The notes under the pieces are model-generated. The model made no database searches. It was given only the letters and a program-made list of their open reading frames with translations, and was not told the origin of the DNA. From IMG/VR virus record IMGVR_UViG_3300028829_003722, positions 1 to 39,632 of that record: a stretch of DNA of 39,632 bases; one strand, given 5' to 3'. Shown here in pieces: positions 1-39,632 of this stretch. Origin of the DNA: a virus. The position numbers were made by a program, and so were the translations under genes. Within the stretch, counting starts at the first letter, position 1. Each line of letters begins with the position of its first letter.

Positions 1-1
1 A

Positions 2-121
2 AGATGGACTGTTCTCAAAAAAGGTTACCACGATAATGGTGAAGTGAAACGTGTCACGGGTCTTTGGTATGATGATATCGGAGTATGGGACAAAACAAAG
101 AAAGAAGAATATGAAAGTTGA
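2..121 (+). CDS. C-terminal end of an unidentified protein (5' truncated)
   Basis: An open frame enters from the left edge and ends at TGA 119-121. About 39 residues are visible, rich in Trp, Lys and Asp, with the segment VTGLWYDDIGVWDKT. The next gene (gp33) starts at 111 inside this frame, an 11-nt overlap typical of the compact packing elsewhere in the window. I do not recognise the protein. In T4 the neighbours of gp33/gp32 are replication genes such as gp59, but nothing visible here supports that assignment. Confidence 0.55.
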   Translation, partial: RWTVLKKGYHDNGEVKRVTGLWYDDIGVWDKTKKEEYES

Positions 122-386
122 TTTTGTGCAGGGCGGTTCTGATGCTCCCGAAGAAAAGGAAGAAAATAATTTCCTAAGTAAGAAGAGGTTTAGTAAGATG
201 GTAGAAGATACCGTAAGAAAAATGTCTATGTCTTATATGGATGCCGTAGTATATCTCTGCGAAGAGAATACAATTGAGATTGATGATGTGAAAAAATATC
301 TATCAGTATCTATCAAAGAAAGAATAGAAGGGGAAGCAATGAACCTAAACTTTCTTGAGAAGTCTCATCCATTACCCACAACATAG
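111..386 (+). CDS. 33: Late transcription co-activator, gp33-like
   Basis: About 91 residues. In T4, gp33 bridges RNA polymerase, the late sigma factor gp55 and the sliding clamp gp45, so that late promoters are activated by replicating DNA. The conserved part matches marine T4-like gp33 as I remember it: KRFSKMVEDTV, then SYMDAVVYLCEENTIEIDDV, then an amphipathic stretch ending EAMNLNFLEK. T4 gp33 is 112 residues. I chose ATG 111 over the upstream GTG at 51 because the first 20 residues of the longer frame are out-of-frame readings of the preceding gene. Its position just before gp32 fits T4 order, and its substrate, the TATAAATA late promoters, recurs through this window. Confidence 0.75.
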   Translation: MKVDFVQGGSDAPEEKEENNFLSKKRFSKMVEDTVRKMSMSYMDAVVYLCEENTIEIDDVKKYLSVSIKERIEGEAMNLNFLEKSHPLPTT

Positions 387-399
387 GAGATAAAAATGT

Positions 400-407
400 T
401 ATAAATA
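400..407 (+). promoter_or_regulatory. T4-type late promoter upstream of gp32
   Basis: Exact TATAAATA box. By T4 geometry (box at -13 to -6) transcription would start near 413, giving a leader of about 70 nt for gp32. It is followed directly by a sigma70-like promoter, so gp32 appears to have tandem promoters. Confidence 0.7.
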
Positions 408-410
408 CAC

Positions 411-439
411 TTGACTTTACAGTCACAATATGATATAAT
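411..439 (+). promoter_or_regulatory. Sigma70-type promoter upstream of gp32
   Basis: TTGACT (411-416) and TATAAT (434-439) are separated by exactly 17 nt, close to ideal for a host housekeeping sigma factor. Start would be near 446 and the gp32 Shine-Dalgarno AAGGA (469-473) and ATG (483) follow. This gives gp32, needed from the onset of replication, a route of expression independent of the phage late sigma. Confidence 0.7.
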
Positions 440-482
440 ACAAACAATACAAAAAACACAAAACATACAAGGAAAAATATAT

Positions 483-1409
483 ATGTCTTTTGCTAATCTA
501 AAATCTAATCGTACTGATGTTTCTAAACTCGCGAATGCCGCGGCAGAAATGTCAACCACAAAAAAATCCACAAACAAATATGAAGACTTACGGTTCTGGA
601 AACCGACTGTAGATGAGTCAGGCAATGGTTATGCCGTTGTAAGATTTCTTCCTGCAGGAGAAGGTCAAGAGTTACCTTGGGTAAGATACTTTGACCATTT
701 CTTCAAGGGTAATACTGGTCAATGGTATGTAGAGAAATCTCGTACTACATTGGGTGGTGAAGCAGACCCTGTGAGTGAATACAACTCACGACTTTGGAAC
801 TCTGGTATAGAGGCAGACAAAGAAACTGCACGTGCTCAAAAGAGACGACTACATTATGTAACCAACATTATGGTACTGAGTGACCCATCTAATCCTTCCA
901 ATAATGGTAAAGTATTCCTTTACGACTTTGGTAAGAAAATCTTTGATAAGATTATGGATAAGATGCAACCTGAGTATCCTGATGAAACTCCTGTAAATCC
1001 ATTTGATTTCTGGAGTGGTGCTGACTTCCAACTCAAGATACGTAACGTTGCGGGATATCGTAACTATGACAAGTCTGAGTTTAAGTCGCCATCACCTCTA
1101 CTAGAGGGTGATGAAACTAAACTAGAAGCAACCTATAATACTATGCATGACATGAGTGAGTTTACTGACCCATCATCATATAAGTCTTATAATGATTTGA
1201 AAGCACGACTTGAAGTTGTGTTAGGTCAAGCGACTGGTTCTGGTTCTACTATGAAGAATGAATCATTACAACAAACTGCTGAGACTGTAGGGTCTAAGTC
1301 AGTTGAACCTCAAGTGATTCCATCTGCACCTCAACCACAGGTCGCAATGGCATCGTCTGGAGATGATGATACATTATCCTACTTCGCGAAACTCGCGGCA
1401 GAAGATTAG
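483..1409 (+). CDS. 32: Single-stranded DNA-binding protein gp32
   Basis: 308 residues, close to T4 gp32 (301). It coats single-stranded DNA in replication, recombination and repair. Recognisable core: NGYAVVRFLPAGEG near residue 48-61, the WYVEKSRTTLG segment near 81-91, NGKVFLYDFGKKIFDKI in the middle, and RNVAGYRNYDKSEF. The C-terminus is an acidic tail (SGDDDTLSYFAKLAAED), the part that in T4 recruits partner proteins. The protein has no cysteine at all, so the T4 zinc site (His64, Cys77, Cys87, Cys90) cannot form; marine T4-like relatives appear to share this. ATG 483 was chosen over the frame opening at 411 because of AAGGA ten bases upstream and the conserved MSFANLK start. Two promoters precede it and a terminator follows. 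Confidence 0.93.
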   Translation: MSFANLKSNRTDVSKLANAAAEMSTTKKSTNKYEDLRFWKPTVDESGNGYAVVRFLPAGEGQELPWVRYFDHFFKGNTGQWYVEKSRTTLGGEADPVSEYNSRLWNSGIEADKETARAQKRRLHYVTNIMVLSDPSNPSNNGKVFLYDFGKKIFDKIMDKMQPEYPDETPVNPFDFWSGADFQLKIRNVAGYRNYDKSEFKSPSPLLEGDETKLEATYNTMHDMSEFTDPSSYKSYNDLKARLEVVLGQATGSGSTMKNESLQQTAETVGSKSVEPQVIPSAPQPQVAMASSGDDDTLSYFAKLAAED

Positions 1410-1415
1410 GACTAA

Positions 1416-1444
1416 GGGGAGACTTTCGGGTCTCCCTTTTTTTT
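1416..1444 (+). terminator. Intrinsic terminator after gp32
   Basis: Stem GGGAGAC (1417-1423) and GTCTCCC (1430-1436) with a six-base loop TTTCGG, followed by eight T residues (1437-1444). It lies 7 nt after the gp32 stop, in the 36-nt gap between convergent genes. The T tract serves only the plus strand; the reverse side has no matching U tract. Confidence 0.88.
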
Positions 1445-1445
1445 A

Positions 1446-3404
1446 TCAAAACATAAATGCGTTGTAACCCGGCCCGGGCATGAATCTTGAGTCAAAAGCT
1501 TGAAGTTGCAACTGAGTCCCACCTCCCATAGTAGTGGTACTTGTGCTTGCATCCGTGTTAGTGGTATTTCCACTATTCTCAGTAATATTGTTGATGACTG
1601 TAGCAGGAGTTTTTCCGTCTGATGAAGGTGTAACACCCGTAGATGCATCAGTATTTTTCTTATTTTTGTCAGCTAATTTCTTCTCCGCTTTTTCTGCTCT
1701 TTTTCTCTCTCTTTCTAGTGCTCTTGCCTCCGCACGGGCTTTTCTACTACCTTCCATTGGGTTTGCTCTTGTACCACCCTTACCATACATATTTTCCTTT
1801 TGTGCCTTTGTCATCAACTTATCATCACCAAAGTTGAAAACTTTTCCGAAGGCATCCATGAAACCCTGTTTTGGGCCTTTCTTACTGAAGAGGTTTGCCA
1901 ATGCACCTACACCACCCGCAATCAAAGCGAGAGGTAACATAAGAAGTTTCTTTACATACCTTGTCATACTTGCCAAAATTCCCATTATGCCTGGGCCAAT
2001 TCCATCTTTAAATCCTGCAAAGAGGTTTGAAAACACATCTGTAACGAACGTTGCCATTCCTGCAAAGAAGTCTTGAATGATATGAACAAAACTGAAACTA
2101 TCTAACATGTCAGCAATTCCACCAAGTCCTACTTTTCTCAACAACCAAGATATAACATTCTTCGCGAAATCTGCAAGGATACCTACAGTACCAACTAACA
2201 AACCACCGAGTGCGCCTGTAAGACCACCTATAATTTTCTCAAACATACTACCACCACTGAACGCCTTGAATCCATCTAAAGCACCTTTGATAGTTTCAAA
2301 TATATTCAATGCAATTCTTATTGGTGGGAAGAAGGATAATAATTTTCCACCGAACCCTCTCATAAATGTGAAGAGCTTTCCAAGAAGACCTCCAACTTTA
2401 CCAGCTGATTTAGAACCCGACGCAACAGTTTTCGCCATGCCAGCGAACCTTGTCCCTATAGCTCTTAGTGAGTCAAAGGCAAGTTGAAAAGGTTTAATCA
2501 TAATCCCTACAGCACCTTTTATTCCATTTATAACTTTTGGAACTTGAGCAACAGCTGTTGAAATTCCCTTAGTTTTTTGTGCAACTAGTGAACCCAGTGC
2601 CCCAACTATCAGAAAAAAATCTATTATACCATCTATTACTTTTGCAACTTTAGGTAGAACAGATATGACGGCGACTACGCCTTTCACTGGTAACTTGCCT
2701 AACCATTTAAAAAAATCAAATATACCCTTCAGTTTGCCACCCACTATTTTTAGATTTTGTAGAGTAACACCTGATGGGAAACTCTTGATAGCCTTTACAA
2801 AATTCCCCATATAAACACTAAACCCTGCAACGGCAGCTGCTGCTTTGGGCCCACTCGCAATTTTCTGGATTATCTTTACAACTGAAACCAAGGGTTTACT
2901 AAGTCTACCGTATAAGTCTTTGTAGAACTTGAACATGTTCCCAATGAACTTGAGACCTTCTTGTATTACTACGAAACCTCTTGTACCAAAAAGAATTCTA
3001 CCAACCCTTGTACCAAATTTACCAAGACCCTTTTTACTGAAAAGATTTTTGAGATTGACTCTAAAATTTTTCATAGCATTAATTAATCTACTACCAATCT
3101 CACCAAGTTTGGCAAAAAACCCTCCGAATAACATGGGGAGTCCAAAGAGGAAACCACCCTTATCTTTATCCTTTTTACCCTTCTTATCTTTTTGAGCGGT
3201 CTTTAGGGCAAGTGCTGCTTTCTTTTTGGCTTCGTCTTCTGCCTCTTGACGTTTCAAGGCATCCAATCTCATCTGTTCAAAGAAATCAGTAAACATTGCT
3301 AGTTGTTTCTGTTGTAAAGAAACACCCTGTTTACCTGTACTCTCAATCCGCAGTTCTACCGCCTTGAGGTCATTTAATTCTTCTGTTACTGTTCCAAGTG
3401 CCAT
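1446..3404 (-). CDS. Tail tape-measure protein (gp29-like)
   Basis: 652 residues. Proposed to set tail length and sit inside the tube, as T4 gp29 (590 residues) does. Seen: an N-terminal polar and coiled region with Lys/Ala-rich KKKAALALKTAQKDKKGKKDK near 60-85; a long body of alternating Gly/Ala-rich hydrophobic stretches (DFFLIVGALGSLV, GGLLVGTVGILADFAKNVI, LMLPLALIAGGVGALANLF) and basic amphipathic segments; a charged Lys/Glu/Ala helix; and an Asn/Thr/Ser-rich C-terminus. At about 0.15 nm per residue this would fit a tail near 100 nm, similar to T4. It follows gp26 and its frameshift extension by 9 nt, with AGGG before ATG. Chaperone pair then tape measure is the standard order in long-tailed phages. 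No specific family signature was recognised, so the call rests on composition and context. Confidence 0.7.
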   Translation of the reverse strand: MALGTVTEELNDLKAVELRIESTGKQGVSLQQKQLAMFTDFFEQMRLDALKRQEAEDEAKKKAALALKTAQKDKKGKKDKDKGGFLFGLPMLFGGFFAKLGEIGSRLINAMKNFRVNLKNLFSKKGLGKFGTRVGRILFGTRGFVVIQEGLKFIGNMFKFYKDLYGRLSKPLVSVVKIIQKIASGPKAAAAVAGFSVYMGNFVKAIKSFPSGVTLQNLKIVGGKLKGIFDFFKWLGKLPVKGVVAVISVLPKVAKVIDGIIDFFLIVGALGSLVAQKTKGISTAVAQVPKVINGIKGAVGIMIKPFQLAFDSLRAIGTRFAGMAKTVASGSKSAGKVGGLLGKLFTFMRGFGGKLLSFFPPIRIALNIFETIKGALDGFKAFSGGSMFEKIIGGLTGALGGLLVGTVGILADFAKNVISWLLRKVGLGGIADMLDSFSFVHIIQDFFAGMATFVTDVFSNLFAGFKDGIGPGIMGILASMTRYVKKLLMLPLALIAGGVGALANLFSKKGPKQGFMDAFGKVFNFGDDKLMTKAQKENMYGKGGTRANPMEGSRKARAEARALERERKRAEKAEKKLADKNKKNTDASTGVTPSSDGKTPATVINNITENSGNTTNTDASTSTTTMGGGTQLQLQAFDSRFMPGPGYNAFMF

Positions 3405-3413
3405 TGAGATACC

Positions 3414-3662
3414 CTAAAAATTATTGTTGTGCTTCTTGTTCTCTTCTGCCTCTTTTTCGAGATGGTCTGCGAGTAATGTCAAATAAACTTCTCTTTCCCA
3501 AGGTATCATATTTTCTAAATCAGATAAAGAATAATTATGATGTTGCATTAGTGCGAAGTTGGTTTTGAAATGACTAACCAAATTATCATGCGCGAGGCAT
3601 ACTAAAAAAAATCTTGAAGACCCTCCAGTTTTACTTTGTTTTCTGTTCCACAGGCGACGCAT
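3414..3662 (-). CDS. -1 frame extension of gp26, tail assembly chaperone C-terminal part
   Basis: An 82-codon frame overlapping the last 61 nt of gp26 in the -1 frame. The part beyond the overlap (63 codons) has the character of gpT/gpE' chaperone domains: HHNYSLSDLENMIPWE, REVYLTLLADHLEKE, then an acidic-basic tail. It joins gp26 exactly at a run of eight T, so it is probably expressed mainly as a 298-residue gp26 fusion. An alternative start at 3662 has AGGAGG (3673-3678) ten bases upstream, which could give a free 82-residue protein; however its first 19 residues are just the shifted reading of the conserved gp26 C-terminus. The tape-measure gene begins 9 nt after it. Confidence 0.7.
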   Translation of the reverse strand: MRRLWNRKQSKTGGSSRFFLVCLAHDNLVSHFKTNFALMQHHNYSLSDLENMIPWEREVYLTLLADHLEKEAEENKKHNNNF

Positions 3663-4309
3663 TTATATTCTGCCTCCTGTCTTAGTACAGGTTGATTATT
3701 TAGAAATGCGCCTACTGATGAAAATTGATTACTTGTCATCGAGTCAATAAACGATTCCATTTCTTCCTTTGTCCATTCTGTTATTCTTTCATCTGGTGTG
3801 TTTACAGATAAAATACATTCTTCAACCATCGTCATACCGAAACTTGATTCTGACATATCTTCTTTATAGTTATCGACGAATGATGTATAAGACGGATATT
3901 TCAATTCTAGTTCTATTGTATCCGTAAGTTTTATTATATTACTTATTTCTTCATCTTGTTGAACTTCAAGTGATGATAGGTCAACAACATATTCTGACCT
4001 CGCTTCGCAATCATCTGCGCCACATGTTAGTTCCAAGGTAGACGATTCACCAACTGACTTCGCACGTAATCGTGTAAAGATATATTCAATATCAAAAGTT
4101 GTAAGTGTGTCTCCGTTTACATGTTCAGTTACACAGGCGGTTACAATGTCTACCATTGCCCTCATCTGTATTTTTCTGTCATTAGACTCAAATGCCTGAA
4201 GAAGAACTTTCTCTTCTTTTACAAGATATGGTCTGTAAGTAATCGCCTGTTTGGTTGAAGGGATTATCAAATCATACTTGATGGTTTCATTTAAAATAGG
4301 TAGTGCCAT
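3602..4309 (-). CDS. 26: Baseplate hub assembly protein gp26 (T4_baseplate family)
   Basis: 235 residues; T4 gp26 is 208. The N-terminal segment IIPSTKQAITYRPYLVKEEK with following LLQAFES, and the middle DIEYIFTRLRAKSVGES, are family hallmarks. Two cysteine pairs are visible: C96 and C101 (TCGADDC) and C217 and C220 (CVAC), which could build a zinc ribbon. The protein ends LEGLQDFF at the slippery T8. By position (after a tube-fold protein and before the tape measure) it is in the place of a tail assembly chaperone. GGAGA precedes the ATG, and an exact late box lies at 4343-4350 on this strand, in the gap after the preceding gene. Confidence 0.85.
   Translation of the reverse strand: MALPILNETIKYDLIIPSTKQAITYRPYLVKEEKVLLQAFESNDRKIQMRAMVDIVTACVTEHVNGDTLTTFDIEYIFTRLRAKSVGESSTLELTCGADDCEARSEYVVDLSSLEVQQDEEISNIIKLTDTIELELKYPSYTSFVDNYKEDMSESSFGMTMVEECILSVNTPDERITEWTKEEMESFIDSMTSNQFSSVGAFLNNQPVLRQEAEYKCVACGTENKVKLEGLQDFF
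3605..3611 (-). other. Putative -1 programmed frameshift site (T TTT TTT)
   Basis: On the minus strand the end of gp26 reads GAT TTT TTT TAG. The heptamer T-TTT-TTT (3611 down to 3605) lets both Phe tRNAs slip back one base with perfect re-pairing, after which TTA GTA TGC continues into the downstream frame just before the gp26 stop. The position matches the slippery sites of lambda G/GT-type tail chaperones. I did not identify a stimulatory RNA structure. Confidence 0.65.
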
Positions 4310-4342
4310 AATATTATTTTCTCCGTGTGTTATAATATAGTT

Positions 4343-4350
4343 TATTTATA
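4343..4350 (-). promoter_or_regulatory. T4-type late promoter (minus strand) for gp26 and tape measure
   Basis: Exact TATAAATA read on the minus strand, with predicted start near 4337 and a leader of about 28 nt to the gp26 ATG at 4309. It lies in the 47-nt gap between the gp54-like gene and gp26. Confidence 0.7.
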
Positions 4351-4356
4351 ATAAAA

Positions 4357-5070
4357 TTAAAGAAGTCCACGAGCGAACTGTAGTACTCCACCCGCCAAAC
4401 CAACTCCGAGTTGACTTGCAGTGATTTTCTTTGATGAACCTTCCCAATTGGTATAAGCTAAAGAAACCGTAACTTCTAAAAGGTTTGCGTCTGCTTTCAT
4501 TTGGATTGCAGACAGTGTTGTTGGGAATGCATCTATCAACTTACACTCATAGACAATATCATCAGGTGTAATGGCGTCAAGGTCAAACTCTCCCTGTGCA
4601 AAATCAAGAGGGCCCAGTTTTGGTAACCTACCTCTTATACTTGAAGGTATCTTACCCGCATCAAAAAGTTTCTTTCTTGCCACTGGGAACGATACGCCTT
4701 TTCTTATCTGTGATATGGTGACATCCGCTACATAGTCTTTATGATATCCCATAGTCTTTGTCGTTTGGTTGAATATTTTATTTTGCCATGCCTCGAAGTA
4801 AGTCCTTGCACTGTAATCGTTCAGGAGAAAGAAGGTCATAGTAACATCCTCTAATGCATACCCATACCCAACTTTTCTCTGTCTCACCCCTGTCTGGTCT
4901 TCTACTGTTTTTATTTGTCTGCCAGGCAAGTTTACACCCGTACACATAATTTCCATTGTCTTTGCGTAACCTGTTCCTAAGTCGGGTAGTTTGACCTTGA
5001 ACATACTACCCATAGCCATTCCGCCACCGTGACCGATTTCTGAAAGGAACTTATCTATATTCGCTACCAT
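4357..5070 (-). CDS. 54: Tube-fold protein, probable gp54 baseplate-tail tube initiator
   Basis: 237 residues with the T4 gp19-like tube fold: VNLPGRQIKTVEDQTGVRQRK near residue 47, DVTMTFFLLNDYSARTYFEAW, NQTTKTMGYHKDYVADVTI, then CKLIDAFPTTLSAIQMKADAN and VTVSLAYTNW. This is longer than T4 gp19 (163) and shorter than gp54 (320). gp48, the other tube-like cap protein, is at 6262, so gp54 is the best fit, seeding tube polymerisation on the hub; a second tail-tube subunit is the alternative. AGGAG precedes the ATG. It lies between the probable gp2 gene and gp26, the position a tube gene holds before the chaperones in many tail modules. Confidence 0.65.
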   Translation of the reverse strand: MVANIDKFLSEIGHGGGMAMGSMFKVKLPDLGTGYAKTMEIMCTGVNLPGRQIKTVEDQTGVRQRKVGYGYALEDVTMTFFLLNDYSARTYFEAWQNKIFNQTTKTMGYHKDYVADVTISQIRKGVSFPVARKKLFDAGKIPSSIRGRLPKLGPLDFAQGEFDLDAITPDDIVYECKLIDAFPTTLSAIQMKADANLLEVTVSLAYTNWEGSSKKITASQLGVGLAGGVLQFARGLL

Positions 5071-5082
5071 TTTTTATTACTC

Positions 5083-5709
5083 CTAGTCAAGTGTACCACC
5101 AACCTTTGTTGAGATACCTGCCAAAATTGCCCTTGAATCTTTGTATGCAGTGAGTGGATTAGGTATTTTCTCAAACTGTGCGACAGGGAGAAAGGTTGCA
5201 ATCTCCCATTCGGGTGCGGGAACTGTTGCAAACTGACTTCTTACGTGTGAGGTGAGATAGTGTTTGAAACAGGGTTTGAAGTATTTCATTTCACTCATAC
5301 CCTTGAGTCTCTGATATGTAATCTCGAACTTTGCGTTGGCGGACTTCTTACTTGTCGCAACACCCATCAAAGAATCTAACATCTTTGCACGTAACACAGG
5401 AGGTAAGTAGTGAAGGTTCAACCCATAGAAACCCTTCGGGGCAGGTTGTACCACAACAACCAAAGGAAACTTATCATAGTAAGGTAAGGTTGCCTTTGTC
5501 TTGGGGTCATAGAAAAACATCTGCATCGAACCAATAATTCTCTCATCACCCTGTTCAAGTGGTGCTTGTTGTAGTAACTGTCTTGGTTTGATATCACGTA
5601 AATCCTTCGCACGTTGACGAAACCACTTACGTGATTCCTTGGTGCGTGGATTTATTCCTGCACGAAACGCCTCTCTCGATAATTTATCGAATATGTTTTG
5701 TGTACTCAT
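5083..5709 (-). CDS. Probable DNA end protector protein gp2
   Basis: 208 residues. In T4, gp2 caps packaged DNA ends and shields them from RecBCD; T4 gp2 is 274 residues. The signature, familiar from annotated T4-like phages, is FYDPKTKATLPYYDKFPLVVVV, then FYGLNLHYLPPVLRAKMLD, KYFKPCFKHYLTSHVRSQF, and EWEIATFLPVAQF. The N-terminus (FDKLSREAFRAG...KESRKWFRQRAKDL) is basic and helical. I recognise the conserved block with confidence, but the link to gp2 rests on memory and on its place next to gp4, as in the T4 order 2-4-53. No Shine-Dalgarno is visible: the sequence before ATG is TATAAATACAACT, and the predicted late start coincides with the initiation codon. Confidence 0.6.
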   Translation of the reverse strand: MSTQNIFDKLSREAFRAGINPRTKESRKWFRQRAKDLRDIKPRQLLQQAPLEQGDERIIGSMQMFFYDPKTKATLPYYDKFPLVVVVQPAPKGFYGLNLHYLPPVLRAKMLDSLMGVATSKKSANAKFEITYQRLKGMSEMKYFKPCFKHYLTSHVRSQFATVPAPEWEIATFLPVAQFEKIPNPLTAYKDSRAILAGISTKVGGTLD

Positions 5710-5714
5710 AGTTG

Positions 5715-5722
5715 TATTTATA
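5715..5722 (-). promoter_or_regulatory. T4-type late promoter abutting the probable gp2 start
   Basis: Exact TATAAATA on the minus strand, five bases from the ATG at 5709. T4 geometry puts +1 at 5709, the A of the start codon, implying a leaderless transcript if the box is used. Confidence 0.55.
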
Positions 5723-6208
5723 CTATTTTTTACGACGTTTGAAAGGTTTTATTGGTTTTAATGGTTTGGTTGACTTGGGTATAATAGACTTCAGGGGTTC
5801 GTTCTTCTCAGTCCATATCCTAAACTCCCAACCCCTGTCCTTGGCATATTCTTCTGCCGCTTCCCATTTGTTCACATTCTTGATGTAGGTCAAACTCTCG
5901 TTGAGATATCTCCTTGTTCTGCGTCCACCTTTGGGTGGTCTTGTCTGTCCATCAGGTTTTATCTCCACAAGGAATGTCTTACCCTGTTTAGTTGAAAGTT
6001 TCAAGTCCATAAAGTATCGATGATACTTCCTATCTACTTCGTATAGATATGGTATAACAACTTCTTCAGATGACCACTTTACTATATCAGAGTTATCGTC
6101 ACACCATTTGAAGGCATGTCGTTCCCATAGAGAACGATAGATAACTTTGGTTGGGTCACCCTCATACTTAGATGGATTTTTTACTGAATATCTTCCCGAA
6201 TATGCCAT
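5723..6208 (-). CDS. 4: Head completion protein gp4 (nuclease-fold)
   Basis: 161 residues; T4 gp4 is 150. It completes filled heads so that tails can join. Signature: NPSKYEGDPTKVIYRSLWER near residue 11, FKWCDDNSDIVKWSSEEVVI, YHRYFMDLKL with LVEIKPDGQTRPP (the D...E-x-K core of an endonuclease-like fold). The C-terminus is a long basic tail (PLKPIKPFKRRKK). ATAAGG lies upstream of the ATG. It is the first gene of the leftward operon, divergent from gp48 across 53 nt. Confidence 0.88.
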   Translation of the reverse strand: MAYSGRYSVKNPSKYEGDPTKVIYRSLWERHAFKWCDDNSDIVKWSSEEVVIPYLYEVDRKYHRYFMDLKLSTKQGKTFLVEIKPDGQTRPPKGGRRTRRYLNESLTYIKNVNKWEAAEEYAKDRGWEFRIWTEKNEPLKSIIPKSTKPLKPIKPFKRRKK

Positions 6209-6216
6209 AAAAACCT

Positions 6217-6224
6217 TATAAATA
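6217..6224 (+). promoter_or_regulatory. T4-type late promoter for gp48-gp53-hub operon
   Basis: Exact TATAAATA in the divergent gap, predicted start near 6230, gp48 ATG at 6262 with AGGA at 6251-6254. Confidence 0.72.
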
Positions 6225-6242
6225 GACTTGACTAGTATAAAC

Positions 6243-6250
6243 TATTTAGT
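6243..6250 (-). promoter_or_regulatory. Degenerate late-box candidate for the leftward operon
   Basis: The minus strand reads ACTAAATA, six of eight matches to TATAAATA. Its TAAATAG core (6242-6248) forms an inverted repeat with the TAAATAG of the plus-strand late box (6219-6225). It would start transcription near 6237, upstream of gp4 at 6208. Weak as a promoter on its own; the symmetry and the need for a leftward promoter are the support. Confidence 0.35.
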
Positions 6251-6261
6251 AGGAAAATAAA

Positions 6262-7323
6262 ATGGTAACACCAAAACTACCAACTATTCAAGTACGAGAC
6301 TATAAGAATGATGGTAATCAATATTATTATCCAGAGGATGTAACGTCGGTTGACCAAAAAAGTTTTGTTTATTTTGAAACATACAATGAACCCGCAGTAA
6401 CGTTGAATGGTGTATTCAATGATATTTTGCAACCTCTATTGAAAAAAGGCAAAGAGGTTGTTGATAAAGGACTAGCTTCAACCAACAGCGCTACACAGGG
6501 TGTAGTAGAAGCAGTTTTCAGTCAAGAAACCGTAGATGATACTAACAGGATTATAAACGCAGATGTTGTAATACCTCAACTCACAGGTACAGGACAGAGA
6601 GCGGTATTATATTTACCCATAAGTACTGCGTATACAGATACTATGCAATATGAAAATGCGACATTAGGTTTCAAAGGAGCACTTGCAAATAAAGCATTAG
6701 CTGGTGGAACTTCGAGTGTTGGTGGTGCATTGGTAGGAATGATAAAAGGTGGTGTCGGTACATTGTATCAGGGTTTGATGGGTGGCCAATCGTCACAAGA
6801 TGTGGGAAGTGTTATAACACAGATGGCTATCAAAAAGACTAAATTCGGAGGAAAAGATTTAGAAATTGCCTCTGAACTTGCACAACGAGTAAGGACAAAT
6901 CCGAACGCAAGAGTTATGTTTTCAGGAGTTGGATTCAGAGAGTTTACGTTTACCTTCAAACTTATCGCTTCATCTCGAAAAGAGGCAGAAAATATTGAAG
7001 GTATGATAAAGTGGTTACGTAAAAATATGTATCCAGATGATATTACGACAGGAGCGAACGGTGTAAGTATTGGTTACAAATATCCACCTAGATTCAAAAT
7101 AATGATGATGCACAAAGAGCCTGGCAAAGATGCAAAAGAAGTTTTCCATAAGATAAAACCCTCATACTTGAAGTCTTGTGGAACAGTATACAATGCGACA
7201 CAACAATCGTTTCACCCAAGTGAAAACGTTTATGACAAGGCAAAACCATTTGAGGTTGATTTGACACTTAGTTTCCAAGAGTCAAGACAACTTGTAAGTC
7301 AAGATATAGAGGCAGGATTCTAA
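6262..7323 (+). CDS. 48: Baseplate tail-tube cap protein gp48
   Basis: 353 residues; T4 gp48 is 364. It sits with gp54 on top of the hub and starts the tail tube. The family pattern is clear in the C-terminal half: RVRTNPNARVMFSGVGFREF and TFTFKLIASSRKEAENIEGM, then WLRKNMYPDD, KYPPRFKIMM, LKSCGTVYNA and FEVDLTLSFQE. The middle (about 130-185) is a Gly/Ala-rich stretch. First gene of the rightward operon behind an exact late box; its stop overlaps the gp53 start (TAATG at 7321-7325). Confidence 0.82.
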   Translation: MVTPKLPTIQVRDYKNDGNQYYYPEDVTSVDQKSFVYFETYNEPAVTLNGVFNDILQPLLKKGKEVVDKGLASTNSATQGVVEAVFSQETVDDTNRIINADVVIPQLTGTGQRAVLYLPISTAYTDTMQYENATLGFKGALANKALAGGTSSVGGALVGMIKGGVGTLYQGLMGGQSSQDVGSVITQMAIKKTKFGGKDLEIASELAQRVRTNPNARVMFSGVGFREFTFTFKLIASSRKEAENIEGMIKWLRKNMYPDDITTGANGVSIGYKYPPRFKIMMMHKEPGKDAKEVFHKIKPSYLKSCGTVYNATQQSFHPSENVYDKAKPFEVDLTLSFQESRQLVSQDIEAGF

Positions 7324-8099
7324 TGAGTACTTCATTTTTCAGAAACTTTGACGTTGTAAATTATAGTTTTGGTAATGGTGAAAGACCTGTCGCATTTCAA
7401 AAACTTACCCAGTTCGTTTCGGTATTAGATGATACACGAGATAATGCTGCGTTCTATAATCTGTATACAATAATCGCAGGAGAGAGACCCGACACGTTGT
7501 CATATAAATTGTATGGGACAACAGACCATTATTGGACATTCTTTTTATTGAATGATAAACTTAGGGAGTCGGGTTGGCCCATTGCATCTTATGATTTACT
7601 TGATGAGGCGAAATCAAAATATCCATATAGGATGGTAACGACCAATTCAGATATAACTACAGACAATGGTTCGTTCGAATTGTTTCCCATAGGACAAGAA
7701 GTTTTTGGTTCCAGTTCTGGTACAACAGGAAAAATCATTCGTAAAATACCAGAGATGGGTCAGATTATAATCGATACTGGAGACGAACCAAACACACAAA
7801 ACTTTGATTCCACAGAAACGATTCGGTATGTAAATATAGATGGAGGATTTAGTGAAGCAGCACTCATCAAGGAGTCAGAACAATATAATGCAGTGCATCA
7901 CTATGAAGACGCAGACGGGGTGTATCAAGACTTGACACTATATGACTTTGGAACTCCTGCAGCTTCATGGACTGCGGTAACATATCGTGACAGGATTGAA
8001 AATCGTAATGATGACCTCAAAGAGATTGTTGTTATCAAACCAAGTGTTATAAACAGTATCGTTTCAGAGTTCAAATCACTTATGAAACAAAAGTTATAA
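7323..8099 (+). CDS. 53: Baseplate wedge protein gp53
   Basis: 258 residues; T4 gp53 is 196. In T4 it ties wedges to the hub and to one another. The hallmark is ERPDTLSYKLYGTTDHYWTF followed by FLLNDKLRESGWP near residues 52-80, corresponding to the 'YWVLLMCND' region of T4 gp53. The extra length is a Gly/Thr-rich insert near 112-180 (GQEVFGSSSGTTGKIIRKI) that looks like a small beta domain. The C-terminus (NDDLKEIVVIKPSVINSIV) matches the family end. Starts inside the gp48 stop, so translation is probably coupled. Confidence 0.85.
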   Translation: MSTSFFRNFDVVNYSFGNGERPVAFQKLTQFVSVLDDTRDNAAFYNLYTIIAGERPDTLSYKLYGTTDHYWTFFLLNDKLRESGWPIASYDLLDEAKSKYPYRMVTTNSDITTDNGSFELFPIGQEVFGSSSGTTGKIIRKIPEMGQIIIDTGDEPNTQNFDSTETIRYVNIDGGFSEAALIKESEQYNAVHHYEDADGVYQDLTLYDFGTPAASWTAVTYRDRIENRNDDLKEIVVIKPSVINSIVSEFKSLMKQKL

Positions 8100-8108
8100 A
8101 AAAGTATT

Positions 8109-9668
8109 ATGGCACTATTTCCAGAAATATCAAACATTAGAAGAGCAAGAGAAGATGCAAATGCGCCCGCTGGTGGCGCCCCCGCAAATTCGCCTGCCGC
8201 TGTAACTCCGACAATAACAGAACCAATAATAGAAGAAGAAGCACCTACACCTCAATTTACATTTTCACCTCAGTTTGAGTTGAATCAGGCAGTAATATCT
8301 TCTGGTATGTATGATAAAGAGATTGATGTTACAACCAATGTTGCAGAACTTGTTATTTTTGAATCATTAGATTCACCCTTCTTGACAGGAAGGATAGTGA
8401 TATCAGATGATGAGGGTCTTCTTGATGCAATGAAATTTCAGGGTACAGAAAGATTGATAGTCAGTCTAGGAGGGGCAGATATTCAGAAGACTCCTATACT
8501 AACAAAGAAAAAATTTATAATGACCAGTATTGAATCTAAAGTATCAACTTCAAACCAAAACTCGTCTGCATTTGTCTTTACTCTTATAGACGAACATGGT
8601 TTTCTGGGACAACTGAAAAAGATTAGTAAATCCTATACAGGAAGTCTTGAGAGGATTATTGTCAGTATTGCACAGAACGAACTCAATAGACAAGTTGACA
8701 TTGGATATACAGGCGCAACCGCTGGTAATGACGAACTATCGGCACAACAGGATATAACATGTATCATTCCCAATCTTACTCCTATAGAAGCAATGAAGTG
8801 GTTATGTAGTCGTATCACAACACTAAACGGTTCTCCCTATTTTATTTACGCAACTCTAAATGTTCCAAATTATTTTGCGGTTTCTGATGAAACACTAAAT
8901 GAAGAAGACCGAACTTTTGGAAATGTCATAAGACTTGGTAATCTTGATGTGATGTTACAACAAGAACCACTAAACAAAGTCCCGTTTAGATATACTCCAA
9001 ACACCACGGGTGTCAATGTCGAAGCTGCCCCTGTGAAACAAATGTTTACAATAAAAGGGTTTCAGATAAGAAGTGGTTATTCAGATACTCTTACACAGGC
9101 GTTGATGGGTTCTGTTGTGTCAACATATTCAAACACCAATCTAGGGACAGGTGAAATATTCACAACAAAACACAATCTCACTGACCAAATAAATACTCTT
9201 ACCGAAGACGGTATAATACAAAAGGAAGGATTTACGCAAGATGTTATTGACCCTACTTTTGTAATCAACGATTTACCTCTAGAGGAATACTCTGCGAAAC
9301 AGTTTCATACAATAACCTCTTCGGGTACATATGGAACACAGAAAAGTTATCACGATGAATTTGATGAGACTAAGTTCAAACATAAAATACAATCACGTTC
9401 ATTATTTACAACACTTCAGAAGAATAGGATATCAATAGTCGTAGAGGGTGGTGCGTTGATATACTCAACGGCGGGTGTAGGAGACATCATAGATATAGAT
9501 ATTTTGGGTGACAATATGACGGCGGGTGAGAATGACAGAGACCCTCGGTCAAATAGATTTTCAGGAAATCATCTTATATATAATATACAACATACTTTTA
9601 TTGAAGGTACTCATAATTGCACCATGAATTTAGTGAAACTAAATGTAGGAAGTAAAGGAAACAATTAG
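8109..9668 (+). CDS. 27: Baseplate hub protein, gp27-like
   Basis: 519 residues; T4 gp27 is 391. gp27 forms the trimeric torus at the hub centre that holds the gp5 spike. The N-terminus is a Pro/Ala-rich linker (about 20-55). Then comes VAELVIFESLDSPFLTGRIV, a hub fold with KKFIMTSIESKVS, TPIEAMKWLCSRITTLNGSP (the central domain), and ALIYSTAGVGDIIDIDIL with HLIYNIQHTFIEGTHNCTMN at the C-terminus. Its place directly before the gp5 OB gene is the usual one. The larger size and linker are typical of marine relatives; the call rests on fold pattern and context more than on close identity. Confidence 0.72.
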   Translation: MALFPEISNIRRAREDANAPAGGAPANSPAAVTPTITEPIIEEEAPTPQFTFSPQFELNQAVISSGMYDKEIDVTTNVAELVIFESLDSPFLTGRIVISDDEGLLDAMKFQGTERLIVSLGGADIQKTPILTKKKFIMTSIESKVSTSNQNSSAFVFTLIDEHGFLGQLKKISKSYTGSLERIIVSIAQNELNRQVDIGYTGATAGNDELSAQQDITCIIPNLTPIEAMKWLCSRITTLNGSPYFIYATLNVPNYFAVSDETLNEEDRTFGNVIRLGNLDVMLQQEPLNKVPFRYTPNTTGVNVEAAPVKQMFTIKGFQIRSGYSDTLTQALMGSVVSTYSNTNLGTGEIFTTKHNLTDQINTLTEDGIIQKEGFTQDVIDPTFVINDLPLEEYSAKQFHTITSSGTYGTQKSYHDEFDETKFKHKIQSRSLFTTLQKNRISIVVEGGALIYSTAGVGDIIDIDILGDNMTAGENDRDPRSNRFSGNHLIYNIQHTFIEGTHNCTMNLVKLNVGSKGNN

Positions 9669-10531
9669 TGAAAATTTTGAATCCAATACCTTCAGAATAT
9701 TATGGTGATACCACACGATGGTTTATTGCGACTGTTGTAAGTTCAACTCCACCTACAGGATATGAAGGACGAGTAAAGATACGCATACACGGATTACACA
9801 GTGCTTCTACAGAAGATATTCCAGAGTACGCATTACCTTGGGCACAATGTGTTGTTCCCACAACCGAGGGTGGTGTGTCGGGTATAGGTAAGATGCCAAA
9901 GATATTACCAAGTGCGTTAGTGTTTGGTATGTTCATGGATGGTGCGAGTTCACAAGTCCCCATAGTACTTGGGTCTCTTCCTACAATAGAAAGACCTTCT
10001 CCAGTACAATTACAATCCGTGAAGGATACTGAAGTGCGTAAGAAAGCAGTACTTGCAAGTAAACTAAAAGAAATAAGAGACACAGACCCCATCAACAATC
10101 AACAGACAGGGGTAAATTTTATTGAGACAAAAAAACAAAGAAAGGAATATACCTTTCAGTATTTTCTAAACGCAGGATATGATTACAACCAATCCAGAGG
10201 CATTACAGAAAACCTAAGTAAACTACAATTCATTTCTGGTTTCAGGGGTTCTGATAAACTATCTGGTACGTTTGGTCTTGCAGAATGGAAGGCTCAAAGA
10301 TTTATAAATCTAAAATCCTTTTCAAGTTTGTATAAAAATTTCTCAACACAATTAGACTTTATACAATGGGAACTCAATGGGACATTCAGGTCTGCCAATA
10401 TTAGACTACTAAATACAGACAAGTTCGGTGGAGGTGACGGTTCAATGTATATTTTTGCAAAACATTATTTGAAGTTTGATACAGAAAGGTTAGATACTCT
10501 TATGAGAGAACCTACTGGAGGTTACTCATGA
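9668..10531 (+). CDS. 5: gp5 N-terminal part: OB domain plus degenerate tail-lysozyme domain
   Basis: 287 residues, GTG start overlapping the hub-gene stop (TAGTG), AAAGGA upstream. Residues 1-108 are the gp5 OB-fold that links hub to spike: YYGDTTRWFIATVV, GRVKIRIHGLHSASTEDIPE, LPWAQCVVPTTEGGVSGIG, and SQVPIVLGSLP. Residues about 160-280 resemble the phage tail lysozyme family (FQYFLNAGYD, SGTFGLAEWKAQRF, QLDFIQWELNGTF). The expected N-L-x-x-E-S-G-F catalytic motif reads KLQFISGF, so the general-acid Glu appears replaced by Ile189. It lacks both a long beta-helix and an evident active lysozyme, which in T4 are on the same polypeptide. Those roles appear to have moved to the next two genes. 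Confidence 0.82.
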   Translation: MKILNPIPSEYYGDTTRWFIATVVSSTPPTGYEGRVKIRIHGLHSASTEDIPEYALPWAQCVVPTTEGGVSGIGKMPKILPSALVFGMFMDGASSQVPIVLGSLPTIERPSPVQLQSVKDTEVRKKAVLASKLKEIRDTDPINNQQTGVNFIETKKQRKEYTFQYFLNAGYDYNQSRGITENLSKLQFISGFRGSDKLSGTFGLAEWKAQRFINLKSFSSLYKNFSTQLDFIQWELNGTFRSANIRLLNTDKFGGGDGSMYIFAKHYLKFDTERLDTLMREPTGGYS

Positions 10532-13500
10532 GAAGTTTACTAAAAGGATTATTCAGGGATGCGTTCCCGCCCCATAAACTAAAACAGATGGGCATTACTA
10601 ATGAACAGTTAAATAAGAAGAACAAGAGTGGTGGTTTCATTAGTGGCATTTCGAATCACCATATCAAAGAGATACAAAAAAATCTAGAACAGGAATCAAT
10701 AAAAGAAAATACACCGATAAAATATTCTCTGTCTACTCCAAGAAACCTTCACCTTGAAGGTAGAACTTTTCCGATTGATGTAACAGTAGGTCAATATGAC
10801 GAAACGGTTATATCAGGGGCAGAAGCAAAAGTATTACAACTAAAAGAACAATATAAAATAGCTAATACAAGTTTGATAGGAAAGATAGATATACCGTTAG
10901 ATGCAAACGGTGATATTGTTGAAGGTATAACTGTTCTCTCTAAAACTGAAACAAGTACAGGTATACTTGAAATACAAGACGCCAATAAAGTATTCTCGGA
11001 TGTTGATACGGATGGAACAACAGAAATAGCGATGGCTAAAGATACCGCCAAACACTTGAGGGTAACCACTGCGGGTGTTCCTGCCGCAGTATTAGCTGGT
11101 CAAGAAAGAGCTGCAGAAATAATAGATGCAGAAAATGAGTACAGTGCAAAGTTATTAGATTCACTACCCGATATTCTAGGAGCGCCTGGAGGAGGATTTC
11201 TAGGTACGGTGTTCAAGATAATTGGCGCTGTAGGTATTGCAGGAAAACTTATGCAGGGTTCTACTGCATTTACAAACTTCGCAAAAAGTATAGACAAATT
11301 TAAAGATAAGGTTCTAACTGCAACAGGATTAGATGAAGTATACAAATGGGGTAAAACAAAATATCAAGAAGCGGGTCAGTGGTTTGACAAACAATTTGGT
11401 GAGATTGGAGATTTTTTTCAAGAGGAATTTATTGACCCTCTTGAAAAACGCGCAAAAGCAATTGCAAAAAGTTTAGGTAAAGAACTTGATGATTTTGTAA
11501 AGGCGGGTGGTGAAGCTCTAGGAGAATTGGGTGACTCGATTGGTGAGTTGTTTGATGATTTGTTTGAAGACCCACAAATAAAAAAACTAAGAATCACAAG
11601 GAATGGTGAATATGAATTTGCTCTTGAACAACTGGATGACAACGGTAACCCATTTGTGCCACCCAGATTCGAAATATTTGATAATATTGAAGATATTCAA
11701 AAATATGTTGACTTAGAGACTCTAAAAAAAGGATTGTCAGTTGATGATTTAAATACTTTTAATGACCTTGACGTTCAAGCTTTAGGAGGTGGATTTACTG
11801 GTGGCCCAGGCGATTTTGCCCTAGTATTTGATAACCTGCCTGAAGACTATGACTTCACTGACGCTATGAATATGGAAAATTGGTTCCAAGACATGTCACA
11901 ACAACTTACGTTATTTAACCAAGATGGTGTTGATTTGTTTAACGAATTTGCCAATGAAAGGTCTTTTACTCTTCTTCAACAAGCTCAAGCTTTGTCTCTT
12001 ACGAATTTAGATAATAGCATTGGTTTCAATTTCAGAACCTTTGATGTTTTCAATTCCCAAACCACATCCTTATCAGGTCTCATAGGTAGAGAGTTTGAAA
12101 GAGCTTTACCATCTCTGAAGTTCTTTATTTCAGACACATTCAGAATGAACAATGAAGAAATTTTTGGAATATATGAGAGGTTTCGTAGGGGAGACACTAG
12201 TGCGATAACCACACTCCTTGGAGTAAATGAGAACATAACTGGTTATATAAAAGATGGTGAATTAGATTGGAAAGCGATATCCGCATCAGTGGGTGCAAGT
12301 TTACCCACAGGTACTCCAGAAGAAGTTGCGTCACTTGTCCTTGCCGCTATAGATGCGTCTGATGCATCACCAGAGGCAAAAGAAGCTGCAAAGAAGGCGG
12401 TTACAGAATTTATAGACTTGTCAGATAAACTAAGACCCGTAAACTTGGCGGTTCTACTTGCAGACCCAGATACCGTTAGTCCGTTCGACCAGACGTTTGA
12501 GTTGGCAAAATGGGTATCATTTAGTTACGTCTCTTCAGTAGAAGAACTTGAAGCAGAGTTTGCACAAAAAATTCATGAGAGAGATGATGATAAAGATATA
12601 GATAGTGTTGTTATTCATGCAACGGATACATTTAGTAATAAAAATATTGGCGCAGAAGAAATAGATGCAATACAGAAAAAATTAGACCCTACTGGATATG
12701 CACAGGAGAACCGAAAAGTCAAAATAGGATATCACTATATTATCAGACGAGATGGTAGATTGCAAAGAGGAAGAGATATAAGTAAACCGAGTGAGACCTC
12801 TCTGGATAATAGTGGTAGAGATGATACTTGTCTTAGTATTGCAATGGTTGGTGGTATCAATAGTCCTGCAACAGAACAAGAATTTCAAAGGTCAAGTGCG
12901 TCCTTTACACGAGAACAGTATAATACATTAGAACATTTTCTTAGGTCATTCTATAATCATGTGCCTGGAGGAGATGTCTATGGTCATAATGATTTGAACA
13001 CTGATGAGGAAGACCCTTATTTTGATGTGCAAGAATATATACTTTCTTTGTTCGGAAAAATAAACAAAGACTTTTTTACGGTTCCCGAAGCAGAACCAGC
13101 TCCTATACTTGACCCCTCGAGAATAAGAGAAGACGATACTATAGACCCAGAGGGTCAAGTTCAAGGTAGTTTCACACCGCATTATGCAGTACAGGATAGT
13201 ACAAGAACAAAGGTCAACCCTGACGAGTTGAAGGACGGTATTCCTGAGAAACTAAATAAAATGTGTAATGCCTTGGGTTTCCGTCTCAGAGTCAATAGTG
13301 GTAAAAGATATTTTGGTCAAGTTAAAAACTCACCAAAGGGTAGTATACATAATTCAGGAAGAGCGGTTGATATTTCACAATATAAAATTGTTGGTACTGA
13401 GATGATACTTATGACCGAACAGGAAAAGGTGAGACTTATTCAAGCAGGTATTGACCAAGGGTTTTTTGGTATAGGAATTTATGAGAATGGAAGTCACATC

Positions 13501-13635
13501 CATTTTGATACTGTGGGTCAGGCGGGTAAGAAAAAATCATGGGGCCCAAAACATACAAATTCATCTCTTCAGGCCGCTAGGTTTAGATACGCAGTGGATG
13601 TATTGGTAAATAGTGGTTGGCCAATGAGTTTTTGA
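10528..13635 (+). CDS. Virion peptidoglycan hydrolase: amidase_2 plus M15 peptidase
   Basis: 1035 residues, ATGA overlap with the gp5 gene. The N-terminal two thirds are unassigned, with an amphipathic segment near 215-245 (APGGGFLGTVFKIIGAVGIA) and long acidic helical stretches. Residues about 690-845 are an N-acetylmuramoyl-L-alanine amidase domain: SVVIHATDTF (zinc His about 697), GYHYIIRRDGRLQRGR, CLSIAMVGG, and YGHNDL (His about 820) with EEDPYFD supplying the third ligand. Residues about 905-1020 are an M15 (VanX/VanY-like) peptidase: SIHNSGRAVDIS (H941, D948) and SHIHFD (His-x-His about 990-992). Together they would cut both the stem-to-glycan bond and the peptide during cell-wall penetration. 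The gene lies between gp5 head and spike parts, implying a location in the hub. Confidence 0.82.
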   Translation: MRSLLKGLFRDAFPPHKLKQMGITNEQLNKKNKSGGFISGISNHHIKEIQKNLEQESIKENTPIKYSLSTPRNLHLEGRTFPIDVTVGQYDETVISGAEAKVLQLKEQYKIANTSLIGKIDIPLDANGDIVEGITVLSKTETSTGILEIQDANKVFSDVDTDGTTEIAMAKDTAKHLRVTTAGVPAAVLAGQERAAEIIDAENEYSAKLLDSLPDILGAPGGGFLGTVFKIIGAVGIAGKLMQGSTAFTNFAKSIDKFKDKVLTATGLDEVYKWGKTKYQEAGQWFDKQFGEIGDFFQEEFIDPLEKRAKAIAKSLGKELDDFVKAGGEALGELGDSIGELFDDLFEDPQIKKLRITRNGEYEFALEQLDDNGNPFVPPRFEIFDNIEDIQKYVDLETLKKGLSVDDLNTFNDLDVQALGGGFTGGPGDFALVFDNLPEDYDFTDAMNMENWFQDMSQQLTLFNQDGVDLFNEFANERSFTLLQQAQALSLTNLDNSIGFNFRTFDVFNSQTTSLSGLIGREFERALPSLKFFISDTFRMNNEEIFGIYERFRRGDTSAITTLLGVNENITGYIKDGELDWKAISASVGASLPTGTPEEVASLVLAAIDASDASPEAKEAAKKAVTEFIDLSDKLRPVNLAVLLADPDTVSPFDQTFELAKWVSFSYVSSVEELEAEFAQKIHERDDDKDIDSVVIHATDTFSNKNIGAEEIDAIQKKLDPTGYAQENRKVKIGYHYIIRRDGRLQRGRDISKPSETSLDNSGRDDTCLSIAMVGGINSPATEQEFQRSSASFTREQYNTLEHFLRSFYNHVPGGDVYGHNDLNTDEEDPYFDVQEYILSLFGKINKDFFTVPEAEPAPILDPSRIREDDTIDPEGQVQGSFTPHYAVQDSTRTKVNPDELKDGIPEKLNKMCNALGFRLRVNSGKRYFGQVKNSPKGSIHNSGRAVDISQYKIVGTEMILMTEQEKVRLIQAGIDQGFFGIGIYENGSHIHFDTVGQAGKKKSWGPKHTNSSLQAARFRYAVDVLVNSGWPMSF

Positions 13636-13650
13636 TAATAGGAAAAAAAG

Positions 13651-15312
13651 ATGACGACTGAAAAAGATAATTTTGAAAATAGAGTTGCAAGTGAAAAACT
13701 TGGTCTAGGACAGGAACTTACTGTGGGTGTTCCTGCAGACGGAATGCAAAACGCTTCGGGTGATTATCCGAAGAGAGAGTATAACTTTGGGTCTTCTATA
13801 AACAAAGCAGCACTTGGTCTCAAGATAAACAAACTCTACACGGGTGGTGGTGACTATCATGTCCCTCTTGATATACCAGAACAAATGCCTTCTCAGTATC
13901 CATTCAACCAAGTCGATGAAACACCCAGTGGTCACTCTATTGAAATGGATGACACGCCAGGCGGTGAACGTATCCTCATTCGTCATCGTAAAGGTTCGGG
14001 GGTAGAGTTACGTGCTGATGGTACGGTTGTTGTCTCTGCATTGAATAATAAGGTTGAGGTGACAGGGGGAGACCAGACTCTAATCGTAGAGGGAGACGGT
14101 ACTCTCGTATATAACGGTACTCTCAATCTCAGAGTAAAGGGTGACATGAATATCGATGTCGGTGGTAGTTATAACGTAAATACGGGTGGTAATACAAACA
14201 TAAAAACTAAACGTAATCATTACCATCAAGTATCAGGTGATGCAAGTTATGATTATCATGGAGAAAATACTCAAACGGTAGTTGCAGACAAAACTACTTT
14301 AGTTCTTGGAAACAAGTACGACAAAACAAAAAGAGAAAATTATATCAGTGCAGGCGGTTTATTGGAACTTGCGTCAGGTGGAGCAGTTGACATAAGCGCT
14401 CAAACAGATTTATCTCAATCTGCACTCAACGTTGTTGTCAATGCAGATGGTATACTAAAAATGGTTGGTGCAGGAGAAGGGAGCATGGTTGGTGGCGCAC
14501 ATTGTGACTTCACGGGACGCACGTTCTCTGGTGGTGCAGAAACCGCCACAACTGTTTCTGAAAGAGATGATAGTGCGACAGATGATGGGGGTATAAATCC
14601 ATCAGGGTTTCAAACTGCCACTTTCCACGGAAGTTTCCACGGTACTGCAGATAAAGCGATTCATGCATCGAGGGCAAATACCGCTATAACATCAACATTC
14701 TCACTATATGTAGCTACAGGATTAGGTGCAACGCCTCAAGGCGTTGCGGGATGGGCAGCTGCTTTAGCTACAGGTCTCTCCGTTGTTTCCTCTGTTTCTG
14801 ATTTACTTGCAGGGTTTGGAATGGAAGAAGCTCCTGGCGGTTATGCACCTATTGACCCTAAAGATATTGTAAATACCATAAAAGGTAAAGGTGACCAAAC
14901 ACTTATAACAGAAAAAGGAATTGCAATAAGAAAAGTTGCTATAGACCCAGGCAACTACTTAGTAACACAACTAAAAGGCCCTACACATTATAGTATGGGT
15001 GGTTTCAATGTGTTTGACCGTGAACCTACACTAGAAGAAATTCGTGTTGCCATGAGAAACCAAATCGTGCGACAAAGGAAAAAGGGAGAACCGAGTACGA
15101 TAGCTACACTTCTTATCGCAGAGGATAAACTAAATGAATTCTATTTGAATAAAACTCCGCCAGGCACGATGACAGGTAGAACAAGTAAAAAAGAAGATGA
15201 AGGTTTTGTAAAACTACTTAGAGGAAACACAAACCCCACAATACAGGAAACTCGTTATGGTAAAGAACCTATCGGTAACTCTATTGAAAACAAAGGGAAA
15301 AGATTTAGATGA
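13651..15312 (+). CDS. gp5 C-terminal-like beta-helical spike protein
   Basis: 553 residues. Residues about 85-300 are a VgrG/gp5C-type beta-helix: ETPSGHSIEMDDTPGGERIL then IRHRKGSGVELRADGTVVV, followed by short repeats such as NLRVKGDMNIDVGGSYNVNT. This is the cell-puncturing needle in T4, where it is the C-terminal third of gp5. A His-containing stretch (TFHGSFHGTADKAIHASRA) near 327-346 could bind metal, as spike tips often do, though similar GTADKA segments occur in other marine phage fibres. Then a hydrophobic Ala/Gly stretch and a basic C-terminal domain (about 440-553) of unknown role. A perfect GC-rich hairpin lies inside the gene at 14728-14747. Confidence 0.78.
   Translation: MTTEKDNFENRVASEKLGLGQELTVGVPADGMQNASGDYPKREYNFGSSINKAALGLKINKLYTGGGDYHVPLDIPEQMPSQYPFNQVDETPSGHSIEMDDTPGGERILIRHRKGSGVELRADGTVVVSALNNKVEVTGGDQTLIVEGDGTLVYNGTLNLRVKGDMNIDVGGSYNVNTGGNTNIKTKRNHYHQVSGDASYDYHGENTQTVVADKTTLVLGNKYDKTKRENYISAGGLLELASGGAVDISAQTDLSQSALNVVVNADGILKMVGAGEGSMVGGAHCDFTGRTFSGGAETATTVSERDDSATDDGGINPSGFQTATFHGSFHGTADKAIHASRANTAITSTFSLYVATGLGATPQGVAGWAAALATGLSVVSSVSDLLAGFGMEEAPGGYAPIDPKDIVNTIKGKGDQTLITEKGIAIRKVAIDPGNYLVTQLKGPTHYSMGGFNVFDREPTLEEIRVAMRNQIVRQRKKGEPSTIATLLIAEDKLNEFYLNKTPPGTMTGRTSKKEDEGFVKLLRGNTNPTIQETRYGKEPIGNSIENKGKRFR
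14728..14747 (+). repeat. Intragenic perfect inverted repeat
   Basis: GCAACGCC (14728-14735), loop TCAA, GGCGTTGC (14740-14747): eight perfect base pairs in an AT-rich genome, within the spike gene. No T tract follows, so it is not an ordinary terminator. Confidence 0.6.
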
Positions 15313-15959
15313 GTAAAAGTAAACTTATAAGTGTGATACCAGACCCTCTGTATAATCCAGAAACACAAAGTTACACACAAACACAATCACCGATAACTCC
15401 CAGAACAAAGATTGGTCGTGGGACAACAATAGCAAAGTTTCTAGGGTCATCTGGAAACAAGACTTCATTTGACCACATTGAATATGAAAGTTTGAGGAGA
15501 GAGATTGCACGTAACCTTACCTTACACGCCCGCGCGATAGATTTGATAAACGGTAATACGTTTAGGTTCAATGACCACAGAGTTGTTGTGAGTGAAGGAG
15601 TTTGTAAAAGACACCCTATTGATACTGGTGACGCGACAATGGCGGCAAAGGCATTAGGTAGATTGTGTTATTATCAAGTTGTAGATGTATATGGAGATAT
15701 AGATTTTGAGAAGACTTTTGATGTTGCAATGTTTTGGTTACAACATTTGAAGTTTCAAAAACTAAGTCTTGATTATGATGACTATAGTCCAGATGGAGCA
15801 CTCACCGTACAGATTGGATTATTGATGCCTGAAGTTCCTATGGACTATCAGATTGAAAAAAAGCGATTCAATCAGGAAGTCGAAACGGTATACAACAACT
15901 ATAAACTAGAACCATATTTAGTTGAATTTCTACAAAAAGAAGAGGCAAACCCTCCCTAA
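15309..15959 (+). CDS. Conserved-looking protein between spike and gp25, function unknown
   Basis: 216 residues; I do not recognise the family. It begins with an ATGA overlap with the spike gene, so it is translationally coupled. Visible: a polar N-terminus rich in Thr and Gln, then FDHIEYESLRREIARNLTLH and ARAIDLINGNTFRFNDHRVV, a mixed alpha/beta middle, and an acidic C-terminus ending EEANPP. No signal peptide, membrane segment or catalytic motif stands out. Position between gp5-derived genes and gp25 suggests a baseplate hub or wedge accessory. Confidence 0.7.
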   Translation: MSKSKLISVIPDPLYNPETQSYTQTQSPITPRTKIGRGTTIAKFLGSSGNKTSFDHIEYESLRREIARNLTLHARAIDLINGNTFRFNDHRVVVSEGVCKRHPIDTGDATMAAKALGRLCYYQVVDVYGDIDFEKTFDVAMFWLQHLKFQKLSLDYDDYSPDGALTVQIGLLMPEVPMDYQIEKKRFNQEVETVYNNYKLEPYLVEFLQKEEANPP

Positions 15960-15964
15960 AAAGG

Positions 15965-15972
15965 TATAAATA
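15965..15972 (+). promoter_or_regulatory. T4-type late box abutting gp25
   Basis: Exact TATAAATA, five bases before the gp25 ATG at 15978. Standard geometry puts +1 on the A of the ATG. A second translation route, by read-through transcripts, would use AAAAAGG at 15958-15964. Confidence 0.55.
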
Positions 15973-15977
15973 AAGGT

Positions 15978-16427
15978 ATGACCAGAAGAGCATTTGCACA
16001 AGAAGACGCAGACTTATCAGTCAACAAGGTTGCAACAAGTCGTCTTAGAAAATATAAAGATATAGACTTGACACTCGCGGTCAAGACTACGACAGGTGAT
16101 GTCTACAAGAAGATTGATGCCGCTGCAGTAAAACAATCTGTGAAGAATTTGATTATGACTAACCGACTAGAGAAACCCTTCAACCCTAGTTTCGGTGCAG
16201 ACATAAGAGGTCTCCTATTTGAACTCGTTGATTATACAGATGGGTTTATGTTGAAGGAAAGAATTATACAGAGTATACGTCAGTATGAACCTAGAGCGGA
16301 GATAACCGACATATCGGTAAAGGGTAATGATGCGTATAAAAATACTGTAAACGCAACAGTAACATTCAGAATAATAAGTACTGCGGAAGTAGTCCAGTTC
16401 AGTACAAATCTTGTAAGGTTAAGATAA
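15978..16427 (+). CDS. 25: Baseplate wedge protein gp25
   Basis: 149 residues; T4 gp25 is 132. It belongs to the GPW/gp25 family, the best-conserved sheath-initiating wedge protein of contractile tails. Seen: DAAAVKQSVKNLIMTNRLEK, PFNPSFGADIRGLLFELVDY, then IIQSIRQYEPRAEITDISVK with the conserved E-P-R, and a terminal beta strand pair (NATVTFRIISTAEVVQFSTN). gp6 starts at the base after its stop, matching the 25-6 order of T4. Confidence 0.92.
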   Translation: MTRRAFAQEDADLSVNKVATSRLRKYKDIDLTLAVKTTTGDVYKKIDAAAVKQSVKNLIMTNRLEKPFNPSFGADIRGLLFELVDYTDGFMLKERIIQSIRQYEPRAEITDISVKGNDAYKNTVNATVTFRIISTAEVVQFSTNLVRLR

Positions 16428-18266
16428 ATGGTAACGACAATAAATTCGACAGGATTAGATTTCAACACAATCAAAAATAATCTCAAGACCTCACTCCAAA
16501 ATTCTGGTGAGTTCAATGATTATAACTTTCAGGCGTCAGGTCTCTCAAGTATCCTAGATGTACTTGCGTACAATACACACTACAATGGACTTGTCGCAAA
16601 CTTTGCATTGAACGAATCATTCTTGAGTACCGCACAACTTAGAGGTTCTGTACTATCTCTCGCAGAGGGCATCGGTTATGTCCCAAACTCAAAGAACGCA
16701 TCACAGGCGACAATAAATCTCACACTCAATCTAAGTAGTGTATCTGGAAGACCCGCAACCATAGATATCAATGAAGACTTCAAATTTCAAACTACGGTTG
16801 ATGATGCAAGTTATATTTTTCAAACCAGAGAGTCCATAAGTGCGACTGATGATGGTGATGGGATATACATATTTAAAGATGTATCTGGAGAAGAAGACCT
16901 TGTTATAACAGAAGGTAAACTTAGGACAAAAACTTTTATTGCACTCCCTGCGGCTCAAAACTCTGTGTATGTTGTACCCGATAAGAATCTTGATATATCT
17001 ACAGTTGTGGTGAGAGTATATGAAAACGCTACCACATCTTCATTCACCACATATTCTAATATCGTAAATGCACGTGCAATAAACGAGAACTCTACACTGT
17101 ATATACTCAGAGAAGCACCAAACGGTTTCTTCGAATTGTCATTCGGTAACGGTGTTACTCTTGGTAATGCCCCTGCATCTGGAAATAAAATAGAAATGGA
17201 ATATCTTTCTGTAACAGGTTCTTTATCGAATGGTGCAAAGGTGTTCAACCCATCCAACTCAATAACAATAACAGTAGGTGGTACAACTCAGAACTATCCT
17301 GTAACCGCAACTACACTGACTAGTGCGGTTGGTGGGACAGAGAAAGAATCCATAGATAGTATTCGTAAGAATGCACCGTTCCAATATGCATCACAAAACA
17401 GAATGGTCACCGCCTCAGATTACACCGCATTGATACTCAAGAACTATCAATCCTTTATTGCAGACATACAATCCTTTGGTGGAGAAGAAGCACTCGAACC
17501 AGAATATGGTGTGGTGTTTGTTTCGATACTTTTCGATTCACTTGTAAATGATACGGTTCAAACTCGTATCAAGAATGAGATACTACAACTATCAGACGAG
17601 TTGTCGGTTGCATCGTTCAGTGTAAAGTTTGCAGACCCCGTAAAAACATTTGTTGAAGTTCAAACATTCTTCCAGTTCAATGAAAACCTAACAACACTCT
17701 CAAGGAATGCGATACAAGGTAGTGTCAATGATGTTATAGAGGGATATTTCTCTGCCAATACAGGGAAGTTTTCACAATCATATAGACGTTCGAATGTACT
17801 TACTCTTGTTGATGAAACAAGTAAGGCAGTGTTATCGTCACGTCAACTTGTAAAAATACAGAGAAGATTTACTCCTACTCTTCTCACTAAGGAATCACAC
17901 ACACTTAGATACGCTGTTGATATCTTTTCACCCGATGACAAAGAATATATTATTCAATCCACGCCATTCATAGTAGGCACATCAACTTGTGTCTTGCGTA
18001 ATAGACTCAACTCAAATATTCTTGAAGTGTTTGATACTACTCAGAGTACAATACTTATTGATAATGTAGGAGAATATTCAGGTGACACGGTAAAAATAGT
18101 TGGTCTTCAAATAGACCGTATTGTAGGGTCAGACACTTTCATCAAACTTAGTGCAACTCCTGCAAACCAAAGTGCTATTTCACCACTTAGAAATGATGTG
18201 ATAGAACTTGATGGTGATAAATCATTCACATCAATCGTAGACGTTGAACAGGGTGTCAATTCATAA
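16428..18266 (+). CDS. 6: Baseplate wedge protein gp6
   Basis: 612 residues; T4 gp6 is 660. gp6 dimers form the ring of the inner baseplate. The N-terminus is diagnostic: DFNTIKNNLKTSLQNSGEFN, then SILDVLAYNTHYNGLVANFA, LNESFLSTAQLRGSVLSLA and GYVPNSKNASQATI. Further on are ITVGGTTQNYPVTATTLTS, then GTEKESIDSIRKNAPFQYA and QNRMVTASDYTALILKNY, the gpJ-like baseplate core. It starts immediately after gp25 and its stop overlaps the next start as TAATG. Confidence 0.92.
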   Translation: MVTTINSTGLDFNTIKNNLKTSLQNSGEFNDYNFQASGLSSILDVLAYNTHYNGLVANFALNESFLSTAQLRGSVLSLAEGIGYVPNSKNASQATINLTLNLSSVSGRPATIDINEDFKFQTTVDDASYIFQTRESISATDDGDGIYIFKDVSGEEDLVITEGKLRTKTFIALPAAQNSVYVVPDKNLDISTVVVRVYENATTSSFTTYSNIVNARAINENSTLYILREAPNGFFELSFGNGVTLGNAPASGNKIEMEYLSVTGSLSNGAKVFNPSNSITITVGGTTQNYPVTATTLTSAVGGTEKESIDSIRKNAPFQYASQNRMVTASDYTALILKNYQSFIADIQSFGGEEALEPEYGVVFVSILFDSLVNDTVQTRIKNEILQLSDELSVASFSVKFADPVKTFVEVQTFFQFNENLTTLSRNAIQGSVNDVIEGYFSANTGKFSQSYRRSNVLTLVDETSKAVLSSRQLVKIQRRFTPTLLTKESHTLRYAVDIFSPDDKEYIIQSTPFIVGTSTCVLRNRLNSNILEVFDTTQSTILIDNVGEYSGDTVKIVGLQIDRIVGSDTFIKLSATPANQSAISPLRNDVIELDGDKSFTSIVDVEQGVNS

Positions 18267-19264
18267 TGCCTCACAACAAGGATATCACATTGAAGGATTT
18301 GGGACGTAGGGAACTAGCTTTCCAAAGACCCGAAGTGAAGGAAATACTTCCAGAGTTTTTCCGTACCGAATATCCTAAACTCATAACTCTACTTGACGAA
18401 TATTATCACTTCGAAAATTCAGACGACTCCCCATCTAAACTTGTAGACGAACTCTTTCTCAGTAGGGATATAACACAGACCGACCTATCCTTACTCGCGT
18501 TCGTTGAAGACGAGTTGTTGTTGGGTCAATCTTTCTTCGAAGGGTTTCAGGATAAACGTGCCTCATCTAAATATTCTAGTGTATTGTTTAGGTCAAAGGG
18601 TAGTAAGTATTCTATACAACAATTCTTCAGAACCTTCTTTGGTATTGACCCCGACATTGTATATACGAAAAATAATGTATTCAATGTGGGTGATAACATA
18701 GGAACAGAAAGTCAAAGGTTCCTTACGGATAATAAATTATATCAGAAACACGCAATACTTATCAAATCAGAACTGGGTGAGAATACATGGAGAGATGCAT
18801 ATAAATTATTTGTTCACCCTGCAGGAACATACTTGGGTTCACAAGTTCAGATAGTAAGTGTTGTTCAGGATACGGTGACTGCGCCGTTTGTTGAACTTCA
18901 AGCTCCTGCACCTATAGCTATTACTAGTGTTGCATCGTTTGAACCTATCGCATCTCTTGACCACACATCACTTGTTGATGATTTCCAAACCGACTCGTCT
19001 GGTATCAAGAGTAGAATTAGACCAGAACTCATTAGTGTTGGTAAGTTCTCTGCAATACAAGTTCAACAAATAGAAGACCAATACGGTACACTCAGAGAAG
19101 CACAGATTGCATCTTCACCAACCTTCGATGACTCAGACCAATCTAATACTAATGGTATGGACTTCTCAAATGACTTCTCATTCGAAACATTAGACCAAGG
19201 AAGACATGTATTTTATAGTGCAGACTCCGACCAATATTTATTAAATCTTGGGCATCTGAGTTGA
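18266..19264 (+). CDS. Wedge-region structural protein, family not recognised
   Basis: 332 residues, start inside the gp6 stop (TAATG). Seen: VKEILPEFFRTEYPKLITLL followed by DEYYHFENSDDSPSKLVDEL, FLSRDITQTDLSLLAFVEDE, and KGSKYSIQQFFRTFFGIDPD. The first half is helical and acidic; the second is beta-rich. In T4 the gene after gp6 is gp7 (1032 residues), and this could be a short counterpart of its N-terminal part, but I see no motif proving that. It closes the gp25-gp6 transcription unit, since a late promoter follows at 19272. Confidence 0.65.
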   Translation: MPHNKDITLKDLGRRELAFQRPEVKEILPEFFRTEYPKLITLLDEYYHFENSDDSPSKLVDELFLSRDITQTDLSLLAFVEDELLLGQSFFEGFQDKRASSKYSSVLFRSKGSKYSIQQFFRTFFGIDPDIVYTKNNVFNVGDNIGTESQRFLTDNKLYQKHAILIKSELGENTWRDAYKLFVHPAGTYLGSQVQIVSVVQDTVTAPFVELQAPAPIAITSVASFEPIASLDHTSLVDDFQTDSSGIKSRIRPELISVGKFSAIQVQQIEDQYGTLREAQIASSPTFDDSDQSNTNGMDFSNDFSFETLDQGRHVFYSADSDQYLLNLGHLS

Positions 19265-19271
19265 AAAAGTA

Positions 19272-19279
19272 TATAAATA
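19272..19279 (+). promoter_or_regulatory. T4-type late promoter before the fibre-like gene and gp8
   Basis: Exact TATAAATA, predicted start near 19285, next ATG at 19304 with TAGGATA (19291-19297) as the likely ribosome-binding region. Confidence 0.72.
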
Positions 19280-19303
19280 GAATAAAGAATTAGGATAATA
19301 TGA

Positions 19304-20305
19304 ATGTCAAAACAAACGCTAAATAAAGGAACTGCCGCGAACGACGGTACGGGTGATACACTTCGTCAGGGTGCGCAAAAAATAAACGAGAACTTTACAG
19401 AACTCTATAATATAATAGGGGGTTCTAGTCTTGGGTCGGGTATCACTTTGGATTCCTCATCTAAGGGTATCATCTTTGAAGGTTCTTCAGCTGACTCACA
19501 TGAAACCACACTCATTCCTGTAAACCCTACACAGGACAATAACGTATATATACCAGATGACGGTGGTACACTCATACTTGACTCATGTCAACAGACACTC
19601 ACAAATAAAACTCTTACAAGTCCTGTCTTGACAACACCACAAATAAATGATACAAGTTCAGACCATCAATATATTGTTGCAGTATCAGAACTTGCGGCAG
19701 ATAGAAATGTAACATTACCTTTACTTGCGGGTGATGATACATTTACATTCAATGCTCATACACAGACACTCAGTAACAAGACCCTTGTAGACCCTATTGC
19801 AAACAATCTAAAAATAGGTGGTATATCAGGTGGTGCAATTTTATTTGATAGTAATAGTAATGAACATCTTACATTTTCAACAACAACTAATGCTGTCAAC
19901 CAAGTGAAGTTTTCGAGCGCGGCGACAGGTAACCCTCCAGAGATTGCATCAGAAGGTGAGACGAACGTACCATTGAATCTATCTGGTAAAGGTACAGGTA
20001 ATGTTCAAGTAAATACAGGTGTTGCATTCTTATCACATGAAGTCTCAACATCAGCTGCATGTTCACTTGTAAAGACAACAACAATTTTCAATGCGGGTGG
20101 TACTATAACCCCGACACTTGCAAACGGTTCGGTTGCAGGACAAACAAAAATATTCACAAATAAAAACTCAGGGAATGCCATACTTACACCCGCTTCTTTT
20201 GCAGGAGGTACTTCAATTACTCTTGGAGCGAATGAAGGATGTGTATTAGTATGGGATGGAACTAATTGGCAAGTAGTGGCGAACAATGGCGGAGCAATAG
20301 CATAA
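19304..20305 (+). CDS. Short tail-fibre/baseplate adaptor-like structural protein
   Basis: 333 residues. The N-terminus LNKGTAANDGTGDTLRQGAQ then KINENFTELYNIIGG is a widespread phage fibre head motif that marks baseplate-attached trimeric proteins. Residues about 95-170 carry two copies of a TQTLSNKTLVDP-type repeat (QQTLTNKTLTSP and HTQTLSNKTLVDP). The C-terminal third is a compact beta domain with LKKT-free, Gly/Thr-rich sequence ending VLVWDGTNWQVVANNGGAIA. No chaperone domain or enzymatic motif is visible. It lies between wedge genes and gp8, so it may be the adaptor that T4 supplies as gp9, although homology to gp9 is not evident. Confidence 0.7.
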   Translation: MSKQTLNKGTAANDGTGDTLRQGAQKINENFTELYNIIGGSSLGSGITLDSSSKGIIFEGSSADSHETTLIPVNPTQDNNVYIPDDGGTLILDSCQQTLTNKTLTSPVLTTPQINDTSSDHQYIVAVSELAADRNVTLPLLAGDDTFTFNAHTQTLSNKTLVDPIANNLKIGGISGGAILFDSNSNEHLTFSTTTNAVNQVKFSSAATGNPPEIASEGETNVPLNLSGKGTGNVQVNTGVAFLSHEVSTSAACSLVKTTTIFNAGGTITPTLANGSVAGQTKIFTNKNSGNAILTPASFAGGTSITLGANEGCVLVWDGTNWQVVANNGGAIA

Positions 20306-20306
20306 A

Positions 20307-21686
20307 ATGGCAATATTAACTAACAAATTCAAAAGAGAACAAATTCAGTTATTGATGAATAACTTTTTAGATTCTTCTTCAAACCATTATTATATTGGTA
20401 TAGGTCGTTCTGATGTGTGGAACTCAACAGACACTGCACCCGACGCGGAAAGTAGTCTTCTCGAAGAAAGACTCTTCAGGAATAATTTACAATCCGTAAA
20501 AAAGGTTGCAGACGTTTCCTTCATTGTTCCAAGATACAATTGGACTTCTGGTTCAACATATAGTGCATACAATGATGCTCAAGTAGGGTTTCCCACAAAC
20601 ACATACTACGTCATGAATGATAACAATCAAGTCTATATGGTTATACAACAGGCAAAGAATGCCAATGGGGTAACACAACCTTCCACAATACAACCTTCAG
20701 GTAACACAGACGGTACTACATTTATTACTGCAGACGATTATGCATGGAAGTTCTTATACTCTATCTCTGCGTTAGATGCGTCTAAGTATATTGCCGCAGG
20801 GTTTCTACCAGTAAAATTACAAGGTGCAACAACAGGTAGTTCACAGGCGTCTGATGTAGAACAACTTGCAGTACAGACTGCCGCAGTGGATGGACAGATA
20901 ACAGGATACGTTTTGGACTCAGGTGGTTCAGGATACACAACAGCTCCTACACTCACTATCGTGGGTGATGGAACAAAGGCAAAGGCAACTGCAACAGAAG
21001 TCGGTGGTGCTATAACTAAAGTAGAAGTTACGGATAGTGCATCAACACTTTGTTTAGGTTCGGGATATAGAAATGCGGTAGTAACACAGGCGGGTGGTTC
21101 GCCTGATAAACCCGCAAAGATAAGACCAGTATTTGCAGTCAAGGGTGGTGTCGGTGCAGACCCTCGTGTGGATTTACGTTCTAACGGTATCATGTTTACA
21201 GTGAAACCCGCAGGAACAGAAACAGGTGATTTCATTATCGGAAACGATTTCCGTCAGGTAGGTCTTATAAGAAACATAAAAGATAGTGATGGAACATACG
21301 GTACAGAACCAGAAGGTGCATTGTTTACAGACCCAACAGGTACTGCATTGAAACAGTTAGTCTTTCAATCTTCAGGAACACAGTTCACTGCAGACAAACG
21401 TATAAAAGGTCAAACATCTTTAGCTGAGGCACTCATAGACAGAGTTGATTCAATAAACGTTTGGTATCATCAAAACGATGCCACAGGTTACGCCTCATTC
21501 TCACAGAATGAAAACGTACAAGAAGTTGATGGTAGTGGTAACAAAGACCTAATAAACACTGCAAGTTATTTCGTGGAACCAGAAGTTGGAACTCTCACTG
21601 GAGATGTGTTATATATAGATAATAGGGCGTCAGTTACACGTGCGTCAGACCAAACAGAAGACATAAAAATAGTCATACAAATTTAG
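20307..21686 (+). CDS. 8: Baseplate wedge protein gp8
   Basis: 459 residues; T4 gp8 is 334. The N-terminal domain is diagnostic: FKREQIQLLMNNFLDSSSNH, YYIGIGRSDVWNSTDTAPD, then TNTYYVMNDNNQVYMVIQQA and ADDYAWKFLYSISALDASKY. The extra length is a beta-rich insertion (about 200-300: ITGYVLDSGGSGYTTAPTLT), a repeat type common in phage surface proteins. The C-terminus RVDSINVWYHQNDATGYASF matches the family end. Starts one base after the previous stop, so it is expressed with the fibre-like protein. Confidence 0.9.
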   Translation: MAILTNKFKREQIQLLMNNFLDSSSNHYYIGIGRSDVWNSTDTAPDAESSLLEERLFRNNLQSVKKVADVSFIVPRYNWTSGSTYSAYNDAQVGFPTNTYYVMNDNNQVYMVIQQAKNANGVTQPSTIQPSGNTDGTTFITADDYAWKFLYSISALDASKYIAAGFLPVKLQGATTGSSQASDVEQLAVQTAAVDGQITGYVLDSGGSGYTTAPTLTIVGDGTKAKATATEVGGAITKVEVTDSASTLCLGSGYRNAVVTQAGGSPDKPAKIRPVFAVKGGVGADPRVDLRSNGIMFTVKPAGTETGDFIIGNDFRQVGLIRNIKDSDGTYGTEPEGALFTDPTGTALKQLVFQSSGTQFTADKRIKGQTSLAEALIDRVDSINVWYHQNDATGYASFSQNENVQEVDGSGNKDLINTASYFVEPEVGTLTGDVLYIDNRASVTRASDQTEDIKIVIQI

Positions 21687-21698
21687 GATAAAAGAATA

Positions 21699-24600
21699 AT
21701 GCCAACAACGTTTACATCAAATGTCTTTTCATCAACCTACAAAGATGACTATGATAGTAGTGATAATTTTCACCGCATCCTTTTCAATAGTGGTCGTGCG
21801 TTACAGGCGCGTGAACTCACTCAGATGCAGACAATTATTCAAGAAGAAATTGCAAGACTTGGTAGTAACTTGTTCACCGATGGTGCATCAGTAAATCCAG
21901 GCGGCCCATCAATAACAAACGATTATCCTTTCGTAAAACTTCAAACCACACCAACCGATGGCCCAAGTTTAGTGGGTGTGGAACTTACTGGTGCAGTTTC
22001 AACAGTGAAGGCACGTGTAGTAGAATATGTTGCTCCTGTTGGTAATGACCCCGCAACAATCTATGTTCGATACACGAATACTTCGGGTGGTTCATCAGGA
22101 ATAAATCCGATAACATTCAATAGTGGAGAAGCTCTCACGGGTGCGGGCGTAAGTGTTCAGACTACTGATATACCTCTGACAAACCCCGCAATGGGATTTG
22201 GTTGTAAAGTATTCAATGATGCAGGAGACTTCTTTGTAAGAGGTCACTTTGTACGTGCGAATGCACAAGGTATAGAAGACATCGTTACAGTTGATGATGA
22301 TACATCATTATATGATAACCAAGGGTCAACACCTAATATCACTGCTCCAGGCGCAGACCGATATCGTATTAGAATGGAACTTACTACTCAGACTTTAGTT
22401 GACTCTGATATATCGGCAGGAACCACAACAAACTTCATGTACTATTGTCGTATTGTAGATGGTCGTATCGTTGACCAAGTAAAGGGTACAGATAACTATA
22501 ACAGAATAAACGACTTACTCGCTACGAGAACAAAGGAAGAGTCAGGTAACTATATCGCAAAGAGATTTAGGGCATCTGCATCACAGAACACTGCAAACAC
22601 TAAGACACTCCTAAACATATCATCAGGAGTTGCGTATGTAAATGGTTATCGTGCAGATAATGAGGTTGCAAAAATATTAGAGGTTGATAAACCAAGAGAC
22701 CAATCTGCAGTACAGAACAATGAAACTACGGGTATTCGATATGGTCAGTACTTCATATGTAATCTACTAAAAGGCAAACTTGATATCAGTACATTCGAGA
22801 CAGTAAATCTAAGAAGTGCCATAACACATGGTGGTTCGACAATAGGTACTGCAAGAGTGAGATATGTAGAAGAAGACGGTGCGTTATTCAAAGTGTATCT
22901 CTTTGATATCAAAATGAACTCTGGTTCAGTTTTACGTGACGTAAAATCTATTGGTACAAGTACAATAAAATATGCAGATATCGAATTGGAACTAGGTAAG
23001 GCAATCATAAAGGAATCATCAAGAATAAACATGGTATTCCCATTACGTCATCCTCGTCCAGAACTTATTGCAGATGCCAATTTTGAAGTACAAAGAATAG
23101 TTACAGGAAATACAAATGGTGCGGGTGCAGTAAACATAGGTGGACTTGGTACAGGTGAAACTTATGTCAATCCTACACAGGCGATAGTAACGGTTGATAG
23201 TGATGGTGCAACTATCACACCAACCATCGCAGTCGCCACAGATGGTTCAACATTGAATATTACGGGTGCAACTGCATCTCAGGCACTCTCTGTATACGCA
23301 AAAGTAAATAAATCAGTCGCAACATCAAGACAGAAAGAACTCACTTCGACACTCACATTCAGTGGTGGTGTAGAGAGTGATGGTACTGCCGCTTCACCTA
23401 CAGGTACAAAGTTTCTAAACTTACACGCAACAGATATACATGAAGTGAGTGTTATCAAAGACGGTACATCTAGTGGTGAGGACATATCCGCAAGATTTAC
23501 TGTTGACAATGGTCAAAGAGTAAGTCACTATGATAATGGTAGACTTGTTTTGAACGAAGGTGCGACTGTTCCCAGTGGAGACGTTTATGTTGAATATAAA
23601 CACTTCACACATGGTGCGGGTGACTTCTTCTCAAGGGAGTCTTATAGAGGTCAACTGGACTACGAAGATATTCCAGACTTCAAAGTAAATGACAGAAAAA
23701 CCGTAAACCTTCGTGACGTAATTGATTTACGTCCTGCGGTTGACTCGGACGGGAACTTCCCCACTGCTTCAATAAACGAATTACCAAATAGTGGTGATAA
23801 TTTTATAAGTGATAACACATACTATCTGCGTAGAACTGATAAGGTTGTTATCAATACTCAGGGTGCAGTCGAGGCAATAACTGGTGTGTCAGGTTTCAAC
23901 TCTCCTGTCCCTCCAACTCCAGAAGATACCTTGTCACTATTTGAAGTGGAAAATAATCCATATGGATTGACCGCAAAGGATGTGGTCATAAGACCTGTTG
24001 AGGCAAGAAGATTTACAATGAGTGATATCTCTAAATTAGAGAAAAGGGTTGAAAGAGTAGAAGAGGCAACATCACTGTCCCTACTAGAACTCAGTGCAGA
24101 CTCACTATTGGTACTTGACTCAGATGGTAGACCTCGTAGTAAGTCGGGTTTCTTTGTTGATAATTTCAGACACAGAAAATTATCGGACGCACAAAATCCA
24201 ATGTATCGTGCCGCTATAAATCCTGCGAAGGGTGTGTTACAACCACAACAGATAGAAGACAATGTCTTGTTGAGATATGACTCCGATAAGTCTTCCAACA
24301 CCATTATCAGGGGTGACACAGTATACCTAAACTATGAACATGCCGTTGCAATAAGTCAGACACAGGTTACAGGTGCATTGAATGTAAACCCATTCGGTGT
24401 TATTACAGGTATAGGTAACATAGAACTGAGTCCACAGGGTGATGAGTGGATTGATACAATAAGTTTACCAGATGTCGTTATTGAAACAACCGCAACAGAA
24501 ACAGTTGATGACCCTATATATGTAGACATTCACCCCTTCCAGCCAGCCACAACAAACCACATGAACATAACTAATGGAACAATAGTAAATTACTATTATG

Positions 24601-26825
24601 GTATGGGATTATGCGGTACTGCAATGTTCAACCATTATGGTTCGATTACGGAAACGCCTGGCTTCGATGAAATTGTCAAGAAAGACCCAGACTCACCTAC
24701 AGGGTTTTCTGTACTCAACACAGTAGTTGGTACGGAAGTTGTCAGAGAAGTAATTGGTACAACAGAAGTCAGTAGAATTCTGATAACAAAAATACGTTCA
24801 AGACTAGTGAACTTTAGGGCAAGAGGTCTCAGACCAAATACTAAATACTTCCCGTTCTTTGCACAACAAAGTGTATCTGTTTTCTGTAGAGAAGAAGCTA
24901 GTTTCAAGAGTTCATCGACGAACATTGAGATGGAGAAAAATCAGAAACCATCTCCAACAGCTGTTCACCCATCAGGTTCCACAGACCTAATAACAGATGA
25001 AGACGGAGAAATCCTCGGTTCATTCTTTATTCCTAATAACGATGCCACAAGTTTCGAAACGGGTGAAGTAGAATTTGCATTACTTGATATCAGTAATTAT
25101 GATATCGAAAACTCTACAAGTCTTGCGAGAATAAACTATATCGCTTCAGGTACAGAATTACATGTTGAAAATACAGTCAAGGAAACAAGGGTTGAACAAG
25201 TAAGAGAAGTGGTATTCAATGAGTTTATTCAGGTTCAAGGTCAAGACCCCCTTGCACAAACTTTCCGTGTAACGGATGCATCAGGTATGTTCCTTACAAA
25301 GATAGATTTGTTCTTCAAAACTAGAGATAATGACAATATACCTGTTCAATGTCAAATACGTCCTGTTGTGAATGGTGTTCCTTCATCAACAATCATTATG
25401 GGTAAAGGTATTCAGTTTGTGAAAAGAGACTCAGTTGCATTACCCGCAGGACAAACTGCCGCACAGGTTCTTGCCGCTCCAACAACTTTTGAGTTTGATG
25501 AACCAATATTCTTACAACCCGACACAGAGTTTGCGATTGTTCTTATTGCGGAAACTACAGGATACGAAGCGTATGTTGCAGAAACATATGAATTCGAACT
25601 TGGTTCTACTGCGAAGAAAGTAAACAAACAACCTGCCATGGGTTCACTCTTCAAGTCACAGAATGGTACTACTTGGTCACCAGACCAAACAAGAGACCTA
25701 ATGTTTATACTCTACAAGGCAGAATTTGATACTGCGGGTGGATATGCGGTATTCGAAAATGGTTCAATTCAACCAGAACCACTCATCGCAAACTCAATGT
25801 TCATGAGTTCAGGTGACGCAACAGTATCAGTACTTATGCCTCATCACGGATTTGACTCAGGGGACAAGGTTGTTATCACAGGATTAGATTCCGCAACTAA
25901 GTATAACGGAGTTGACGGTGCAGATATCATGGGTGCAAAACTTATCACTAACTTTGATGAGATGGGTATCCAGTTTGAGGCAGACAGTGTCGCCTCCAGT
26001 GGCGGTAGATTTGGTGGGACTTCAGTGATTGCAGATAAACAAATTCAATTCGATGGATTTATTCCTGCAATAACTACACTCGTTCCAGAGAAGACCAACA
26101 TCAAAACAAGTGCATTGTTCACCACGGGTACATCACTCGCAAATAAAACAGGGGAACAAGTAAGGTATCAAAAATCTGCAATAACAGACCTAACTGCATA
26201 TAAGACCGATATCAGAATAAGAAACGAGAACTTCTTTGATGCTCCTCAACTTGTTGCAACAGATTCGAACGAAACACTAAACATAGGTGCGGGTGAGAAA
26301 TCTGTTACATTCAAATTTGATATGACTACAACACGTAAGAATGTATCACCAATCATAGACGCAGCAAGAGCATCTTTGACTACACTACATAATGTTTGTG
26401 ACAATCAGGCATCAACTACTGCATCTGGTTTCAACGTTCCTGTTGACTACGTTGCAGAGACAAGTAGTTTTGGTGGTTCATCAATTGCAAAACACATAAC
26501 AGGAGTACAGTACTTAGAGATAAGTGCGGTTGGTCTGAAGATTGTATTATCTGCATTGAGACCCGAAGGTTCAGACTTTGACTTATACTACAGAGTTTCA
26601 AATGATGGTAAAAGTATTTATGAAACCGATTGGACACTACACGCCGCAGAACAAGTCGTTGCACCAGATGCAAAAAGTTTCCGCGAGTACAGATATCTCA
26701 TCGGTGGAGTAACGGGTACACTCGAAGCGTTTACACAGTATCAAATCAAACTTGTGATGCGTACTAATAACACTTCGCGTATTCCTAAATTCCAAGACTT
26801 ACGTGCTATCGCATTGGCGGTATAA
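21699..26825 (+). CDS. Large virion structural protein, DUF4815-type
   Basis: 1708 residues, the largest gene here. The N-terminus FHRILFNSGRALQARELTQM followed by QTIIQEEIARLGSNLFTDGA is the start of the DUF4815 baseplate/tail family common in marine myoviruses. Residues about 760-830 hold FTMSDISKLEKRVERVEEAT, LSLLELSADSLLVLDSDGR, a predicted coiled-coil joint. The rest is beta-rich with jelly-roll-like segments (RVTDASGMFLTKIDLFFKTR near 1190). Function is not proven; with gp8 before it and fibres after it, it likely forms the outer baseplate or fibre attachment, covering the role of T4 gp7/gp10, which I do not see. The stop overlaps the next start (TAATG). Confidence 0.75.
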   Translation: MPTTFTSNVFSSTYKDDYDSSDNFHRILFNSGRALQARELTQMQTIIQEEIARLGSNLFTDGASVNPGGPSITNDYPFVKLQTTPTDGPSLVGVELTGAVSTVKARVVEYVAPVGNDPATIYVRYTNTSGGSSGINPITFNSGEALTGAGVSVQTTDIPLTNPAMGFGCKVFNDAGDFFVRGHFVRANAQGIEDIVTVDDDTSLYDNQGSTPNITAPGADRYRIRMELTTQTLVDSDISAGTTTNFMYYCRIVDGRIVDQVKGTDNYNRINDLLATRTKEESGNYIAKRFRASASQNTANTKTLLNISSGVAYVNGYRADNEVAKILEVDKPRDQSAVQNNETTGIRYGQYFICNLLKGKLDISTFETVNLRSAITHGGSTIGTARVRYVEEDGALFKVYLFDIKMNSGSVLRDVKSIGTSTIKYADIELELGKAIIKESSRINMVFPLRHPRPELIADANFEVQRIVTGNTNGAGAVNIGGLGTGETYVNPTQAIVTVDSDGATITPTIAVATDGSTLNITGATASQALSVYAKVNKSVATSRQKELTSTLTFSGGVESDGTAASPTGTKFLNLHATDIHEVSVIKDGTSSGEDISARFTVDNGQRVSHYDNGRLVLNEGATVPSGDVYVEYKHFTHGAGDFFSRESYRGQLDYEDIPDFKVNDRKTVNLRDVIDLRPAVDSDGNFPTASINELPNSGDNFISDNTYYLRRTDKVVINTQGAVEAITGVSGFNSPVPPTPEDTLSLFEVENNPYGLTAKDVVIRPVEARRFTMSDISKLEKRVERVEEATSLSLLELSADSLLVLDSDGRPRSKSGFFVDNFRHRKLSDAQNPMYRAAINPAKGVLQPQQIEDNVLLRYDSDKSSNTIIRGDTVYLNYEHAVAISQTQVTGALNVNPFGVITGIGNIELSPQGDEWIDTISLPDVVIETTATETVDDPIYVDIHPFQPATTNHMNITNGTIVNYYYGMGLCGTAMFNHYGSITETPGFDEIVKKDPDSPTGFSVLNTVVGTEVVREVIGTTEVSRILITKIRSRLVNFRARGLRPNTKYFPFFAQQSVSVFCREEASFKSSSTNIEMEKNQKPSPTAVHPSGSTDLITDEDGEILGSFFIPNNDATSFETGEVEFALLDISNYDIENSTSLARINYIASGTELHVENTVKETRVEQVREVVFNEFIQVQGQDPLAQTFRVTDASGMFLTKIDLFFKTRDNDNIPVQCQIRPVVNGVPSSTIIMGKGIQFVKRDSVALPAGQTAAQVLAAPTTFEFDEPIFLQPDTEFAIVLIAETTGYEAYVAETYEFELGSTAKKVNKQPAMGSLFKSQNGTTWSPDQTRDLMFILYKAEFDTAGGYAVFENGSIQPEPLIANSMFMSSGDATVSVLMPHHGFDSGDKVVITGLDSATKYNGVDGADIMGAKLITNFDEMGIQFEADSVASSGGRFGGTSVIADKQIQFDGFIPAITTLVPEKTNIKTSALFTTGTSLANKTGEQVRYQKSAITDLTAYKTDIRIRNENFFDAPQLVATDSNETLNIGAGEKSVTFKFDMTTTRKNVSPIIDAARASLTTLHNVCDNQASTTASGFNVPVDYVAETSSFGGSSIAKHITGVQYLEISAVGLKIVLSALRPEGSDFDLYYRVSNDGKSIYETDWTLHAAEQVVAPDAKSFREYRYLIGGVTGTLEAFTQYQIKLVMRTNNTSRIPKFQDLRAIALAV

Positions 26826-27034
26826 TGAAGTCTAAGTACATTATGGTAAAAAATAGTGACGGTCTTGCACGTGACAGAAGAACTGGCGGGATAGTTAATA
26901 TAAATAGAAGTGAGATAGACCTCGCGCGGGCAAGGAAAGAAAGTAAGAATAAAAAAGAAAGGGAGTTCGAACAACTCAAGACTGATGTCTCTGAAATGAA
27001 AGAACTCTTAAACACTATAATAGAGAAACTATAA
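26825..27034 (+). CDS. Small conserved coiled-coil protein
   Basis: 69 residues between two TAATG overlaps, so it is certainly within the operon. The N-terminal half, YIMVKNSDGLARDRRTGGIV then NINRSEIDLARARKE, is followed by a Lys/Glu-rich helix with a heptad pattern (REFEQLKTDVSEMKELLNTI). The form is familiar from marine T4-like genomes between the large structural protein and fibres, but its function is unknown to me. A late box lies inside it at 26899. Confidence 0.8.
   Translation: MKSKYIMVKNSDGLARDRRTGGIVNINRSEIDLARARKESKNKKEREFEQLKTDVSEMKELLNTIIEKL
26899..26906 (+). promoter_or_regulatory. Intragenic T4-type late box ahead of the fibre genes
   Basis: Exact TATAAATA inside the 69-codon gene, where it encodes Ile-Asn-Arg of NINRSE. 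Predicted start near 26912 would transcribe the fibre genes from 27034 without the large structural gene. Confidence 0.45.
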
Positions 27035-28335
27035 TGGGAACTACACCAACACAATTTGTGATTACAGATACCTTCTCTCAGCTGGTAACTGACTTCAATA
27101 CCGTCGCGCTTGATATTGGTGCGACAGGTAGATTGACGACAAATCAAGACTCAGACCTTACCTCTGCAATAAATGAATTGGAAGTTGGGATAAGAGGAAC
27201 TTCAAACAATCTAGTTGCAACTGACCTAACGACAACTGCAAACGATTTAGTCGCCGCAATAAACGAAATAGAAGGTGTCTTCGATGCATCTGCATTCGGA
27301 ATTAGTGCCGCTGCAAACAACTTCGATGTTGTATCAGGTACATTCAGTGTCGATGCGGGAGGCGCAATCACTCTTGACGCAACAGGGGACGTGGTACTCA
27401 AAGATGCGGGAGTTGTTTTCTCAACCCTTGAGAACAGTAGTGGTAACCTAATTCTAAAATCTGGTACAACTACTGCACTGACATTCACGGGTGCGAATAT
27501 AGTATCTGCAGGAACGTTCGAGACAGGTGGTACAACTACTGTAGGTGGCGAACTTATATTGGGTAACGAAACAATAACTAGAACTGGGGACTTGACAGTT
27601 GACGTTTCTGGTGATATAAAACTCAATGCAGATGGCGCAGATGTATTACTACAAGATGCAAGTGCGACATACGGTGGTTTCACAAACTCTTCAGGTGACT
27701 TGATTATCAAATCAGGAACCTCTACCTTATTGACAGGTTCAGGAGAAAATGGTACATTCAATAATAACCTCACTGTAGAAAACAATCTAACAGTTACAGG
27801 TCAGACAGACCTCAATGGTCATATCAATCTAGGTGATTCAACTGAAGACACCGTTTCTGTTGTTGGTCATATTGATACAAACCTCATTCCCTCAACAGAT
27901 GGAACACGTAATTTAGGTAGTGCATCACTGGAATGGAATGATGCATTCTTTGATGGAACAGTAACTACAGATGCCTTGGTATCTCCGACTGCAGACCTCG
28001 GTAACTTTGATATCACTTCAGATACTATTACAAATCCAAATGCCACAACACTAGACCTCGGTGGAGACCTAGAAATAAATGTTGATGGTGGGGATATTGT
28101 TCTCAAAGATGATACCGCAACATTCGGTGGTCTTACAAACACTTCTGGTAATCTTATTATCAAATCAGGTACAACTACTGCGATGACATTTAGTGGTGCA
28201 AATGTTACTATGAGTGGTACGATTACACCTAGTATTAGTCTTACTACGACTGCAACTACACTTGCAGCTGCAGTCAATGAAAATAAAAGTAAAATTCCTG
28301 CCATATATAATGCCGCAGGGACACAACTCAATTAG
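27034..28335 (+). CDS. Tail-fibre-like protein with Gly/Thr beta repeats
   Basis: 433 residues. The N-terminus TQFVITDTFSQLVTDFNTVA with two copies of DLTSAINELE/DLVAAINEIE is an attachment segment shared by many marine fibres. The body has three copies of a beta-helix-like unit (SSGNLILKSGTTTALTFTG near 130, SSGDLIIKSGTSTLLTGSG near 217, TSGNLIIKSGTTTAMTFSG near 370). It ends AIYNAAGTQLN; the long fibre at 32968 ends with the same motif. No enzyme motif is seen. Likely a trimeric fibre shaft or adaptor. It begins within the preceding stop (TAATG). Confidence 0.75.
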   Translation: MGTTPTQFVITDTFSQLVTDFNTVALDIGATGRLTTNQDSDLTSAINELEVGIRGTSNNLVATDLTTTANDLVAAINEIEGVFDASAFGISAAANNFDVVSGTFSVDAGGAITLDATGDVVLKDAGVVFSTLENSSGNLILKSGTTTALTFTGANIVSAGTFETGGTTTVGGELILGNETITRTGDLTVDVSGDIKLNADGADVLLQDASATYGGFTNSSGDLIIKSGTSTLLTGSGENGTFNNNLTVENNLTVTGQTDLNGHINLGDSTEDTVSVVGHIDTNLIPSTDGTRNLGSASLEWNDAFFDGTVTTDALVSPTADLGNFDITSDTITNPNATTLDLGGDLEINVDGGDIVLKDDTATFGGLTNTSGNLIIKSGTTTAMTFSGANVTMSGTITPSISLTTTATTLAAAVNENKSKIPAIYNAAGTQLN

Positions 28336-28344
28336 GTATAAAAC

Positions 28345-30585
28345 ATGACCGTTCGTTTACCACTAAGACTACAAGATACTTCAGACTTTCAGGAGATGAG
28401 TTCTACTGACGAGAACTTTCTTGCATATCATACAGGTCTTGCGTTTGCACAATACGATAGTGCAGATATAGGTGCGATTGGATTTCTAAACTCAGGTTCA
28501 AGTACCGACAGACTTATTGGTAGTATCGCAAACACTGCATACGATAGTGCAGTCGGTACAGGAGGAGGTAGTTCTCTTCTTAGTATCACAACAACAACGA
28601 CTAATCTGTATCAACAAAAGGGTGCAGTGGGTAGTTCACATGATAGTGACTATCGTCTTCCATTATTTACGATGGATTCAAGTAGTCAGATTACCATAAA
28701 AGAATTTCAGGACTCCGATACACAGGCACTCGGTAGTAGACTTGCGTCTCGTATATTTTTATCAGATTATCCAGGCACATACAAATTAGGTTCATCTGCG
28801 CCTGACGGTACTTACTCAGTTGCCCTTGCAAACGTCATGACCGATACACGTACAGGTGATTCTGCGGGTGACCCTAACGTGGTATACAATATATATCAAA
28901 AGAAGTCAATGTCTGCACCTTCTACTGCAATACCTTTCTCAATCAAAAGGTCGAGTGGCGGTAGTGGAACATATCAGGGTGTTCAACTCATGTCCGATAG
29001 ACAGATTGGTGAGTCAGGTAAGGTCTTTGTTCAAAGACATTTTGAGAATGCGTATGATAGTGCTGATGCATCTACTGTAGGTTCATACTTACTATTATCT
29101 GCAACTGCGGGTAATCCGAATGGAAATGGATATGCGGGTACATGGGCCGCAAAAGGTACTGCAACAGATAGAAGACACGACACAGCGGATGCAAACTATA
29201 CAAGGACAAGGGCAAGTACATTCACTCAAGATTTTGGTAACACATTTACTTCAGACTTCACACGTACTAGGTCAAGTAACTATTCCAGACAATCTACAAC
29301 ATCATTCACGGGTGTGTCAAGTACTGCGACGTTTACTATCACGAGGTCAAGTGCATTCTCTACAGGTTTTGTGGGTAACTTCACACAGGCTTTTGTGGGT
29401 AATTACTCAGGAAACTATCTAAGAACATCTACTAAGTTATCCACATATACGAGTGGAGGTAACGATTTCGCACGTGTAATCAGTTATCTTGGAGACTTCA
29501 CAGGAAACTCTACAATAACTTCGACAGGTAATTTCACTCGTGTGTCAGTACAAAACTTTGCGCAGAACTTTACAGGTAACTTTGTGCCTACTTTTACTGG
29601 TAACTTTGCGAATACATTCACCCAAGATTTTACTTCTACCTCTACAAGAACATCTACCAATAACTTTACAGGAAACTTTGTGGGGGACTTCCTTGGTAAC
29701 TATACTAGAACATCAACAAGAACTTCTACAACAACATTCACAGGTAACTATGCCCAAACTTTCACGGGTAACTTCACGACTGCCTTTGGTGGTAACTTCA
29801 CAGGTAACTTTACAAGAACATCTACCAATGACTTTACACAATCGTTTACAGGAAACTTTGGTGGTAACTTCACGGGTAACTTTACGGGTAACTTCGGTCA
29901 AACGTTTACTCGTGAAAGTGTATTTGTGTCTACTGTTTACGGTGGTTTCTTTATTCCAACTACATACGTCGGTGACTACTTGGGTAACTTCGTAACTCAA
30001 TCCACAAGAACGTCTACCGCTGATTTTACAAGCACAAGTACAAGTGGGTTCACAGGTAACTTCTTAGGTAACTTTACAGGTAACTTTGCACAGGCATTTA
30101 CAAGAACATCAACAGGTAACTTTACAAACAACTTCGTGGGTAACTTTGCGGGTGAATACATCAGTGAATACTTAGGTAACTTTGCAGGAGAATTTACATC
30201 AACTTCAACAAACGACTTTACCACTGCGTTTACAGGAAACTTCGGTGGTAACTTCTTAGGTAACTATACAGGTAACTTTGCAAATACATTTACAAGAACA
30301 AGTTCAGGTACTGCTTCCACAAGAACATCTACAGGAAACTTCGCAGGGGCGACAGACTTCTCTAGTGACTATGCGGGTAACTATACAGGTAACTATTCAC
30401 GTGCATTCCTAAATCAATATGTAGGAACCTTCACTAGAAACTTTGCGGGTAACTATACTGGTAACTTTGCGAATGCGTTCACAGGTAACTTTGGTACTAA
30501 CTTTGTCGGTAATTACGCAGGAGAAACCATACAGTCCACGTCTTCTACTATTGAGACATACACACTTTATGTGAGGACTGCATAA
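28345..30585 (+). CDS. Fibre protein built from an aromatic tetrapeptide repeat
   Basis: 746 residues. Residues 1-280 are a non-repetitive head (LPLRLQDTSDFQEMSSTDEN, then an Asp/Ser-rich region and ISRIFLSDYPGTYKLGSS-like beta segments). From about residue 283 to 730 an aromatic residue recurs every fourth position (FTGN, NYTG, NFAG) with interspersed RTST units; the run is broken once by VYGGFFIPTTYVGDY near residue 532. The C-terminus ETIQSTSSTIETYTLYVRTA is a short cap. Similar FTGN/RTST repeats occur in marine phage fibres as far as I recall, but I know no structure for them. Followed by a conserved unknown, a glycosyltransferase and an oxygenase-like protein, candidates for modifying it. 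Confidence 0.78.
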   Translation: MTVRLPLRLQDTSDFQEMSSTDENFLAYHTGLAFAQYDSADIGAIGFLNSGSSTDRLIGSIANTAYDSAVGTGGGSSLLSITTTTTNLYQQKGAVGSSHDSDYRLPLFTMDSSSQITIKEFQDSDTQALGSRLASRIFLSDYPGTYKLGSSAPDGTYSVALANVMTDTRTGDSAGDPNVVYNIYQKKSMSAPSTAIPFSIKRSSGGSGTYQGVQLMSDRQIGESGKVFVQRHFENAYDSADASTVGSYLLLSATAGNPNGNGYAGTWAAKGTATDRRHDTADANYTRTRASTFTQDFGNTFTSDFTRTRSSNYSRQSTTSFTGVSSTATFTITRSSAFSTGFVGNFTQAFVGNYSGNYLRTSTKLSTYTSGGNDFARVISYLGDFTGNSTITSTGNFTRVSVQNFAQNFTGNFVPTFTGNFANTFTQDFTSTSTRTSTNNFTGNFVGDFLGNYTRTSTRTSTTTFTGNYAQTFTGNFTTAFGGNFTGNFTRTSTNDFTQSFTGNFGGNFTGNFTGNFGQTFTRESVFVSTVYGGFFIPTTYVGDYLGNFVTQSTRTSTADFTSTSTSGFTGNFLGNFTGNFAQAFTRTSTGNFTNNFVGNFAGEYISEYLGNFAGEFTSTSTNDFTTAFTGNFGGNFLGNYTGNFANTFTRTSSGTASTRTSTGNFAGATDFSSDYAGNYTGNYSRAFLNQYVGTFTRNFAGNYTGNFANAFTGNFGTNFVGNYAGETIQSTSSTIETYTLYVRTA
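29200..30530 (+). repeat. FTGN/RTST tetrapeptide-coding repeat tract
   Basis: About 440 codons in which the register is four residues: units [GN][FY]-x-x, dominated by GNFT, GNYT, GNFG, and RTST. At DNA level units of the type ggtaacttt aca recur in phase every 12 nt with synonymous variation (ggtaac/ggaaac, ttt/ttc). Confidence 0.85.
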
Positions 30586-30624
30586 AAATCATATAGATAT
30601 AAGTGAAACATTAGAGGATTTGTA

Positions 30625-31053
30625 ATGGCAAGAAAATGGTTAGATAACGCCTTCTGGGAAAACGGAAGTAAAAAATTACTGAACTGTATCAGTGAGACTA
30701 AAGACGAACGAGGAAGAATTGTTCGTAAGGTCATGAAAGTCAAAGACAGTAATGATATGTATAAGGAGTGCGTAGAGGCACTAGGTGAAAAACTCATTGA
30801 TGAAAATACCGAAAAACGTATGGTCAGAAAAGAGAATGAAGCAGAGATTGAGAAACAAAAACATCTAGAGAAACAACGTGCAAAGAAACTTGAACAGTTG
30901 TTTGAATACAAACTCGAAACTTTTGAGATACCCGAAATAAAATCCTCCACAAATCGCCCATTGAAATCTAAACTTCGTAGGTCAAAGTCCATACCAGAAG
31001 TAAATCTATATGCAATGATGATAGTGAAAGAAGGTTTAGAAAATGGAACCTAG
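30625..31053 (+). CDS. Conserved hypothetical basic coiled-coil protein
   Basis: 142 residues, AGAGGA before ATG. Starts with ARKWLDNAFWENGSKKLLNC, continues with a Lys/Glu-rich helix (about 75-105), and ends with NRPLKSKLRRSKSIPEVNLY then AMMIVKEGLE. I recognise this as a recurrent gene of marine T4-like phages near the fibres, of unknown function. Highly charged, no signal peptide. Its stop lies 8 nt inside the glycosyltransferase gene, so the two are co-translated. Confidence 0.75.
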   Translation: MARKWLDNAFWENGSKKLLNCISETKDERGRIVRKVMKVKDSNDMYKECVEALGEKLIDENTEKRMVRKENEAEIEKQKHLEKQRAKKLEQLFEYKLETFEIPEIKSSTNRPLKSKLRRSKSIPEVNLYAMMIVKEGLENGT

Positions 31054-31795
31054 TAAAGGGTTCGTTGTTGTTGCGTCAAAGAGGTCTAACTTTTATCTTT
31101 ATGCCATAAACCTAATGGAGACCGTCAAGGATTATTATCCAGAGGCGCACATAACATTCGTAACAGAAAAACATTTTCTTGATGGACGCGAAGACATCGC
31201 AGACAATATTATATTGTGTGATGACCACTATCGTGCAAAGTTATGGGGTATGGCACAAACGCCCTATGATATCACAATGTATATTGATGCCGATATGGAA
31301 TGTGAACACGAAGATATAATGACCGTATGGGATAATCTAGGGGATAACGATTTAGTTTTTCATGAACTCACGGAGGAGAGGTCTAAGTATTATACAGTAA
31401 GACATTTTGAACTTGATGGTGTCAGGAATAAGGGTTGGTTCAAATTGTGTGGAGGCGTATGTCTCTATAGGAGTTCTAATCCTCTTGTGATGGAATTCAT
31501 GAGAGAGTGGTTCTTTCTCTATGATGAACAACTACACAATACTTGGAAACCAGAATGTTTTACGAATGAGAAACAGTGGGATAAAGACCTAAGACATTTT
31601 GACCAGACTACATTGTGGTACATGATAAATAAAATCGACAAGTACAAAGACCTCAAGATAGGTTTCTTTGAGGATGATATCCGTTGGAACTACTTTACTC
31701 AATATCAATATGATAATCTACAATCCAAGTCAGGTAAACCTCCCATATTCAGACACTTCTCAGGGTGTCTATCAAAGGACGACGCAATAGTATGA
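31043..31795 (+). CDS. Glycosyltransferase, GT-A fold (GT8-like)
   Basis: 250 residues. GFVVVASKRSNFYLYAINLM at the N-terminus is a nucleotide-sugar binding strand-helix start; AKLWGMAQTPYDITMYIDAD with following MECEHED carries the D-x-D metal/donor motif (D-A-D near residue 91-93); later GWFKLCGGVCLYRSS and FDQTTLWYM resemble the acceptor side of glycogenin-type enzymes, and FRHFSGC is near the end. Acceptor unknown: fibre protein, DNA base or host surface glycan are possible. The ATGA overlap with the oxygenase-like gene ties the two functionally. Length is typical for a single-domain GT. Confidence 0.8.
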   Translation: MEPSKGFVVVASKRSNFYLYAINLMETVKDYYPEAHITFVTEKHFLDGREDIADNIILCDDHYRAKLWGMAQTPYDITMYIDADMECEHEDIMTVWDNLGDNDLVFHELTEERSKYYTVRHFELDGVRNKGWFKLCGGVCLYRSSNPLVMEFMREWFFLYDEQLHNTWKPECFTNEKQWDKDLRHFDQTTLWYMINKIDKYKDLKIGFFEDDIRWNYFTQYQYDNLQSKSGKPPIFRHFSGCLSKDDAIV

Positions 31796-32457
31796 AAGAC
31801 ATCCCCATAAACAATCCCGACGTATTGAAGTCGTTGAATAATTTTCTGTGGTACTTTGATAATAAAGACCTCGTAGAAAAATCCATACACCTAAGCGGTA
31901 AGGCAGATAGACGTAAATATTTTATGTCCGAAGAATATAGAAACCTAATAATGCAACAGGGGCAAAGACATGACGGATATCCAGAGACCGCTCATGCATG
32001 GACACTAAAGGCACAGTTTTTAGAAAAACAATTAAAGGATACTAAACATGCGGCAGAACTCTATAAAAAATACAATGACTATAATACGGAATTATGTTCT
32101 ATTCTTTGTACTAAGAATAACGCTCTAACAACAATGTATCCGCCTGGAGGATATATCTCATGGCATAATAATGCGAATGCATGTGCATACAATCTTATAT
32201 TCTCATGGAGTGAAACAGGTGAGGGTGAATTTAGATATGTAGATGGTGAAACTGGAGAAGAAATAACTATGAAGGATAAGAAGGGATGGCAATGTAAAGC
32301 TGCTTACTTCGGACACTATGGTGAACATGAAAGTAAAATTGTTTATCATGCCGCCGAGACCGATTGTTATAGAATAACAGTATCATATATGTTTGATAGG
32401 TCTGATATGAGTAGAGGTATTCAGGATGAAGCTATCGAAGAAATTATGTATATCTAA
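31792..32457 (+). CDS. 2OG-Fe(II) oxygenase-like protein
   Basis: 221 residues. The C-terminal half has the marine-phage 2OG-oxygenase pattern: PPGGYISWHNNANACAYNLI, FSWSETGEGEFRYVDGETGE, KGWQCKAAYFGHYGEHES and VYHAAETDCYRITVSYMF. The distal His and following Arg (H...YRIT) suit Fe and 2-oxoglutarate binding. The proximal motif is H-N-N, so the usual carboxylate of H-x-D is an Asn; I believe relatives share this. Substrate unknown. ATG 31792 in the ATGA overlap was chosen over an upstream alternative start at 31765 that lies inside the glycosyltransferase. A 132-nt non-coding gap follows. Confidence 0.72.
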   Translation: MKDIPINNPDVLKSLNNFLWYFDNKDLVEKSIHLSGKADRRKYFMSEEYRNLIMQQGQRHDGYPETAHAWTLKAQFLEKQLKDTKHAAELYKKYNDYNTELCSILCTKNNALTTMYPPGGYISWHNNANACAYNLIFSWSETGEGEFRYVDGETGEEITMKDKKGWQCKAAYFGHYGEHESKIVYHAAETDCYRITVSYMFDRSDMSRGIQDEAIEEIMYI

Positions 32458-32477
32458 CCTTCCCAAATAGTTCTTTA

Positions 32478-32506
32478 AGTATACCACATAATTACCGTTT
32501 TGTCAA
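32478..32506 (-). promoter_or_regulatory. Sigma70-like promoter pointing left, antisense to the oxygenase gene
   Basis: On the minus strand TTGACA (32506-32501) and TATACT (32483-32478) are separated by exactly 17 nt. Transcription would start near 32471 and enter the oxygenase gene antisense. No minus-strand gene follows. The flanking gap (32458-32589) has no coding frame and is otherwise AT-rich. Confidence 0.5.
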
Positions 32507-32551
32507 GCGAAAAATATATTTTATTTTCTCTAATCTGAGGTTTCAAAATCA

Positions 32552-32559
32552 TATAAATA
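32552..32559 (+). promoter_or_regulatory. T4-type late promoter for the second fibre pair
   Basis: Exact TATAAATA in the 132-nt gap; predicted start near 32565, next ATG at 32590 with GGATAAG (32580-32586) close upstream. Confidence 0.72.
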
Positions 32560-32589
32560 AAGACATAGAAAGAAATAACGGATAAGAAT

Positions 32590-32955
32590 ATGTTAGTAAC
32601 TCACGAAGACATCGTAATAAATCAAGGTACAGATGTTGCAATAGAACTACACCTAGTATATGACAGTGGTTCTGTATACGACTTGACAAACAAAAGTGTT
32701 GCTTCAAAAATGAAAAGACGATACAATGATTCTTCAGGAGACCCCGCGACTGTATCATTCAATTCCATTGTTGCAACTCCACCAACTGATGGCATCATCA
32801 CGTTATCCCTAACAAATACACAGACAGACGCCCTAGAAACAAGAGGACGTTATGTTTATGATGTTGAACTATCCTATACTGATAGTGATAGTAATACTAT
32901 TATTGAGAGAGTACTTCAAGGTAATATAGAAGTTTCCCCTTCTGTAACAAAATAA
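32590..32955 (+). CDS. Ig-like/BppU-type fibre base protein
   Basis: 121 residues, matching the N-terminal beta-sandwich type seen at the base of many phage receptor-binding assemblies: INQGTDVAIELHLVYDSGS, VYDLTNKSVASKMKRRYNDS, IITLSLTNTQTDALETRGRY, and VYDVELSYTDSDSN, ending with a strand (IERVLQGNIEVSPSVTK). Here it stands alone rather than fused to the fibre, 12 nt before the 1350-residue fibre gene. Probably connects that fibre to the baseplate. Confidence 0.68.
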   Translation: MLVTHEDIVINQGTDVAIELHLVYDSGSVYDLTNKSVASKMKRRYNDSSGDPATVSFNSIVATPPTDGIITLSLTNTQTDALETRGRYVYDVELSYTDSDSNTIIERVLQGNIEVSPSVTK

Positions 32956-32967
32956 AGAGAACTATAT

Positions 32968-35900
32968 ATGTCAGATTACAATGGAAGAGACGTAAGAGTC
33001 AAAAAAATAATAGTAGGGACACCCGTAAAGACTGTTACTGCGGGTAACTTTTCTATAACAAACTTAGGCGGAGTAGATATTGATACTCTAAGTCCAACAA
33101 GTGGTTCTATACTGGCGTACAACACAACCACATCCAAATATGCTACCACAAATTTCTCCACGGATAGTAATACAACATTGAGTTTCAACGGTTCTAATGC
33201 GTTTACTCTTGGTATCACAACAACATCAATCAATGGAAATATCATACCAGCTGCAGATGAGTCACAGGACTTAGGTAGTTCAAGTAAGAAATGGAATAAC
33301 ATTTATGTAGATGAGATTGGTGGAGTATCTACTCTGGATGCAACAACAACTGCAACCATTCGTGGTAAACTATCTGCAGGAGGAGACCTCTCATACGATT
33401 CCTCTTCAGGTCAATTCAGTCTCAATGTTGCGACGACATATACGAGTACAAACTTCGATAGTGATTTAGGTGCGGCACTCGCGGGTGGTACAGGTATCAC
33501 ATACGATAGTGCAGGAGACGTAATCAGTATCACTAATACAGGTGTTACTGCCGCAACATATGGTTCCGCAACTTCGGTTCCTCAGATTGCAGTGAATGCA
33601 CAAGGTCAAATAACTTCTGCAAGTAACGTTACGATTGCGGGTGTCACGGGTGTTGACTTTGATAGTTCAGGTGGAACGATTACAGTACAGACTACAGGTG
33701 GTAACTTCACAGACGTTATCACTCTTGACCCATACACAACTGCAGACCTAACAGAAAACACAAATTTATATTTTACTAACGAACGTGCAGATGCAAGGAT
33801 AACTGCCGCATTGATTGACGAAGACGATATGTCATCTAACTCTGATACACGTTTACCTTCACAACAATCCGTCAAGGCATATGTTGATGCATCTATACTC
33901 ACTAAAGATAACACAGACGAAATCACAGAGGGTTCTTCAAACCTATACTTTACAAATGCAAGGGCAGATGCAAGGATAACAACTGCGGCGGTAACTGCAA
34001 CAGGGGCGTTGATGGATAGTGAGTTGACCGACTTGGCAGGGGTCAAGGGAGTAACTATATCCACACTACAAGTCAAACCCTCGGAAGGTGCGTTTGTTGA
34101 TGGAGACAAAACTAAACTTGATGCGATTGAATCAGGTGCGACTGCAGACCAGACAGCGGCACAAATAAAAACTGCATATGAAAGTAATTCAGATACGAAT
34201 GAGTTCTCCGACGCAGAACAAACTAAACTCAGTAATATAGAAGCGAGTGCAGATGTAACCGATACTGCGAACGTGACTGCCGCTGGTGCGGTAATGGACT
34301 CCGAAGTTACTGACCTCGCGGGCGTGAAGGGAGTGACAATATCTACACTTCAAGTGAAACCGTCAGAGGGTGCATTTGCAAACGGTGATAAAACAAAACT
34401 CGATGGTATAGAGACAGCTGCAGACGTTACGGATACAACTAACGTTACTGCTGCTGGTGCATTGATGGATTCAGAATTGACAGACCTCTCAGGGGTGAAA
34501 GGTGTCACGGTATCCACATTACAAACAAAACCTTCAGAAGGCGCATTCGCAGACGGAGACAAAACTAAGTTAGATGCAATAGAGGCATCCGCAGATGTCA
34601 CTGATACCGCCAATGTCACTTCCGCAGGGGCATTGATGGACTCCGAACTTGCATCCATTGCAGATGTAAAGGCACTTGACCAGTCAGTAGTATCAGGTGC
34701 AAGTCCAAACTTTATTACAACTAACATGACAGATGCAACGAACAAAAGGTTTATGACTGATGTTCAAGAGTCAAAGTTAGATGCGATTGAATCAGGTGCG
34801 ACTGCAGACCAAACTGCATCGGAGATACGTGCATTCTTGACTGCGAACAAAGGTCTCTCTGTCACGGATGGGGAGTTCAATCTTGACTCCGCAAATGTAA
34901 AAGGTATGTTCAGTGCCGGTGGAGACCTATCCTATAACTCTGGAACAGGTGTATTTAGTGTATCTCTATCTGGGGGTGGTTCATACGCAGACTCCGATGC
35001 AAGACACTCTATATCAGGTGACAAAGGTCTAAGTTATACAGCATCAACAGGTGTAATGAATATTGACTCCGCCAATGTAAAGGCAATGTTCTCAGGGGGA
35101 ACAGGGGTAACATATAGTAACGGTGCAATCAGTATCGGTCAGGCAGTTGCGACAAGTTCTGATGTCACGTTCAATGATGTTGTGGTCTCAGGGGACTTGA
35201 CAATCAATGGAGGAACTGTTACAAACAGTGCGACCAACACAACCATAGAAGACGCATTGATTGAACTTGGTTCAGGTAATACAGGTGCAAACTCAAATGA
35301 CTTGGGTCTTATTCTTGAAAGAGGAACGACAGGTAACAACGCATTTATGGGTTGGGACGAATCAGAAGACAAATTTATTCTAGGTACAACAACTGACTCA
35401 GGTGGAAGTACAGGAAACCTAACTGTAACTAAAGGTACTGTTGTCGCAGATGTCGAAGGTGCGGTAACGGGCACAGTTTCAAGTTTATCAAATCACGATA
35501 CTGGAGATTTATCAGAAGGAAGTAATCTATATTACACGGACGCGCGCGCGGACGCGAGAATAACCACTGCCGCAGTAACCGCTGCGGGTGCAGTAATGGA
35601 TTCAGAACTCACAGACTTGGCGGGTGTCAAGGGTGTTACAATATCTACACTTCAGGTAAAACCTTCTGAAGGGGCATTTGCGAATGGAGATAAAACCAAA
35701 CTAGACGCAATAGAGGCATCTGCCGATGTAACTGACACTACAAATGTTACCGCTGCTGGTGCATTGATGGATAGTGAACTTGCATCCATCGCAGACGTAA
35801 AAGCGTTAGACCAGTCAGTGGTGTCGGGTGCAACTCCAACATTCACTACAACTAACTTTACCGATGCAACGAACAAAAGGTTTATGACGGATGCGCAGGA

Positions 35901-37020
35901 GACAAAGTTAGATAGTGTCGAATCGTCTGCAGACGTAACGGACACCGCCAATGTAACCGCTGCGGGTGCATTGATGGACTCTGAACTTACTTCAATTGCA
36001 GACGTGAAGGCGTTAGACCAATCCGTAATATCTGGTGCAAGTCCTACGTTTACTACTACGAACCTTACTGATACAACAAACAAAAGGTTTATGACTGATG
36101 CGCAGGAGACTAAACTCGATGGTATCGAAGCATCTGCAGACGTAACCGACACTGCTAATGTGACTGCAGCTGGTGCATTGATGGATAGTGAACTATCTTC
36201 TCTCGCAGATGTCAAAGCATTAGACCAATCCGTAATTGCAGGAGCTGCACCAAACTTTGCAACAACCAATATGACTGATGCGACCAATAAAAGGTTCATG
36301 ACGGATGCACAAGAAAGTAAACTAGACGCAATAGAGGCATCCGCTACCGCAGACCAAACCGATGCAGAGATAAGAGCGGCAGTAGAAGCGGCAACAGACT
36401 CGAATGTATTTACAGATGCAGACCATTCTAAACTCAATGCGATTGAGGCATCCGCAGACGTTACGGATGCAACTAACGTTACTGCTGCTGGTGCATTGAT
36501 GGACTCGGAGTTAACATCTATTGCTGATGTAAAAGCACTAGACCAATCTGTTGTATCGGGTTCAAGTCCTAACTTTGCGACTACCAATATGACCGATGCC
36601 TCTAACAAAAGGTTTATGACAGATGCACAAGAGACCAAGTTAGATAGCGTAGAATCTAGTGCAGATGTAACTGATACTACCAATGTGACTGCAGCTGGTG
36701 CGTTGATGGATTCAGAGTTGGCATCTATTGCTGATGTAAAAGCATTAGACCAATCTGTTATTTCAGGAGCAAGTCCTACATTCGGTACTGCGAATATGAC
36801 CGATGCCTCTAACAAAAGGTTTATGACAGATGCACAAGAAACTAAACTTGATAGTGTTGAATCATCTGCTACTGCAGACCAAACTGCCGCAGAAATACTA
36901 ACCGCAGTCAAAACTGTTGATGGTGCGGGTACAGGATTAGATGCAGACTTGTTAGATGGACAACAAGGTTCATACTACAGAATTGCAGTATACAACGCAG
37001 CGGGAAGTCTTCTAAACTAG
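32968..37020 (+). CDS. Long repetitive tail fibre
   Basis: 1350 residues. The N-terminal part holds marine-fibre segments ([40 protein letters not shown]). From about residue 260 repeated units dominate: [71 protein letters not shown]; and [16 protein letters not shown] count ten AG[AT][LV]MDSE-type units and six NKRFMTD units. Two non-repetitive islands (residues about 625-740 and 750-860) split the array. The C-terminus [20 protein letters not shown] then [15 protein letters not shown] is a common fibre end. No enzyme motif. Likely a long thin trimeric shaft, with receptor contact at or near the C-terminus. Confidence 0.82.
33950..36900 (+). repeat. Fibre repeat array with long exact direct repeats
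   Basis: Protein units recur with much synonymous change, but a few long exact copies remain. A 47-nt identical stretch occurs at 36586-36632 and 36793-36839 (207 nt apart, 69 codons), and a 32-nt identical stretch (starting gatgcgattg) occurs near 34120 and 34782. Confidence 0.8.
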
Positions 37021-37023
37021 AAG

Positions 37024-37031
37024 TATAAATA
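37024..37031 (+). promoter_or_regulatory. T4-type late promoter for gp13-gp14-gp15-gp16
   Basis: Exact TATAAATA just after the fibre stop; predicted start near 37037, gp13 ATG at 37053 preceded by AAGGAAAAGAGA. Confidence 0.75.
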
Positions 37032-37052
37032 TAAGGTAATAAGGAAAAGAGA

Positions 37053-37829
37053 ATGGCGAAACCACAGTCAAGGAACCAACTCATAGACTATTGTCTTCGT
37101 AGATTGGGTTACCCTGTAATCGAAATAAACGTAGACGATGAACAGATAGAAGACCGCGTTGATGATGCGTTACAAATGTTCATGGAACATAATAGTGAAG
37201 GTAGTTCAAGGATTGCCCAATTCGTAGAAATAACTTCTACTGATATTAGTAACGGATATGTCGACTTGAATACTGCATTCAGTGGTGTATACAACGATAG
37301 AATACTAAGTGTAACTCGTGTGTTTCCTATCAATGACTCAACGTCTTCAATAAATTTCTTTGACCTCAAATATCAAATGAGGTTGAATGACCTAACTGAC
37401 CTTGCAACAGGTATCGGTGACCTTGCCTATCTAGAACAGATGGAACAGTATCTATCTACAATTGATTTGAAACTCACGGGTCACCCTCAAGTAAACTTCA
37501 ATCGTATTGATGCGAAACTCTATATCCAAGGTGACCTTGGTGCAGGGGGAGAACTCAATGCGGGTGATAAGATTATGGTAGAAATGTTTGTCTCTACAGA
37601 TGCATCACTTGCGAATGTATATAACAACGTTTTTGTCAAAGAGTATACAACTGCATTACTGAAACTACAGTGGGGTGAGAACCTTGTCAAGTTTGATGGT
37701 ATCACATTGCCAGGCGGTGTCACATTGAATGGTCGGCAATTTATAGAGGATGCAAGGGGAGAGTTAGAACAAATAAGAGAGAGAATTCTCAACGAATATT
37801 CTAATCCGCCTCAGTTCTTTGTGGGATAA
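37053..37829 (+). CDS. 13: Neck protein gp13
   Basis: 258 residues; T4 gp13 is 309. Forms with gp14 the collar that seals the head and docks the tail. Diagnostic segments: RNQLIDYCLRRLGYPVIEIN then VDDEQIEDRVDDALQMFMEH, FDLKYQMRLNDLTDLATGIG, YLEQMEQYLSTIDLKLTG, and KEYTTALLKLQWGENLVKFD followed by LPGGVTLNGRQFIEDA near the C-terminus. First of four neck/packaging genes behind its own late promoter; gp14 starts 3 nt after the stop. Confidence 0.93.
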   Translation: MAKPQSRNQLIDYCLRRLGYPVIEINVDDEQIEDRVDDALQMFMEHNSEGSSRIAQFVEITSTDISNGYVDLNTAFSGVYNDRILSVTRVFPINDSTSSINFFDLKYQMRLNDLTDLATGIGDLAYLEQMEQYLSTIDLKLTGHPQVNFNRIDAKLYIQGDLGAGGELNAGDKIMVEMFVSTDASLANVYNNVFVKEYTTALLKLQWGENLVKFDGITLPGGVTLNGRQFIEDARGELEQIRERILNEYSNPPQFFVG

Positions 37830-37832
37830 ACA

Positions 37833-38702
37833 ATGGCACTCAATAAACATTTCAGATACAATGTAAAATCTGAACAGAACCTTGTAGAAAATCTCATCAT
37901 AGAATCACTCCAGTTCTATGGACAAGATGTGTATTATCTACCTAGAGAGATAGTCAATCTGGACAAAGTGTTCCTAGATGATGTCCCTTCACGTTTTGGT
38001 CAGGCGTACAAGATTGAAATGTATATTGAGAATACTGGAGGGTTTGAAGGAGACGGAGAACTATTCTCTAAGTTTGGTATCGAGATAAGAGATACTGCCA
38101 CCTTTGTTGTTTCCATAAAGAGATGGAAAGAAATGATTGGTCGTAGACTTTCCGAAAATAATTATAGACCACGAGAGGGTGACTTGATATACCTTCCGTT
38201 ATCGAAATCCATATTCCAAATCATGAGGGCGAATCAGTACGACCCATTCTTCCAAGTGGGTCAACTACCTACATTCAAACTGAACTGTGAGTTGTTCGAA
38301 TACAACGACGAAGACTTCGATACTTCAATCAAAGAAATTGATAATGTTGAAAAAGACGCCGCATTCCAATACAGTGTTACATTAGACTCAGGTACAGGAT
38401 TCAAGATGGGAGAGACAGTACAACAAGTATTCAGTGATTCTATCTTGCAGGGTGAAGTAACTCGTTGGAGTGACTCGGACAAGGTGATGCACGTCGCACA
38501 TGTTGGTTCTAACTCTGGTAAGTTTACAGAAATTAGTACAAACCATCTTCTCAAGGGTCTAACAAGTTTTGCATCTGCAACGCCCACACTAGTAAAAGAA
38601 TTGCAGAAAATTCAAGCGGATGCACAAAACGCATTCTTTGATGACTTTGAGGCAGACTTCTTAGACTTCTCAGAGACTAACCCATTCGGAGATATGTCGT
38701 AA
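37833..38702 (+). CDS. 14: Neck protein gp14
   Basis: 289 residues; T4 gp14 is 256. Partner of gp13 in the neck. Signature: SEQNLVENLIIESLQFYGQD then VYYLPREIVNLDKVFLDDVP, FSKFGIEIRDTATFVVS, RPREGDLIYLPLSKSIFQI, and FKLNCELFEYNDEDFDT. The C-terminal tail is acidic (FFDDFEADFLDFSETNPFGD). Its stop overlaps the gp15 start (TAATG). Confidence 0.93.
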   Translation: MALNKHFRYNVKSEQNLVENLIIESLQFYGQDVYYLPREIVNLDKVFLDDVPSRFGQAYKIEMYIENTGGFEGDGELFSKFGIEIRDTATFVVSIKRWKEMIGRRLSENNYRPREGDLIYLPLSKSIFQIMRANQYDPFFQVGQLPTFKLNCELFEYNDEDFDTSIKEIDNVEKDAAFQYSVTLDSGTGFKMGETVQQVFSDSILQGEVTRWSDSDKVMHVAHVGSNSGKFTEISTNHLLKGLTSFASATPTLVKELQKIQADAQNAFFDDFEADFLDFSETNPFGDMS

Positions 38703-39481
38703 TGTTTGGTACTCATTTTTATCATAAGAGAGTTAGAACTGCGGTTTCCGTATTCGGTTCTCTATTCAACAATATACATGTAATCAGAACTAACAGTACG
38801 GGAGGGGTTATATCTCAAGTAAAGGTTCCTCTTTCATACGCACAAAGAAGAAATTTCTTATCTCGAATAGATGAAATGGAACAGGGTCAGGACGCGGAAC
38901 GTAAAGTCGCAATCAAGTTACCACGTATGTCATTTGAGATTACTAACATGGTCTATGATGCGGCACGTCAACTACCTAAGATGAACGCATTCACTTCTGC
39001 AGTAAATAATAGTGTAAACACAAGACAAAAATTATATTCCGCAACACCCTACATCGTATCTTTTCAGTTGAATGTATATGCAAAGAACCAAGACGATGCA
39101 TTACAAATTGTAGAACAGATACTCCCTTACTTCTCACCATCATATACTGTGACAGTAAAACCCTTTGCCGACATACCAAGCTTGAAGGAGGATGTTCCAA
39201 TCAGTCTTGGTAGTGTGGTGATGTATGATGACTTTGAGGGTGAGTTACAGGCGAGAAGAACTATAGTGTATTCCCTTGACTTTGATATGAAAATATTGTT
39301 ACATGGGCCCGTAAATTCAGATGGAGAAAAAATTATACGAGATGTTCGTACAAATTATTTCTTACAGACTGCAGACTCAGACCAGTATTTACATACCACA
39401 GTACAAACACCCGACCCTAACACAGTGAGTGTTGATAGTGACTACGGATTTAGTATAGAGTACTTAGACGAACAGGCATAA
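38702..39481 (+). CDS. 15: Tail sheath stabiliser / tail terminator gp15
   Basis: 259 residues; T4 gp15 is 272. It caps the finished tail and joins it to gp13/gp14. Signature: FGTHFYHKRVRTAVSVFGSL, QVKVPLSYAQRRNFLSRIDE, IKLPRMSFEITNMVYDAARQ, TPYIVSFQLNVYAKNQDDAL, then VEQILPYFSPSYTVTVKPF. Start inside the gp14 stop. gp16 begins 3 nt after its stop. Confidence 0.93.
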   Translation: MFGTHFYHKRVRTAVSVFGSLFNNIHVIRTNSTGGVISQVKVPLSYAQRRNFLSRIDEMEQGQDAERKVAIKLPRMSFEITNMVYDAARQLPKMNAFTSAVNNSVNTRQKLYSATPYIVSFQLNVYAKNQDDALQIVEQILPYFSPSYTVTVKPFADIPSLKEDVPISLGSVVMYDDFEGELQARRTIVYSLDFDMKILLHGPVNSDGEKIIRDVRTNYFLQTADSDQYLHTTVQTPDPNTVSVDSDYGFSIEYLDEQA

Positions 39482-39483
39482 TA

Positions 39484-39632
39484 ATGAGTGAAGAAAAAAC
39501 TATAAAGGCGGATTACGAATATTCGCGTGATACATATTATGAGTTGATAGAAAAGGGTCGAGAGTCATTAGACTTGATGATTGAAGTTGCGCGTGAGAGT
39601 GAACACCCTCGTGCGTTCGAAGTATTATCAAA
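39484..39632 (+). CDS. 16: Small terminase subunit gp16 (3' truncated)
   Basis: 49 codons plus two bases before the window ends. Sequence DYEYSRDTYYELIEKGRES, LDLMIEVARESEHPRAFEVL matches the conserved N-terminal helix-turn-helix region of T4-like small terminases (T4 gp16 is 164 residues). It would choose and hand DNA to the large terminase gp17, expected next. The 13-14-15-16 order matches T4. Confidence 0.85.
   Translation, partial: MSEEKTIKADYEYSRDTYYELIEKGRESLDLMIEVARESEHPRAFEVLS

Follow-up and report, generated by a model that had tools for sequence, protein, structure and literature searches.

The gp26 gene of a T4-like phage very probably yields two tail-assembly chaperones by programmed −1 ribosomal frameshifting, read from the sequence as a short product, TAC-N (gp26), and a long product, TAC-NC (gp26-51). 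The gene lies in a stretch of 39,632 nt, termed the window here, that spans positions 1–39,632 of the IMG/VR virus record IMGVR_UViG_3300028829_003722, and the feature at this locus is real, conserved and almost certainly functional. Its parts and neighbours, listed from 5′ to 3′ along the coding strand, are as follows.

4357–5070, − strand: tail-tube-fold protein (gp19/gp54-like), 5′ of gp26; match to phrog_45 tail tube, E 1e-34
3602–4309, − strand: gp26 / TAC-N, short tail-assembly chaperone of 235 aa in the 0 frame, stop TAG at 3604–3602
3621–3626, − strand: SD-like element GGAGGG, 9 nt 5′ of the heptamer
3605–3611, − strand: slippery heptamer T_TTT_TTT, with the 0-frame stop TAG directly 3′
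3414–3605, − strand: −1-frame extension, the gp51 C-terminal domain, 63 codons plus stop TAG at 3416–3414
3559–3581, − strand: weak downstream hairpin, 6-bp stem UUGGUU/AACCAA, 24–46 nt past the heptamer, of uncertain role
1446–3404, − strand: 652-aa ORF in the tape-measure position, assigned by position and synteny with the HTVC008M and phiM12 annotation

The gp26 protein matched the Pfam family PF12322 (T4_baseplate) with an E of 2e-50, its 171.9 bits lying above the gathering score of 24.5, and phrog_150 with an E of 5e-52. Its gene ends in GAT TTT TTT TAG, and the −1 frame stays open between 3662 and its stop codon at 3416–3414, so that a slip on T_TTT_TTT (3611–3605) would join 235 and 63 residues into a product of 298, the added part including MIPWEREVYLTLL. 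The initial annotation had these coordinates right, and its proposal of a −1 frameshift, with one short and one long tail chaperone as products, is supported by the family comparison and by the match of the extension to phrog_634, 'baseplate hub assembly catalyst' (gp51), at an E of 7e-27. The gene order that it described (tube-fold protein, chaperone, extension, tape measure) was likewise seen: head closure, DNA end protector, tube-fold protein, gp26, −1 extension and 652-aa ORF follow one another in the window, which fits the TAC order of long-tailed phages (tube, TAC-N, TAC-C, tape measure), the tape measure being placed by synteny only. Family profile searches with the 652-aa ORF returned no family match; the ORF is likely to be the client of the gp26 chaperone. 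Elsewhere in the window, a gp5-like hub/lysozyme (9668–15312, + strand) appears split in two ORFs, one at 9668–10531 (+) matching the N-terminal part of phrog_430 (positions 15–127) and one at 13651–15312 (+) matching a later part (positions 331–505), with a 1035-aa ORF bearing amidase and endolysin matches between them (10528–13635, +).

Both predicted products have counterparts in T4, encoded there by two distinct genes on opposite strands: gene 26 (208 aa) and gene 51 (249 aa). Residues 1–201 of T4 gp51 form a gp26-like T4_baseplate domain (Pfam, E 4e-52), which is followed by the extension in the same frame. The phrog_150 profile covers residues 3–248 of T4 gp51 and for T4 gp26 stops at profile position 235, the place at which the window gp26 also ends; because the two share this endpoint, the window gp26 made without a shift corresponds to T4 gp26. 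The predicted 298-aa fusion aligned end to end with gp51 of T4, RB49, AS-gz and PspYZU05, and since this alignment spans the whole length and the extension is homologous, the frameshift product would be the counterpart of T4 gp51. T4 gp26 and gp51 are thus the same two forms, a short gp26-like protein and a long one with the same C-terminal domain, encoded in T4 by two separate genes and in the window phage by one gene with a −1 frameshift.

Comparison across the family indicated that the −1 frame entered at the slip site is conserved, open and under coding constraint. Between the window and its near relatives the extension differs only by synonymous third-position changes, 2–3 per pair, and in the wider set the residues just past the slip are kept (L in 73, H in 78 and L in 85 of 89 loci). 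The sample comprised 80 diverse IMG/VR loci, four near-identical loci and regions of annotated phages, of which 108 loci, the window included, had a scorable gp26 end; removal of sequences with at least 80% identity left a non-redundant set of 89 loci with a median pairwise identity of 38%. An extension in the −1 frame was detected in 92 of 93 first-pass loci; the contig fetched for the other locus runs out some 30 nt past the gp26 end.

A run of six Ts (hexa-T) marked the gp26 end in 102 of the 108 scorable loci, equivalent to 102 of the 103 non-T4-type loci, a count in which exceptions matter because loci were scored by the presence of hexa-T, and which includes the single non-T4-type exception. 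It is absent from six loci: Vibrio phage D533 and five T4-type entries, among which T4 appears twice. All frameshift-type loci carry T_TTT_TTN; on the T_TTT_TTT of the window, both Phe tRNAs can re-pair perfectly in the −1 frame. Given the residues and the codon usage of each gene, xxT TTT would be expected at the site with a mean probability of 0.46 and was present in 89 of 89 loci; as controls within the same genes, it occurred at 59 of 136 other [DSN]F dipeptides and at 20 of 52 codons that open another FF pair. For hexa-T, the nominal log10 P of −32.5 overstates independence, as the loci are related.

The frameshift type was found in Kyanoviridae, Pootjesviridae, Emdodecavirus, Menderavirus, Ionavirus, Busanvirus and Caulobacter phage Cr30, and also in the Straboviridae nt-1, phiAS5, S13 and Aeh1. 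Its occurrence in phages of Rhizobium, Sinorhizobium, Caulobacter, Stenotrophomonas, Delftia, Acidovorax, Cronobacter and Aeromonas goes beyond the 'marine T4-like' feature that had been suggested. Three individual loci are of separate interest. In Vibrio phage D533, gp26 ends CTT TTC AAG TAA TGG, where a −1-frame ATG overlaps the stop (about 2110–2390), and its extension may be made by stop-start reinitiation. The T4-type gp26 of Pseudomonas phage PspYZU05 (complement of 302–856) keeps TTT TTT at the homologous place, in GAA TTT TTT AAA, perhaps left over from a frameshift site. In Aeromonas phage Aeh1 (1665–1850), GAT TTT TTC is accompanied by an unannotated −1 extension past gp26.

A putative stimulator lies upstream of the heptamer, with dnaX-like spacing. 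In the window, GGAGGG pairs with the anti-SD at a ΔG of −9.8, and across the family the mean anti-SD pairing reaches −6.3 kcal/mol in 9-nt windows starting 15–16 nt upstream, compared with a baseline of about −0.5. The LEGL protein motif by itself accounts for some of this pairing: synonymous resampling with the protein kept gave a mean best ΔG of −4.8 versus the observed −6.3 (z −10.8, 0 of 300 resamplings). Because the observed pairing beats synonymous resampling, the SD-like element is selected at the nucleotide level. Consistent with such constraint, Glu at the SD-like site is encoded by GAG rather than GAA in 30 of 43 cases, compared with 370 of 1361 elsewhere (p 1.4e-8). Pairing varies among the non-marine members (−2.5 to −9.8), and the four T4-type in-frame gp51 genes sampled have no hexa-T and little anti-SD pairing. 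An internal SD is a known frameshift stimulator in dnaX (PMC5600365).

The RNA downstream of the slip gave a divided result. Folding past 3605, which the initial annotation had recommended examining, showed an excess at the family level; in the window itself, the weak hairpin at 3559–3581 included, it was not significant (z about 0). Relative to dinucleotide shuffles, the family mean z was −1.2 to −1.5 and that of a control region about −0.1; relative to synonymous recoding z was −13, a value to which composition may contribute, as codon usage was taken from gp26. RNAalifold on the codon alignment yielded no consensus structure across the family. Recurrent hairpins at nt 21–30/35–44 and 54–59/63–68 past the heptamer were considered as the stimulator and rejected, all six pairs being present in at most 16% of loci.

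The main local rival to frameshifting treats the downstream frame as an independent small gp51 gene that starts by itself, for instance at ATG 3662 or at an internal ATG. ATG 3662 (− strand) lies within gp26 in the −1 frame, follows AGGAGG by about 10 nt (3662–3680), would give an 82-aa protein and is present in four near-identical relatives. Many GenBank records annotate the frame in this way, and isolate records carry short 'baseplate hub assembly catalyst' genes, but the annotated starts vary between phages and no universal start column exists in the 89 loci. Some phages do have overlapping stop-starts (TAATG or TGATG), yet 78 of the 89 loci have no −1-frame start codon upstream of the slip, and at 19 a −1-frame stop lies at most 6 nt from the heptamer. 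The commonest early internal Met column (column 22) holds Met in 62 of 89 loci and has conserved residues upstream of it. A separate gene would, moreover, give the hexa-T no reason for conservation, T4 gp51 is a fusion, and the SD-like element, about 20 nt from the overlapping starts, would be too far away for ordinary initiation. We therefore regard a separate gene as improbable: among the relatives, whose slippery run and downstream frame the initial annotation had proposed comparing, the run is kept and a separate start is not the rule.

Two further readings leave out the ribosomal slip and appear less probable again. Transcriptional slippage on T8 could add or drop a base, so that normal translation of the altered mRNA would give the fusion; the window has eight consecutive Ts, and stretches of about 9 A or T make bacterial RNA polymerase slip (PMC5009743). 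The run consists, however, of six Ts only, followed by C, A or G, in 45 of 93 loci, which is too short for polymerase slippage, and what is conserved is a heptamer of the ribosomal type together with an SD-like element, which acts on ribosomes, so this route seems very improbable. It is harder still to credit that the stop is real and the extension a decaying, unexpressed relic of an ancestral fusion, because the extension is kept over very divergent phages, changes only at synonymous third positions among near relatives and is modelled by AlphaFold as a fairly confident helical domain (pLDDT 80.6).

The AlphaFold model of gp26 reached a pLDDT of 93.9. Among the solved matches listed by Foldseek, the HK97 tail assembly chaperone 2ob9 had the highest probability (0.84, but with an E of 0.55 and only 58 aligned columns), a likeness between a model and a structure that is suggestive only; in a viral structure library the matches of the gp26 model were gp26-family proteins, and a sequence search of solved structures gave no homologue.

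The observed architecture, its conservation and the homology of the extension to the C terminus of T4 gp51 point to the following course of events, in which we infer that slippage occurs, how often it does so and how the two products share the work. Most ribosomes would stop at the TAG and release the 235-aa gp26 (TAC-N). A minority would pause as GGAGGG pairs with 16S rRNA about 10 nt upstream, perhaps with the help of downstream folding, and shift −1 on T_TTT_TTT, where both Phe tRNAs can re-pair perfectly; these ribosomes would read 63 more codons to make the 298-aa gp26-51 (TAC-NC). By analogy with lambda G/GT, gp26 may coat the tape measure and the extension may recruit tail-tube subunits.

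The slippery sequence of lambda is G_GGA_AAG, unlike the T_TTT_TTN of the window family, in which an SD-like upstream element was also found. Otherwise lambda G/GT resembles the window locus in lying between the tube and tape-measure genes, in giving a short and a long product and in shifting −1 near the end of the first frame (PMC5009743). The window family resembles the E. coli dnaX cassette, which combines an upstream internal SD, a slippery heptamer and downstream structure (PMC5600365), in carrying an SD-like element ahead of a slippery heptamer; dnaX differs in the heptamer sequence (A_AAA_AAG) and in a frameshift product that is shorter, and in the window the downstream structure is weak. 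In the TAC of Vandenendeviridae/Andersonviridae (phage Adele), according to the available part of PMC12846349, the −1 shift takes place on GTTTTT, a motif at the chaperone gene's 3′ end; these phage families differ from that of the window, and that part of the source reports no SD-like stimulator.

Frameshifting in T4-like TACs is not new in kind and probably partly described already, contrary to the suggestion that it might be undescribed. Credit for identifying the TACs of T4-like phages goes, in the available parts of PMC10885494 and PMC12846349, to Vladimirov, Gautam and Davidson 2022 (Virology 566:9); the former, citing that study, states that some T4-like phages use no frameshift and carry a short gene plus a long, fused one, and the latter credits it with poly-T slippery signals in T4-like TAC-N genes. 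As represented in these citing papers, Vladimirov et al. 2022 may already cover the non-T4 group. What is added here is the breadth of the feature, the SD-like element and the explanation of the 'truncated' and 'missing' gp51; neither the element nor the explanation was found stated in the literature searched, in which Vladimirov et al. 2022 is represented by citing papers.

In Sullivan et al. 2010 (PMC3037559), the gp51 of cyanophages and of marine vibriophages was reported to be short of its first ~200 residues, and Aeh1 to have no gp51. The part missing from the 'truncated' proteins is gp26, joined to them by the predicted frameshift, and the unannotated −1 extension after gp26 explains the 'missing' gp51 of Aeh1. 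None of the isolate records examined has a joined CDS for gp26-51, and the full-length long form appears absent from these annotations. A 2016 review described G/GT frameshifting as widely conserved 'except T4' (PMC5009743), an exception that looks confined to the T4 subgroup.

A broader proposal, to which we give about equal weight for and against, is that in T4-like phages other than those of the T4 subgroup the tail chaperone is made by way of a dnaX-like recoding cassette, with an anti-SD-pairing stimulator about 10 nt upstream of hexa-T and lineage-specific downstream folding, and that the T4 subgroup replaced this cassette by gene duplication and in-frame fusion, both signals being lost in gp51. 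The gp26/gp51 domain tree separates T4 gp26, T4 gp51 and the frameshifters; as it is unrootable and has long branches, the direction of change rests on parsimony. At the bench, the putative frameshift site would allow a clear test of whether an SD stimulates frameshifting in phage tail assembly.
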